A stretch of 64,000 bases of DNA from Rhodospirillales bacterium. Its GTDB lineage: Bacteria > Pseudomonadota > Alphaproteobacteria > Rhodospirillales > Rhodospirillaceae. A program made the position numbers and the translations under genes. The notes under the pieces are model-generated. The model worked only from the letters and a program-made list of their open reading frames with translations, was not told the DNA's origin and ran no database searches. Of this stretch, positions 1 through 64,000 are shown one piece after another. Positions within the stretch are counted from its first letter, which is position 1; each line of letters starts with the position of its first letter. The stretch lies in contig JANQJD010000002.1 in assembly GCA_028281845.1 (NCBI GenBank), forward strand, positions 62,001 to 126,000, written 5' to 3'.

Positions 1-480
1 TCCTTGAGCTGTTTCTAATATTGCATGTATCAATATTGGTTTACTAATATTGTTACGAGCTTCTAGTTGTGCTAGAATTTGGTCTAAATAATGTATATCC
101 CACGGACCTTCTACTTTTGGAAGCATTATCACATCAAGTTTGTTACCAATATGACTCACGATTTCAGTGATGTCGTCCAGCACCCATGGGCTGTTCAGAC
201 AATTCACACGTGTCCACAAACCAGTCTCACCAAAGTCTACCACTCTGGCCACCTCAATGAATCCCCTGCGGGCTTTCTCCTTGGCTTCTGCTGGAATGGC
301 ATCCTCGAGGTTTCCAAGTAATACATCTACTTGTAGTGTGAGTTCAGGAACTTTTGCAACCATCTTAGTGTTATGAGGGGCAAAAAAGTGAATCATACGC
401 TCCGCCTTAACTGGCAATTCACGTAAAGGCAATGGCGCCCCAATTGCCAGAGGCTTATAAAAGTCGGCTGGGCTTTTCAT
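1..480 (-). CDS. CoA ester lyase, malyl-CoA lyase family (partial, 3' end outside window)
   Basis: The reading frame is open from an ATG at 480 down to position 1, giving 160 codons with no stop, so the C-terminal half lies outside the window. A strong Shine-Dalgarno (TGGAGGAAAG) sits directly before the start. The protein begins [20 protein letters not shown] and contains [19 protein letters not shown] and [13 protein letters not shown], typical of the HpcH/HpaI aldolase and citrate-lyase-beta TIM-barrel family that cleaves or forms malyl-CoA-type thioesters. The expected acidic metal ligand is in the LEDA motif. It lies just downstream of a second family member on the same strand, so the two probably act in the same C2/C4 carbon route. 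The exact substrate cannot be decided from half a protein. The last 100 or so bases at the window edge are markedly AT-rich. Confidence 0.85.
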
Positions 481-583
481 CTTTCCTCCATGTGTGTATG
501 GGATAATCATCATGCAAAGCTCTTAAAGGACCATGGCAATCTCTCCATGCAGGGAATGGGATTTTTTTTGGTAGTACCCCCAA

Positions 584-1567
584 TTACAAATTTCCCGTAG
601 CAATCCTGTCAGCCTTCTGAACAATGACCTCCGCCTGGCGGATAGAGGCAATATCAATCATTTTGCCGTCCAGGGACACAGCACCCGCTCCAACCTGTTC
701 AGCAGCAGCCATAGCCTTTAAAATTTGGCGAGCCTGCGCTACCTCTGCATCCGAGGGGCTGAAGAGGGTATTAGCAATGTCAATCTGACTTGGATGAACG
801 ACCATCTTCCCTTCGCACCCAAGAGAGGCAGCGCGTTTTGTAGCGAAAAGATAGCCTTTTTCATCTCTAAAGTCCCCAAATGGACCATCAACGGGCCGTA
901 ATCCATTGGCACGGGCTGCTACCACCATACGAGCCAAGGCATAATGCCACATGTCGCCCCAGTGAAAAACACGGCTGCCATCCTCGGCGGGATCAGTGAG
1001 AATCCCATAATTGGGATTAGCCCCGCCGATACGAGTGGTCTGAGCCTTTGTGGAAGCGGCAAAATCGGCGGTGCCTAGCAGCATGGTTTCGTTGCGTTGC
1101 GATGCCCCGGCGATAGCATGTATGTTCTGCATGCCGAGCGCTGTTTCTATTAATAGTTCAAAACCTATTCTTTTTTTACTCCTTTTAAAATTTTCTATCT
1201 GTGTGACAAGCATGTCAAGAGCGTAAACATCAGCGGCAGTCCCAACCTTTGGAATCATAATCAGATCGAGTTTATGACCCGCTTGCTCTACGACGTCTAC
1301 CACATCCCGATACATGAATGGGGTGTCAAGACCGTTAATACGAATCGAGACCGTTTTTCTACCAAAGTCGAGGGCGTTTAAGGCCTGAATAACATTCGAG
1401 CGTGCCTGATCTTTCTGATCAACGGCAACAGAGTCCTCAAGATCGAAGAAGATCACATCAGCTGCACTCGCCGGTGCCTTTTCGATGAATTTTGAGTTCG
1501 ATCCCGGTATAGCAAGTTCTGACCTGTTAAGACGCGGCGTTGATTCTGCAATCATGGTAAAGCTCAT
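584..1567 (-). CDS. mclA: L-malyl-CoA / beta-methylmalyl-CoA lyase
   Basis: A 327-residue HpcH/HpaI-family lyase that interconverts malyl-CoA with glyoxylate plus acetyl-CoA, and methylmalyl-CoA with glyoxylate plus propionyl-CoA, in the serine cycle or ethylmalonyl-CoA pathway. Visible motifs are PGSNSKFIEKAPASAADVI, FFDLEDSVA (acidic metal ligands), RINGLDTPFMYRDVVD, IMIPKVG, LLIETALGM, DGPFGDFRD and VVHPSQI. From memory the pattern resembles the Methylobacterium MclA type more than citrate lyase beta. The length is normal for the family. The start at 1567 is preceded by GGGAG. It sits 103 bp upstream of another family member on the same strand, so the pair may be co-transcribed. An AT-rich patch at 1141-1205 encodes the lysine-rich linker before LLIETALG. 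Confidence 0.9.
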   Translation of the reverse strand: MSFTMIAESTPRLNRSELAIPGSNSKFIEKAPASAADVIFFDLEDSVAVDQKDQARSNVIQALNALDFGRKTVSIRINGLDTPFMYRDVVDVVEQAGHKLDLIMIPKVGTAADVYALDMLVTQIENFKRSKKRIGFELLIETALGMQNIHAIAGASQRNETMLLGTADFAASTKAQTTRIGGANPNYGILTDPAEDGSRVFHWGDMWHYALARMVVAARANGLRPVDGPFGDFRDEKGYLFATKRAASLGCEGKMVVHPSQIDIANTLFSPSDAEVAQARQILKAMAAAEQVGAGAVSLDGKMIDIASIRQAEVIVQKADRIATGNL

Positions 1568-1661
1568 TCGTCACTCCCTGATAATGAATGTATCCTCATG
1601 GATCCCCTTCTGGATTCTGTAGTGGCAGTGGCATTGGGAGAGAGACACCTTAACTCTTTAG

Positions 1662-2657
1662 TCACTCCGGTGCGAGATGATTGCCAGACTGACCACGCGT
1701 TACTGGTCTTTCCCATCTTCTTGGTGTTCCGCGAACGTGCGGCATCATACGGTTCAACGGTGTAAATGGTCCAGGTGGTACAAAACCATACTTATGCAGA
1801 AAAAAATAGAGTGACTCGAGTTCTGTCATCAAGGCGGTGGTGTGCCAGTGACTAAAACAACCAGGTTTATCCACGAAACATATACCTCCGTCTGATTTAA
1901 CTTTTGAAAGTAGAAAATCTACATCTGCTAACCATTGAGTATGGATCTCCGTTGTCCAGGCCAGAAACAGAAGGCTCTCCGCTAAACCGTCTAGAAAGCC
2001 TTTGTTGCGAAAGAGAGAAAGAGTCTTTAGGATAAAATCTTGAACGTGCGAAAGTGCAACATCCGACATCCCACATGCGTATAGAGCTATTAAAGAGTGT
2101 GAACTGAGATAATAGGTTTCGAGGAAGGTGAGGCCAGGAAACGTGAAACGGCCATCTGTCTGTTGCAAGGCCCTAATACGGGACACTGCCGCGCGCACTG
2201 CCTGGTCATCCCTTGGTATTCCATAGCGGCAGCGGAACAGCAAGGCGTTCACCGTCCCGAACGGGGAAGAAACATCTCTCTCTCCTCTACAATGGGCGAG
2301 ACCGCTTTGCACATTGTCAGTAGCCGTAGGCACACCGGCATCTGCAAGAAAACCGGCGGTAAGAGCAGCGTTGATAGCATCGCTGCACGACAGATCTGCA
2401 GGATCGACGTCGGCGAGCAGCCATGCTATTGTGGAGAGTGGACGTCTGTCTGCTTCTAACTCGCCGCGCTGCACACGCAGCGCTAATGGGAAGCTCAAAG
2501 AAGAGACGCGATTCCAGTCGAAGGCGGGATCATTGGCCAGATGGGTAAGAAGGTCCTGCGTCACAAAATCTCGAGGGGTTCCCCCTCCACAGGTACTGAC
2601 TCGCCATACAGAGAGGACGCAAACAACAAGGCAGATAGCCTTTTTGCTGTGTGCCAT
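1662..2657 (-). CDS. Secreted protein of unknown function, possible alpha/alpha-toroid fold
   Basis: I do not recognise this 331-residue protein. The ATG at 2657 is chosen over upstream starts because AGGAG, lying inside the hemB stop region, is correctly spaced and hemB ends only 4 bp upstream, implying translational coupling. The N-terminus MAHSKKAICLVVCVLSVW reads as a signal peptide. The following VSTCGGG could be a weak lipobox, but Thr before Cys is unusual. The body is helical with two glutamine/aspartate-glycine motifs (RALQQTDGRFTF and KSDGGICF), resembling QW-type repeats of prenyltransferase or terpene-cyclase alpha/alpha barrels. That resemblance is inference. An envelope location is likely and no enzymatic residues can be named. 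Confidence 0.7.
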   Translation of the reverse strand: MAHSKKAICLVVCVLSVWRVSTCGGGTPRDFVTQDLLTHLANDPAFDWNRVSSLSFPLALRVQRGELEADRRPLSTIAWLLADVDPADLSCSDAINAALTAGFLADAGVPTATDNVQSGLAHCRGERDVSSPFGTVNALLFRCRYGIPRDDQAVRAAVSRIRALQQTDGRFTFPGLTFLETYYLSSHSLIALYACGMSDVALSHVQDFILKTLSLFRNKGFLDGLAESLLFLAWTTEIHTQWLADVDFLLSKVKSDGGICFVDKPGCFSHWHTTALMTELESLYFFLHKYGFVPPGPFTPLNRMMPHVRGTPRRWERPVTRGQSGNHLAPE

Positions 2658-2661
2658 CACC

Positions 2662-3657
2662 CTACTCCTGAAGCAGGCGGGCCATATCAATGGCGGCATA
2701 CGTCAGAATAGCATCAGCCCCGACTCGGCGAAAGCCGATCAGACTTTCCAGCATCACTGCCTCCTCATCGACCCAGCCATGTGCCGCTGCCGCTTTCAGC
2801 ATAGCGTACTCCCCCGAAACTTGATAGACAAAGGTCGGCACGGCAAAGGTTGTTTTGACTCGTTGTACGATGTCTAGATACGGCATACCAGGTTTGACCA
2901 TCACAATATCTGCTCCTTCTGCAAGATCAAGAGCAACCTCACGCAATGCTTCGTTGCAATTTGCTGGATCCATTTGGTATGTCTTTTTATCTCCTTGCAA
3001 AAGGCGACTAGAGCCAACGGCATCCCGGAATGGCCCGTAGAAGGCTGAGGCGTACTTAGCGGCATAGGACAGAATCAGAACATCAGAAAACCCTGCATTG
3101 TCGAGAGCTATGCGAATGGCCCCTACACGACCGTCCATCATGTCAGACGGGGCGATGATATCGCAACCAGCCTGTGCCTGGACAACAGCCTGGCGGCACA
3201 ACGCCTTTACCGTCTCATCGTTGACGACCGTCCCTTTCACCACGAGCCCATCATGGCCTAGAGCATTAAAAGGATCTAAGGCCACGTCACAGATGACCCC
3301 AAGATCAGGGTGTGCGTCCTTCAGAGCCCGGACAGCCCGGCATACCAGGTTTTCTGGATTCCAGGATTCACGGCAGTCACTGGTTTTCAAAGAATGTTCG
3401 ATGACAGGGAAGAGCGCCACAGCAGGAATACCAAGCGCCTTCGCAAGGCCAGCCGTCTGCAGGAGTCTATCGATACTCTGGCGAGCCACCCCTGGCATTG
3501 AAGCGACAGGTTGACATGTATTCCAGCCTTCACAGACGAACGCGGGCCAGAGAAGATCTGCTGGTGCCAGATGTGCCTCAGCTACGAGTCGTCTCACCCA
3601 GTCTGCCTGACGTGTCCGTCGCATCCGGATTCGCGGAAAGTGGCTGAGGCTGATCAT
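2662..3657 (-). CDS. hemB: Delta-aminolevulinic acid dehydratase (porphobilinogen synthase)
   Basis: Condenses two 5-aminolevulinate molecules to porphobilinogen, feeding haem and the cobalamin genes elsewhere in the window. The 331-residue length is normal. The two Schiff-base lysines are visible: about K201 in SYAAKYASAFYGPFR and about K255 in VMVKPGMPYLDIV. The central metal-site segment DVALDPFNALGHDG lacks the cysteine triad of zinc-dependent enzymes, so it is of the magnesium-type class. The allosteric-type RMRRTR segment near the N-terminus is present. It is followed after 4 bp by an unknown secreted protein whose ribosome-binding site lies within the end of hemB. Confidence 0.97.
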   Translation of the reverse strand: MISLSHFPRIRMRRTRQADWVRRLVAEAHLAPADLLWPAFVCEGWNTCQPVASMPGVARQSIDRLLQTAGLAKALGIPAVALFPVIEHSLKTSDCRESWNPENLVCRAVRALKDAHPDLGVICDVALDPFNALGHDGLVVKGTVVNDETVKALCRQAVVQAQAGCDIIAPSDMMDGRVGAIRIALDNAGFSDVLILSYAAKYASAFYGPFRDAVGSSRLLQGDKKTYQMDPANCNEALREVALDLAEGADIVMVKPGMPYLDIVQRVKTTFAVPTFVYQVSGEYAMLKAAAAHGWVDEEAVMLESLIGFRRVGADAILTYAAIDMARLLQE

Positions 3658-3691
3658 TTTTCTTGAGACACCACCATTTCCGTGCCATGGA

Positions 3692-3724
3692 GGTCTTTTA
3701 AGATTAGATCGGTCTTTTAAGATT
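3692..3724. repeat. Tandem direct repeat, 14 bp twice
   Basis: GGTCTTTTAAGATT occurs at 3692-3705 and again at 3711-3724 with six bases between. It lies in the short gap between hemB and metY and runs up to the metY stop. It looks like a replication-slippage product. Confidence 0.8.
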
Positions 3725-3728
3725 TGAT

Positions 3729-5021
3729 TTAAGACTGCTCTAGGGCTTGTTCTATGTCTTTCAGAATATCATCTATATGTTCGATCCCTACAGCTAAACG
3801 TACATAGCTTGCAGAGACTCCAGAGGAAAGCTGATCCTCGGGTGAGAGTTGTGAGTGAGTCGTGGTGGCAGGATGGATAGCCAAGCTACGAGCATCGCCT
3901 ATATTGGCAACGTGGTAGAACAGCTGTAAGGCATCGATGAAGCGTCTTCCGGCTTCCAGCCCATTCTTCAGTTCAAACCCGACGAGGGCACCATAACCGC
4001 CCTGCAGATAAATGTTAGCGCGACGGCGATATTCTCCTGTTTGCAGGCCAGGATAAATGACTCGGCTGATCAGAGGATGTTCGTCCAGATAGCGCGCTAC
4101 ACGCTCCGCATTCGCGCAGTGAGCACGCATGCGGAGCGGGAGTGTTTCAAGTCCCTGGATGAAGGCAAAAGCGTTGAAAGGGCTCATGGCCGTGCCAATA
4201 TCCCTGAGGAGCGTTGCCCGCATGCGCAGGCTATAGGCGATAGGCCCAAAGGGTTTCACCGCTTCCGTCCATATAATGCCGTGATAGTTGGGATCCGGTT
4301 TGTTCAACAGTGGAAACCGTTCCTTATAGCGCTCCCAATGAAATCCGCCACTGTCAACTATCATCCCTCCTATAGAGGTCCCATGACCGCCGATGTATTT
4401 TGTCGTGGAGTATACTACGACTGCTGCACCGTGCGTGATGGGTCGACACAGAATGGGTGCAGCGGTGTTATCCATAATCAGTGGAATGCCAAGTGCCTGG
4501 CCGATCGCGGAGACTTCTCGAATAGGAAAAGCCTGCAACTTGGGATTAGGCAACGTTTCGGCATAGAAGCACCGTGTCCGGTCATCAACATTGTGCCTGA
4601 AGGCCTCAGGGTCAGCGGGGTCAACAAATCTTGCCTCGATACCCATCTGACAGAATGTGTTAGCGAAGAGATTCCATGTACCTCCGTATAAGTCTGTCGA
4701 GGCGATGAAATTATCACCAGACTCGCAGAGATTGAGAATCGCCAACGTTGTGGCCGCTTGGCCTGATGAGAGGGCAAGCGCCGCCGCGCCTCCTTCCAAT
4801 GCTGCCATCCTTTGCTCAAGGACAGCACAAGTCGGATTCATCATACGCGTATATATATTACCGCGCTCACGCAATGCGAACAAATCTGCCGCATGGCGTG
4901 TATCATGGAAAGCATAAGAAGTTGTTTGATAGATCGGGACAGCAACAGCCTGGGTTGCGGTATCAGACCGATAGCCAGCGTGAAGTACAATAGTCTCTGG
5001 GTGTTGCGACACTATCGTCAT
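3729..5021 (-). CDS. metY: O-acetylhomoserine sulfhydrylase (aminocarboxypropyltransferase)
   Basis: A PLP enzyme of the Cys/Met metabolism family that makes homocysteine from O-acetylhomoserine and sulfide in methionine synthesis. The 430-residue length and the inserts (KYIGGHGTSIGGMIVDSG, NYHGIIWTEAVKP) match the sulfhydrylase branch rather than shorter cystathionine synthases. The PLP lysine is about K208 in VVYSTTKYIGG. YTRMMNPT and ALSSGQAA bind cofactor phosphate and ring. The SLAIHPATTTHSQLSPE substrate loop near the C-terminus is intact. It is separated from the upstream copper-chaperone gene by a terminator hairpin, so it should have its own promoter. No SAM-II riboswitch was recognised in the short leader. 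Confidence 0.95.
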   Translation of the reverse strand: MTIVSQHPETIVLHAGYRSDTATQAVAVPIYQTTSYAFHDTRHAADLFALRERGNIYTRMMNPTCAVLEQRMAALEGGAAALALSSGQAATTLAILNLCESGDNFIASTDLYGGTWNLFANTFCQMGIEARFVDPADPEAFRHNVDDRTRCFYAETLPNPKLQAFPIREVSAIGQALGIPLIMDNTAAPILCRPITHGAAVVVYSTTKYIGGHGTSIGGMIVDSGGFHWERYKERFPLLNKPDPNYHGIIWTEAVKPFGPIAYSLRMRATLLRDIGTAMSPFNAFAFIQGLETLPLRMRAHCANAERVARYLDEHPLISRVIYPGLQTGEYRRRANIYLQGGYGALVGFELKNGLEAGRRFIDALQLFYHVANIGDARSLAIHPATTTHSQLSPEDQLSSGVSASYVRLAVGIEHIDDILKDIEQALEQS

Positions 5022-5041
5022 TCCAGAAAATCCTCGATTGC

Positions 5042-5074
5042 AAAAAAGCGGCAGGACAGAGTGGAGTCCTGGCC
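5042..5074 (-). terminator. Rho-independent terminator after the copper chaperone gene
   Basis: Read on the minus strand, CAGGAC and GTCCTG form a six-pair stem around an eight-base loop, extended by two G-C pairs across a bulge, followed by CCGC and six T residues. It begins four bases after the chaperone stop and ends about 20 bp before the metY start. Confidence 0.65.
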
Positions 5075-5075
5075 T

Positions 5076-5564
5076 TCAGTGATCCGTTCCGCCACTGCCG
5101 GGATTGCCGTGGCCCGTGTGAGCGTGCAGGTCTCCCACCCCACGGATTGGAACAGTCGTTTCCACTATATTAGAATGGGTAAAAACAAGCTGGAGAGGAA
5201 TGGCCTCACCCTCCCGTAGAGGCCTCTTGAGGCCTATCAGCATCACGTGCTCAGCACCTGGCTGCAGCGTAATGGACCCACCGGCTGGAATTGGCAGAGC
5301 AGAAACAGGCCGCATCTGCATGACACCATTGACAGTTTTATGAATGTGCAACTCTGTCGTTGTCGCAACTGGACTGGAAACGGCTACGAGCATATCTCCC
5401 TGGCCAGAGATGTCTGTAAGTGTCATGAACACAGCACTGTTAGATGAGTTATTTATAGAGGCACTTGCCCATTGATCTTCAATTTTTACAAGAGCAACTG
5501 CGCTGAATCCCAGCACCCAAGAGAAAACAGTCACTCCCACAACAGCTAACACCCGGTGCTTCAT
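5076..5564 (-). CDS. Periplasmic copper chaperone, PCu(A)C family
   Basis: A 162-residue exported protein that carries Cu(I) in the periplasm, usually to the CuA site of cytochrome oxidase. The start at 5564 is preferred over the longer frame because AAGGAAAA precedes it and it gives a clean signal peptide, MKHRVLAVVGVTVFSW onward. The family pattern is present: a metal His in ELHIHKT, then GVMQMRPV, PIPAGGSITL, and EHVMLIGLKRPLREGEAIPL with the second metal pair. A His-rich tail (DLHAHTGHG) may add copper ligands. It is downstream of yqgE with a 28-bp gap and followed by a terminator. Confidence 0.88.
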   Translation of the reverse strand: MKHRVLAVVGVTVFSWVLGFSAVALVKIEDQWASASINNSSNSAVFMTLTDISGQGDMLVAVSSPVATTTELHIHKTVNGVMQMRPVSALPIPAGGSITLQPGAEHVMLIGLKRPLREGEAIPLQLVFTHSNIVETTVPIRGVGDLHAHTGHGNPGSGGTDH

Positions 5565-5592
5565 GGAAAATTTTCCTTGGGATGGCTCCCTC

Positions 5593-6168
5593 TCAAGCAT
5601 GACCGAATTCGAGGGACAGCATACGGACGTCAATGCCGAGTCGCATCATCGCCTGATCCCACTTGTGTTCCAGATCGTCTCCAAACAAAAGTTCTTCGTC
5701 AGCGGGAACGGTGAGCCAAACGTTCTGACGCAACTCGTTGTCTAGTTGTCCTTCTCCCCAACCTGCATATCCTAGCGCAAGTATACTCCGACGCGGGCCG
5801 TGTCCTTCAGCAATAGCTTTGAGCACATCGACGGTCGCTGTGAGTCCGACATGCTGATCCACCATAATAGTCGCATTGTGCACATAGTCACCAGAATGCA
5901 GAACAAAACCGCGACCTGCTTCGACAGGCCCCCCAGAATGCACATGAACGCTACGGCACAACGGTGTCGCCTGAATGCCAAGTTGCTCTAGGAGTTCAGA
6001 GAAGGTGACCGCCTCAATGGCCCTGTTCAAAACGAGGCCCATTGCCCCAGCGGGTGTGTGTGTGCAAATATACACAACCGTTTTAGTAAAACGGGGATCA
6101 GACATGAGCGGCATGGCCACGAGACACTGCCCTACAAGGTACTCCCCCTGCTGAATCAACTTTCTCAT
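5593..6168 (-). CDS. yqgE: YqgE/AlgH family protein (UPF0301)
   Basis: Conserved cytosolic protein of unknown biochemical role. Family landmarks are visible: YLVGQCLVAMPLMSDPRF near the start, TPAGAMGLVLNRAIE, SGGPVEAGRGFVLHS, and GYAGWGEGQLDNELRQNVWLTVP. Choosing the ATG at 6168 gives 191 residues, close to the family norm. The frame stays open to a TTG at 6243, but neither start has a good Shine-Dalgarno, so the N-terminus is uncertain. It is followed at 28 bp by the copper chaperone on the same strand, and the two may form an operon ending at the hairpin at 5042-5074. Confidence 0.9.
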   Translation of the reverse strand: MRKLIQQGEYLVGQCLVAMPLMSDPRFTKTVVYICTHTPAGAMGLVLNRAIEAVTFSELLEQLGIQATPLCRSVHVHSGGPVEAGRGFVLHSGDYVHNATIMVDQHVGLTATVDVLKAIAEGHGPRRSILALGYAGWGEGQLDNELRQNVWLTVPADEELLFGDDLEHKWDQAMMRLGIDVRMLSLEFGHA

Positions 6169-6373
6169 GTGACTGCAATATGCCGAAGCCCGCGAGAACG
6201 CAAGCACAGTTGTCGCTTTCTGATCATCTGCCAACCCTCTCAAAAGGAGAGAGGGAATCTAATAATTGATAATTAATTAACATACTTGCCATCATTAGAA
6301 TATGTCCTTCCTCATTCTTCAAATCACTGCAGAGATTTCCGCCACGGCGTGTCAGAACAGGGAAAAGTAGGAC

Positions 6374-8701
6374 ATGTGTTTTTCTCTTGAGACGACCCTA
6401 GCCGTGAATCTCGAATGGGAACGCCTAACGTATAGGATAAGATCCTGCGGCGCAAGCCATCTCCTCCGTGTTGGGAGGTGGCATCTCATCCTGATCCTCT
6501 TAGCCACCTCCTGGCTGTTGACTGTGTCGGCAAGTGGGGTCGCTCTCTCTGCGGGAACGGTGAAAGGGGTTTCCGAACGACAGGCTGGGGTACAAGCTCC
6601 GCCAGTGTCCTTACAATACGATGTCAGTACGGCTGATTCCAGCGCTTCTCCATGGGTGCGCAGTCCACAGGGAGCCGTGCGACTCGTTTCCACTGTGACT
6701 GGTGTGGGCACTGGTCAGTCGATTCGACTCGGCCTGCAGTTTCATCTGCAGCCGCATTGGAAAATCTATTGGCGCACCCCGGGAGATGCTGGTTATCCTC
6801 CCACCATTGACTGGAGTGGCTCCCAGAATCTTTCTGGGATTAGTATTGCCTGGCCAGCTCCACGTCGCTTCAGCTTCCGAGGAATTGAAACTGCTGGTTA
6901 TGAAGAGGAAGTCGTCTTTCCCATCACTGCGACCCTAGAAAAACCGGGTGTTCCTTTCAATGGAAGATTAATAGTAGAATTTCTTACATGTGCTGATTTT
7001 TGCGTGCCACAACGGGCTGAAGTAAACCTCCTGATTCTGGATGGGCCGGCAAAACTCTCTCCCTTTATGCATCTTGTCGAACGTCATGCCGCCCGTGTGC
7101 CTGGTGACGGTCGAGCTGCCGGATTGCGCTTAATCGCAGCAACACTTAAAAAAGAAAAAAAAGAAAATTTTATTGACGTTAAAGTCGCAAGTACATTTCC
7201 TTTCAGAACACCAGATCTGTTTATCGAAGGTCATGGTGACGATACCATACACGCCGGTACACCACAGATTACTCAACAGAGTCAAGATGGCCGGCAAATT
7301 GTGCTGCGCGCATCAACAAGGAGTCCCGTGGCAGTCGGAACGCTCGCCACACTCACGGTCGTTGATGGTCTCCGTGCCTTAGAGGCCACCATACCGCTAT
7401 CTTCAGTAGTTAAAGTTCATGATGAGACAACAAAATCAGATGTCGCGATCATACTCGGCCTTGCCTTTCTAGGCGGGTTCATCCTGAACCTTATGCCCTG
7501 CGTGTTGCCAGTGCTGTCCATCAAAGTCATCACACTGGTCGGCCATGGCGGCACTGAAAAACGGGCCGTGCGATGGCGCTTCTTAGCTTCGGCGGCTGGC
7601 GTCCTGTTCTCCTTTCTGCTAATCGCATTAGCGACAATTACGCTCCAGGCCGCAGGGGCAGCGGTGGGATGGGGCATGCAATTTCAACAGCCGCTGTTCT
7701 TGTCTGTTCTCATCATCGTGCTTGCCCTCTTCACCGCGAATCTATGGGGGGTGTTCGAAATTGTCCTGCCGTCGTGGCTGACGGACAGAATTGGTGGTGT
7801 GTGTACATACGGCTACATTGGCGATTTTCTTACAGGGATTTTCTCCACTCTGTTGGCCACCCCATGCTCGGCCCCTTTTCTGGGCACAGCCGTGGGATTT
7901 GCCTTGGCTCGGGGGCCTTCAGAGATCTTGATGATCTTCACCATGCTGGGTCTCGGTATGGCAATGCCGTACGTCCTAGTGGCTCTTTTCCCGATTCTAG
8001 CCGCTCGCTTACCAAGACCTGGTCCATGGATGATACATCTGAGGAAATTTGCAGGAATTATTTTATTTATAACAATAATTTGGTTATCTTCTATACTATG
8101 GATTCAAACAGATCAAAAAATTATTATATTAATATTACTAACAATATTATTTTTATTTCTTCTTAAAAAGAAGAAAATAACAAAAATATTATTAATTTCA
8201 TTATTTTTAGCATTTATAATGCATTTTTCTTTCCTGCGGAAGGAAAGACATACACCATGGTTACCATTTGACGAAACGGCCCTTGCCCATCATGTAGCTG
8301 ACGGGCGAGTGGTTTTCGTCGATGTCACAGCCGACTGGTGCATTACATGCCAGATCAATAAGGCACTTGTTCTTTCGCACAGAGAAGTGGTGAAGCGCCT
8401 GCATAATGTAGTGGCTATGCAGGCGGATTGGACCAGGCATGATGGGAGAGTCTCTGCCTATTTAGCAGGCTTTGGCCGTTACGGCATTCCATTCAATGTC
8501 GTTTATGGGCCAGGCGCCCCACAGGGGCTACTCCTGCCGGAACTTCTCACGGCAGAGGGTGTGCTGAAGGCATTGGACGTGGCAGCTGGGCATGTTTCTT
8601 CACTTCACTATGACGGCACGGCCCTCATAATCTCATACATAATGAGGAGAAGATCATTGCTCCATGTCCCGTCGCCTCATGTGTGCCTTGAGCCGATCTA
8701 G
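6374..8701 (+). CDS. dsbD: Thiol:disulfide interchange protein, DsbD/ScsB type
   Basis: A 775-residue membrane protein that passes electrons from cytosolic thioredoxin to periplasmic thiol proteins. The periplasmic N-terminal domain has a ScsB-like cysteine pair, C206 and C210 (LTCADFCVP). The membrane domain (about 355-615) carries the paired redox cysteines C376 in NLMPCVLPVLSIK and C498 in ATPCSAPFLGTAVGFA. The C-terminal thioredoxin domain has C656-C659 in TADWCITCQ. All redox cysteines are kept, so it is probably functional. Codons about 555-620 (8035-8240) are extremely AT-rich and encode Ile, Leu, Lys and Phe runs in the last membrane helices. The final 15 residues run into the 3' end of the M32 pseudogene on the other strand. 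Confidence 0.93.
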   Translation: MCFSLETTLAVNLEWERLTYRIRSCGASHLLRVGRWHLILILLATSWLLTVSASGVALSAGTVKGVSERQAGVQAPPVSLQYDVSTADSSASPWVRSPQGAVRLVSTVTGVGTGQSIRLGLQFHLQPHWKIYWRTPGDAGYPPTIDWSGSQNLSGISIAWPAPRRFSFRGIETAGYEEEVVFPITATLEKPGVPFNGRLIVEFLTCADFCVPQRAEVNLLILDGPAKLSPFMHLVERHAARVPGDGRAAGLRLIAATLKKEKKENFIDVKVASTFPFRTPDLFIEGHGDDTIHAGTPQITQQSQDGRQIVLRASTRSPVAVGTLATLTVVDGLRALEATIPLSSVVKVHDETTKSDVAIILGLAFLGGFILNLMPCVLPVLSIKVITLVGHGGTEKRAVRWRFLASAAGVLFSFLLIALATITLQAAGAAVGWGMQFQQPLFLSVLIIVLALFTANLWGVFEIVLPSWLTDRIGGVCTYGYIGDFLTGIFSTLLATPCSAPFLGTAVGFALARGPSEILMIFTMLGLGMAMPYVLVALFPILAARLPRPGPWMIHLRKFAGIILFITIIWLSSILWIQTDQKIIILILLTILFLFLLKKKKITKILLISLFLAFIMHFSFLRKERHTPWLPFDETALAHHVADGRVVFVDVTADWCITCQINKALVLSHREVVKRLHNVVAMQADWTRHDGRVSAYLAGFGRYGIPFNVVYGPGAPQGLLLPELLTAEGVLKALDVAAGHVSSLHYDGTALIISYIMRRRSLLHVPSPHVCLEPI

Positions 8702-9800
8702 TGGCGTCTCTCAAAAGGTCATCAGCACTTCAAGAAGAATGAACCGAGCCGTGCGCGTGCAGCACATGAGAGCGCAGCCATGTGAGGAGAGGTGTGAAAT
8801 TGCCTTTTGTCAAGCCAGGCTTTTCGTATCTGCCCGACAGGTCGAATAATTGAGCCGCCATCATGGCACCTAGGGTTTAGGTGGGCTCACACAGAGGAGG
8901 CGGGTCATAGTCTCACCCAGGGCTGCGCCGGAATATTAGTAATAGAAAGTTGATTAAATGAAGTGGATTAACTTTTAAGAGTAAAAAAATGACATGGGCC
9001 AAAATGTTGCATAGGGAAGAAACTCCCGTCCGCCTGCATTTCGATTAACAGCGCTCGTACTGCAAGCTCTCCCAAAGGGTTGCCAGCGCCACGCGCGTAG
9101 CAGACTGAATTCGTACAGGGCATGGCATGACCTGTCGGCTAGATGTGCAGTCAGCTCTATCGTAGCGGGCCGTCATGCGCACATCATCACAGGTGCCTCC
9201 GCAGAACGGGTGGTGACGTGACTCATCTCCAGCCGTCCATGCTGCCAGTCGAAACCGAGCGCCGCCATGAACCGCAAATCTAACTGTCGCTGTGTCTCTA
9301 GGGGCAAAGTCCCTGCTGGGCTGTTTCTCTGTTTTTGCCGCCGTCAGAGCCGAGTAGGGTAGTAGGGTAGGGAGAAAGTCCTCAAGTCCTCCTGCTGCGC
9401 GTCTCGCCTGTCTGCCTGTCGCCTGTCGCCTGTCTATCAGAATACCCTGTTCCTACTGGTCCAGTGGTCCAGCAGAGCCTCATAGGGCAAACACCGTTTG
9501 TCTTGTCCAACCTGCTGCACGCGGGGCACCAGTTCTGCTCTGTGCCAGGCGGGAGAAGTCAGGCACAGAAAGAGCTTCTCGCCAGCGTATTTCACAAACA
9601 AAGAGACTCCATCCTTGCCAATGCTGCAGTGCTGCAACGAGGTCAGATGGCACAGCGGTCGCATGGACACACCCGTGCCGCATTGCGCGTAGGTTAGCAG
9701 CTGCCCATGGGTCCTCAGAAGGAGTCGACTTCTTCTAACCAGGCTCCTACTGCCGTGATCTCGGCCTGGCTGCGAGCGCTCCCAGGGGGGATCATAACAG
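8650..9800 (-). pseudogene. Decayed M32 (Taq-type) carboxypeptidase
   Basis: No intact gene fits here, but the minus strand in shifting frames gives successive fragments of an M32 metallocarboxypeptidase in the right order. Near 9690 are EDPWAAANLRAMRHG and HATAVPSDLVAAL. Near 9470 is YEALLDHW. Near 9270 is RQLDLRFMAALGFDWQHGR. Near 9210 is CDDVRMTARYDRAD. A damaged active site (CHALYEF, where intact enzymes have HEXXH followed by ALYE) is near 9140. Near 8870 is PT-stop-TLGAMMAAQLFD, with a stop codon where Tyr is expected. Near 8790 is FTPLLTWLRSHV. Several frameshifts and stops separate these, and the N-terminal part is missing. The peptidase is certainly dead. Its position explains most of the 1.3-kb gap between dsbD and cobO. 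Confidence 0.85.
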
Positions 9801-9805
9801 CGGTA

Positions 9806-9861
9806 TCCCAATCTATAATGTTTCTCTAGATCCCAATCCCAATCTATAATGTTTCTCTAGA
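9806..9861. repeat. Tandem direct repeat, 25 bp twice
   Basis: A 25-bp unit beginning TCCCAATCTATAATG occurs at 9806-9830 and 9837-9861, separated by TCCCAA, so the period is 31 bp. It lies beyond the surviving 5' end of the M32 pseudogene and upstream of cobO, in non-coding DNA. Confidence 0.9.
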
Positions 9862-10027
9862 GGAGTACGAGCGGAGGACATGAGACAAAAAAACCTCTCA
9901 CGCAACAGTAAAATCAAATCTCCAGATAATATTTTCGCCCAGGAGATGGCACGCCAGAACATTCTTTGTAGAAAAACAAAAAGAGCTTGAGCGATCATTA
10001 AGGCTCAGAGGGGAGAGGAGAACTGGC

Positions 10028-10651
10028 ATGACAACTGACACAGACGACACCGACGGCACAGCGGGTGACCATGCTGAACGCATGGCCAGAAAGAAAAGCG
10101 CTCGTGAGCGTCTTATGCGCGGCAAGAGCGGCCGTAAGGGACTCTTAGTAGTTCACACTGGAAGTGGCAAGGGAAAATCTTCTGCAGCATTTGGTATGGT
10201 GCTCCGCTGTATAGGTCATGGCCTGAAAACAGGGGTAGTCCAGTTCATAAAGGGTGCTAGGGATACGGCTGAGCGTCGGGTCTTGTCAGATTTTCCTGGA
10301 CTTGTCACATTTCTTACAATGGGTGAAGGGTTTACATGGGAAACACAGAGTCGTGATCGTGATATGGCAACGGCCCGACGAGCCTGGGAAGTGGCGGAGA
10401 GCATGTTAGCCGATTCTACGTATCACATGGTTGTCTTAGATGAACTCAACGTTTCTCTGAGGTACAAGCATCTTCCGCTGGAGCGAGTGCTCATAGCAAT
10501 ACTGGCACGGCCAAGGAATCAACATGTGGTTATCACTGGTCGTCACGCTCCTAAAGATTTATTGGATGCAGCTGATTTAGTGACAGAGATGTGTCTTATT
10601 AGACACCACTTTCGCAGTGGTATCGTAGCCCAACCTGGAATAGAATTCTGA
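10028..10651 (+). CDS. cobO: Corrinoid adenosyltransferase (CobO/BtuR family)
   Basis: Transfers the 5'-deoxyadenosyl group of ATP to the corrin cobalt in cobalamin synthesis or salvage. The 207-residue length is typical. The P-loop variant GSGKGKSSAAFGMVLRC is near residue 40, with GVVQFIKG, and the Walker-B-like VVLDELNVSLRY follows. RPRNQHVVITGRHAP and TEMCLIRHHFRSGIVAQPGIEF close the domain as in the family. GGAGAGGAG precedes the ATG. It is followed by cobQ on the same strand after a short gap, matching the usual pairing of adenosylation with the amidation step. Confidence 0.95.
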   Translation: MTTDTDDTDGTAGDHAERMARKKSARERLMRGKSGRKGLLVVHTGSGKGKSSAAFGMVLRCIGHGLKTGVVQFIKGARDTAERRVLSDFPGLVTFLTMGEGFTWETQSRDRDMATARRAWEVAESMLADSTYHMVVLDELNVSLRYKHLPLERVLIAILARPRNQHVVITGRHAPKDLLDAADLVTEMCLIRHHFRSGIVAQPGIEF

Positions 10652-10710
10652 TTTTATAAAACATATGATCTGGCAGGACGATGGCTCCCTGCTCGTCGAT
10701 GAGGACGGGG

Positions 10711-12243
10711 ATGAGTAATTCTTCTTCTATTGCTCCAGCGGCCCTTATGCTGCAGGGCACTGGCTCTGACGTAGGAAAATCTCTGCTTGTTGCTGGGCTT
10801 TGTAGATTATTAACGCGTCGTGGTTTGCGTGTCCGTCCCTTCAAGCCGCAGAATATGTCTAATAACGCTGCCGTCACAGTTGAAGGTGGTGAGATCGGTC
10901 GGGCTCAGGCCATGCAGGCGCAGGCTTGCCGGGTCGCCCCATCAGTGCACATGAATCCAGTCCTGCTGAAGCCGCATGGTGCCGGGAATGCACAAGTGAT
11001 CCTAACCGGTCATGTGTGGGGTAATATCCCCACCAGTGACTATCAGTTGTTGAAAAAAACTTTGATGCCTTCTATCTTAGAAAGTTTTCGGACTCTTACC
11101 ACATGTGCCGACTTAGTAGTGGTAGAAGGAGCTGGCGCGGCCGCAGAAGTGAATCTGCGACATGGCGACATTGCCAATATGGGCTTCGCAGAAGCCGCCA
11201 ATGTGCCGGTTATTATTGTCGGTGACATAGATCGCGGCGGAGTCATTGCCGCCCTTGTTGGTACCCATGTTCTGCTCAGAGATGAGGAAAAAGTACGGAT
11301 TAAGGGATTTCTGATTAACAAATTCCGCGGTGAAAGACGTTTGTTTCACCCAGCTCTAACGCTGATCTCTGCACGAACTGGGTGGCGTTCCTTTGGGGTA
11401 GTACCATGGTTTCATGCGGCCCGTTACTTGCCCGCCGAAGATAGCATGGGCGTGGGATTGCACCAGCAGTCTCACACACTTGCCACAGAGAGTACAGGTG
11501 TCAGAAATAGGGAGAAGGTTCATATTGCAGTACCACTCTTGCCACACATTTCTAACTTTGACGACTTTGACCCACTGCAAGCTGAGTCTGACGTCCTGTT
11601 GTCCTTCATCCCGCCCAGTACGCCGCTGCCTGGTGATGCGGATGTCATTATTCTGCCTGGGTCGAAAGCAACGCTTGCAGATCTGGCAACCCTGCGAGCA
11701 GAAGGCTGGGAAGTTGATATTGCTGCGCATCTCCGCCGGGGCGGTCTAGTGGTGGGGTTGTGTGCTGGGTATCAGATGCTCGGGCGGATGCTGCGCGATC
11801 CCAATGGGATGGAAGGCTCACCTGATGTTGCCGCTGGGTTAGGATTGCTCGATATTGAGACAGTGATCACGCGGCAGAAGGTGCTGAGGGCTGTCACAGC
11901 ATGTGATCTCCTCTCAGGAGAACAGGTGCACGGGTATGAGATACACGCAGGGCGCACAGATGGTCCGGACAGGCAGCAGAGGCCATGGCTCAGGATAGGG
12001 CGGGAGACTGAAGGGGCTTGTTCTGCTGATGGCCTCGTCCGTGGCTGTTATATACATGGTTTGTTCAACTCTGATGGTTTCCGGGAGGCGTTTCTAGGCA
12101 GGCTACGTCCCAGCAGAAGAAAAGCGCTCGCATTTGCAGCACAGGCTGAGGCAACTCTTGAGTCCCTAGCGGATCATCTGGAACACCATGTTGACACCAG
12201 GGCCTTGTTAGCTGTTGCCCTGCAAGGCCATGAGAGCTCATGA
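10711..12243 (+). CDS. cobQ: Cobyric acid synthase (glutamine-hydrolysing)
   Basis: Amidates adenosylcobyrinate a,c-diamide at four side chains using glutamine and ATP. The N-terminal dethiobiotin-synthetase-like ATPase domain carries LMLQGTGSDVGKSLLVAG and PFKPQNMSNNAAVTVEG. The C-terminal type-I glutamine amidotransferase has its nucleophile Cys in VVGLCAGYQMLG and the partner His in CYIHGLFNSDGFR. Of three in-frame ATGs (10681, 10699, 10711) the last is chosen for the GAGGACGGGG before it, giving 510 residues. The frame overlaps nothing and the domain order is complete. It converges on dedA with 25 bp between stops. Confidence 0.95.
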   Translation: MSNSSSIAPAALMLQGTGSDVGKSLLVAGLCRLLTRRGLRVRPFKPQNMSNNAAVTVEGGEIGRAQAMQAQACRVAPSVHMNPVLLKPHGAGNAQVILTGHVWGNIPTSDYQLLKKTLMPSILESFRTLTTCADLVVVEGAGAAAEVNLRHGDIANMGFAEAANVPVIIVGDIDRGGVIAALVGTHVLLRDEEKVRIKGFLINKFRGERRLFHPALTLISARTGWRSFGVVPWFHAARYLPAEDSMGVGLHQQSHTLATESTGVRNREKVHIAVPLLPHISNFDDFDPLQAESDVLLSFIPPSTPLPGDADVIILPGSKATLADLATLRAEGWEVDIAAHLRRGGLVVGLCAGYQMLGRMLRDPNGMEGSPDVAAGLGLLDIETVITRQKVLRAVTACDLLSGEQVHGYEIHAGRTDGPDRQQRPWLRIGRETEGACSADGLVRGCYIHGLFNSDGFREAFLGRLRPSRRKALAFAAQAEATLESLADHLEHHVDTRALLAVALQGHESS

Positions 12244-12268
12244 GAGCAACTCCTCTTCATCGTTCTCG

Positions 12269-12895
12269 TCACTTCGACGAATCATCAGGAGCAGCAGTAT
12301 GAGCAGTATGTCGCCATTTCAGTTGCCTGTACACCATTGCTAAGATGCCGATCATACTTGCAAGACCGACAAAAGGCATAATCACGCCGTAGTACCCGTC
12401 TAATAAGTGTTCCATAGCGTGGCCGAAGAAATAACCACCACTTGTGAAGATGACGGCCCATATCAAAGCAGAGAGCGCATTGAGGAACATAAACCGCCAC
12501 CGAGTGACACCACTGATGGCGATGACGAATGGGCTCACGTTGCGCACCCCATAAATAAATCTGAACGACAGAATGTACAAATCTTGGTATTTTCGCACAA
12601 GCTTGAATGCCCATTCTATTTTAGGTTTTAGATATGGTCTTTCATCTAATAAAGGTTGTCCATAACGCCGCCCAATTGTATAATACAGTTGGTCTCCCAG
12701 AAAACTGCCGGCGAATCCGGACAACGCCACGAGAACTGGGCTCATTAAGTCTTGAGCAGCCGCAATACCTGCTAGAATAACAATGGTCTCTCCTTCCAAG
12801 AAAGTCAGGAGGAGAATCGCGAAATAACCATAAGTATGTAGGAACGTTTCAAGATCACTGAACGTCTCAAGAAATGTGTCCAGAAATCCCCGCAC
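12269..12895 (-). CDS. DedA family membrane protein
   Basis: A 209-residue inner-membrane protein of the DedA/SNARE-associated (VTT) family, thought to act as lipid carrier flippases or transporters. Landmarks are GYFAILLLTFLEGETIVILAG, GSFLGDQLYYTIGRRYG, and FRFIYGVRNVSPFVIAISG, with several hydrophobic helices. A GTG at 12895 preceded by GAGAGGGG is preferred. A longer frame reaches a TTG at 12961 that almost touches the purK stop but has no ribosome-binding site. It follows purE-purK on the same strand, though no functional link is evident. Confidence 0.87.
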   Translation of the reverse strand: MRGFLDTFLETFSDLETFLHTYGYFAILLLTFLEGETIVILAGIAAAQDLMSPVLVALSGFAGSFLGDQLYYTIGRRYGQPLLDERPYLKPKIEWAFKLVRKYQDLYILSFRFIYGVRNVSPFVIAISGVTRWRFMFLNALSALIWAVIFTSGGYFFGHAMEHLLDGYYGVIMPFVGLASMIGILAMVYRQLKWRHTAHTAAPDDSSK

Positions 12896-12962
12896 GTATT
12901 TAACCCCTCTCTCAAACTTACAGTGGGCATAATACTCAGATACAACGTATCTAACAATCAAT

Positions 12963-14066
12963 CTAACACTGATCTATATCCGTGCGGGGTTTCAGATGAG
13001 TCACATGACCCATCTTGCGGCCAGGGCGCGCGTCATTTTTCCCATAAAGATGAAGACGAGCGAACGGATTATTCAGGATGTTTTGCCAACGTGCCACGTC
13101 CTCTTCTCCTAGCAGGTTCAGCATCTCTGCGTCGCAATAACGTGCTGGAGATCCAAGCGGCAATCCGCAGACGGCACGGATGAACTGCTCAAACTGATCA
13201 GTGACACAAGCGTCCAGAGTCCAGTGCCCAGAATTGTGCGGACGTGGTGCCATCTCGTTCATCAGTAGATTTCCCTCGCGAGTCACAAACATCTCAACAG
13301 CCAGAATACCGACAACGTCCAAGACCTCTGCGGCATGCCGTCCCGCCTCCACAGCAGACACCGCCATACGTGAGTGGATCCGCGCGGGCACTTGTGACAT
13401 CTGTAACACAGAGTTGGTATGGTGATTCTCTGCTGGATCAAAAGCCGTCCACGCGCCATCAACGCCACGGGCCACAATGACGGAAAGCTCACGCGTGAAA
13501 TCAACAAAGGCTTCCACCACGCCTACCTCTGAGTCAATGCAATGCCAGGCGTCCTCGAGCGGTGTGCTGTCATCAATCAGAATCTGTCCCTTCCCATCAT
13601 AGCCAAAACGAGCTGTCTTGAGAATAGCTGGCCGCCCTACTTCCGCCACGGCCTGAGCGAGACTCGCTTTGTCAAAGACTCGGCGCCATGGCGCTGTCTT
13701 CAACCCGATAGTGTTGAAAAATGTTTTCTCCCGCACACGATCCTGTGCCACCTTGAGTATCTTCCAAGAGGGACGCACTGGAATCTGTTCTGCGACGAGT
13801 CGCAAACTCTCAATAGGGATGTTTTCAAACTCGAAGGTTGCTACATCTATTTGGGCAGCAAAAGCACGCAGAGCATGCATGTCATCATACGACGCAACAG
13901 TCTTCGTCATCGCAACATGAGCAGCAGGGCTGTCTGTGTCAGGAGTAAAAATATGGCAACGATATCCAAGACGCGCCGCCGCCATGGCAGCCATACGACC
14001 AAGTTGTCCCCCCCCAACGATACCGATAATACTACCAGGAGGAACAGGGAGTGCTGCCTTCTCCAT
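12963..14066 (-). CDS. purK: N5-carboxyaminoimidazole ribonucleotide synthase
   Basis: ATP-grasp enzyme that carboxylates aminoimidazole ribonucleotide with bicarbonate, the step before PurE. The 367-residue protein starts with the nucleotide-binding GSIIGIVGGGQLGRMAAMAA. The ATP-grasp core is visible in RPAILKTARFGYDGKGQ and EAFVDFTRELSVIVARG. The catalytic metal ligands lie in ILAVEMFVTREGNLLMNEMAPRPHNSGHWT (given in part). It begins three bases after the purE stop, so the two form an operon and are probably translationally coupled. Confidence 0.97.
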   Translation of the reverse strand: MEKAALPVPPGSIIGIVGGGQLGRMAAMAAARLGYRCHIFTPDTDSPAAHVAMTKTVASYDDMHALRAFAAQIDVATFEFENIPIESLRLVAEQIPVRPSWKILKVAQDRVREKTFFNTIGLKTAPWRRVFDKASLAQAVAEVGRPAILKTARFGYDGKGQILIDDSTPLEDAWHCIDSEVGVVEAFVDFTRELSVIVARGVDGAWTAFDPAENHHTNSVLQMSQVPARIHSRMAVSAVEAGRHAAEVLDVVGILAVEMFVTREGNLLMNEMAPRPHNSGHWTLDACVTDQFEQFIRAVCGLPLGSPARYCDAEMLNLLGEEDVARWQNILNNPFARLHLYGKNDARPGRKMGHVTHLKPRTDIDQC

Positions 14067-14069
14067 CTG

Positions 14070-14633
14070 TCAAGCTGAATTATTTGAATTATTATCGAGT
14101 GGCTGTTCGGCCACGCCATCCGCGTTGCGCTGACGCCACGCCGCGACCGCTCCAGCGACCGCTGGATGACTCAGACCAATCACCATGGCCGCTAACAGGG
14201 CAGCATTAATAGCACCGGCGCGACCAATTGCTAGTGTCCCAACCGGGACACCCGCTGGCATTTGCACGATAGATAACAAACTGTCCACGCCCTTTAAAGC
14301 CATGCTTTCCATGGGGACGCCAAGCACTGGCAAAGAAGTCAAAGCGGCTGTCATCCCAGGCAAGTGAGCGGCCCCCCCTGCACCGGCAATGACCACCTGA
14401 AGACCACGCTGCTGAACGTCCATCGCATAACGATACAGCCTCTGGGGCGTACGATGGGCGGAAACGATACGCGCTTCATAAGGGATATGCAATTCTGCCA
14501 ATAACGCCGCAGCATAGCGCATGACACCCCAATCAGACTGACTCCCCATAATGATGCTGACAAGCGGCTGATCCTGTCCCAACGTCTTGAACCCCCGTGG
14601 GCCACAATACACCCCCCCGCAGAGGAACACCAT
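14070..14633 (-). CDS. purE: N5-carboxyaminoimidazole ribonucleotide mutase
   Basis: Catalyses rearrangement of N5-CAIR to 4-carboxyaminoimidazole ribonucleotide in purine synthesis. The class I PurE core is clear: [34 protein letters not shown] (active-site His), [25 protein letters not shown] and [13 protein letters not shown]. The start at 14633 adds about 23 residues before the conserved core and has only GAGG nearby, so the true start could be downstream. The C-terminal Asn/Ser-rich tail is low complexity. It is first gene of the purE-purK pair. Confidence 0.95.
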
Positions 14634-14679
14634 AGCGCCTCAGCGCTGATGGTTCAGTGACGGTGCAGTCCACGCCCCT

Positions 14680-15294
14680 TCAACGGGAGTAGAACTCGAT
14701 CACCAAATTTGGTTCCATCTGAATAGGATAAGGAACGTCTGCCAGTTTTGGGCCACGTACAAAACGGCCTTTCAGTGTTTTGTTCTCTACGTCCAGATAG
14801 TCTGGTATGTCACGCTCGTCCGACCGCGCTGATTCCAGAAATAAAGAAATCCGCTTTGACTTCTCCTTAACCTCAATCGCATCACCATCGCGTACGCGAT
14901 ATGACGGGATTGTAACACGACGGCCATTGACAAGGATGTGTCCGTGACTCGCCGCTTGACGAGCGGCAAAGACTGTTGGCACAAACTTCATACGATAGAT
15001 AACCGCATCAAGACGACGTTCTAACAGGTCTATCAGGTTTGCCGACGTGTCTCCACGTCGGCGCACAGCTTCAGCATAGTAACGCCGGAACTGTTTTTCA
15101 GAGATATTGCTGTAATAACCCTTCAGTTTCTGTTTCGCGATCAGCTGAATACCATAATCAGATGGCTTGCGACGGCGGGCCCCGTGCTGGCCAGGACCAG
15201 AATCACGACGGGTGATCGGACTCTTCGGACGGCCCCACAGGTTGACCTGTAAACGGCGGTCTATTTTGTGTTTAGCAGTATAACGCTTTGTCAT
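14680..15294 (-). CDS. rpsD: 30S ribosomal protein S4
   Basis: Primary 16S rRNA-binding protein of the small subunit body. The ATG at 15294 gives [20 protein letters not shown], the conserved alphaproteobacterial N-terminus, and 204 residues. The frame continues nine codons upstream but that extension is not conserved. The [18 protein letters not shown] segment and the S4 RNA-binding domain ([30 protein letters not shown]) are complete. It is a single gene between purE and lepA, and no r-protein operon is nearby. Confidence 0.97.
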
Positions 15295-15520
15295 AGTTCT
15301 GAACTGCTTCCTGGTTGTCAATGGCCATGGCCACGTAAAGGTACCACTCGTCCCACTCTTCCTTCGGAATCACCACGACAGTTCCACACTCACATTGTGT
15401 GCAGAAAAAAAAGGCGGGCCGGACATTGCCCGAGCATGTCAGCCGTTCCCGTTCTGGAGAGACCCATAGCGTAATGGCGCAACGACTGTCAAGAAAAGTA
15501 AAGTACTCTATCACAGCCAC
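15272..15520 (-). other. Cysteine-containing short ORF of uncertain status
   Basis: An 82-codon frame upstream of rpsD on the same strand overlaps the rpsD start in another frame. It contains LTCSGNVRPAFFFCTQCECG followed by [18 protein letters not shown]. The cysteine spacing and the DEWYLYVA-like stretch vaguely recall the C-terminal part of GFA/CENP-V zinc proteins. It may be the remnant of such a gene truncated at rpsD, a real small zinc protein, or chance. Confidence 0.3.
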
Positions 15521-15570
15521 GAGATTGCACCACGCAATGTGATCGCCTATGCTTCTAGAAGAGATAAATC

Positions 15571-17373
15571 ATGAGTGACCTGTCTTACATTCGTAACTTC
15601 ACAATCATCGCCCACATTGACCATGGCAAGTCAACTCTAGCCGACCGTCTCATTCAGCGGTGTTGCAGCCTGGGGGAACGGGAGATGAAGCAACAAATGC
15701 TCGATTCGATGGATATCGAGCGCGAGCGTGGCATCACTATTAAAGCACAAACTGTACGGTTGCAATACACGGCTCGAGATGGCTCAATTTACCAATTAAA
15801 CATTGTAGATACACCAGGTCATGTAGATTTTTACTATGAAGTAAGCCGATCTCTTACAGCCTGTGAGGGATCTATCTTGGTGGTAGACGCCTCACAGGGT
15901 GTAGAGGCCCAGACTCTGGCCAATGCCCATCTGGCCATTGAGGCCGGGCACGAAATTCTTCCTGTCCTGAACAAAATAGACCTGCCTGCAGCAGAACCCA
16001 AGCGTATCCTGCAGCAAATGGAGGACGTGCTTGGCATTAAGGGTAGCCATGCGCTTTTAGTTTCTGCCAAAACGGGTTTGGGCATTGACAATGTACTGGA
16101 ATCCATCGTGTGCTCTTTGCCCCCGCCTCTCGGTGAGAGAGAGGCACCGCTGAAAGCGCTGTTGATAGATTCCTGGTACGATACTTACCTCGGGGTTGTC
16201 ATTCTGATCCGAATCAAGGACGGAGTATTAAAAAAAGGTCAGCGCATTCGCATGCTGGCGACCAATGCGACCTACCAGGTTGATCGCATTGGCTATTTTG
16301 TCCCCAAGATGATTATGGGAGAATCCCTCACGCCGGGAGAGATCGGCTATATCACGGCCGGTATTAAAAAAGTTGCTGATTGCCGTATCGGCGACACATT
16401 AACTGACGGGCACTCTCCGATCACTACGGCACTGCCTAGTCCAAAAATACCATCAAAAGTAGTATTTTGTGGTATATTTCCAACAGATTCCTCTTTTTAC
16501 ACATTGCTACGCGAAAGTTTAGAAAAACTTTCCCTGAATGATGCAAGTTTCAGCTATCTCCCTGAAACTTCCGCTGCCCTGGGATCTGGTTTCCGCTGTG
16601 GTTTTCTTGGACTCCTGCACATGGAAATTATACAGGAAAGACTAGAGCGCGAATTCCACGTGGATATAATCACTACTGCACCAAGCGTCGCCTATCGTGT
16701 CCATAAAAAAAATGGTACACTACAAGAACTACATAATCCAATAGACATGCCGGATCGTAGCACGATCAGTTATATTGAGGAGCCCTGGGTTCTGGCGACT
16801 ATTTTGTTACCAGACTCTTATTTGGGTGCTGTTTTTTCTCTCTGTACAGAGAGACGTGGTCAGCAGCGTGACCTGATCTATAAAAGTGGCAGGGCTCTCA
16901 TGGTCTACAAACTGCCGCTGAACGAGGTCGTTTTTGATTTTCACGACAGACTGCAATCTCTCTCGCGTGGCTATGCGAGTTTCAACTACGAAATGGCTGA
17001 GTATGCGGCTAGCGATTTAGTCAAAATTACTATTCTTGTGAATGGCACGTCTGTGGACGCTCTTGCCTTCATTGCCCATCGCGGAACGGCAGAGAATCGC
17101 GGTCGGCAAATCTGTGAACGGCTTAAAGAACTCATTCCACGCCATCTGTTTAAGATTCCCATTCAAGCAGCCATCGGGGGGCAGGTCATCGCCCGTCAGA
17201 CTATTCCAGCTCTGCGTAAGGACGTGACGGCCAAGTGCTATGGTGGCGATATCACACGTAAGCGCAAGTTGCTCAACAAGCAGAGAGAAGGGAAGAAAAA
17301 AATGCAGCAGTTCGGCAAAGTTCGGATTCCCCAGTCTGTCTTCATCAAGGCCCTGCGTCTTGGACAGGAATAA
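15571..17373 (+). CDS. lepA: Elongation factor 4 (LepA back-translocase)
   Basis: Ribosome-associated GTPase that affects translocation and assembly. The 600-residue length is standard. G motifs: [14 protein letters not shown] (G1), [12 protein letters not shown] (G2), DTPGHVDF (G3, followed by Tyr where Ala or Ser is common), NKIDLP (G4) and VSAKTG (G5). The LepA-specific C-terminal domain ends [20 protein letters not shown] and [12 protein letters not shown]. Two or three AT-rich stretches (15785-15850, 16440-16520, 16625-16750) interrupt GC-balanced codon use, one of them across the invariant G3 motif. Confidence 0.97.
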
Positions 17374-17545
17374 AGTAGAAAATTTTTCCCTCACATAGAA
17401 CAACTCTTTTTTCTTCTAAAAGAGACATTCCTGGCTCTGCCAATGTCTGTCTGAGCCGCGATTCGTCATTTCCGACAGGCTACACTACAAGGTCTCGCGG
17501 GGACTCAGCATTACGTCAGGAATCATTAATCATTGAAGGTCTTTT

Positions 17546-17903
17546 GTGGTCCACGTGAACGGCATTGTCTGTACTCCTTCAGGGAGCAAACTGTGGATTG
17601 GTCGACGCAGTAGAACAAAAACAGTAGAGCCATGCAAACTAGACAACGTAACAGCTGGAGGAATACCAGCTGATATATCTCATCATCTGATGAAAGAATG
17701 CTCTGAAGAAGAAAATATCCCAAGAATTTTATTGCAAAAATAGCGGGGCCATTAGCTATTGTATGGAAAACGGCCATGGCCTGAAATCGGACTGTATGTT
17801 CTTTTTCGATCTCCATCTGCCATCAGCAGCTGATGGTGATGGTGAAATGGAGGCTTTCACTTTAATGCCCGTGCCAGACGGCATAGAAAAAGTACGGACC
17901 TAA
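17546..17903 (+). pseudogene. Broken Nudix hydrolase (thiamine-pyrophosphokinase-like, DUF4743 type)
   Basis: Two adjacent frames on the plus strand reproduce one Nudix protein. The first (17546-17743) reads VVHVNGIV, KLWIGRRSRTKT, KLDNVTAGGIP and KECSEEENIP. The second (about 17733-17903) reads GAISYCMENGHGLKSDCMFF, FDLHLPS and GEMEAFTLMPV. A frameshift separates them at about 17740. The Nudix box is also shortened: the Glu expected after the GG-x5 spacer is missing while the REUXEE-like KECSEE remains. The N-terminal domain usual in this family is absent. No function is expected. Confidence 0.8.
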
Positions 17904-18311
17904 TTTCAACCAAAGACAGCAAATTACGGAATCTATCAGAGAGAGATCTAGGAAAAGCTGTGCATACAAATTAAAATTGCAATCAGAAATATGTTGCTAC
18001 TTAATATATGAGTCTTTCTGTAGAGAGCACGCCCCTGATTCACGTCAGTTCATGGGAAAAACGGCGTGGCCGGGAACTGCCAGACTAGGCAACCAGAATC
18101 CTCGCAAGAGGGGAAACCATTGTCCATACGCATAGTGTTGTCAAAAGAGAGACTACTGCAACGCAGGTGTTCTGGTGCCGAGTCCGGTTGCTGGGCTGAC
18201 TCTCTCAAAGCGAGCAAACATGTTATGACTCAAAGAAAAAAACATGTTATGATTCAAGAAAATTGATATGTCGCACAAGCGTTTTTCCGCGCATGGCTCT
18301 ATCACGCAGAA
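17904..18311. other. Non-coding gap before hemA with a 24-bp tandem repeat
   Basis: No gene is recognised. The first part may hold the decayed 3' end of the Nudix gene. At 18216-18260 a unit starting AAACATGTTATGA repeats with a 24-bp period and one or two mismatches. No terminator or confident promoter is seen. Confidence 0.5.
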
Positions 18312-23758
<5,447 letters not shown>

Positions 23759-24814
23759 ATGACGGGTTTGCGCAACACGACGGTTGCCCAGCTCAGCGAG
23801 CGGTCACGCGATATCTTCCGTCGTATTGTCGATGCCTACGTGCGCACGGGCGACCCTATTGGCTCTCGTACCCTGGCGCGGCAATTTGGAATGGATCTCT
23901 CTCCGGCCACCATTCGCAATGTCATGGCCGATCTTGAGGAGGCCGGCTTGTTGCGGGCCCCGCACAGTTCGGCTGGGCGGCTGCCGACAGAGGCTGGCTT
24001 GCGACTTTTTGTAGACGGGCTTTTGGAAGTCAGCGATCTCGCGGAAGAGGAACGCCGCTACATCGATACTCAGTGCCAGACGGCTGGCCGTAGTGTTGAA
24101 GATGTCCTCGGCGAGGCCACGGCCGCTCTGTCTGGCTTGTCCCATTGCGTTGGCCTGATGATGGCACAGAAGCTGGAAAGCCCGCTGAAACATATCGAAT
24201 TTATTAATCTCGGCCCTGGAAGGGCTTTGGTCATTCTCGTGGATGACAAGGGTTTAGTGGAAAATCGCATCATTGACATACCGGACACGGTGTCAACCAC
24301 AGCGCTGATCGAGGCGACGAACTTCCTGAATGCTCGTATTCCTGGTTTAACACTTGAAAAAGCACGTGAAAAAATTTTGGTAGAAGTGGAGGGAAAACGG
24401 TGCCAACTCGACGCCCTGACGAGCAGGGTAGTAGAGGCAGGTCTGGCTATCTGGAACAGCCGTATTGGTGGGGGTGTCTTGATTGTGCGAGGCCAGTCGC
24501 ACCTGTTAGAGGACGTGACGGCGCTTGACGACATAGAACGCATCAGAACACTGTTCGAAATACTGGAGAATGGAGAACGTGTTTTGCGCCTTTTGGATCA
24601 GGCCCATCGAGCTGATGGGGTGCAAATTTTCATTGGTGCCGAGAACAAGTTGTTCTTGATGGCCGGTTGCTCTATGATCATCGCCCCCTATCGGAATCGG
24701 GTGGAACAGATTATCGGTGCCATCGGTGTTGTTGGCCCGACTCGTATCAACTATGCTCGCATCATCCCGATGGTGGATTATACGGCAAAGATGATCGGTC
24801 GTCTTATAGGATAA
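23759..24814 (+). CDS. hrcA: Heat-inducible transcription repressor HrcA
   Basis: Repressor of chaperone genes that binds CIRCE elements. The 351-residue length is normal for alphaproteobacteria. The N-terminal winged helix is clear: LSERSRDIFRRIVDAYVRTG, DPIGSRTLARQFGMDLSPAT (reads GSRTLAR...LSPATIRNVMADLEE) and the APHSSAGRLPTEAGLR wing. The dimerisation core and the terminal GPTRINYARIIPMVDY are intact. grpE follows 55 bp downstream on the same strand, the usual hrcA-grpE pair. The rph gene often found divergent to hrcA is not here. Confidence 0.96.
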   Translation: MTGLRNTTVAQLSERSRDIFRRIVDAYVRTGDPIGSRTLARQFGMDLSPATIRNVMADLEEAGLLRAPHSSAGRLPTEAGLRLFVDGLLEVSDLAEEERRYIDTQCQTAGRSVEDVLGEATAALSGLSHCVGLMMAQKLESPLKHIEFINLGPGRALVILVDDKGLVENRIIDIPDTVSTTALIEATNFLNARIPGLTLEKAREKILVEVEGKRCQLDALTSRVVEAGLAIWNSRIGGGVLIVRGQSHLLEDVTALDDIERIRTLFEILENGERVLRLLDQAHRADGVQIFIGAENKLFLMAGCSMIIAPYRNRVEQIIGAIGVVGPTRINYARIIPMVDYTAKMIGRLIG

Positions 24815-24869
24815 TGTTGGTTGACGAATTGGTTGACAAAGCAGGACTACAGCGGCAGGACCACAACTC

Positions 24870-25541
24870 ATGAATCGGAACGATGACAAGACAAACGCTC
24901 CTGAATCCTCTGTCTTCGAAGATCAGAATGTGACAGGTCACGAATCCCAATCCCCTTCCTCTCAGCAGGATTCTCCGGCCGTCATGGCAAATCGCGTTGC
25001 AGAACTGGAAAGCCAGATGGCTACCCTACGCAACGACTACCTACGCGCCCTGGCCGATGCTCAGAACGTCCAGGTGCGTGCTGATCGCCGCATAAAACAG
25101 AATACGAAGTATGCCGTTGCTACCTTCGTCAAGGATCTGATCACTGTTGCTGACAATCTAGGCAGAGCTCTGCAGCATGTCCCGTCGCACGCCCGCAGCC
25201 ATGATGATCTGCTGAATGGTCTCGCTACGGGAGTCGAGATGACAGAAACCTCCTTGCTGACATTAATGGAGCGTAACGGTCTCCACAGGCTCGAGGCAAT
25301 CGACCAACCGTTCGATCCGAATCTCCATCAAGCGGTGCAGGAGATTGAGAACAAAGATGTCCCAAACGGGACAGTCTTACAGGTGCTGCAGGATGGGTAT
25401 ATTCTGTACGATCGTCTGGTGCGGCCAGCAATGGTTGCAGTATCGCGCGGGGGGCCTAAGCGACAGGTTTCCTCTCAACAAGAATCCCCGCTGGCACAGA
25501 CGACAGAGGAGAGTGTTGCAGACCAGGACTCTCTCTACTGA
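24870..25541 (+). CDS. grpE: Nucleotide exchange factor GrpE
   Basis: Co-chaperone that releases ADP from DnaK. The 223-residue protein has an acidic, low-complexity N-terminus, then a long coiled-coil helix from about residue 45 (RVAELESQMATLRNDYLRAL), the ADAQNVQVRADRRI segment, and the C-terminal beta domain with DQPFDPNLHQAVQEIE and LQDGYILYDRLVRPAMVAVS. It is likely co-transcribed with hrcA and therefore heat-regulated. dnaK and dnaJ are not in the window. Confidence 0.95.
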   Translation: MNRNDDKTNAPESSVFEDQNVTGHESQSPSSQQDSPAVMANRVAELESQMATLRNDYLRALADAQNVQVRADRRIKQNTKYAVATFVKDLITVADNLGRALQHVPSHARSHDDLLNGLATGVEMTETSLLTLMERNGLHRLEAIDQPFDPNLHQAVQEIENKDVPNGTVLQVLQDGYILYDRLVRPAMVAVSRGGPKRQVSSQQESPLAQTTEESVADQDSLY

Positions 25542-25578
25542 ATAATAATGCAATGCACACTCTCTCTACGTCGACGTC

Positions 25579-25615
25579 GGTGAGTGTGGACCACAGGAGT
25601 ATCGCTCCACTCACC
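25579..25615. terminator. Hairpin between convergent grpE and kdsB, possible bidirectional terminator
   Basis: GGTGAGTGTGGA at 25579-25590 pairs with TCCACTCACC at 25606-25615 with one bulge, giving about ten pairs around a 15-base loop. No clear T run follows on either strand, so termination activity is uncertain. Its location between two 3' ends is what suggests the role. Confidence 0.35.
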
Positions 25616-25677
25616 TCCCTCCAGGGCATCCAGGGGAAATGAAATGTGTGCGGGCGTTTTCCGTGCGGGCTTCTCAC

Positions 25678-26451
25678 TCAAGGACCTTCAGTGTTGTCTC
25701 GCCTCTGCCTCGAGTCGAGCACATGCCGGACGTGCGCTAAGTCTCGCGGTGAGTCTACCCCCAAAGGGGCTGAGTCAATCAGAACGGCTGCTATATAGAG
25801 GCCATGCTCGAGGGCCCGTAATGGCTCCAACCGTTCGCGATTTTCCAACACACTCTGTGGCCAGGCAATGAATTGGGAGAGCGCTGCGCGCCGATAGGCG
25901 TAAAGACCAACGTGGTGAAAGAGCGGCCCAGGGCCACTGGGTACTGTGGCCCTGCTGAGGTAAAGGACTCGCGCAATGGCGCCTGGATCCGCCGTCTTGG
26001 GAAAACCGACGACAGCTTTGACGACATTGGGATTCGTGATTGCGTATGAGTCTTTGAGAGGTGAAACTAATGTCATGATCTCTATTTCAGGGTGTTCATC
26101 CAACGCTGAGAGCGCTGCCGTTAACAGCCTGCTTTCCAGTGTAGGGAGGTCGCCCTGTACGTTGACCACAACATCATAAATCCCAGCAGAGTCAATGATT
26201 TGCAGCGCCTCAAAGACTCTGTCTGATCCAGACAGATGGTCTGGGCGCGTGAGTACTGCTGTGCCACCAACCGCCTGTACTGCTGTGGCAATGACTTTTT
26301 CTGCACAGGCGACGACAACGGGTCCAACAGCGGCTTTTAGGGCGCGACGCCAGACATGCACGATCATGGGCTGGCCGTGGATATCGACAAGAGGCTTGCC
26401 TGGCAGTCTGGTCGATGCCATGCGGGCGGGAATCACGACGAGTGGTGTCAT
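25678..26451 (-). CDS. kdsB: 3-deoxy-manno-octulosonate cytidylyltransferase
   Basis: Activates KDO as CMP-KDO for lipopolysaccharide inner core, so the organism likely still makes LPS. The start ATG at 26451 gives MTPLVVIPARMASTRLPGKP, the nucleotide-binding signature. VVACAEKVI, RPDHLSGSDRVFEAL, VVNVQGDLPTLE, HHVGLYAYRRAALSQF and RLEPLRALEHG follow in family order, and length (257) is normal. The gene is transcribed toward grpE. mlaA follows upstream on the same strand with a 63-bp gap. Confidence 0.95.
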   Translation of the reverse strand: MTPLVVIPARMASTRLPGKPLVDIHGQPMIVHVWRRALKAAVGPVVVACAEKVIATAVQAVGGTAVLTRPDHLSGSDRVFEALQIIDSAGIYDVVVNVQGDLPTLESRLLTAALSALDEHPEIEIMTLVSPLKDSYAITNPNVVKAVVGFPKTADPGAIARVLYLSRATVPSGPGPLFHHVGLYAYRRAALSQFIAWPQSVLENRERLEPLRALEHGLYIAAVLIDSAPLGVDSPRDLAHVRHVLDSRQRRDNTEGP

Positions 26452-26514
26452 CAAAAAATCTCAAAAAATTGATCTCTGTTCACTGCTCATTTCACTACTC
26501 TACTCTACTATCTA

Positions 26515-27312
26515 CTAATAGAGATCGCTCTCTTGATAAAGAGCAGAATCATAGCGTAGCTCCTCCTCGCCCATCTGCCGACGACCATTGCTGATTTCCG
26601 CAGCTCTGTGCTGCCTGTATAGCGTGCGGAGAGAGATATAATAGTCAAGAGAGGTCCGCTCAAGATCCTCTAGCATATCCAGATGACGTTCGAGATAGTC
26701 TATACCGCTCATGCCAATCTGGCCAAGACTGGCTGCCGTCGGAATGGGCGTAACTAAACTGATGGGATCAAGGAAGCAATCCACCAGACGGCCAATGGCA
26801 TCGCGTGTGTTAGACGGCCCGAAGAGCGGCAGCACAATATAGGGTCCTTCCCTCACGTCCCAGACTGCTAGGGTCTGCCCCATGTCCTCGTCATGATGAT
26901 GAATGTCAAAACCAGCAGACGCGACGTCACCGACACCGAAAAATCCAAGAGCCGTGTTGGTCGTAAACCGGATTGCCGTTTCTCCCGCCCTTCTGAACTC
27001 ACCCTGTAGTAGATCGTGAAGGAGAACAAGAGGTTCGCTCAGGTTTGTCAGAAAGTTATGCATAATATCACGTGCGAAAAATGGCACCATGCGATAACCA
27101 CGTGCAGCAGGTTTGAGCAGCAGAGAATCTACACCACGATTGATCTGAAACACAAATCTGTTGATAGGCTCGGCAGGATCATTGGCCTGTTGATATTCTG
27201 CGACAGCCTCTGGATCGTTGATCGATGGGATCCCAGTGCACCCTGCTATGAGATCTGTCAGCAGAAGAATAACGATGTAACGATTCAATTTTCTGCGAAC
27301 GCGTTTCCCCAT
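26515..27312 (-). CDS. mlaA: Outer-membrane lipid asymmetry lipoprotein MlaA (VacJ)
   Basis: Outer-membrane lipoprotein that removes misplaced phospholipids from the outer leaflet. The N-terminus has positively charged residues, a hydrophobic segment and the lipobox LIAGC. The core is characteristic: NDPAEPINRFVFQINRGVD, PAARGYRMVPFFARDIMHNF, NLSEPLVLLHDLLQGEF, TTNTALGFFGVGDVAS, DMGQTLAVWDVREGPYIVLP and GPSNTRDAIGRLVD. Length 265 is normal. The partner genes mlaB-F and mlaC are not next to it. Confidence 0.95.
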   Translation of the reverse strand: MGKRVRRKLNRYIVILLLTDLIAGCTGIPSINDPEAVAEYQQANDPAEPINRFVFQINRGVDSLLLKPAARGYRMVPFFARDIMHNFLTNLSEPLVLLHDLLQGEFRRAGETAIRFTTNTALGFFGVGDVASAGFDIHHHDEDMGQTLAVWDVREGPYIVLPLFGPSNTRDAIGRLVDCFLDPISLVTPIPTAASLGQIGMSGIDYLERHLDMLEDLERTSLDYYISLRTLYRQHRAAEISNGRRQMGEEELRYDSALYQESDLY

Positions 27313-27440
27313 CGTTTGTCCATCTCAACTATTAACCCATGCTAAGCATGTTATGAATACGCAACGATCACAATCTCTTGGAGACAAGCCAGTGACAAAA
27401 GTTGCGTTGCCGGCTTTTCGCAGCAGGAACAGTGTTATGA

Positions 27441-27585
27441 GCGATGATTTCCGTTTATAGCGATGATTTCCGTTTATAGCGATGATTTCCGTTTATGATG
27501 ACGGCACACAGACCCAGAAGGGAGCAACAGCTTCCCCAGGGAGCAACAGCTTCCCCAGAGGCGTCCAGAGGCGTAGAGGCGTACA
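27441..27585. repeat. Compound tandem repeat block upstream of pncB
   Basis: GCGATGATTTCCGTTTATA (19 bp) occurs three times at 27441-27496, the last copy missing one base. About 25 bp on, GGAGCAACAGCTTCCCCAG (19 bp) is perfectly doubled at 27521-27558. AGGCGT then occurs three times at about 27558-27582. This is the densest slippage-type block in the window. Confidence 0.95.
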
Positions 27586-27651
27586 GTCAGATCCGTGGGT
27601 CAGATTCGTGATTTCCGGGCGGCTCCACGAAGGGGCAAGGATGGTGGACGT

Positions 27652-28830
27652 GTGAGTATTCATAAAACAACCATTAATATTCCAATCGCGGAAGATATTG
27701 CTCTTTATACAGATAAATATTTTGTTAAAACTCGTGTAATAATAGAAAAATGCGGCGATTGCCGTGTGACATATGCGGTCTTTATGCGGAGAAAAGTCCT
27801 GTATGCGGGACGTCCAGCCATACAGTGGCTTGAAACGGTGTGCCACAATCGTGGTGTCGCAGTTGATGTCGAATCGCACTTCGCCGAAGGTGATCTTGTC
27901 CAGGAGAATGAAGTGATGTTCCATATGACAGGGTCTTTTGCGGCTCTTGTCGAGCTAGAAACTATTCTGCTACAGAAGCTAGGGGGTGCTTGCGTTGCCG
28001 CCTACAATGCTTTCACGATGGCATCGGAGCTGCCGCATGTGGCTTTTTTAGCTATGGAGGCCCGCCATTGTGCTGGCACAGAAATGGCGGAGCTGATGGC
28101 TTATGCCGCCGCTGTCGGATCTACTGCGGCCCGGCAACGGGCGGGTGCTGTTGGTTTTCTCTCCAGCAGTAACGATGCCACAGCACACCATTTTGGCCAG
28201 TCCGTGGGAAAAGGCACAATGCCTCATGCCTTTATTGGGTATGCTGGTTCGACAGTACTGGCCGCTCAAATGTTCCACGAAACTTTCCCTCACGAGGATC
28301 TCACGGTGTTGATTGATTATTTTGGGCGTGAGATTAGGGATTCTCTTGCCGTCGCGCGATTATTTCCTGACCTTGTCGCGGCGGGACGGCTTTCAGTCCG
28401 CATGGACACTCATCCGAATCGCTTTGTCGAAGGTCTAGATGACGACCGCTCTCGCACGGTGTTGGAGCGGCATGTCCCCACTGTCCTTGACAGAGTCTGG
28501 GGCCCGGATGAGTTCTCTCACCTCATCGGTCCCGGCGTCTCTGCTGCTGCGTTGTGGCACTTACGCGAATCGCTGGATAAGGCCGGATTCAAAAAAGTAC
28601 GCTTGGTCGCCTCATCAGGGTTTTCGCTTCAAAAGTGTCGCATGATGGCTCAAGCGAAAGTGCCAATAGACGTCATTGGTACGGGTTCGTACCTACCAGA
28701 AAGCTGGCCAGAAACTTATGCCACTGCAGACATCATCGCCTATAATGATATTCCCCGCGTTAAACGCGGCCGCGAGTCTCTTCTGCGAGATACCCAACAC
28801 GGGGGACACGCAGAAGAGTATTACAATTAA
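27652..28830 (+). CDS. pncB: Nicotinate phosphoribosyltransferase
   Basis: Converts nicotinate and PRPP to nicotinate mononucleotide for NAD salvage. Family motifs are VTYAVFMRR, YNAFTMASELPHVAFLAMEA (in part), EARHCAGTEMAELMAYAA, SSNDATAHHFG, GTMPHAFIGYAGSTVLAAQM, SVRMDTHPNRFVEGLD, ASSGFSLQKCRMMAQ and DVIGTGSYLPESW. A GTG at 27652 is chosen, giving 392 residues, because the frame extension back to 27595 encodes no conserved sequence and abuts the repeat block. Codons in the first 100 bp are AT-rich. It stands alone in the region. Confidence 0.88.
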   Translation: MSIHKTTINIPIAEDIALYTDKYFVKTRVIIEKCGDCRVTYAVFMRRKVLYAGRPAIQWLETVCHNRGVAVDVESHFAEGDLVQENEVMFHMTGSFAALVELETILLQKLGGACVAAYNAFTMASELPHVAFLAMEARHCAGTEMAELMAYAAAVGSTAARQRAGAVGFLSSSNDATAHHFGQSVGKGTMPHAFIGYAGSTVLAAQMFHETFPHEDLTVLIDYFGREIRDSLAVARLFPDLVAAGRLSVRMDTHPNRFVEGLDDDRSRTVLERHVPTVLDRVWGPDEFSHLIGPGVSAAALWHLRESLDKAGFKKVRLVASSGFSLQKCRMMAQAKVPIDVIGTGSYLPESWPETYATADIIAYNDIPRVKRGRESLLRDTQHGGHAEEYYN

Positions 28831-28981
28831 AAATTGTTATATACGCTCAGCCACCAGGATGAGATACTGCTCTCAGACGCAGAGCCTTGCCGCTGCAAGC
28901 CCTCCCCTTTTTACCCGCCACTCGCGGCGGAGATTGCGGATAAAAAAGACTGCGAGGCTGTCTGTTTGTCTGTTATTATGA

Positions 28982-29683
28982 TTATATTTTCGTTGAGGCC
29001 GTTCGCCCCTGTCTGGCGCCCGGAAGGGCCGTGAGCCCAAGCTGCGAGGCTGCCACCACCGCCCGTGTGCGATTATTGACCTTGAGCGCCTTCAATATAG
29101 CCGTCACGTGCAGTTTGACGGTACCTTCGGACAAGTCAAGCAGACGCGCAATTTCCTTGTTAGATTTCCCTTCTCCGACGAGAGTCAACACTTCTCGCTG
29201 ACGAGATGTTAAAAGAACATTTTTGGAACTACTGATATTGATATCTCCGTTGCCGCCTGTAACGCTACTGGATTTCTGAGTGATGCTGCTCTCAAGGAGA
29301 GCTGGTGGAAGGTAAACGCCCCCTGACAAAACCAAACGCAGTGCCCCTAGCATGAGCTTACTGTTCGACGACTTCGGAATAAAACCTGATGCTCCCAGCT
29401 TGACGGCCTGCATGACGAGAGGCTGCTCCTCGGACGCTGAGAGGATCACGATAGGCACCCCTAGCAGGTGTTCACGCAGTGCAAGCAAGCCTTCTTGCCA
29501 TGTCATACCAGGCATTGCAAGGTCGAGTAGCACAACTTGCAGGTTAGATTCTTGCCGGGACTTCTCAAGCGCTTCAGGGAAATTGGCGGCCTCGATGATT
29601 TGCATGCTGGCATCAAGCTGTTGAAGAACGAATCTCAATCCTTCGCGAAACAAATCATGGTCATCTGCAATCAGGATTTTCAC
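28982..29683 (-). CDS. NarL/FixJ-type response regulator
   Basis: A 233-residue two-component transcription regulator. The receiver domain has KILIADDHDLFREGLRF with acidic pocket residues, the phosphoacceptor Asp in VVLLDLAMPGMTW, SASEE and the lysine in FIPKSSNSK. The C-terminal LuxR helix-turn-helix reads LTSRQREVLTLVGEGKSNKE and SEGTVKLHVTAILKALKVNN. A GTG start at 29683, preceded by GGAGAAGAACC, places the receiver at the N-terminus. The frame extends 66 codons further up without conserved sequence. No histidine kinase gene is adjacent, so its signal is unknown. Confidence 0.9.
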   Translation of the reverse strand: MKILIADDHDLFREGLRFVLQQLDASMQIIEAANFPEALEKSRQESNLQVVLLDLAMPGMTWQEGLLALREHLLGVPIVILSASEEQPLVMQAVKLGASGFIPKSSNSKLMLGALRLVLSGGVYLPPALLESSITQKSSSVTGGNGDINISSSKNVLLTSRQREVLTLVGEGKSNKEIARLLDLSEGTVKLHVTAILKALKVNNRTRAVVAASQLGLTALPGARQGRTASTKI

Positions 29684-30439
29684 GGTTCTTCTCCGTTGCC
29701 CACCTGCCCACCTACCCTCCCTTTCCCCTTCTGGCCTCTGTAGAACGTCCTTTCTTGGATACGTTTTTCTGCCTAGAGATTGACGTCTGAACAACCATTG
29801 GCCGCTATTTTCATAACACGAAGCCTCACTGATCGCTAGCCTGTTGTGCCACGAGAACCCTTCCACTGAAGAAGGAGACACACCGGCATCTGAGAGCGAC
29901 TCTGAGACTCACGGAAGTCGTCAGTCCTCCACACAGACAGGCCTGCCCAAAACTGGCGGCCTTTTGGCCTGTTGAGCGCATGTCCAAGCGATATTCTAGC
30001 GCATCTTTTCGCGTCGATGGCATGATTAAAGAGGCAGAATCTCAGTCGTCCGTAAGCGTGTCTCTCTCAGAAGGTCGATGTTCTTTGTCCAACAGACAAT
30101 AAAAAAAACTGTTAGAGAGAAAAACCTGCTGCAGGCAGAGAGAACATCCTTCCCCTGAACAGGCGCTCACCACCCCCAGAGAGGAGGAGTCGCCGCAGAC
30201 GAAAGGTGCAGCATGCAGCATCCTTTCCCTGGTTTCCGCCACCCACCCTCCCACCAACAGGCCTACTGTGACTGTGTCTTCAGAGGACGGGTTCCACAGA
30301 CTGGGCTCTTGCCATCCCTTTCCAGCTCACCAGCTCATCGCATACAGCTGGGCTGTCTGGAAGAACGTTTTTGCAAAACCGTCATGCGGAGAAAACACAC
30401 GCCGACCCCAAACGATCAGATCTCTTCAGAATGATTTCC
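29684..30439. other. Long non-coding region between response regulator and tRNA-Lys
   Basis: About 750 bp without a recognisable gene on either strand. Short frames were inspected and none resembles a known family. It could hold remains of a partner gene for the response regulator, but no fragment supports that. No terminator was identified. Confidence 0.5.
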
Positions 30440-30515
30440 TGGTGGGCGCACAAGGACTCGAACCTTGGACCCGCTGATTAAGAGTCAGCCGCTCTACCAA
30501 CTGAGCTATGCGCCC
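30440..30515 (-). tRNA. tRNA-Lys (anticodon CTT)
   Basis: A 76-base sequence on the minus strand folds into a full cloverleaf: acceptor GGGCGCA with TGCGCCC, D arm TAGCTCAGTTGGTAGAGC, anticodon stem GCTGA/TCAGC around loop CTCTTAA (anticodon CTT), variable loop, and T arm with GGTTCGAGTCC. CCA is encoded at the 3' end after discriminator A. The CTT anticodon reads AAG. No clear promoter is seen. Confidence 0.97.
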
Positions 30516-30720
30516 TTTCTGGCTTTTTGTCCCTGCCTTGCGCTTTTTGTCTTCTCCAGGCCCATCCCGGAAGGGAAGCAGACTTTTCAGATTCTATCAA
30601 GAGCCTTGTGAGCAGAGTGTCCCGCCGCACCAGAGATCGTCGCGTTCTGATCAGAACATGCCCCTCCTGACATGATTTATTTTTACGAGATTATCGTGAT
30701 TGTAAGTTGTGTCTATAAAA

Positions 30721-31896
30721 TCAGGAGAGTGTTTTAAAGAGATCTCGCAAATAGGGGCAATGACGGCTCATTTGTACGTCACGATGAATATCAATGGACA
30801 GGAGTAAACCGAAACCAAACATGACGGTCATCATAGCCGTACCTCCATAAGAGAGGAGTGGTAACGGAATCCCAACGACTGGGATCAACCCCATGACCAT
30901 GGCGGCGTTGCTAAATACGTACAGAAAAAAAGTAGTCGTTAACCCCAGCCCGAGCAGACGCCCAAACTGGTTGCGACTACGGAGGGCGAGAGTGTAGCTC
31001 AAGGCGATGACAATGGTATAAAGGAAAAGGAGAGCGAGACCACCGACCATCCCCTGTTCCTCGGCCCACATAGTAAAAATGAAGTCTGTCTGTTTTTCCG
31101 GCAAGAAATTCAGATGGCTTTGAGTCCCCTTACCGAATCCCTTACCGAATAATCCCCCAGAGCCAAGCGCAATTTTTGATTGCAGGATGTGGTAGCCAGC
31201 CCCTAGGGGGTCAGTCTCCGGATGAAGAAAAGTGAGTATCCGCTTGCGCTGGTAGTCGTGCAGAAACGGCCACGTTACTGGCACCAGTGTGATGCTGGTC
31301 ACTAGCACCACAGAGAATTGCCACAACCGGGCTCCTGCTAAGAAGAACAGGGTACTGCTGACCATCAGTAACATCATTGCCGTTCCGAGGTCTGGCTGTT
31401 TGAGGACCAGTCCTACGGGGAGTAATACTATTATTATAGGTAGTATTAAATATATCGGTTTTGCGATCTCTTCTAGAGAACGTCCGTGAAAATAGCGAGC
31501 CAAGCTCAATGTCAGAGCTACTTTCATGATCTCTGACGGTTGAATCTGAATGAAACAGAGGTCTATCCAGCGCTGTGCACCCATACCAACAGTGCCATGT
31601 GCATCTACCACTACTAATAACACTAAACATATCGCGTATAAAACGTACGCACCGCGCATCCAAAAACGAATATCAACGACCGCTACTGTGAGCATCATCA
31701 CTACACTGACCATAAAACGCATGGCTTGGCGACCAGCCCATGGTTCGATGTTACCGTCCGCGGCTGAAACCAGGGCCGTGACGCTGACCAGGCCAAGTCC
31801 ATTGATGAAGAGCACAAGAGACCAGTTGACATGCCGTAACTTCTCGCGCCAAGACATGCAGCTGGAATGCAGAGAGATTGGAGGCGATATGTGCAT
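30721..31896 (-). CDS. rodA: Rod-shape peptidoglycan polymerase RodA
   Basis: SEDS-family glycosyltransferase that polymerises lipid II during side-wall growth with PBP2. About ten hydrophobic helices are apparent. SEDS landmarks are GAQRWIDLCFIQIQPSEIMK, KQPDLGTAMMLLMV, GGLFGKGFGKGTQSHLNFLP, TDFIFTMWAEEQG and GIPLPLLSYGGTAMM. Length 391 is normal. The ATG at 31896 lies two bases from the mrdA stop. An internal ATG at 31857 (MSWREKLRHVNW) is an alternative. It is last gene of the mreB-mreC-mreD-mrdA-rodA run. Confidence 0.96.
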   Translation of the reverse strand: MHISPPISLHSSCMSWREKLRHVNWSLVLFINGLGLVSVTALVSAADGNIEPWAGRQAMRFMVSVVMMLTVAVVDIRFWMRGAYVLYAICLVLLVVVDAHGTVGMGAQRWIDLCFIQIQPSEIMKVALTLSLARYFHGRSLEEIAKPIYLILPIIIVLLPVGLVLKQPDLGTAMMLLMVSSTLFFLAGARLWQFSVVLVTSITLVPVTWPFLHDYQRKRILTFLHPETDPLGAGYHILQSKIALGSGGLFGKGFGKGTQSHLNFLPEKQTDFIFTMWAEEQGMVGGLALLFLYTIVIALSYTLALRSRNQFGRLLGLGLTTTFFLYVFSNAAMVMGLIPVVGIPLPLLSYGGTAMMTVMFGFGLLLSIDIHRDVQMSRHCPYLRDLFKTLS

Positions 31897-31897
31897 G

Positions 31898-33757
31898 CTA
31901 ATGATTTGTCGAACGAACGATGGCCGTGCTGAATCGTGCTGGATCTAACTTCAACACCTCGCGCATGATATCGCGGGCCACAGGTGCAGCCGCTTTTGAC
32001 CCAGAGCAGCCATGTTCGACAATGACGACCATGGCATAACGCGGAGCATTCTCCGGGGCGTAGGCAACGAACAGGGCATGGTCGCGTTGCTCCCAGGGCA
32101 GGTTCTGGTTCTTCCTCACGCCACTCGCCCGCTCTCTCTGTGTGACTCGCCTTACCTGTGAAGTTCCTGTTTTCCCGCTCATGACCAGCCCTGGCTGGTT
32201 GAGCCGCGCTCTATAAGCTGTGCCACCTGGAACATTTGAAACTGCATACATGCCCTGGCGGACAACAGCGATGTTCTTGGGCTGAACGCCGAGAGGCTCA
32301 AATTTTTCTGGCCGCCGGACACCTTTTGTCACCGGCGCAAGACTGAGGCGGGGTCGTACTTGAGCCCGGCCATTGGCAATCCGAGCGACCATTGTGCACA
32401 ACTGCAGCGGTGTCGCAAGCGTGAATCCCTGGCCGATCCCTGCCACAAGCGTTTCACCCAGCTGCCACGGTTCTTTCATGACCTGCATCTTCCATGTCCT
32501 CTCCGGAACTAGACCATTCTGTTCCCCAGGCAGATCAAAACCAAGTCTGGCGCCCAACCCAAAGCGTCGAGCCATCTTGGCGATGCGGTCAATACCCACC
32601 CGGCGCGCCACTTCGTAGAAATAAACGTCACACGAATGCTGCAAACCCAGTACCAGGTCCATTGTGCCGTGTCCGCCACTTTTCCAGCAGTGAAAACGGG
32701 CATTCCCAAGCGACAAAGAGCCGAAACAATGAATACGAACCTCAGGAGTCACAACGCCAGCTTCCAGAGCTGCTAAGGCGACAATCATCTTAAAGGTAGA
32801 ACCCGGCGCATATTGACCAGCAACAGCCTTATTCGTCAGCGGTGCTTGGGGATGGGCCATCAGATCCTTCCACTCTGTTGCACTGAGACCGCGACTGAAG
32901 CGATTAGGATCAAAACTTGGAGTAGAAACTAACACAAACACTTCTCCTGTTACAATATCCATGACGACTACAGCCGCACTCTCGAGGCCTAAACGCTCGG
33001 CAGCAAACTGCTGCAGGCGAACATCGAGAGTCAGATGCACATCACTTCCTGCCTCTCCTTCATGCCAGTCCACTTCCTTTACGATTCGGCCGACAGCGTT
33101 CACTTCAACAGTATAGGTTCCACCACGACCGCGGAGGGCGAGATCATGCAGCCGCTCAGTCCCCGCCTTGCCCACGCGAAACCCTGGTAGTTCTAGCAAA
33201 CGGTCGCCCGTCTGATCTTCCTCTGCAACGGCGGCTACATAGCCAAGAACGTGGGCCCCCAACTCGTATAATGGATAGAACCTTGTAAATCCTTGTTCTA
33301 TAACAACCCCTGAAAGATCAGGGAAATTGACTTGGATGCGCACCATTTCCTCCCAGCTCAAATTCTCGCGCACCATTACCGGCACAAAACTGCGTCTGCG
33401 CTCTATCTCTCTGCGGATGCGCTGGCAGTCTTGATGAGTCAGCGGGAGGAGGCGTGTCAGAGTATCCAGTGTCTTTTCCATGTTCTCTGCGCGTTCTGAG
33501 ATCACCTGAATGACAAAGTTTGGGATGTTAATAGCCAATGGAACACCAAAGCGGTCGAGGATACGTCCACGTGGTGGGGCCAGGAGGCGCGTGCTGAAGC
33601 GATTCTCGTCGGAGAGCAACCTGTAGCGATCGCTCTCAAGCACCTGTAGAGAGTACAGACGAGCGATCAGTGCCCCTAATAAACCTACCTGCCCCAGCCC
33701 AAGAATCATCATACGCCGGCTTAGCACTCTGGTACGGTCTGGGTCGCCGTGCATCAT
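31898..33757 (-). CDS. mrdA: Penicillin-binding protein 2 (transpeptidase)
   Basis: Class B PBP that cross-links elongation-specific peptidoglycan. An N-terminal membrane anchor (MMILGLGQVGLLGALIARL) precedes the dimerisation domain with APPRGRILDRFGVPLA. The transpeptidase domain has the SxxK nucleophile S320-K323 in GQYAPGSTFKMIV, the second motif in LQHSCDVYFYE (SCD instead of SxN, usual for PBP2), and MSGKTGTSQV. Length 619 is typical. Its ATG overlaps the mreD stop by four bases, so translation is coupled. Confidence 0.97.
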   Translation of the reverse strand: MMHGDPDRTRVLSRRMMILGLGQVGLLGALIARLYSLQVLESDRYRLLSDENRFSTRLLAPPRGRILDRFGVPLAINIPNFVIQVISERAENMEKTLDTLTRLLPLTHQDCQRIRREIERRRSFVPVMVRENLSWEEMVRIQVNFPDLSGVVIEQGFTRFYPLYELGAHVLGYVAAVAEEDQTGDRLLELPGFRVGKAGTERLHDLALRGRGGTYTVEVNAVGRIVKEVDWHEGEAGSDVHLTLDVRLQQFAAERLGLESAAVVVMDIVTGEVFVLVSTPSFDPNRFSRGLSATEWKDLMAHPQAPLTNKAVAGQYAPGSTFKMIVALAALEAGVVTPEVRIHCFGSLSLGNARFHCWKSGGHGTMDLVLGLQHSCDVYFYEVARRVGIDRIAKMARRFGLGARLGFDLPGEQNGLVPERTWKMQVMKEPWQLGETLVAGIGQGFTLATPLQLCTMVARIANGRAQVRPRLSLAPVTKGVRRPEKFEPLGVQPKNIAVVRQGMYAVSNVPGGTAYRARLNQPGLVMSGKTGTSQVRRVTQRERASGVRKNQNLPWEQRDHALFVAYAPENAPRYAMVVIVEHGCSGSKAAAPVARDIMREVLKLDPARFSTAIVRSTNH

Positions 33758-34263
33758 TCGTCCTTGGCAAGGAGGACTTCCAGGCTAGCAAACAGGCGTC
33801 CGAACGCAGGATAAATGAGAACAGTAAGACAGTAGCTCAACAGAATCTCTCTGAGACGAGTTACGGTATCAGCGATCAGGGAGAACAGGAACCATTTGAA
33901 AAAAATAGCGAAAAGAGCAATGAATGCAAAGATGAACCACCAAAATAAGAAAGACTTATAAAGAAAGAACCTTTTCTGGGACGCCGCTGCTGTGTGCACA
34001 CATAAGAGTACAAGCGCGTTCAGTCCAAGCGGCGCACCACACAGAAGGTCCTCGAACACGCCAGTGAAAAATGAGAAGCTAGGCCTGATCAGATCTGGAC
34101 GCACAATAGACCAATATCCCACACCGATGACGGTCCACATGGGAGTCGCCTCCACGTAGTGTGGTATTGGGACAACAGAAAACAGTACGAGCCCCAGGAT
34201 CAGCAACGGAGGAATCCGTGTGCAGACAATCTGATCGAGGCGTCTCCGCAATAGAGCCTTCAC
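33754..34263 (-). CDS. mreD: Rod-shape determining protein MreD
   Basis: Small inner-membrane component of the elongasome. The 169-residue protein has about five hydrophobic segments (PPLLILGLVLFSVVPIPHYV, WWFIFAFIALFAIFF and others) and the family segment RPSFSFFTGVFEDLLCGAPL with GLNALVLL. It overlaps mrdA by four bases downstream and mreC by four bases upstream. The central part (33880-33970) is AT-rich and encodes Phe- and Leu-rich helices. Assignment relies on position plus membrane topology, since MreD is poorly conserved. Confidence 0.9.
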   Translation of the reverse strand: MKALLRRRLDQIVCTRIPPLLILGLVLFSVVPIPHYVEATPMWTVIGVGYWSIVRPDLIRPSFSFFTGVFEDLLCGAPLGLNALVLLCVHTAAASQKRFFLYKSFLFWWFIFAFIALFAIFFKWFLFSLIADTVTRLREILLSYCLTVLIYPAFGRLFASLEVLLAKDE

Positions 34264-35126
34264 CTATCTTCTCGTTTAAGGGTAATATCCGGAAGAATAC
34301 CACTTAAACCATAATCAACTAGAAGAGCATATTCTATTGTTGATGTATTGACAAAAGGTTTTACTTCTATTAAAGAATCTTTAACATGTGTAACTATCCC
34401 TACAGGGATATCAGGGGGAAACGCATAGGCGTCTTCGGCTGTGACGACACGGTTGCCAGGAGCGATGGGACCATCACCTATCATGTAGATGAGCTGTAGC
34501 GTGCCTTTGTTCGCAATGAGCAGGGCCCTATTGCGGGATGGTGTGACAACGACTGGAATCCTCGAGTGAATATCCGTCAGCAGCAGGATGCTTGCTGAAA
34601 GGCTTCCGACTCTGTCCACACGCCCGGCCAGTCCTGCCCCTGTCACCACAGCTTGGCCCTTACGTACCCCGTCCCGTCTGCCAGCATTGAGCAGGGCAGA
34701 GCGGACGAATGGCCCATCAGTCACGGCAATGATACGGGCAGAGATGAAGGAAGCAGTGGGGCCTGGGACGACCTTGAGAAGACTGCGTAAAGCGTGATTC
34801 TCACCCTCGAGATGACGAGCCACTGCCTGCCAGTGTAGGAGGCGCACATTTTCCTCATGCAGGCGGGTATTTTCCGCCCGCAGCATCACAAGATGGCGGA
34901 CGTTTTCGACAAGGATAGCGACGTTGGCAGCAGGGCGTGACAGAATCTCCAACAATGGTGTGAACGCATCACCGATGCCAGCCCGCAGCCTGTCAACCAG
35001 CAACGTCTCCGCCTTGCCTAACAACATCAGCCCAAACGCTATCATCATAAGAGTCAGGAACGTGAATCGGTGCAGCAACAACCGGAAAGCCATGAGCCGG
35101 GAGACATGACCTGCGGGCGGCTTCAC
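34260..35126 (-). CDS. mreC: Rod-shape determining protein MreC
   Basis: Bitopic elongasome protein linking MreB to PBP2. The 288-residue chain has an N-terminal membrane helix (FTFLTLMMIAFGLMLL), a coiled-coil stretch with VENVRHLVMLRAENTRLHEE, and the periplasmic beta-barrel part with VTDGPFVRSALLNAGRRDGV, GQAVVTGAGLAGRVDRVG and LLLTDIHSRIPVVV. The end of the gene (34290-34400) is AT-rich with clustered ATA, TTA and AAT codons. Stop and mreD start overlap by four bases. Confidence 0.94.
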   Translation of the reverse strand: MKPPAGHVSRLMAFRLLLHRFTFLTLMMIAFGLMLLGKAETLLVDRLRAGIGDAFTPLLEILSRPAANVAILVENVRHLVMLRAENTRLHEENVRLLHWQAVARHLEGENHALRSLLKVVPGPTASFISARIIAVTDGPFVRSALLNAGRRDGVRKGQAVVTGAGLAGRVDRVGSLSASILLLTDIHSRIPVVVTPSRNRALLIANKGTLQLIYMIGDGPIAPGNRVVTAEDAYAFPPDIPVGIVTHVKDSLIEVKPFVNTSTIEYALLVDYGLSGILPDITLKREDR

Positions 35127-35264
35127 ATATATTCTCCTTGTTCATTTTCTGATCGCGATTCTATCGCAGCGGCTTTCAGTCGTTCGTACCACTGTTCCGC
35201 ACAGCGCCGCACGCTCCTCAGTGCCGTCCAACCTGCTGCAGGAAACTCTTTAACTTTAATTGAT

Positions 35265-36419
<1,155 letters not shown>

Positions 36420-36432
36420 CTAGAGAAACTGT

Positions 36433-37995
36433 TCAGGCGGACAGAGCTGTCGGTGCCGTTTTCTCACGCTTCACTAACAATCTGTTCAACGCATTGACAT
36501 AGGCCCGTGCCGAAGCAACCAGTGTGTCCGTATCTGCACCATAGCCGTTGACAGAACGCCCATTTTCCTCTAGCCGAACGGTCACTTCTGCCTGTGCATC
36601 TGTGCCCTGGGTGACAGCGTGGACCTGGTAGAGCTGAAGACGAGCCGCATGAGGAAAAAGGGCTCTGATTGCGATGAAAATGGCATCAATCGGTCCATTA
36701 CCAGTCGCGCTGACACACTGCATCACTCCATCGATCACTAATTCCAGATCGGCGCTTGGATGGCGTGACCCGCACATGACCTCTAGGGCGCCGAAGCGAA
36801 TACGATCTTCTCCTTGCAATCCTTGTGCAAGCTCATCACCGACAAGCGCTGTCAGATCTTCCTCGAAAATTTCCTTCTTCCTGTCGGCGAGATCTTTGAA
36901 ACGGCGAAAAGCTTCCTCAAGCGCCTGTTCGCTCAGCTCATAGCCCAGCAGCGTGCGTACCTTTTCACGAAAGGCACGACGGCCAGAATGCTTTCCAAGA
37001 ACAATCTTCGCTTGCGACAGACCAACTGACTCAGGAGGCATGATTTCGTAGGTGGCCGCATGCTTTAAGAGGCCGTCCTGATGAATCCCCGCCTCGTGTG
37101 CAAAGGCGTTAGCACCGACAATCGCTTTGTTCGGCTGGACTACAAAGCCGGTGATAGCTGATACCAGCTTTGAGGCGCGAGTAATCAATTCTGTTTTGAT
37201 CCCTGTGGTAAACGGAAGGTGGTCGTAACGGGTTCGCAGTGCCATCACAATTTCTTCCAAAGCAGCGTTGCCGGCCCGTTCGCCAAGACCGTTGAGGGTG
37301 CACTCCACTTGCCGCGCGCCTGCCTGAACGGCCGCTAGCGCATTCGCCACTGCGAGCCCTAGATCGTTGTGACAGTGAACAGAAAGGATGGCTCTGTCGA
37401 TATTGGGGACTCTATTTAATAGCATTTTTATACAAGAACTAAACTCATCAGGAATCGCGTAACCCACAGTATCAGGGATGTTGATGGTGCGGGCACCAGC
37501 ACGGATCGCCGCTTCAACACAACGGCACAGGAAGTCATACTCTGTGCGCGAGCCATCTTCTGCCGACCATTCGACATCATCGGTAAATGTCCGAGCGTAG
37601 CGGACACTCTCCCCCACTCTCTCGTGGACCTGTTCTGGTGTCATCCTTAACTTGTATTTCATGTGCAAAGCACTTGTAGAAATGAATGTATGAATCCGCC
37701 GACGTGGCGCAGGAGCGATGGCTGCGGCGCAGCACTCAATATCGCCACGGTCCGCGCGCGAGAGAGCACAGACAGATATATTTTTAAGTGTGCTTGCGAT
37801 CTGATTGACAGCTTCAAAATCACCAGCCGAAGCGATGGGAAACCCCGCTTCAATCACATCTACCCCCATTTCCTCTAATAACAAGGCAATCTTAAGCTTT
37901 TCCGCCATATCCATGGAAGCACCAGGAGACTGCTCCCCATCTCGCAGGGTGGTATCAAAGATAGTGACGCGATTCTCGTCCATGGTCGCTGTCAT
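36433..37995 (-). CDS. leuA: 2-isopropylmalate synthase
   Basis: Condenses acetyl-CoA with 2-oxoisovalerate, the committed step of leucine synthesis. The ATG at 37995, with GAAAGGACC upstream, gives 520 residues starting MTATMDENRVTIFDTTLRDG. The frame extends 65 codons further without conservation. Metal and substrate residues are in FDTTLRDGEQSPG, HCHNDLGLAVANALA, NGLGERAGNA and EAGIHQDGLLKH. The C-terminal LeuA regulatory domain (ADLELVIDGVMQCVSATGNG) is intact, so leucine feedback is plausible. No leader peptide attenuator was recognised. Confidence 0.97.
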   Translation of the reverse strand: MTATMDENRVTIFDTTLRDGEQSPGASMDMAEKLKIALLLEEMGVDVIEAGFPIASAGDFEAVNQIASTLKNISVCALSRADRGDIECCAAAIAPAPRRRIHTFISTSALHMKYKLRMTPEQVHERVGESVRYARTFTDDVEWSAEDGSRTEYDFLCRCVEAAIRAGARTINIPDTVGYAIPDEFSSCIKMLLNRVPNIDRAILSVHCHNDLGLAVANALAAVQAGARQVECTLNGLGERAGNAALEEIVMALRTRYDHLPFTTGIKTELITRASKLVSAITGFVVQPNKAIVGANAFAHEAGIHQDGLLKHAATYEIMPPESVGLSQAKIVLGKHSGRRAFREKVRTLLGYELSEQALEEAFRRFKDLADRKKEIFEEDLTALVGDELAQGLQGEDRIRFGALEVMCGSRHPSADLELVIDGVMQCVSATGNGPIDAIFIAIRALFPHAARLQLYQVHAVTQGTDAQAEVTVRLEENGRSVNGYGADTDTLVASARAYVNALNRLLVKREKTAPTALSA

Positions 37996-38370
37996 GACAC
38001 AGGTCCTTTCTGAAAATCCAGAGTGGGCATAAACTCTTCCCCCTGAACGCGCGCCGTTAGGCACCACTAAACCTTTTGATATTCGATCGCAATTGTGAGA
38101 TTGTCTCAATTGTGAGATTGTGAGGAGCAGTGCGTGGCAGCAAGCGCCTGACCTGCTAGATATCCACAGGATATCCACAGGTCTGCTCAAGAGAGAGCAG
38201 TGAGCTCAGACGAGTGCCCCATTCAAGGTCATGCCCTGCGCCTTGCGCCCCTCATGAGAACGCCTCACTCCACTCAAAGGCAATTGTCAACATCATCCTC
38301 CTGCTTGCACAGTCCATGGCCTATAGCTAGATTAGTGTCAGATCCGCAAGACTTGGAAATCTCGTCCGTC
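37996..38370. other. Divergent leuA-yggT intergenic region with two short tandem repeats
   Basis: No gene is seen. CAATTGTGAGATTGT occurs at 38090-38104 and 38107-38121, and GATATCCACAG is perfectly doubled at 38159-38180. Promoters for leuA and yggT should be here but none is convincing. Confidence 0.6.
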
Positions 38371-38685
38371 ATGCACATCATTCTGACACCACTCATCGGC
38401 ATTGCCATGATCATTCTCGACCTGTACATGTGGGCGCTGATTATGGCCGTCGTCCTCAACTGGCTCATTGCTTTCAACGTGATCAATATACACAATCATT
38501 TCGTTTATCTTGTAGGGGATTTTCTCTATAAAATAACAGAGCCTGTCTTGTGTATGGTCCGTCGGGTGGTGCCTGTCATGGGTGGTATGGATCTGTCAAC
38601 TATAGTTTTGATTCTGGTCATTGTGTTCTTAAAGATGGTATTACAGCAAACTGCCCAGCATGTTGCGATTCTGCCAGGTTTATAG
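38371..38685 (+). CDS. YggT family membrane protein
   Basis: A 104-residue integral membrane protein of unknown function, found in many proteobacteria close to folD or cell-envelope genes. Starting at 38371 it has two hydrophobic regions: IILTPLIGIAMIILDLYMWA with WALIMAVVLNWLIAF, and LSTIVLILVIVFLKMVL. Between them lies the family signature YKITEPVLCMVRRVVP. The frame extends 57 codons upstream, but that part is not conserved. The DUF167 (YggU) gene often placed between yggT and folD is missing; about 165 bp separate the two here. Confidence 0.88.
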   Translation: MHIILTPLIGIAMIILDLYMWALIMAVVLNWLIAFNVINIHNHFVYLVGDFLYKITEPVLCMVRRVVPVMGGMDLSTIVLILVIVFLKMVLQQTAQHVAILPGL

Positions 38686-38850
38686 GCTGTGAGGTCCGTC
38701 TGGAAAAGTGGTGCCCCAGGTGCCAATGGAGCGCGGCTTACGAGGCGTTGGAGGGAATCTCTGCCGTGAAAGGCATCATCTGGCATAGCTCTTCTCATAA
38801 AAGGCGCGTGGTTTTTCTACTAGAGGGAGCAATCAAGGTATGGATGGAGT

Positions 38851-39750
38851 ATGACAAGAGCGACCATCATCGATGGCAGGACTTATGCGGCGGAAATCCG
38901 TCTACAGTTAGCCAATTATGTGAGCGAGTTGTGCGATTCTCATCACATCATTCCTGGATTAGCCATTGTATTGGTGGGCCATGATCCGGCCTCACAGGTT
39001 TATGTTCGTAACAAGCACAGGCAGGCTCAGGATATTGGTATGCACTCATTAGTAAGTTTGTTATCAGAAAATGTAGAAGAAAAAGAATTAATTGATATTA
39101 TTGAAGGTTTTAATTGTAATACTGCAATTAATGGTATTGTTGTTCAGCTGCCCTTACCGGCCCATATGGACACACAGCAGATCCTCAACACCATCGATCC
39201 CTCGAAGGATGTGGATGGTCTTCACCCTTGTAATGCAGGACACCTCTGTGCTGGCAGCGACAGGGGAATCACTCCGTGCACCCCTCTTGGGTGTCTCAGG
39301 CTGCTGCGGCGGCAGCATCCGAGCATGAACGGCATGCGTGCTCTAGTCATCGGCCGTTCCAACATTGTTGGCAAGCCCATGGCCCATCTGCTTGTCCAGG
39401 AAAACTGCACAGTCACGATTGCTCATTCTAAAACACGTGATCTGCTGCAAGAATGCCGCAGGGCGGATATAGTTATTGCGGCCGCCGGTCAGGCAGAGAT
39501 GGTTCGAGGGGACTGGGTCCGCCCTGGTGCTACTGTGATCGATGTGGGCATCAACCGTGTTGCTTGCCAAGAGGGCAGCGGTATGAGCGTCTTAGCTGGT
39601 GATGTCTGCTTTGCGGAAGTGGTCGAGGTGGCCGGTGCTGTTACACCTGTACCCGGTGGAGTTGGTCCTATGACGGTTGCGATGCTTTTGCGCAACACAC
39701 TGCTTGCCTTTTTGCAACAGGTTGGCGTAGAGAAAGGTTTCTGCGCGTAG
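38851..39750 (+). CDS. folD: Bifunctional methylenetetrahydrofolate dehydrogenase / cyclohydrolase
   Basis: Interconverts 5,10-methylene- and 10-formyl-tetrahydrofolate using NADP. Motifs are [20 protein letters not shown] (active-site Tyr and Lys), [55 protein letters not shown] and [19 protein letters not shown]. Length 299 is normal. Codons at 39050-39140 are strikingly AT-rich ([13 protein letters not shown]). The stop is followed directly by the duplicated hisF start region. Confidence 0.96.
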
Positions 39751-39785
39751 CAGGTTCACCATGTTGTGGCAGGTTCACCATGTTG
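39751..39785. repeat. Tandem duplication of the hisF translation start
   Basis: CAGGTTCACCATGTTG is perfectly repeated at 39751-39766 and 39770-39785, period 19 bp. Each copy carries an ATG (39761 and 39780). The first is out of frame with hisF. The repeat begins one base after the folD stop. Confidence 0.95.
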
Positions 39786-40586
39786 AAGATGCGAATCATT
39801 CCGTGCCTGGATGTCAGGAACGGACGAGTGGTCAAAGGTGTGAATTTTGTTAATTTGCTCGATGCCGGCGATCCCGTAGAGCAGGCACGTCTGTATGATC
39901 GGGAGGGGGCTGATGAGTTGTGCTTCTTAGATATTACGGCGAGCAACGAGAATCGGAAGACACTCTATGACGTCGTGGCCCGTACGGCTGAAGAGTGTTT
40001 CATGCCGCTGACTGTCGGCGGTGGTGTGCGCACGCAAGAGGACATCCGCCAGCTACTGCTGGCAGGCGCGGATAAGGTATCTGTCAATACTGCTGCAGTG
40101 CAGCAGCCAGAATTTATCAAAGAAGCGGCAGGAAAGTTCGGGAGCCAGTGTATCGTGGTCGCCATTGACGCTAAGCAGATTGCTCCCAAAAAGTTCGAAA
40201 TCTTCACACATGGGGGTCGCAAACCAACAGGGTTGGATGCAGTGGACTGGGCCAAGCGCATGGCTGACTCTGGTGCAGGTGAGATTCTTTTGACCTCTAT
40301 GGACAGAGACGGCACAAAGCAGGGCTTCGATCTTGCCCTCACAAAAGCTGTGGCAGATGCGGTGTCCATTCCTCTCATTGCTTCTGGTGGTGCTGGCTCC
40401 CTTGAGCACCTCGTTGAGGGCATCCGGGACGGCCATGCCACTGCCGTGCTGGCGGCGTCTATTTTCCACTTTGGTCTTTTCTCTATTGCAGAGGCCAAAG
40501 CGCATATGGAGGCCGCTGGTATTCCTGTCCGGTCCGCACACAGTCAGTTGAGTGGTGACCAGGCTGGCGTGCTAGAGGAGTGCTAG
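39780..40586 (+). CDS. hisF: Imidazole glycerol phosphate synthase, cyclase subunit
   Basis: TIM-barrel subunit that uses ammonia from HisH to close the imidazole ring. The start at 39780 gives [20 protein letters not shown] (MRIIPCLDV at 39789 is the alternative). Catalytic Asp residues are in PCLDVRNGR and [12 protein letters not shown], and phosphate binding is in [13 protein letters not shown] and [12 protein letters not shown]. Its partner hisH lies 10 kb away in the opposite direction. The C-terminus (GVLEEC) is set by an 11-bp tandem duplication at 40569-40590, so the last residues differ from the ancestral ones. Confidence 0.97.
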
Positions 40587-40590
40587 AGGA
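40569..40590. repeat. 11-bp perfect tandem repeat at the hisF-hisE junction
   Basis: GTGCTAGAGGA is doubled at 40569-40579 and 40580-40590. It contains the hisF stop and duplicates the GAGG ribosome-binding core of hisE. Confidence 0.95.
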
Positions 40591-40597
40591 GTGGCCC

Positions 40598-40930
40598 ATG
40601 AACGAAGCGGCATCGATGCTAGACCGTCTATACGAAGTAGTCCTACACCGCAAGGGCGCCGCCCCGGACAGATCATACACCGCCAGCCTCTTTGCCAAAG
40701 GGCGCGTCAGAATCGCCCAGAAACTCGGTGAGGAGGCTCTAGAAACAGCCATTGCGACTCTCACAGAGAGCTCTGAGCAGGTAGTACATGAAAGTGCGGA
40801 TCTGCTCTACCATCTGACAGTGTTGTGGGCCGCGATTGGTGTTCAGCCGACAGATGTCTGGCGCGAATTGGAACGGCGTTTTGGCACCTCTGGTTTGGAC
40901 GCAAAAAGGACACGCGGAACGGGATCATAG
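40598..40930 (+). CDS. hisE: Phosphoribosyl-ATP pyrophosphatase
   Basis: Second step of histidine synthesis, removing pyrophosphate from phosphoribosyl-ATP. The start at 40598 follows GGAG and gives MNEAASMLDRLYEVVLHRKG and 110 residues. The MazG-like fold shows SYTASLFAKGRVRIAQKLGE, EALETAIA and VHESADLLYHLTVLW with the expected acidic metal ligands. It lies 11 bp after hisF, with translation probably coupled. A HIT protein follows. Confidence 0.95.
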   Translation: MNEAASMLDRLYEVVLHRKGAAPDRSYTASLFAKGRVRIAQKLGEEALETAIATLTESSEQVVHESADLLYHLTVLWAAIGVQPTDVWRELERRFGTSGLDAKRTRGTGS

Positions 40931-40953
40931 GAGCAAGCGAAAGGAAAAGTGCT

Positions 40954-41316
40954 ATGGCTTATGACAAGAATAATGTCTTCGCCCGTATTCTACGGGGAGA
41001 AAGTACCTGCCAGAAAGTCTATGAAGATAAGTACACACTCGCCTTTCACGACATCAAGCCACAAGCGCCCGTTCATGTGTTGGTCATCCCGAGGCGCGCT
41101 TCTCCTGATATGCAGGACTTCACGACTCGTGCTTCTGACGCGGAAATTGCCGCACTGCATCGCACCACGGCTCGTGTCGCGCAGCTCACTGGTATTGCAG
41201 AGGCGGGCTACCGTTACCTGTGTAATATTGGGGCCAATGGTGGACAGGAAGTGCCGCATCTCCACGTGCATGTGTTTGGTGGACGGCCTTTAGGCCGGAT
41301 GCTGCCGCCTACCTAA
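40954..41316 (+). CDS. HIT family protein (Hint-type purine nucleoside phosphoramidase)
   Basis: A 120-residue histidine-triad protein, likely hydrolysing AMP-linked phosphoramidates. The catalytic triad is HLHVHVFGG near the C-terminus, and NVFARILRGE, AFHDIKPQAPVHVLVIPR and YRYLCNIGANGGQEV are family-typical. The start at 40954 is chosen for AAAGGAAAAG before it; the frame runs back into hisE. It is the third gene of the hisF-hisE-HIT run and converges on secD. Confidence 0.95.
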   Translation: MAYDKNNVFARILRGESTCQKVYEDKYTLAFHDIKPQAPVHVLVIPRRASPDMQDFTTRASDAEIAALHRTTARVAQLTGIAEAGYRYLCNIGANGGQEVPHLHVHVFGGRPLGRMLPPT

Positions 41317-41390
41317 CGACCTCAATTCAGAGCGAGAGGCACAAGAGGCTGTAGGCACGGGCCACTCATGGTTGCTCTCTATGTCGAAGA

Positions 41391-42935
41391 TCATCGACTG
41401 TTTTTGAGAATCCATAAAAACAAAAAATAGCGAGTGACCATCAGAGCTGAGAACATAGAGGTGAGGATACCAAATCCCAGTGTGACGGCAAAACCGCGCA
41501 CCGGCCCAGATCCAAAATGGAAGAGGAGCAGAGCGGCGATGAGCGTGGTGACATTCGAATCTATGATAGTGGTGAAGGCCCGCTTGAATCCAGCCTCGAG
41601 AGCACTGGGTATCGAAAGACCATTCCGCCTTTCCTCTCGCACGCGTTCGTAGATCAGAACGTTTGCGTCAACGGCCATGCCAAGAGTCAGGACAATACCG
41701 GCAATGCCAGGGAGTGTGAGTGTCGCCCCTATGGCACTGAGGAGACCGATCAGCAGCACAAGGTTGACCAGTAACGCAAGATCAGCAAAAAGGCCGAACA
41801 GGCCATAAATTGCTCCCATGAAGACTATTACCAATCCCAGCCCGATAACACAGGCGATTGCACCGGCGCGGATAGAATCCACCCCCAAGCTAGGGCCAAC
41901 AGTTCGTTCTTCAAGGTAGGTCAGCGGCGCTGGCAATGCGCCAGCCCGTAAAAGCAGAGCCAAATCCTGTGCCTCTCGCACGGTGAAGCGGCCGGAGATG
42001 ACACCGCTGCCGCTGAGAATAGGCTCTCGGATGACTGGGGCACTAATAATCTTCCCATCTAGGACAATCGCCAGCCGTTTGCTGACATTCTCTTGCGTCA
42101 TCTTGCCAAACTTGCGACCCCCTAGGGGGTTGAAGCGGAATGTCACAACTGGCTGGCCGTTTTGGAAAGAGGGTTGGGCATCAACGAGATCCTCCCCTGA
42201 CACCACTACACTCTTCCGGAGAGGGAGCATGCCTTCCCTGGAATCGGCACTGGGGAGAAGACGTGTGCCTGGTGGAACATGACGATCGGCGCTGTCCCCT
42301 CTGTTCACTCGCTCGTCTACGAGATGCAGAGTCAGCTTAGCGGTGCGGCCAATCAAGTGCTTAATGCGGGCGGGATCAGCCACCCCTGGCAGTTCAACAA
42401 TGAGACGCTTGCTCCCCTGGCGTAAGAGGACGGCCTCCCGTGTTCCCGATTCGTCGACACGCTGGCGAACAATTTTTATCGCTTGTGTCACAATGTTATC
42501 ATACAATTTTTTTAAGTATTCCGCAGAATATCTTAAATGAAAAGTGTCATTACTCCTTTGCTCCATCCTGACAGAAGGATCTAACTCGTGGACGAGTCGT
42601 CGTGCTTTTTTGTGCTGGTCAGCATTCGGAATAACGACGGTCACGCCTTCTGTGGTCACTGTTAGATTCCGCTGGAGAACGCTTGCCCGACGTAAGCTCG
42701 CTCTGAGGCTCTCTGCCATGTTGATGAGTTGTTCGTGCACCACATCATGTACACCGACATCGATCAGGAGATGAGAACCTCCTTGTAGGTCAAGACCCAA
42801 AGGAACTGGCTGCAACCAGACTGGCAGTCTGGCAACAAGTGGACGGCTGAGAATGTTCGGCACAGCGAACAGGATGCCGAGTGCACAGACAAAAACGGTG
42901 AGAGCACGCTTCCGTTTCGAGAAGTAGAGCATCAT
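41391..42935 (-). CDS. secD: Protein translocase subunit SecD
   Basis: Proton-driven membrane component that helps complete Sec-dependent export. The 514-residue protein has an N-terminal helix, the D-motif VPLGLDLQGGSHLLIDV, the large periplasmic P1 domain (FRFNPLGGRKFGKMT, GKIISAPVIREPILSG) and five C-terminal helices with SLGVDSIRAGAIA, LTLPGIAGIVLTLGMAVDAN and VLIYERVREE. It follows yajC as usual, but secF, normally next, is missing. Instead the HIT gene ends 75 bp away on the other strand. A patch at 42480-42550 is AT-rich. Confidence 0.96.
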   Translation of the reverse strand: MMLYFSKRKRALTVFVCALGILFAVPNILSRPLVARLPVWLQPVPLGLDLQGGSHLLIDVGVHDVVHEQLINMAESLRASLRRASVLQRNLTVTTEGVTVVIPNADQHKKARRLVHELDPSVRMEQRSNDTFHLRYSAEYLKKLYDNIVTQAIKIVRQRVDESGTREAVLLRQGSKRLIVELPGVADPARIKHLIGRTAKLTLHLVDERVNRGDSADRHVPPGTRLLPSADSREGMLPLRKSVVVSGEDLVDAQPSFQNGQPVVTFRFNPLGGRKFGKMTQENVSKRLAIVLDGKIISAPVIREPILSGSGVISGRFTVREAQDLALLLRAGALPAPLTYLEERTVGPSLGVDSIRAGAIACVIGLGLVIVFMGAIYGLFGLFADLALLVNLVLLIGLLSAIGATLTLPGIAGIVLTLGMAVDANVLIYERVREERRNGLSIPSALEAGFKRAFTTIIDSNVTTLIAALLLFHFGSGPVRGFAVTLGFGILTSMFSALMVTRYFLFLWILKNSR

Positions 42936-42951
42936 CCCTCCCTGACCCGTT

Positions 42952-43437
42952 TCAGGAAAAGGCTCTATGGATCAGATTCCCCTGCCCCAGCAGCTTTCTT
43001 AGGCTGTGAACGTGCCCCTCCCCACTCTCCCTCCCACTCACCCTATTGTGTCCTCTCCCATCTTGAGGAGCGGAATCTTCCGTCTCGCCTTTCCCATCTA
43101 CCCTGTTCTTGCTACCGCCAGGCTCTGCCTTGTTGATAACGTTTGTTATGGTATCACGAACTATTTTTACACGTACATTATCAGATATTTCAACTAAAAC
43201 TTCATTATCATTAATGATCTTAACTATTATTCCAATAATTCCTCCACCAGTTACTATTTTATCTCCACGCTTAATGGAATGCAACAACTCTCGATGTCGT
43301 TTTAACTTTTTCTGCTGCGGTCTGATGACAAGAAAATAGAAGACAAGGAAGATCAAACCAAACATTAAGAGCGTGTTGAGGAACTCTGCTGTACCCTGTT
43401 GGGATGTCTGGGCGTAGGCTGTGGAAATGAAGATCAT
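42952..43437 (-). CDS. yajC: Preprotein translocase accessory subunit YajC
   Basis: Single-span membrane protein associated with SecDF. The ATG at 43437 has GAGGAG at good distance; a GTG at 43467 in frame is less supported. The helix LLMFGLIFLVFYFLVIRPQQ with KKLKRHRELLHSIKRGDKIV, then TGGGIIGIIVKI, is diagnostic. The C-terminal 50 residues beyond the core are hydrophilic and not conserved, making the protein longer (161) than common homologues of about 110. Bases 43130-43270 are very AT-rich. Confidence 0.93.
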   Translation of the reverse strand: MIFISTAYAQTSQQGTAEFLNTLLMFGLIFLVFYFLVIRPQQKKLKRHRELLHSIKRGDKIVTGGGIIGIIVKIINDNEVLVEISDNVRVKIVRDTITNVINKAEPGGSKNRVDGKGETEDSAPQDGRGHNRVSGRESGEGHVHSLRKLLGQGNLIHRAFS

Positions 43438-43528
43438 CCAGGCACTCCTCAAGGCTTCCATAGGCACTGCCTGTTGGACTATAACCGTCTGCGACTGAAC
43501 TGCAACCGCAATTCACAGCGATAGGGAA

Positions 43529-44440
43529 ATGCCTGCCCATACGCCAGCATCACGTGCTTCTCCCAAAGCGGGGCTAAGGATAGCTGCTGCGATCATCCCG
43601 GCACTAGAAAGGCTCGCGGGAGCGCTTGAGCGTCTCGCACCGCCACAGCCGGCTTCACCAGCGGCAGCGAATCTCTCCACAGCAGATGCCTTCCTCTGGC
43701 ACGCTACATCCGGGGTATTGGAACCTGTCTCCGCCGTCAACAGAGTGGAGCTGACGCTCCTTCGCGGAATCGACCGTCAACAGGCTGTGCTACTAGATAA
43801 TACACGCCGTTTTGCGCGGAGTCTGCCCGCTAACAATGCGCTACTATGGGGTGCAAGCGGTACTGGAAAAAGTGCCTTGATAAAAGCTGTACATGCAAAA
43901 GTTTCTTCTGAGAATGAACTTCTGCTCATAGAAATATCTAAGGAGGATATAGAATCTCTTCCGAGATTGTTATCTCTTCTTTCTATGTCCCCAAAACGTT
44001 GCTTGTTGTTTTGTGATGACCTCTCATTCGAGAGTGGTGATTCGAGTTATAAACCATTAAAAACAGCACTTGAGGGAGGGATTCATGGAAAACCTGAGAC
44101 AGTTTTATTCTATGCAACATCTAATCGTCGTCACTTGATACCGCGTGACATGATAGAGAACGCACAAGCCAGTGCCATTGTGCCAGGGGAAAGCCTCGAT
44201 GAGAAGGTCGCGCTGTCCGATCGTTTCGGTCTTTGGCTTGGCTTTCACGCGATCGATCAGGCGACTTATCTGGAAATTGTTCTCGGCTATGCCAGGGCTT
44301 TTTCCCTACCCGTGACACAAGACCAGCTGATGACTGAGGCTCACGAGTGGTCTATCACCCGTGGTACCCGGTCCGGCAGAGTCGCCTGGCAGTTCATCCA
44401 AGATCTAGCGGGCCGCTTAGGCTGTCATGTCAAGACATGA
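43529..44440 (+). CDS. DUF815 family AAA+ ATPase
   Basis: A 303-residue ATPase of unknown cellular role that often sits divergent to yajC in alphaproteobacteria, as here. Walker A is LLWGASGTGKSALIKAVH near residue 105, Walker B is RCLLFCDDLSFE, and ATSNRRHLIPR is the sensor region with the family-specific arginine-rich motif. DRFGLWLGFHAIDQ and YLEIVLGYA follow. The start at 43529 has AGGGAA before it. The N-terminal 60 residues are Ala- and Pro-rich. Bases 43880-43990 are AT-rich. Confidence 0.9.
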   Translation: MPAHTPASRASPKAGLRIAAAIIPALERLAGALERLAPPQPASPAAANLSTADAFLWHATSGVLEPVSAVNRVELTLLRGIDRQQAVLLDNTRRFARSLPANNALLWGASGTGKSALIKAVHAKVSSENELLLIEISKEDIESLPRLLSLLSMSPKRCLLFCDDLSFESGDSSYKPLKTALEGGIHGKPETVLFYATSNRRHLIPRDMIENAQASAIVPGESLDEKVALSDRFGLWLGFHAIDQATYLEIVLGYARAFSLPVTQDQLMTEAHEWSITRGTRSGRVAWQFIQDLAGRLGCHVKT

Positions 44441-44539
44441 CGCTCAAAATATATATTCTTTAATATAAGAAGATTATATTTAGTAAATTATATTTAGTAT
44501 AAGTAAATTATATTATTTATTTCATTATATGATTATATG
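44441..44539. repeat. AT-rich repetitive spacer between convergent genes
   Basis: The gap between the DUF815 and truA stops is nearly all A and T. Imperfect repeats of AAATTATATTTAGTA and related words run through it. No gene or clear hairpin terminator can be assigned. Confidence 0.7.
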
Positions 44540-45277
44540 TTAGTAGTTGACAGCCGTTAGGTACAGCCCGCAGGCTGGAGCCGTTGGACCACCAGCACGG
44601 CGGTCACGGGCGGCGAGTGCTCGTCTTAAGTCTGATTCTGTCCATTGCCCTTTACCGACAAGCCGTAACGTTCCCGTCATATTGCGGACTTGGCGGTGCA
44701 GAAAAGACCGGGCGCTGGCGATGATCGAGACGACTTCCCCATCTGTGGTGACCGTTAGGCTATTGAGCGTACGAACAGGGGATTCCGCCTGGCACCCGCT
44801 AGCACGAAATGTGGAGAAATCGTGCCGGCCCAGTAGACATTGCGCGGCCATTGCCATGGCTTTCACATCCAACAGATCCGGCACCCACCATGCGCGGCCA
44901 TTATCTAAAATTAAAGGTGCTTTTCTATTAATTATCTTGTAAGAATAGACTCTTTCTGTGGCAGAAAATCTAGCGTGAAAATTCATATCAACTTTTTCTA
45001 CCATAAGGATAATTACCGGATATGGTTTCAGGTGGGCATTCAGAGCGTCGCGGACTCGCTCCGGTGCATCAGTCTCTGGTAGATCGATGTGGGCTACCTG
45101 ACCCAAAGCATGGACACCAGAATCAGTGCGACCGGCTCCTTCTACGACCACTGATCTTTGACGAAAAGCCAATGCGGCTGCCTCGACAACCCCCTGGACG
45201 GAGAGACCATTATTTTGACGTTGCCAGCCAACAAAGAATCTACCGTCATACTCGAGCGTCAGTTTATAACGAGACAT
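44540..45277 (-). CDS. truA: tRNA pseudouridine(38-40) synthase
   Basis: Modifies uridines 38-40 in the anticodon stem of many tRNAs. The ATG at 45277 gives MSRYKLTLEYDGRFFVGWQR and 245 residues; the frame extends 26 codons upstream without conservation. The catalytic Asp is in VEGAGRTDSGVHALGQVAH. Further motifs are NFHARFSATERVYSYKI, FSTFRASGCQAESPVRTL and SFLHRQVRNMTGTL. The fmt gene usually upstream is not here. The stretch 44900-45005 is AT-rich despite encoding conserved residues. Confidence 0.96.
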   Translation of the reverse strand: MSRYKLTLEYDGRFFVGWQRQNNGLSVQGVVEAAALAFRQRSVVVEGAGRTDSGVHALGQVAHIDLPETDAPERVRDALNAHLKPYPVIILMVEKVDMNFHARFSATERVYSYKIINRKAPLILDNGRAWWVPDLLDVKAMAMAAQCLLGRHDFSTFRASGCQAESPVRTLNSLTVTTDGEVVSIIASARSFLHRQVRNMTGTLRLVGKGQWTESDLRRALAARDRRAGGPTAPACGLYLTAVNY

Positions 45278-45386
45278 GACGGTAGGGGTCAAGGGCCTGA
45301 GAGGGTATTTCCTTTGGGATATCGGGGAGATGGGCACCTGCCACAAGCGTTGCATTGTTATGACTGTCTGTATGCGCGGTGTGCTC

Positions 45387-47177
45387 TCAAAAAGCCTCTT
45401 CTGGTAAGGCCATGACAGATTCTTCCCCGGTTGTTACCACAGTCAGGAGACTCTCTGTTTGTGGCAAAATTTGCTCGGCATAGAACCGCGCTGTCAACAA
45501 CTTTGCCTTCAGAAAAGGGTGATCGGCCTCCACAGGGAGCCGGGCTACTGCGAGAGCAGCCTTAGCAAACATAAAGCCCCCCAGCGTTAGACCAAAGAGA
45601 TGCAGATACGGGACGGCACCTGCTTGTGCTGTCACAGGATTATCCCGGTCTACCAACCAAGATGTTGCTTTCCCCAGAGCGGCACAAGCCTTCTGCAGGC
45701 CTGTCTGCAACGGCTGGACAGCACTCCCTGAGACGCTCAGAGCAGAGATGACCGCGTTTATTTCTGCTATCATGTTCTGTACTTCTGCGCCCCGATTTCT
45801 TACCACCTTACGGCTGACCAAATCATTGGCCTGAATACCGTTCGTGCCTTCATAGATTGCAGCGATACGGGCGTCCCGCCAGTACTGCGCGGCCCCTGTA
45901 GTTTCGATAAAGCCCGCACCACCATGGACTTGGAGACCAAGATTGGCTACTTCCATGCCAACATCAGTCGACCAGGCCTTCACAATGGGAGTTAACAACG
46001 CAACACGTGCCGCAGCTGCCCCGCGCACATCCCCGTCCGGATGTGCGCGGGCGATGTCCACCCGCGCTGCGGTGTAGTACGCCAGGGCGCGAGTCGCTTC
46101 TGTGAGGGATTTCATGGTCATCAGCATGCGGCGAACATCAGGATGGTGGATGATACTGACCGCCCCTGAGCGGCGGCCAAACTGCAACGCATAGCCCTGT
46201 ACGCGCTCACGTGCATAATCTCTCGCCTTTTGATAGGCACGTTCTGAAAGCGCTACCCCTTCAAGCCCCACAGAGAGTCGGGCGTGATTCATCATCGTGA
46301 ACATGTATTCAAGACCGCAATGTGCCCTGCCAACAAGATAACCAATAGCACCATCATCATCCCCCAGGCTCATCGCTGCAGTCGGGCTGGCCCTGATTCC
46401 CAGTTTGTGTTCCAGTGACGAACACCAGATATCGTTGCGACGATTCAGTGCGCCATCTTCTGCAACTAAAAATTTTGGAACAATGAAGAGGGAAATCCCC
46501 TTAACTCCAGCAGGCGCGTCAGACATGCGTGCAAGTACAAGGTGTATGATATTTTCTGTCATATCATGATCACCGTAAGTTATAAAACTTTTATAACCTA
46601 TCAATTTATAAACGTTATCGTGCCCTGCCAGGGGCAGGGCACGAGTCTGTATCAAGGAAAGATCAGAGCCCGCTTGTGGTTCCGTGAGATTCATAGAACC
46701 AGTCCACTCACCAGAGACAAGGCGTGGCAGGAATAAGGATTTCTGAGACTCTGACGCATGAGCGAGCAGCAATTCTACCGCGCTCTGAGTCAGCATTGGG
46801 CACAGCCCGAATGACATATTCGCTGCATGCCATATTTCCTGCACGGCAGTGTGCAGCACCCATGGTAAAGCCTGTCCACCAAATTCTCTTGGAAAGGGCA
46901 AACTGTTCCAACCACATTCTACAAAATGGCGATAAGCGTCGGCAAAGCCTTCCGGCATACGGACTGTACCGGATTCCAACACGGCGCCCTCCTGATCGCC
47001 ACTCTGGTTTAACGGTGCGAGTACGTTCACTCCAAAGCGGTCTGCCTGCTCAAGAATAGCACTCACAAGATCTTGGGTCACTTCCGCGTAGCCAGGGAGA
47101 GCTTGAATGGCAGCAAAGTCCGCGACATGGTCTAAAGTGAATCGCATATCCTCAACGGGTGTTGCGTAGTGCGTCAT
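45387..47177 (-). CDS. Acyl-CoA dehydrogenase (long form with C-terminal domain)
   Basis: FAD-dependent enzyme introducing a double bond into acyl-CoA. The 596-residue length and the C-terminal extension (ALSVSGSAVQPLQTGLQKA onward) match the AcdA-like family with an extra C-terminal domain rather than classical 380-residue enzymes. Visible motifs are GWNSLPFPREFGGQALPWVL, NLTEPQAGSDLSLIQTRA, FIVPKFLV, NHARLSVGLEGVALSERAYQ, QVHGGAGFIETTGAAQYWRD and IYEGTNGIQANDLVSRK with the catalytic Glu. The ATG at 47177 is chosen. Substrate length cannot be inferred. No thiolase or hydratase gene is adjacent. Confidence 0.93.
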   Translation of the reverse strand: MTHYATPVEDMRFTLDHVADFAAIQALPGYAEVTQDLVSAILEQADRFGVNVLAPLNQSGDQEGAVLESGTVRMPEGFADAYRHFVECGWNSLPFPREFGGQALPWVLHTAVQEIWHAANMSFGLCPMLTQSAVELLLAHASESQKSLFLPRLVSGEWTGSMNLTEPQAGSDLSLIQTRALPLAGHDNVYKLIGYKSFITYGDHDMTENIIHLVLARMSDAPAGVKGISLFIVPKFLVAEDGALNRRNDIWCSSLEHKLGIRASPTAAMSLGDDDGAIGYLVGRAHCGLEYMFTMMNHARLSVGLEGVALSERAYQKARDYARERVQGYALQFGRRSGAVSIIHHPDVRRMLMTMKSLTEATRALAYYTAARVDIARAHPDGDVRGAAAARVALLTPIVKAWSTDVGMEVANLGLQVHGGAGFIETTGAAQYWRDARIAAIYEGTNGIQANDLVSRKVVRNRGAEVQNMIAEINAVISALSVSGSAVQPLQTGLQKACAALGKATSWLVDRDNPVTAQAGAVPYLHLFGLTLGGFMFAKAALAVARLPVEADHPFLKAKLLTARFYAEQILPQTESLLTVVTTGEESVMALPEEAF

Positions 47178-47476
47178 GATCTCTATCACTCCCACAGTGA
47201 GTTCCTGTGACTATAATCGCATGGCTCATGTCATGACTAGGTTAGGACCACAGCGCAGGCTGTCGTCACAGTGTCACTCAGAAGAGATTCACTCTTGGCT
47301 GTCCCAAGCGAGAGTACACGACATGACATTTCGCAGTTGTGTTTCGCTCTTCTGGTAGCGCTGTTGTGCATGGTGTGTCTACTGAACGCGTTCTATGCCG
47401 AAAAATCTATGATAGTGAAGAGTGTCCTCATATGAAATAGGAAGAGTTTCCTCATATAAAGATAGGTGAATGACTC

Positions 47477-48226
47477 ATGGATCGCTCTCTCGTTCAATCG
47501 TCTGCCCATGTCTCTGGCACACTGCGGGGAGTGGGAGTTGGACCAGGGGATGCAGAATTGATAACATTAAAAGCTATGCGTGTTCTTCGTACCGTGCCTG
47601 TGGTTGCCTACCCTGCGTCTCTCGAAGGAATCTGTTTGGCGCGTCAGATTGCAGAATCTGTGCTGAAGCACAACCCATCTCGCATTGAGATTGCGATACG
47701 GATGCGATTCGATGCCGACCGTATTTCCGCTCAGGCTGCTTATGATCGGGGCGCATCTGCTATTGCGACACATCTTGCTGCGGGACGAGACGTTGCCGTG
47801 CTGTGTGAGGGGGATCCTCTATTTTTTGGATCATTTTCTTATATCGTAGAACGGCTGGGACATAGTTTTCCCGTAGAGATAGTACCAGGTGTGAATTCTG
47901 TGGCGGCTTGTTCCGCCGTACTGCAACATCCTTTTGCTCTTCGTGCCGATCGAGCGGCAATTATTCCAGCGCAGCGGCCCGCTGCAGAAATTTCTGATAT
48001 TCTTTTAAAAGTAGAAAGCGCTGCCCTTATCAAGGTGGGCAGACATTTTTCCAAGATTGTCGGTGTGCTCGACCGTCTGAATCTACTGAAGAGAGCGTGG
48101 CATATCGAACGAGCTGGCCAGCAGGGAGAAAGGGTACAGTCTTTGGCCTCCATGGTGGGCGGCGCAGAGAGCCATACTTATTTCTCGATGATTCTGGTCC
48201 ATAGACGAGAGAAAATGTGGCGGTGA
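47477..48226 (+). CDS. cobI: Precorrin-2 C(20)-methyltransferase
   Basis: SAM-dependent methylation of precorrin-2 at C-20 in corrin-ring synthesis. The 249-residue tetrapyrrole methylase begins with GTLRGVGVGPGDAELITLKA and has VAVLCEGDPLFFGSFSYIVE and VEIVPGVNSVAACSAVLQHP, all in family order. The product feeds CobJ, whose gene starts five bases downstream. No cobalamin riboswitch was recognised in the 280-bp leader; it does contain an imperfect repeat of TCCTCATAT around 47425-47455. Confidence 0.96.
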   Translation: MDRSLVQSSAHVSGTLRGVGVGPGDAELITLKAMRVLRTVPVVAYPASLEGICLARQIAESVLKHNPSRIEIAIRMRFDADRISAQAAYDRGASAIATHLAAGRDVAVLCEGDPLFFGSFSYIVERLGHSFPVEIVPGVNSVAACSAVLQHPFALRADRAAIIPAQRPAAEISDILLKVESAALIKVGRHFSKIVGVLDRLNLLKRAWHIERAGQQGERVQSLASMVGGAESHTYFSMILVHRREKMWR

Positions 48227-48230
48227 TGTA

Positions 48231-50114
48231 ATGAAATTAATAGATTATTCAACACATACTACACCAGTAGTGGTAGTTTTGGGGCCCTCGGGTGTCAAAA
48301 CGGCGCTACGCGTCATTCATGCCCTACCTGGGGCGCGTTTGCACGGGTTGAAGGGGCGTGTACCGAATCACAACCTCGATTCTGTTTTCACAGAGACCAC
48401 CGCTCATCTGCGTCTATTGTTTCATGCGGGTCACGCTATCATTGGAGTCTGTGCTAGTGGAATCCTGATCCGGTCCCTCGGACCAGTTCTCACTGATAAG
48501 CAAGATGAACCACCGCTCGTAGCCGTTGCCGCAGATGGCAGCGCCGTTGTTCCGCTGATTGGGGGCCATCATGGCGCTAATGACTTAGCACGCGTCTTAG
48601 CCCGCCTGTTCGATATTACACCAGCTATTACTACGGCTGGGGATGTCCGATGGGGGTTAGCGCTTGATGAACCACCAGCAGGTTGGCGTATAGGCCACTC
48701 TGTTGCTGCCAGGGCCGTCATGGCAGCCTTAGTCGATGGGCAACCGGTGACATTGCGGGTGGAAGCCGGTCAGGCGGACTGGATCGAAGAGACGGGCGCG
48801 CCGTTTGTGTCGACACCCTCTGTCTTGACGGTACTAGTGACAGACAGGCCCGTGATGAACAGGGACGACACTCTGGTGCTACATCCGCAGACTCTAGCAA
48901 TTGGCGTTGGGTGTGTGCGAAATGTTCCTCCAGAAATTTTATTCAATCACGTATTGCTATTATTGGAAAAATATAAATTGTCGCTAAATTCTGTAGCGGT
49001 AGTATCTACCGTAGACTTAAAGGCTGATGAACCTGCTGTACTCGCCTTGGCTCAGACTCTGTCCGTGCCAGCCAGATTCCTGCCTGTAGCAGAGTTAGAG
49101 GCTCTGACGCCGCGTCTTTCTCACCCTTCAGAAGTGGTGTTCCGGGCTGTTGGTTGTCACGGTGTAGCAGAAGCAGCGGCTTTGGCCGCTGCCGGTCCCG
49201 ATGGCAGGCTAGTAGTCAAAAAGCATTGTGGCCAGCAAGTCACATGCGCCATCGCTCGTGCTCCGGACTCTATCGACCCAATGCAAGTCGGGCGTGCCCG
49301 TGGTCGACTCCATGTTGTTGGCATTGGTCCCGGATCTTCCGAATGGAGAACGCCTGCAGCCTCCGCAGCTCTTGCAGAGTCTGATCACCTGGTTGGCTAC
49401 CGCCTGTATCTGGATCTTCTTGGCAGGACTGCTGACGGAAAGGTGCGCCATGAGAGTCCATTGGGTGCTGAGAGAGACAGAGTCTGCCAAGCGCTTGATC
49501 TCGCGGCCGCTGGTGAGATCGTGTCGCTCATATGCTCAGGGGACGCAGGTATCTATGCTCTGGCAACACTGGTGTTCGAGCTGCTGGACAGCACGGGACG
49601 GAAAGACTGGAAGCGAATCGAAGTGAACGTGGTCCCTGGTGTGTCAGCTGTTCAGGCAGCAGCAGCGCGAGTGGGCGCTCCGTTAGGCCATGATTTCTGC
49701 GCCATCTCACTGTCAGATCTTTTAACACCGTGGCCACTCATTCGGCGCCGTCTGCGCGCCGCAGCGGCAGCGGATTTTATCGTAGCACTCTACAATCCAG
49801 TCTCTCCACGTCGCTTGACTCAGCTTGGACAGGCACGCGACATTCTGCTGGCGCACCGCCCGGCGGCGACACCTGTCGTCCTCGCTCGCAACATCGGTCG
49901 CACAGGCGAGCACACGATCATAATCCGTCTAGAGGAGTTACTCCCAGCGCAGGTGGATATGCTCACTGTAGTCATCGTTGGGAATAGCGAGAGTCGGTGT
50001 GTGACCGTAGGCCGCAGCCAGTGGGTTTATTCACCGCGTGGCTACGGATGCAAAAAACGCCGCGTGAAAAAGGCAGAGAGCCGCTCAGTTACGGAGACCA
50101 GCATAGGAAATTAG
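48231..50114 (+). CDS. cobJ: CbiG/CobE - CobJ fusion (precorrin-3B C17-methyltransferase)
   Basis: A 627-residue fusion. Residues 1-215 resemble the CbiG N-terminal and middle domains (HAIIGVCASGILIRSLGPVL, VVPLIGGHHGANDLAR). Residues 220-350 are a CobE/CbiG C-terminal domain (LAIGVGCVRNVPPEILFNHV, STVDLKADEPAVLALA). Residues 355-610 are CobJ (RLHVVGIGPGSSEWRTPAAS, VSLICSGDAGIYALATLVFE, GAPLGHDFCAISLSDLLTPW, IVALYNPVSPRR). CobJ contracts the ring at C-17. Related fusions occur in other alphaproteobacteria. The last 20 or so residues, Lys- and Ser-rich, go beyond the normal CobJ end and overlap hisH by 26 bp. Confidence 0.94.
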   Translation: MKLIDYSTHTTPVVVVLGPSGVKTALRVIHALPGARLHGLKGRVPNHNLDSVFTETTAHLRLLFHAGHAIIGVCASGILIRSLGPVLTDKQDEPPLVAVAADGSAVVPLIGGHHGANDLARVLARLFDITPAITTAGDVRWGLALDEPPAGWRIGHSVAARAVMAALVDGQPVTLRVEAGQADWIEETGAPFVSTPSVLTVLVTDRPVMNRDDTLVLHPQTLAIGVGCVRNVPPEILFNHVLLLLEKYKLSLNSVAVVSTVDLKADEPAVLALAQTLSVPARFLPVAELEALTPRLSHPSEVVFRAVGCHGVAEAAALAAAGPDGRLVVKKHCGQQVTCAIARAPDSIDPMQVGRARGRLHVVGIGPGSSEWRTPAASAALAESDHLVGYRLYLDLLGRTADGKVRHESPLGAERDRVCQALDLAAAGEIVSLICSGDAGIYALATLVFELLDSTGRKDWKRIEVNVVPGVSAVQAAAARVGAPLGHDFCAISLSDLLTPWPLIRRRLRAAAAADFIVALYNPVSPRRLTQLGQARDILLAHRPAATPVVLARNIGRTGEHTIIIRLEELLPAQVDMLTVVIVGNSESRCVTVGRSQWVYSPRGYGCKKRRVKKAESRSVTETSIGN

Positions 50115-50736
50115 CAATGAATGTCAGACCGACGGCTTGGCTTTTTTCAGGATGAAATTGAGTCCCGACAAGGTTATCACGGCCAACTATAGCAGTGATT
50201 GGCTCACCGTAGTGAACTATAGCCAAACGGTGATCAGGGTTCGTTGGGATGAAGTGGTAACTATGCACAAAATAGACATGGGGGCTGTCCGGGAGTCCCG
50301 TGAGCAAGGGGTGGGCTGCCGTGATCGTGAGGTCATTCCAACCCATATGCGGGACCTTCAAGGCAGACGCAGGACTACGGATTGGCACGACATGGCCACG
50401 AATCCAGTTGAGGCCAGCATGTTCCCCGTGTTCACAGCTGACGGCACCCATGAGCTGCATGCCGACACAGATGCCGAGAAAAGGACGACCCTTTGTGAGG
50501 ACCGTATCTGTCAAGGCCTCTATCAGCCCTGGGACGGCGACGAGTCCACGCCGGCAATCGCCAAAGGCACCAACGCCCGGCAACACGATTCTGTCAGAGG
50601 CGTACACATCTTCTGGCCGGGCCGATACTCGAACGGCACTTGTGAAACCTCTTTCCTTGAGAGTATATTCGAAAGCTTTAACAACAGAACGTATATTTCC
50701 CAATCCACAATCTATGATTGTAACAGTGCGTGCCAT
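50089..50736 (-). CDS. hisH: Imidazole glycerol phosphate synthase, glutamine amidotransferase subunit
   Basis: Supplies ammonia to HisF. The ATG at 50736 gives MARTVTIIDCGLGNIRSVVK and 215 residues. The class I amidotransferase triad is visible: Cys in PFLGICVGMQLMG, and His-Glu in VGTQFHPEKSQAVG. YFVHSYHF is the inter-subunit region. hisB lies upstream on the same strand, but hisA and hisF do not follow; instead the gene runs tail to tail into cobJ, overlapping by 26 bp. Confidence 0.96.
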   Translation of the reverse strand: MARTVTIIDCGLGNIRSVVKAFEYTLKERGFTSAVRVSARPEDVYASDRIVLPGVGAFGDCRRGLVAVPGLIEALTDTVLTKGRPFLGICVGMQLMGAVSCEHGEHAGLNWIRGHVVPIRSPASALKVPHMGWNDLTITAAHPLLTGLPDSPHVYFVHSYHFIPTNPDHRLAIVHYGEPITAIVGRDNLVGTQFHPEKSQAVGLTFIANFLCWSP

Positions 50737-50809
50737 CCTATTCTTCTTTCTCTTAAGATGAGGAACATAACAATTACAATTGGTCACTACTGGTCACTAC
50801 ATAAGATGG

Positions 50810-51409
50810 TTACAATGACCCGCCCAGCACGCCCTTGGTAGATGGGACAGAATGACTCTGACGGGAATCAATTGCGATCGCCTGACGCAAGGCCCGTGCC
50901 AGTGCTTTATAGCACCCTTCGACAATATGATGGTGGTTCTCACCATACAGACAGGCCACATGCACACTCGCTCCCGCTGCGCTGGCAAAGGCCTGGAACC
51001 ATTCTTTGAAGAGCTCCGTATCCATGGCTCCCAGGGAGTGTGGTCCCCATGTCACCTGCCACACCAGATATGGTCTGTTGGACAGGTCAATGGCAACCCG
51101 CGTGAGCGCCTCATCCATAGGCACATAGGCGAGTCCGTAACGGTGAATCCCCGCCCGATTCCCAAGAGCGTGGGCAACGGCCTCACCGAGAGAAAGGCCG
51201 ATGTCCTCTGTCGTGTGGTGCAAGTCAACGTTTGTATCACCTGTAGCGCGGAGTGAAAGGTCAATGAGACTGTGGCGAGAGAGTTGTTCCAGCATGTGAT
51301 CAAGAAAGCCAATGGACGTACGGATGTCGTAAACGCCCGTGCCGTCCAGATTCAGCTCAAGACTGATATCCGTTTCCTGAGTAACCCTATGCACCTGGGC
51401 CGTACGCAT
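50810..51409 (-). CDS. hisB: Imidazoleglycerol-phosphate dehydratase
   Basis: Manganese enzyme dehydrating imidazole glycerol phosphate to imidazole acetol phosphate. The ATG at 51409 is preceded by the strong AGGAGGGTGC and gives 199 residues, the monofunctional length without a phosphatase domain. Repeated metal motifs are [15 protein letters not shown] and [20 protein letters not shown], with [13 protein letters not shown] near the start. A 10-bp tandem repeat (TGGTCACTAC twice, 50781-50800) lies between hisB and hisH. Confidence 0.97.
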
Positions 51410-51705
51410 GCACCCTCCTGAATCGACAGGTTCCAAAGAAAATGCGTATTGTGTATAGTCTTCGCTCAAAACCTGCTTCTACATTTTAGTGCAGAGTGCT
51501 ACAATATTTTGAGGACGGCATAAAGGGGGACTTCTGGCGCTATGCGATAGACTGCGCTATTCTTTACGCAGTGGTTCAGGATATTTCACAGCTGCAGCAT
51601 GCAAAGCGTGCCGCTGCGGGGCGCCTGTCTATCAACTGCCCTGGCATAGACGTTTGGGGGTCGGGGATACCAGGCAGTCGGGTTGGGACAGGAGACGGGG
51701 TTCTC

Positions 51706-52140
51706 TTGAAGAAAGATGCTAACACTCCCGATCCGGTCGACGTTTACGTCGGCCGACGGCTAAGGTTGCGGCGCGAAATTTTGCGTATGAGCCAGGAGCA
51801 GGTGGCTAATGCCATTGGTGTGACTTTTCAACAGATTCAAAAATATGAACAGGGTAGGAACAGGGTTAGCGCTAGCCGTCTTTACGATATTTGTCACGTC
51901 CTGAACATACACATGACATACTTGTTCCAGGGACTCAATACTGATGTTGTCTTACGGCAGCGCAACGACAGGGGGGAACAAGTTCTACTGCAGAAGACAG
52001 TTTTTGATGGGGCTTGCTATATGGAACAAACGGAGACTTTGGAACTTGTCCGTTCATTCTGGCGAATCCCTAACACCAAGGCACGGCAGGAACTCTTAGA
52101 ATTGATTCAGCTCCTAGGGCGCGATTCATCCACCTGTTAA
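51706..52140 (+). CDS. XRE-family helix-turn-helix transcriptional regulator
   Basis: A small DNA-binding regulator of a type common in alphaproteobacteria. The HTH reads VGRRLRLRREILRMSQEQVA then VTFQQIQKYEQGRNRVSASR, followed by a dimerisation or ligand-free tail ending KARQELLELIQLLG. The frame opens at 51496, but only the part from a TTG at 51706 (preceded by GGAGACGGGG) is conserved, giving 144 residues. Targets are unknown. hslV follows 118 bp downstream. Confidence 0.85.
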   Translation: MKKDANTPDPVDVYVGRRLRLRREILRMSQEQVANAIGVTFQQIQKYEQGRNRVSASRLYDICHVLNIHMTYLFQGLNTDVVLRQRNDRGEQVLLQKTVFDGACYMEQTETLELVRSFWRIPNTKARQELLELIQLLGRDSSTC

Positions 52141-52218
52141 ATGCACGGGCTTAGGGAGTTTTTGCGCTCACTGTGACCGCCTGTCAAGCTTAGGGGGATT
52201 GCGGTGTGCTTTTTGTTT

Positions 52219-52258
52219 TTTTTTTTAGGGAAGAGGACTTTTTTTTAGGGAAGAGGAC
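52219..52258. repeat. 20-bp perfect tandem duplication covering the hslV ribosome-binding site
   Basis: TTTTTTTTAGGGAAGAGGAC occurs at 52219-52238 and again at 52239-52258, immediately before the hslV ATG. Each copy carries AGGGAAGAGG, so hslV has two ribosome-binding sites 20 bp apart. Confidence 0.97.
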
Positions 52259-52807
52259 ATGCGATGGGATGATGAGGGGCGTTGGCGTGGCACGACAATC
52301 CTTTCAGTGCGCAGAGTCAATCGTGTGGTTATTGCTGGCGATGGACAGGTCTCTCTTGGGCAGACAGTCGTGAAGTCTCATGCTCGCAAGATTCGTCGGC
52401 TAGGGGACGGTTCGATCATCGCCGGATTTGCTGGCTCTACGGCGGATGCTTTTACCCTGTTCGAACGTCTAGAAGGCAAGCTGGAACGGCATACTGGCCA
52501 ACTGACACGTGCGTGTGTCGAATTGGCGAAGGATTGGAGGACAGACCGCTACCTGAGACGCCTCGAGGCCATGATGATCGTGGCAGACCGCACAGTTTCT
52601 TTACTCCTGACCGGCAGCGGGGACGTTCTAGAACCAGAGGATGGCTTGGTTGGCATTGGCTCTGGTGGGAACTATGCCCTTGCGGCGGCACGGGCTTTGA
52701 TCGCCTTCGATTCACTCGATCCCGAAACTATTGCCCGCCGGGCTATGGCGATCGCGGCAGGCATTTGCGTTTACACAAATGAAAATGTGGTCATCGAAAG
52801 CTTATGA
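52259..52807 (+). CDS. hslV: ATP-dependent protease subunit HslV
   Basis: Threonine peptidase of the HslUV proteasome-like complex. Processing should expose the first Thr of GTTILSVRR (about T12); an N-terminal propeptide of around 11 residues is normal in alphaproteobacteria. [40 protein letters not shown] and [20 protein letters not shown] confirm the family. The stop overlaps the hslU start by four bases, coupling translation of the two partners. Confidence 0.97.
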
Positions 52808-54120
52808 CAGCCTTGACTCCCCGTGAGATCGTCTCTGAACTGGACCGATTTATTGTTGGTCAAAAGGAGGCCAAACGTGCCGTTGCTGTTGCCCTCCGCA
52901 ACCGCTGGCGACGCCAACAGCTCTCTGACTCACTGCGTGAGGAAGTGTTACCGAAAAACATCCTCATGATTGGTCCCACAGGTGTTGGCAAAACAGAGAT
53001 TGCCCGCCGTTTAGCCCGTCTGGCGCAGGCGCCTTTTCTGAAGGTTGAAGCAACAAAGTTCACGGAAGTTGGGTATGTAGGTAGAGATGTCGAAAGTATC
53101 GTCAGAGATCTTGTGGAAACCGCTATCACAATCACCAGGGAAAGGGTACGCCACCAGGTGCGAGAGAAAGCAGAAAGCCTTGCGGAGGAAAGAGTGCTTG
53201 ATGCATTAGTTGGCACCTCAGCTCAGAGGGAGACACGCGCGAAATTCCGCAAGATGCTGCGAGAGAATCAGCTCAACGAGAGGGAAATTGAAATAGAACT
53301 CCAAGAAAGCAGCGCGATGAACATGCCTACAATGGATGTTCCTGGTATTCCTGGTGTCCAGATGGGAATGCTGAACCTTAATGATTTATTTGGCAAAATG
53401 TTCAGTGGTCGAACGAGAACACGGCGGGTGAGCGTGGGCGATGCACACGAACTCCTGATTGCAGAGGAAAGCGATAAGCTGTTGGATCAGGACAAGGTTG
53501 TGAGAGAGTCTATTGACGCCGTAGAAAACAATGGGATCGTCTTCATTGATGAGGTCGATAAAATCTGTGGCCGCGGTGAGGAACGCCTGGGCGGCGGTGA
53601 TGTATCCCGTGAAGGCGTTCAGCGGGATCTGTTGCCCTTGATTGAAGGCACGACAGTGGTTACGAAGTACGGCAGTGTCAAGACTGATCATATTTTGTTC
53701 ATTGCCTCTGGTGCTTTTCACTTGTCAAAGCCGGCAGATCTTCTGCCTGAACTGCAGGGAAGGCTTCCAATACGTGTTGAACTTCAAGCATTAACTCGTA
53801 ATGATTTTATTCGTATTCTCACGGAGCCAGAAACAAGTCTGATCAAGCAGTACAGAGCGCTTTTGGCGACAGAATCTGTCACGCTTGATTTCACCAATGA
53901 AGCTATCGCTGTCATTGCCGATTTAGCGGCGGAGATTAACCGTAACGTTGAGAATATAGGGGCTCGTCGGTTGCATACCGTTCTCGAACGGCTTCTAGAT
54001 GAGATTAGCTTTACAGCCACAGACAGGCCTGGAGAGCGCATATGCGTTGCAGCAGATATGGTTCATGAACGGGTTGGGGGCTTGGCTGAGAACGCCGACC
54101 TGAGCAAGTTCATTCTGTGA
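52804..54120 (+). CDS. hslU: ATP-dependent protease ATPase subunit HslU
   Basis: AAA+ unfoldase that feeds HslV. The 438-residue length is normal. [20 protein letters not shown] starts the protein. Walker A is [17 protein letters not shown], the pore loop is [13 protein letters not shown], Walker B is [14 protein letters not shown], followed by [19 protein letters not shown], sensor and [14 protein letters not shown]. The I-domain (residues about 110-240) is present, and the C-terminus LSKFIL fits the HslV-activating tail. It overlaps rlmE by four bases. Confidence 0.98.
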
Positions 54121-54851
54121 AAAAGCGCCGTGAGCGGAGCGCGTTATCCAGGGAGCAGTCACGTGATAGCAGGCGTGGTGTGTCCTTGTCCTCAAGGCTA
54201 TGGATGCAAAGGCGTTTCCATGACCCTTATGTGGCAGAGGCCCGTCGGCTCGGCTATCGGTCTCGCTCTGCCTTCAAACTGCTGGAGATTGACAGGAAGC
54301 TGCGCATTCTGAAGCCTGGCCAGCAGGTGGTGGACCTAGGCGCCGCACCAGGTGGGTGGACTCAGGTCGCTGTAGAATCTGTTTTGGCTGACAATTCAGA
54401 AGCGTGTGGTCACGTGGTCGCCGTTGACCGCAACGCCTGGACCAGTGTACCAGGCGCAACATGTCTGACGTGTGACTTTATGGCAGGTGAAAGTGCTCTT
54501 CTCCTCAAACAAGCCCTCGGCAATGGCAAAGCCGATGTGATTCTCTCCGACATGTCCCCTAACACAACGGGACACAAACAGACAGATCAGCTGCGCTGCC
54601 TGACGCTTGTTGAAGCCGCTTATGTGTTTGCACTTGATGTCCTTGCGCCCGGTGGGAGCTTTGTCGCTAAGATCTTTCAGAGCGGGACTGAGTCCGTCAT
54701 ACTAGCGGACATGAAGCGTCACTTCACTTCAGTACGGCACATCAAACCACCGGCTAGCCGTAAGGAATCTGCGGAGATTTACCTGGTGGCACAAGGATTG
54801 GGATTGCAGATGTCTGTTCCCTCCTGCCCCTCCTGCCTCAAAAAGCGGTGA
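54117..54851 (+). CDS. rlmE: 23S rRNA 2'-O-ribose U2552 methyltransferase
   Basis: Methylates U2552 of 23S rRNA late in 50S assembly. The GTG start at 54117 overlaps the hslU stop by four bases. Substrate region [29 protein letters not shown] (catalytic Lys), the SAM motif [30 protein letters not shown] (catalytic Asp) and the late Lys-Glu pair in [17 protein letters not shown] are all present. The 244-residue length includes a basic N-terminus, as in other alphaproteobacteria. Being in the hslVU operon links it to heat-shock response. Confidence 0.96.
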
Positions 54852-55187
54852 GACATGACGCGCTCCACAGCGTGCTTGAATTGCAATTGCTTGAATGAAG
54901 GCAGCACTAGCACTGCTACAGCATGCAGCTGGCTGCGCCCCTGTCCAACTGCTGAAAATCAAACTCAGGAGACGTACTTTACGCTCATGCCGAGCGATCC
55001 TGGCAGCCTGGCAGACTCTGACCCTCTGATTTTTCTGCCGCGCTGCGGGACGCCACCCCCCCTTGCCTCACCATAGGCACTGGCTGTACTCTTTTGAAAG
55101 AAGAAGCCAGAGAGAGTCCCTCCTGGCTGAGGACTAGGGCAGAGATGTCACGGGTTCACTGATTAACTGGTTAAGAGTGCGATTGCG
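54852..55187. other. Non-coding gap between rlmE and hpnG
   Basis: About 335 bp with no recognisable gene on either strand, no clear terminator and no promoter that can be argued for. Confidence 0.5.
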
Positions 55188-55883
55188 ATGATCGGAATCG
55201 TCACGGGCCTGACCGCTGAGGCACGCTGCTGGGCACGGAAACCCCTTGCAGGACACGTCGTATCGTGTGCCGCAGCAGGACATGGACCAATACAGGCGGC
55301 CCGTGCGGCGGAGAGCCTTGTGCAGAAAGGAGTCACAGGGCTTGTCAGCTTCGGTCTTGCGGGGGGACTCACGCCCGCGCTGCGGCCCGGTACAGTGGTA
55401 CTGGCAAACACAGTGGTGGTGCAGACAGCCCCCAAGGGACACAGGCTATTTTTTCCTCACACGCCCTGGCGGGAGCGTCTGTATGAACACTTGATAAGTT
55501 TAAAACCATGTGTTATCCCCCTTTTTGCAAGTGATCAGGTCATCGCTACCGTCGAGGCCCGGAAAAGGCTGGCGGCTGACACGGGTGCTGGAGCTGTGGA
55601 TATGGAAAGTGGCGCTGTGGCCCAGTGTGCAAGAATCGTAGGCTTGCCATTTGTTGTCGTGCGGGTGACAGCTGACCCTGCGGAAAGAACGCTGCCACCA
55701 GCCGTATTATCCAGTGTGGACACAAACGGATACATTCGTCCCTTTCGAGGGCTGCGCGCCTTAGCGCGCCAGCCTGCTCAGTGGCCGGACCTCATGAGGT
55801 TGTTATGGGACAGCCGCATTGCCTTTACAGTACTAAGCCGTGTTGCCGAGCTTGCCGGTGCTGATTGCGCCTTCCTCCCCTGA
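55188..55883 (+). CDS. hpnG: Hopanoid-associated phosphorylase HpnG
   Basis: Purine nucleoside phosphorylase family enzyme that removes adenine from adenosylhopane to give ribosylhopane. The 231-residue protein has IGIVTGLTAEARC, GLVSFGLAGGLTPALRPGTV, and DTGAGAVDMESGAVAQCARI with the nucleoside-binding Met-Glu. VVRVTADPAERTLP follows. The last 51 bp overlap the end of hpnH on the other strand. In other bacteria hpnG and hpnH usually run in the same direction. Squalene synthesis and cyclase genes are not in the window. Confidence 0.9.
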   Translation: MIGIVTGLTAEARCWARKPLAGHVVSCAAAGHGPIQAARAAESLVQKGVTGLVSFGLAGGLTPALRPGTVVLANTVVVQTAPKGHRLFFPHTPWRERLYEHLISLKPCVIPLFASDQVIATVEARKRLAADTGAGAVDMESGAVAQCARIVGLPFVVVRVTADPAERTLPPAVLSSVDTNGYIRPFRGLRALARQPAQWPDLMRLLWDSRIAFTVLSRVAELAGADCAFLP

Positions 55884-56960
55884 GGGCCCTGAGGGGGCTG
55901 TCCCTGCGGCCCGTGGCATCTCTGGAGCCTCTGGAGCCATCGCGCCCCTTGTGCGTGGACCCAAAAGAGCTGCCTTCAGCGCTTTCCATGGGTGCAACAT
56001 TGTGTCGAGCACGGCTGTCGGTTCAAATCCGCAATGCATCATGCAATTGTCACACGCCGGGTGAAGACCCGTACCATAGGCGCTCCAGTCTGTCTCTGCC
56101 ATTAATTCCTGGAAAGTCGCGGCATAGCCATGCCCGAGCAGATAACACGGTCTCTGCCAGCCAAAGACGTTACGTGTGGGATTGCCCCATGGCGTGCATT
56201 GATAGCTCTGATTCCCAGCAAGAAAATCTAGAAATAACGCCGAATGGCTGAAGTGCCATTTCTTTTTTAGATTCAGAGTGAAAAGTTTGCGAAAAAACTC
56301 TCGACTCATCTGACGAGACAAGAACTGATTCTGGAGCGGTGCGTTCCCGTAGGCAAATCCAGGAGAAAGAGTAATTCCCTCGACCCCTAACTCGCGGCAG
56401 ATAAATGTGAAGAATCGGGCCGTGCGCTCAACATCACTAGTGTCATACAGGGTACAGTTAATATGAATGCGGAAACCACGGCCTCGAGCAACCCTTATAG
56501 CGGCTATGGCGCGGTCATAGACTCCGTGCTGAGCGACGGCGCTGTCGTGCTGCGCGCGGTCTCCATCCAGATGAATCTGAAATGTCAGGTAAGGCGAAGG
56601 CGTGAACAGACCAAGCCGTTTTTCCAGTAGCAGAGCATTTGTACAGAGATAAACGAATTTCTTCCGTGCTACCAAGCCGGAAACAATCAGACCAATTTCC
56701 CTGTGCAGGAGTGGCTCTCCGCCGGGAATAGATACGACAGGAGCGCCACACTCGTCAACGGCTTGCAGACATTCTGCAACTGAAAGGCGAAGATTCAGAA
56801 TCTCGTCGGGGTAGGCAATTTTGCCACATCCCGTACAAGACAGGTTGCAGCGGAACAATGGTTCCAGCATCAGCACAATGGGGTAGCGCTCGACTCCTTT
56901 CAAGAGCTTTTTGAGAATATAGCTTCCAACACGGATCTGCTGGATAAGCGGTATGGCCAT
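55833..56960 (-). CDS. hpnH: Adenosyl-hopene transferase HpnH (radical SAM)
   Basis: Radical SAM enzyme that adds adenosine to diploptene, making adenosylhopane, the substrate of HpnG. The 4Fe-4S motif CNLSCTGCGK places Cys at 38, 42 and 45. Further landmarks are VVSIPGGEPLLHREIGLI, FQIHLDGDRAQHD, GITLSPGFAYGNAPLQNQFL, CTPWGNPTRNVFGWQRPCYL and CDNCMMHCGFEPTAV. The C-terminal 40 residues are a Pro/Gly/Ala-rich tail, part of it antisense to hpnG. GGGAAG precedes the ATG. Confidence 0.95.
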   Translation of the reverse strand: MAIPLIQQIRVGSYILKKLLKGVERYPIVLMLEPLFRCNLSCTGCGKIAYPDEILNLRLSVAECLQAVDECGAPVVSIPGGEPLLHREIGLIVSGLVARKKFVYLCTNALLLEKRLGLFTPSPYLTFQIHLDGDRAQHDSAVAQHGVYDRAIAAIRVARGRGFRIHINCTLYDTSDVERTARFFTFICRELGVEGITLSPGFAYGNAPLQNQFLSRQMSREFFRKLFTLNLKKKWHFSHSALFLDFLAGNQSYQCTPWGNPTRNVFGWQRPCYLLGHGYAATFQELMAETDWSAYGTGLHPACDNCMMHCGFEPTAVLDTMLHPWKALKAALLGPRTRGAMAPEAPEMPRAAGTAPSGPSGEEGAISTGKLGNTA

Positions 56961-57092
56961 GCACTAATCTTCCCAAGAGAGGCGCAGCACGGGGAGCAGT
57001 ATTCTCATCAGAGAATGCCAATGAAACAACTTGGCATTATCAACGATTGCGCCTGAGACTGCAAGTCTCACGGAAGACATTTGCTAAAGTTG

Positions 57093-58574
57093 CTACGCTT
57101 TCTCCATGGCTCCAGCCGGACAAAGGCGCTGCGTACTGCCTTGCAGTGAGTCTCCGTCTCCCTCCTGTCTCTTTTTGGGATGCGCCCTGCTACGGCTGGC
57201 ACGACAGGCCTCGATGAAGGCCACAAAACGCCCCCCCCAGGGGAGAGCACCGACGGAGCGTCTATGTGCATAGGTGGCCAGTGTATTATGGGTTACAATT
57301 CCATCCTGCCGACCAGTAATCCCCTCACCCCGCACTACATCATAGGCAAACTGAACACCAGACTCAAGATTCTCCAGGCTAGAGTGATGAAATTCGTGCG
57401 CTGCATGGACTACGTCAGGATGACGGCCGGGCCAGGGCATGGCTGCGTTTTCGACTATGTGCATGTACCCGCGGCCATGGGGACGATCATGCATGACGGT
57501 ATCGGCGGCAATAAAACCAACCATGGCACAAGTGTCTCCCTGCCAGGTGATTCGCCGAGACAAGTACATCAGTCCGCCACATTCAGCGTAGGTGGGTAAA
57601 CCAGATTCTAAGGCTTTACGGATCGCAAAGCGCAAATTTGTGTTAGCCTCCAGTGCTGCCATGTGCAGCTCTGGAAATCCGCCACCGATAAAGAGTCCGT
57701 CGACATGGGACGGAAAACAGGAATCCCTGAGGGTATCGAATGGCACGACATCAGCTCCAGCGGAGTCCAGGGCGGCTAGGTCATCAGGATAGTAAAATCC
57801 GAATGCGGCGTCACAGGCTATGGCAATGCGGACTCTAGGAGAATATCTCATTGGAGGAATCTTTATATTCATATATTCTTCTATTTTTTTTTCATGGCGC
57901 GTTGCCGCAGCGAGCACCCTTTCAAGGTCTACCTGTCTTTCTACTGAGTCGCTGATGCGGTCGATGACCGCTCTCGCTTCACTATGCTCGTTTGAAGGCA
58001 TAAGCCCCAAATGCCGCTCAGCGATGTTCAGATCCTGGGAAACATGCACTGCGCCAAGCACGGGGATACCAACATAGCGCTCCACAGCAGCTCTCAGCTT
58101 GCTTTCATGGCGGCACCCTGAAACCTTGTTGAGTATGATGCCGCCGAGTTGCACTTTTGTATCGAAGACCTGGTACCCCATCAACAGCGGGGCAATACCC
58201 CGAGTGATGCCAGAGGCATTGATGACCAACACAACAGTGGCGTCGACCAGTCTAGCCAAGGCAGCTGAAGAGTCGATACCTTCTAAGTCTACTCCGTCGT
58301 GCAATCCCTTGTTGCCCTCTATAAGGGCAACATCAGCATTGACAGTCTGCAAAGATACAGTGGCCAAAATGGCCGCAGAACTCTGCGTGTGGAAGTCGAG
58401 ATTCCAGCAAGTACGGCCAGCAGCGGCCGATAGCCACATGGGATCGATATAATCTGGCCCTTTCTTAAAGGGCTGTACAGAAAACCCACGCTTGGCCAGA
58501 GCAGCGCACAGGCCTATGGATAGAGCAGTTTTTCCTGAAGACTTCTGTGCAGCGGAGACGTACAGAAAACGCAT
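57093..58574 (-). CDS. cobB: Cobyrinate a,c-diamide synthase (hydrogenobyrinate-type)
   Basis: Amidates side chains a and c of the corrin ring using glutamine and ATP. The N-terminal ATPase domain opens with MRFLYVSAAQKSSGKTALSI and has PFKKGPDYIDPMWLSAAAGR and LIEGNKGLHDGVD. The C-terminal amidotransferase has LFIGGGFPELH, the Cys in PTYAECGGLMYLS and HEFHHSSLE with the partner His. Length 493 includes a nonconserved basic tail (RSRAHPKKRQEGDGD onward). Bases 57850-57890 are AT-rich. The TrpD2-like gene lies 32 bp upstream on the same strand. Confidence 0.95.
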   Translation of the reverse strand: MRFLYVSAAQKSSGKTALSIGLCAALAKRGFSVQPFKKGPDYIDPMWLSAAAGRTCWNLDFHTQSSAAILATVSLQTVNADVALIEGNKGLHDGVDLEGIDSSAALARLVDATVVLVINASGITRGIAPLLMGYQVFDTKVQLGGIILNKVSGCRHESKLRAAVERYVGIPVLGAVHVSQDLNIAERHLGLMPSNEHSEARAVIDRISDSVERQVDLERVLAAATRHEKKIEEYMNIKIPPMRYSPRVRIAIACDAAFGFYYPDDLAALDSAGADVVPFDTLRDSCFPSHVDGLFIGGGFPELHMAALEANTNLRFAIRKALESGLPTYAECGGLMYLSRRITWQGDTCAMVGFIAADTVMHDRPHGRGYMHIVENAAMPWPGRHPDVVHAAHEFHHSSLENLESGVQFAYDVVRGEGITGRQDGIVTHNTLATYAHRRSVGALPWGGRFVAFIEACRASRSRAHPKKRQEGDGDSLQGSTQRLCPAGAMEKA

Positions 58575-58613
58575 CGCACGATGCCCTGATGAAATCCTGT
58601 GGAATATCAGGAG

Positions 58614-59606
58614 TTATGCAGGGAATCGCTCTCGTCGCCGCTCGTTCCACATTGTAGTTGCCAAGGCATGGGCCGACTGGTGTTCGTTGACACGGTCGAG
58701 CAATAACAACACAATTGCTACAGTTCCGATAACTGTTGTTGTAGCGTAGCGGTCTGTGCTCTCACCCCGCCACAGTTGGCCGAGACGTGCGAGATCCATG
58801 TCTGTCTCGACAGGCTGAACGGACTCAGGGAGTAAAGCGGGCCAGTGAGTTGTGGCACTGTGCCCGTCGCGTACGGAAGAGATTTCCACTGGCTTTGTTG
58901 GACGCCTTTCTGCTTCTCCCCCCTCTCCCTTAAACACAACCATGTGCGGCTGTCTGAGAAGAACAGCGGCCTCTTGGTGAACTGGCCTATAAGGGGGGTG
59001 TGTGACGCTCAGCACCTGATAGGGCGCATCTAAAGGGTTAACCTGGCGGGCCATTGTATGGATGGGCGAGCGAACGCCGAGCAGGGAGCGCAGAGCAAGA
59101 AGCGCCTGCAGCTTAGGAGAAAAAGCGTCCAGAGGCAAAAACGCAAAATTACAGGCTTTGAGATGAGCAGCCGCTTCCGTCAGAGAGGACGCCGGTTCAA
59201 TGCCAAGGGTCCGTAACCCATCACGGGCATATACCCGTCCTGCTGTATGGCTTTCTGTGCCATGCATGACGATACGCACTCCGCTTTCCGCCAGCAACAA
59301 AGCCGCTAACAAGTACCAAGGGACTTGCCGTGCCTTGCCAGCATAGGTTGGCCAATCGATATCCACTCTGATAGAAGTCGTATGAAGGAAAGCACGGATA
59401 CCGCGCACAAACCCTGCAACCTCTGCAGCTGTTTCTGTCTTAACGCGTAGAAGACACAAGAAGGCCCCTAGTTGAACAGGCTCTATCTCCTCAGACATCA
59501 CCATACGTACTGCTGCGGTCGTTTCCTCTTCTGTGAGAGCCCGGGATAGGTGCGGACCCTTCCCAAGAGTGCGGATATACTGAGCGAAAGGATGTTCAAC
59601 GGTCAC
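58614..59606 (-). CDS. TrpD2/YbiB-like glycosyl transferase family protein
   Basis: Relative of anthranilate phosphoribosyltransferase with no proven enzymatic role; YbiB-type members bind nucleic acid. The helical N-domain reads HPFAQYIRTLGKGPHLSRAL and LGAFLCLLRVKTETAAEVAG. The core has TYAGKARQVPWYLLAALLLA with VRIVMHGTESHTAGRVY in place of the GTGGD motif of true TrpD. A GTG at 59606 preceded by GGGGAAGAG is chosen, giving 330 residues; the frame extends 13 codons further. It lies directly upstream of cobB, an arrangement I recall from other Rhodospirillales. Confidence 0.85.
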   Translation of the reverse strand: MTVEHPFAQYIRTLGKGPHLSRALTEEETTAAVRMVMSEEIEPVQLGAFLCLLRVKTETAAEVAGFVRGIRAFLHTTSIRVDIDWPTYAGKARQVPWYLLAALLLAESGVRIVMHGTESHTAGRVYARDGLRTLGIEPASSLTEAAAHLKACNFAFLPLDAFSPKLQALLALRSLLGVRSPIHTMARQVNPLDAPYQVLSVTHPPYRPVHQEAAVLLRQPHMVVFKGEGGEAERRPTKPVEISSVRDGHSATTHWPALLPESVQPVETDMDLARLGQLWRGESTDRYATTTVIGTVAIVLLLLDRVNEHQSAHALATTMWNERRRERFPA

Positions 59607-60045
59607 GACTCTTCCCCTTCTCTCTGGAGCTATAGCAAAGCACAAATTTTTCTTTTAATGTACCAGAAGGCTTGTACGCTGCGTACGCTGCGTTCAAGAG
59701 TCTCATGTCTAGAGATGCTAACACGTAGCAATGTGAGTAGTCCAGGAGTGCTCTCCCTTTGTACGGCTGTACGGCGGCTGGATATCAGGCTCTCTCATAT
59801 CGGGCTCTCTCATAGAGGACTTAGAAAATCCTTCCATTATATCATACTGTGTGACTGCTCATGAGCTTGAGAAAAAATGTTCTACCTAACCAGGTTCCCC
59901 ACGTGTGTCTGCGGTCTTTCCAAAAAACACGAAACGTTCTCCTGCCGTCACAGAGGATGAAAAAAACACAGATATACGCAGTAGTTTAACGACACGTGAC
60001 AAATGCTCCGAAAAATAAGTACACCCCTCGGGTAAGGAGACAGGC
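59607..60045. other. Divergent intergenic region with short tandem repeats
   Basis: About 440 bp without a recognisable gene. TACGCTGCG is doubled at about 59675-59692, and GGCTCTCTCATA occurs at 59788-59799 and 59803-59814. The ribosome-binding site AAGGAGACAGGC of the next gene closes the region. No promoter can be assigned with confidence. Confidence 0.55.
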
Positions 60046-60840
60046 ATGGCTGAACAGAATAGGGGGCCGCTCCCGCTCCTCCCCCTGGTTGCCAGAAGCT
60101 ATGCATTTGTTCTGACAGGATTGCGTCTGCTGCTGGCAGCCACGTGGCCGTGGATAGGCGTAGTTTATATTGCTGGACGGGCCGCTACTGGGGTCAGTAG
60201 CGGCCTGACAGTAGAGGACGAAGTGCCATCGGCTTTATGGATCCTCATTGTGACAAATCTCGTGGCGAGCAGCGCTGTCTCTGTGCTTTGTCACAGGATC
60301 ATTATCCTTGGCGAGTGGCCTGCCGGCTTACGTTCTGTCCACTTCGGTCGCCGCGAGTTCCATTACCTCTTAGCCCTCTTGGTGGTTGGTTTTGCCGTTG
60401 CTTGTATCATGCTCCTGTTGACAGGCCTGATGCGTGCCGTGGGGTTAGAGAGCAGAGGCGGAATCATCGGTGCCAGCGCTGTTGTTTTGGCTTCTCTCAC
60501 GAGTCTGGTCCTCTATGCTCGGGTGTCCCTTGCTTTTCCTGACCTGGCAGTCTCAGGTAACCGTCTGCCATTACACGTGTGGAGTGCAAGTCGTGGGCAG
60601 ACAGCGCGCATTATACTTGGTATGGCCTTATCCGGTATGCCTTCAGTCCTGATCGCACAGCAGCTGATAGTAGTTGTTGCTATCTTACAGGTAAAGGGCC
60701 TGACGAGCATTGCCATCTTTGTCGACATCTTCGGGCTTATCGTGACATTCATTGCTATAATGAGTAGCGCTGCCTTTCTCTCATTTACCTATCAGTGGCT
60801 TGTCCTGGGCAGGGCTTGGTCTTCCATGGGCAAGAAGTGA
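60046..60840 (+). CDS. Six-helix integral membrane protein of unknown function
   Basis: I do not recognise a specific family. The 264-residue protein has a strong ribosome-binding site and six likely membrane segments: about 18-42 (FVLTGLRLLLAATWPW), 63-85, 108-130 (YLLALLVVGFAVACIMLLL), 142-162, 190-215 and 225-250. Between helices 4 and 5, YARVSLAFPDLAVSGNRLPL followed by a Trp and SRGQTARIILG recalls the loop of YciC/DUF975-like and GPDP-membrane-domain proteins. That similarity is from memory and weak. Flanking genes (TrpD2-like, trpS) give no hint of role. Confidence 0.75.
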   Translation: MAEQNRGPLPLLPLVARSYAFVLTGLRLLLAATWPWIGVVYIAGRAATGVSSGLTVEDEVPSALWILIVTNLVASSAVSVLCHRIIILGEWPAGLRSVHFGRREFHYLLALLVVGFAVACIMLLLTGLMRAVGLESRGGIIGASAVVLASLTSLVLYARVSLAFPDLAVSGNRLPLHVWSASRGQTARIILGMALSGMPSVLIAQQLIVVVAILQVKGLTSIAIFVDIFGLIVTFIAIMSSAAFLSFTYQWLVLGRAWSSMGKK

Positions 60841-60923
60841 AGGCTGTACTGTATGGCAAAGTCGTGTGTCTGCGACACTCTCCGGTCTTCCTGTCTCATG
60901 GAAGAATCTGGTTTTTGGCTCAT

Positions 60924-61925
60924 CTATGAGACACGCAGAAAGCCGATGATGTCGTATACAGCGGCCAGGATAGGGCCTGCAAGAGTATCCGCACGTTGCG
61001 CCCCATGTCGCAGAATGGAGTCAATGTGATCTGGAGCGGCGAGTAGCCTTTTGACCTCAGCGGTCATCGGCGCGAGCACTGATACGGTGAGCTCAGTCAG
61101 ATCGTTCTTAAAGTCAGAGAATCTGCGACCGGCGTTGTGCGCCAGGGCTTTCTCTGGTGAGAGATCGGCGAGTGTCGCATAGAGTCCCAGCAGGTTGGCT
61201 GCTTCTGGCCTCTTTTGTAAGGCTGTCAGCGTATCCGGTAGAGGTGCCGAATCAGTCTTGGCCTTACGCACTTTTAAGGCAATGGTGTCAGCGTCGTCTG
61301 TCATGTTGATGCGCGCATAGTCCGACGGATCGGACTTACTCATTTTCTTGGAGCCATCACGCAGGCTCATAATACGAGTGGCTGGGTGCACGATGATTGG
61401 TTCTGGGATTGGAAAGAAATTTGTGCCAAAGATTTTATTGAACCGCTGTGCGATGTCACGTGTCAGTTCCAAGTGCTGCTTCTGATCTGCGCCCACAGGA
61501 ACGTGGGTAGCTCTGTACAGCAGAATGTCTGCTGCCATTAGCGTGGGATACGCATATAACCCTACTGAGGCGTTTTCGCGATCCTGGCCTGATTTTTCCT
61601 TAAATTGAGTCATACGGCTCAGCCAACCTAAACGTGCTATACAATTCAAGACCCAAGCGAGTTGGGCGTGCCCCGGGACAGCGCTTTGGCTAAACAGAAT
61701 GTTGCGTTCACTCTCAACACCAGCAGCCAGGAGACTCGCCGCTACACACCGCGTATTCTGACGGAGTGCGGCCGGGGCCTGTGACACGGTCACAGCATGC
61801 ATGTCCACAATACAAAACAAGCATGGATAGTCCTGCTGCAACTTGACCCAGTTGCGGATGGCTCCGAGATAGTTCCCCAAATGCAGGGTACCTGTGGGCT
61901 GTACACCAGAGAAAATACGTGCCAT
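60924..61925 (-). CDS. trpS: Tryptophanyl-tRNA synthetase
   Basis: Class I synthetase charging tRNA-Trp. The 333-residue protein starts [20 protein letters not shown], where HLGN is the HIGH motif. [40 protein letters not shown] and [20 protein letters not shown] form the active-site cleft. [15 protein letters not shown] carries the KMSKS loop. GAGG precedes the ATG at ideal distance. It is a single gene, transcribed away from the isochorismatase-like gene end. Confidence 0.97.
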
Positions 61926-61979
61926 GGAAACCTCGTGTCTGCTGACAAACTGGACAAGTACTGCAGCGTCACACGGCGA

Positions 61980-62522
61980 TTATTTCACAAGCTGCTGCAC
62001 CTCCTTGAAGGCTGGATGGTTCTTACTGCCAAGCCATTCGAACAAAACCATTTCTGTGGTCACGACATGTACACCGCACATCACCATACGAGCAAGCGCT
62101 GCTCTTTCGGATTCTGGCCGCCGCGATGAGCAGGATTCTGCCACAACAAACACTTCAAAGCCATTTTCCCTCAGACCTAAGGCACTTTGGAGCACGCACA
62201 CGTGAGTCTCAATACCCGCCATGACCACTTGGCGGCGTCCGAAACTGCTTAGGCGCTTCATGATGCTCACATCAGAAGCACAATTAAAAGATGTTTTTTC
62301 TAGGCATGAGCCCTGTGGGGCGAGGGAACGCAGCTTGCCAACTGTCGGGCCGAGCCCTCTGATATACTGTTCAGAGACCACGATTGGACTGCCAAGAATG
62401 TTGGCGGCCTGTATGAGCGTGGCACAGCCGACGGTGACGGAGCGCGGTGAGTGTACGACAGGGATAAGGCGTTCCTGGACATCCACTATCAGGAGGCAGG
62501 AATCATTGGCAATCATCTGCAT
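61980..62522 (-). CDS. Isochorismatase-family cysteine hydrolase (YcaC-like)
   Basis: A 180-residue hydrolase of the isochorismatase superfamily with a probable Asp-Lys-Cys triad: Asp in CLLIVDVQERLIPVVHSPR, Lys in LEKTSFNCAS, and Cys in VVMAGIETHVCVLQSALGLR. SPIVVSEQYIRGLG is typical of the YcaC/ISOC1 branch rather than of nicotinamidase or true isochorismatase. The substrate is unknown. The ATG at 62522 is taken because the conserved domain begins there; AAGGAG is present at slightly long spacing. Confidence 0.88.
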   Translation of the reverse strand: MQMIANDSCLLIVDVQERLIPVVHSPRSVTVGCATLIQAANILGSPIVVSEQYIRGLGPTVGKLRSLAPQGSCLEKTSFNCASDVSIMKRLSSFGRRQVVMAGIETHVCVLQSALGLRENGFEVFVVAESCSSRRPESERAALARMVMCGVHVVTTEMVLFEWLGSKNHPAFKEVQQLVK

Positions 62523-62863
62523 TGAGTGTCTTCTCCTTTCCTTCAAAAGGATCATTAGGATCATTAACGCCGATCCCGCCCATGAACTGTAGGAACTGTA
62601 GAATGCTTATGGCCTCATGACTGACGCGCCAAAAAGAGTTTGGCACCCTGGGCGAGCCTCGCCCGCTAGGTAGGCCTGTGGCAAGGGAGGGCTGGCGGGG
62701 ATTGACAGAGTCGCAAGCCATCTGAGATGAGATTATATGAGATCATATCATATAGGTCTGCTATATAATCTGCATGCCTTGCAGATGCAGATGGTGGCGT
62801 AGCGTGGGGTGTTGCATGAGTCTTCCGTCTCTGGTGTTTTCTTGTTTTGTGCGTGTGTAGCCG
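62523..62863. promoter_or_regulatory. Divergent leader region with a possible promoter for the helicase gene
   Basis: No gene is seen in these 340 bp. A perfect TATAAT at 62764-62769 lies about 95 bp upstream of the helicase start, but no good -35 box is at the right spacing, so it is only a candidate. Small direct repeats (AGGATCATT, GGAACTGTA) occur near 62558-62600, and GAGAT-ATAT words near 62724-62755. Confidence 0.3.
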
Positions 62864-64000
62864 ATGAGTTTTTGCTCATTGGGCCTCGGCCCTGAAACCC
62901 TCAAGGCCATCGCTGCGGTTGGTTATACCACCCCAACACCCATCCAAGCACAGGCGATTCCAGTCGTCTGCATGGGTAAGGATGTGTTGGGAATCGCACA
63001 AACTGGTACGGGGAAGACAGCCTCTTTTACCCTGCCCATAATCGAGATTCTCGCGCAAGGGAGAACGCGGGCTCGCATGCCACGGGCGCTGATTCTAACG
63101 CCAACACGGGAACTTTCTGCACAGGTGGCAAAAAGTTTTGCCCGTTATGGGTGTTATCACAGCCTCAGTATGGCACTGCTCGTCGGTGGTGAGTCCGTCA
63201 CGGCCCAGATCAGACTGCTAGATCGCGGTGTGGATGTCTTGATCGCGACCCCAGGGCGCCTTTTGGATTTGTTTCAACGTGGACATGTTCTACTGTCTGA
63301 TGTTCGCATCCTAGTGATCGACGAAGCGGATCGCATGCTTGACATGGGATTCATTCCCGATGTGGAGCGCATCGTTACTCTGTTACCGCGCAGACGGCAA
63401 ACCCTGTTTTTCTCAGCTACCATGCCATCTGAAGTGAAGCGTCTGGCAGATCTTTTCCTGAACGAACCACGTGAAATTCACGCTGCACCGCTAGCACAAC
63501 CAATTAATAGTGTTTTAGAAGGTTTAGTTGTTATAGATTCCCATACGAAAGATGAAGTGTTGCGTTACTTTCTCCGTAAGCAAGAGGTAAGGAGTGCGTT
63601 TATCTTTTGCAACCGTAAGCGCGACATCTGTGTTCTACACCGCTCTCTCATCAAACATGGGTTCCCAGCTGGCATGCTGCATGGCGATCTGCTGCAATCG
63701 CTACGCACGGACACTCTGGAACAGTTTAGATCTGGAGAGATCTCTCTCCTCGTATGCTCTGACGTCGCTGCCCGCGGAATCGATATCACTGCGTTGTCAC
63801 ACGTTTTTAATTTTGATGTTCCTATTCATGCCGAAGACTATATCCATCGTATTGGCCGTACTGGAAGAGCTGGTATGAGTGGGCATGCTCTCACTATTGC
63901 TGAGCCTGAGGACAGCCATTATGTGGTTGCCATTGAGAAATTAATCGGACATCAGATTCCACGTGTCATGGTAGAGGACATAGATATAGAGGAAGTGGAG
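62864..64000 (+). CDS. DEAD-box ATP-dependent RNA helicase (partial, runs off window)
   Basis: The frame is open from an ATG at 62864 to the window end (379 codons). All helicase motifs are visible: TPTPIQAQAIPVV (Q), IAQTGTGKTASFTLP (I), LTPTRELSAQVAK (Ia), ATPGRLLDLF (Ib), VIDEADRMLDMGF (II), LFFSATMPSEVK (III), FIFCNRKRD (IV), VCSDVAARGIDI (V) and HRIGRTGRAG (VI). The pattern fits the RhlE group used in cold adaptation, ribosome assembly and mRNA turnover. The C-terminal extension is outside. Codons at 63480-63540 are AT-rich. Confidence 0.94.
   Translation, partial: MSFCSLGLGPETLKAIAAVGYTTPTPIQAQAIPVVCMGKDVLGIAQTGTGKTASFTLPIIEILAQGRTRARMPRALILTPTRELSAQVAKSFARYGCYHSLSMALLVGGESVTAQIRLLDRGVDVLIATPGRLLDLFQRGHVLLSDVRILVIDEADRMLDMGFIPDVERIVTLLPRRRQTLFFSATMPSEVKRLADLFLNEPREIHAAPLAQPINSVLEGLVVIDSHTKDEVLRYFLRKQEVRSAFIFCNRKRDICVLHRSLIKHGFPAGMLHGDLLQSLRTDTLEQFRSGEISLLVCSDVAARGIDITALSHVFNFDVPIHAEDYIHRIGRTGRAGMSGHALTIAEPEDSHYVVAIEKLIGHQIPRVMVEDIDIEEVE

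Follow-up and report, generated by a model that had tools for sequence, protein, structure and literature searches.

A draft genome of a reduced-genome Rhodospirillales-group bacterium (hereafter G000; 1.33 Mb in 18 contigs) contains about 265 discrete AT islands, with a median length of 110 bp and ~23% GC, in a chromosome of ~50% GC. The geometry of the tracts, their sharp edges, raised silent divergence, A/T-directed substitution spectrum, persistence in a sister species and restriction to one genus among the genomes checked were observed directly. We favour, with moderate confidence, recurrent local in-situ mutation from any base to A or T, filtered by selection, as the explanation.

The stretch under study (the window) is 64 kb long, has 52% GC and corresponds to positions 62001-126000 of G000 contig C7. 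The one same-genus genome compared (G001) is a MAG, labelled 'Rhodospirillales bacterium isolate PL23a_bin.50' (contig JANQEW010000020.1). The PL23a prefix denotes MAGs recovered from Porites lutea coral skeleton (PMC9868349), and this sister species therefore likely has a coral-skeleton origin. G001 contig C11 is fully syntenic with G000 contigs C2, C3 and C7 at ~90% DNA identity, and the two-species comparison spans 266 kb of paired sequence.

AT tracts in the window

The original prediction, made from the window alone, listed AT-rich patches inside otherwise GC-balanced genes, foremost in dsbD. This patch is real and extreme, as the 100 bp from position 8115 are only 10% GC against 52% for the window. 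For each gene listed, the lowest GC3 over 20 codons was compared with 500 within-gene synonymous-codon shuffles. The minimum was beyond chance in dsbD, pncB, folD and mreC (0/500 shuffles each), and p-values were also low for yajC (0.002), gyrB (0.006), lepA (0.010), the helicase (0.026) and truA (0.042). Most of the list thus stood (nine genes), and it was weak on its own for secD (0.50) and acyl-CoA dehydrogenase (0.13), neither of which was significant by codon shuffle. Islands were called genome-wide with a two-state HMM on base composition at the bp level, and nine fall in the window. The tracts considered are as follows.

8045-8232, plus strand: AT island in dsbD (HMM), 15% GC (0.19 in G001), identity 0.68 versus 0.90 in the flanks, common to G001
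8932-8990, no strand: intergenic AT island (HMM), 19% GC, AT-rich in G000 only
15772-15863, plus strand: AT island in the GTPase G3 region of lepA, AT-rich in G000 only, changes mostly silent, too weak for the bp-level HMM
16440-16535, plus strand: weaker AT tract in lepA, GC3 0.16 versus 0.32 in G001
21282-21341, minus strand: short gyrB tract, AT-rich in G000 and G001 alike, GC3 minimum p=0.006
23536-23664, no strand: AT-rich DNA preceding the ORF at 23759 (HMM), conserved in G001 at 96% identity
27657-27751, plus strand: AT island at the start of the ORF earlier termed pncB (HMM), largely unalignable with G001
34293-34397, minus strand: AT island in mreC, at its 3' end (HMM and G001 comparison)
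39048-39144, plus strand: AT island in folD, common to G001, identity 62% inside versus 91% in the flanks
42480-42550, minus strand: low-GC stretch of secD, codon-shuffle p=0.50 (not significant)
43130-43262, minus strand: AT island in the conserved YajC core (HMM), more AT-rich in G000 than in G001
44446-44548, no strand: AT island directly downstream of truA (HMM), mostly noncoding, 11% GC, AT-rich in G000 only
44900-45015, minus strand: AT island in truA (HMM), common to G001
46554-46620, minus strand: weak AT tract in acyl-CoA dehydrogenase, p=0.13 alone
53764-53817 (C7:115764-115817), plus strand: AT tract in hslU with almost only silent changes, GC3 0.00 versus 0.33, silent change in 10 of 18 codons
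63464-63540, plus strand: AT tract in a DEAD-box helicase gene (GC3 minimum and G001 comparison)

Four of these, i.e., 8932-8990, 23536-23664, 44446-44548 and the hslU tract, lie beyond the earlier list. The stretch at 23536-23664 differs from the other islands and is possibly an ordinary regulatory region. Reading frames stay intact across the patches, as had been stated. The dsbD island sits in the linker that separates the DsbD_TM and thioredoxin domains, and its DNA occurs only once in the genome, so there is no internal donor. The claim that patches may cover invariant motifs holds for lepA 15772-15863, where DTPGH is retained and the adjacent residue, S or A in every correctly oriented relative, has become Y. 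The HslU tract likewise carries a D/E to N change, and the available relatives' loci have D or E. The putative pncB ORF matched no Pfam family at E<=1e-8. Upstream of the ORF at 27595 lie two arrays of 19-bp tandem repeats (27435-27558), in a region that is shorter in G001. The search for RNA families in the window returned a tRNA and nothing else.

Genome-wide census of the islands

The clustering of low GC3 that had been proposed as a check was borne out genome-wide. A third-position HMM found 319 GC3-poor tracts in G000 versus 27-40 in synonymous-codon shuffles that keep every protein, and 41 third-position AT tracts in G001 contig C11 versus ~0.5 after shuffling. Fourteen loci of GC-matched family relatives, with the GC3 of each locus as the basis for scoring it, had four tracts in about 65,000 codons, and LepA and DsbD of ~45 relatives, several at ~49% GC, showed a marginal excess at most. 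Given the excess in G000 and G001 and the near-absence in relatives, the pattern is strong and, among the genomes checked, limited to this genus.

Island tracts are about 50-270 bp long. Just over half of the 265 (135) lie within ORFs, 61 run across ORF ends and 69 are intergenic, against a baseline of 83% of the sequence in ORFs. Within ORFs, fourfold and twofold sites in islands are both ~15% GC, compared with 44-48% outside. The proteins they encode are enriched 2-2.5 times in N, K, I and F and depleted in A, P, G, W and R. Identity among outgroup proteins is lower at island columns (0.50 vs 0.66), as is identity between G000 and the outgroups (0.39 vs 0.64); the islands therefore favour segments that vary among outgroups, and constraint contributes.

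The islands gave only short low-complexity matches to one another, with no repeat family, mobile element or common context. No common motif was found among them, no strong 6-mer at their borders, and no near-identical second copy in the G000 genome. Text searches of open-licence papers returned no description of such islands.

Island density varies regionally, from 4-5% of bases in G000 contigs C16, C5 and C12 to 1.3% in C17. The mutS gene (G000:C16:129068-131749) is overlapped by three AT islands, and its full-length ORF remains and scores above the mutS1 cut-off. Nine contigs (C1, C4, C8, C9, C10, C11, C14, C15 and C18; about 106 kb) have no AT island and deviant codon usage at twofold sites, and are probably foreign to the bin, despite an estimated contamination of 0.01%.

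Divergence from the sister species

The paired 266 kb hold 53 islands, of which 24 are common to G001, 25 are AT-rich in G000 only and four are unaligned. Identity is 0.69 within islands versus 0.89 in the flanks, and is equal for the shared and G000-only classes. The edges are sharp: background GC is regained after a few bases, and background divergence within ~15 bp. In noncoding DNA, GC content is 50% and divergence 21% outside islands, versus 19% and 40% inside.

At fourfold sites, G/C-to-A/T differences reach 0.76-0.82 inside islands versus 0.155 outside, and A/T-to-G/C differences are not raised (0.09-0.10 vs 0.156), both being figures for the G000/G001 pair that are not polarised by a close outgroup. 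The most telling figure is the frequency of A↔T differences (0.16-0.23 inside vs 0.029 outside, i.e., 5-8 times commoner inside), because choosing islands for low GC cannot inflate it. The G000-only tracts contain 64 G/C-to-A/T transitions and 44 transversions, with A↔T differences raised as well, and a strand-coordinated pattern of C-to-T changes alone was not seen in them.

Several tracts, i.e., C3:16802-16888 (in a putative aspartokinase), C2:57885-57953 and C2:106531-106602, have no amino-acid change yet 36-41% of their codons are silently altered. Outside islands, silent differences are near-random in position, with no autocorrelation beyond ~100 bp, which argues against a genome-wide recombination mosaic.

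Origin of the islands

Under recurrent in-situ mutation, short tracts would gather substitutions in place several times faster than neighbouring DNA, and these would end nearly always in A or T regardless of the starting base. Purifying selection would preserve reading frames and key residues, with islands persisting best in weakly constrained segments and intergenic DNA. AT-rich tracts may reinforce themselves, as they would melt more easily, suffer more lesions and receive A at bypass. Insertion of dAMP at abasic sites is known as A-rule bypass (PMC4167244); it predicts changes from any base to A or T, A↔T transversions included, and so would match the island spectrum. The LepA S to Y and HslU D/E to N changes, unprecedented and AT-directed, count for mutation in place, and the mostly silent outcome in the lepA and hslU tracts argues against one unselected burst. 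Against this reading, there is no mechanism for the same ~100-bp tracts staying hot through speciation, and the G000-only islands are near the AT saturation of a donor, as import would yield. Among the causes originally offered, patchy repair loss under AT bias comes nearest to the data, in that the change appears local, AT-directed and accelerated in situ; the repair genes checked are present.

The main rival is short-patch import, i.e., repeated homeologous gene conversion in which an AT-rich relative, perhaps an unsampled and more decayed congener, supplies ~100-bp pieces, a reading that we consider possible but rather unlikely. Sharp edges, near-saturated G/C-to-A/T change in G000-only tracts and the presence of RecA are all as import would have them, and homeologous recombination is among three causes weighed for divergent short segments by Touzain et al. 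2010 (PMC2884548). Segments of this size are too short for trees; a donor search with the LepA segment in 385 alphaproteobacterial genomes gave, among the matches listed, none above 84% identity, below the sister species (~88%). The LepA Y and HslU N were not seen in available relatives. The uptake gene comEC, found in four family relatives, is absent from G000 and G001. Islands common to both species have diverged to the same degree as the G000-only ones, which would demand repeated import with identical edges. As an extra-genus donor should alter residues, the silent-only tracts with protein identical to G001 speak against one and would place the donor within the genus. With no donor for the LepA segment, comEC missing and no mosaic outside islands, the earlier suggestion of local conversion by an AT-rich relative's DNA is disfavoured, though possible.

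Relaxed protein constraint under genome-wide AT-biased mutation, by which weakly constrained segments would decay to AT, is improbable. The lower conservation of island residues among outgroups, the N-, K-, I- and F-rich island proteins and the apparent variability of the dsbD, folD and mreC patches between G000 and G001 accord with it. However, silent sites change faster inside islands, purely silent islands exist, edges are sharp and noncoding DNA is 50% GC outside islands against 19% inside; as the sole cause it is therefore contradicted, in agreement with the earlier statement that it would not suffice alone. We consider it very unlikely that the tracts were selected as functional AT-rich or slow-codon elements, e.g., to pause translation, to act as internal promoters or to bind a silencer such as MucR. 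About half do remain AT-rich and in position in both species, but they diverge faster rather than slower, are missing from GC-matched relatives and share no motif or repeat; slow codons, another of the suggested causes, fit poorly with 69 of 265 islands intergenic and 61 over ORF ends. An assembly or binning artefact might be suspected in an 18-contig draft with some foreign-looking contigs, yet it is extremely unlikely, as the islands lie inside long contigs with intact frames, and about half recur in the independent sister assembly. The same recurrence and intact frames, with several silent-only tracts, contradict the mixed-strain assembly once proposed.

The islands fit the segments described by Touzain et al. 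2010 (PMC2884548), which are short, often intragenic and divergent with raised synonymous change, and for which homeologous recombination and mutation showers were left open. Like these homeologous microdiversity segments, the islands are short divergent blocks, often intragenic, that are clearly more diverged than their flanks and enriched in synonymous changes; unlike them, they are AT-extreme and directional, with hundreds of them in a single reduced genome, and about half persist in position between species. They resemble mutation showers or kataegis as dense substitution clusters in a short stretch, possibly linked to single-stranded DNA. Deaminase kataegis consists of same-strand C:G changes (PMC3628087), whereas the islands combine transitions and transversions, affect G and C alike, show raised A↔T change and are hit repeatedly over evolutionary time. 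The composition they reach, with N-, K-, I- and F-rich proteins, is that of AT-biased endosymbiont decay, but here it is limited to sharp ~100-bp tracts and the rest of the chromosome, noncoding DNA included, is ~50% GC. A-rule bypass would give the same any-base-to-A/T changes, including A↔T transversions, but is known as a lesion-bypass preference, whereas the islands are confined to fixed tracts. The variable region of a diversity-generating retroelement undergoes A-specific changes and depends on a template repeat and reverse transcriptase; no island has a near-identical counterpart elsewhere in the genome.

The usual picture of AT enrichment in bacterial genomes is one of even drift under mutation bias. 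In G000 the conversion proceeds in patches and is seen under way, with the flanks as an internal control and the sister species as timing. If the changes arose in situ, both the rate and the direction of mutation can vary several-fold within tens of bases and be stable across speciation, which lies outside standard models; if they were imported, hundreds of ~100-bp conversions came from an AT-rich donor yet to be sampled. Either outcome informs how short divergent blocks in bacterial genes arise and affects rate and dating work built on even silent rates.

Several possible triggers of in-situ mutation were considered. Loss of mismatch repair, of MutY/Nth-type glycosylases, of uracil glycosylase or of DnaQ proofreading was rejected, as MutS, the glycosylases, UDG and the DnaQ motifs for replicative proofreading are present in G000; RecA is present too. 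Loss of Y-family polymerases is not specific, since these are absent from G000 and G001 and likewise from one relative (G011).

An altered DNA polymerase I is a candidate, a speculative hypothesis that rests on a correlation in one lineage; patch synthesis at nicks might be uncoupled and error-prone. The polymerase matches in two pieces in G000 and G001, and in none of four relatives. In G000 (polA, locus L176), the 5'-nuclease domains are encoded at C17:324489-325484, and those resembling exonuclease and polymerase at C17:322595-324550 (a Klenow-like ORF); the split junction is itself an AT island (324442-324538), and coincides with a stretch of ~23% GC in G001 (C21, locus L292). The exonuclease motif DTET of G011 is CSKT in both species and the motif-III D is G or E, so that proofreading residues are lost (D to C, E to K, D to G/E). 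One may tentatively picture a self-sustaining local state, in a lineage with a split Pol I that has lost proofreading residues, in which ~100-bp hypermutable tracts turn any base to A or T and persist through speciation, and the genome goes AT island by island; we regard this fuller scenario as unlikely to hold as a whole. The polA gene is intact in G011, G018 and G014. In another family relative, G003, polA (locus L295) is missing the exonuclease motifs and is unsplit, and LepA has no island; therefore the split, and not exonuclease loss alone, must matter if polA is the cause.
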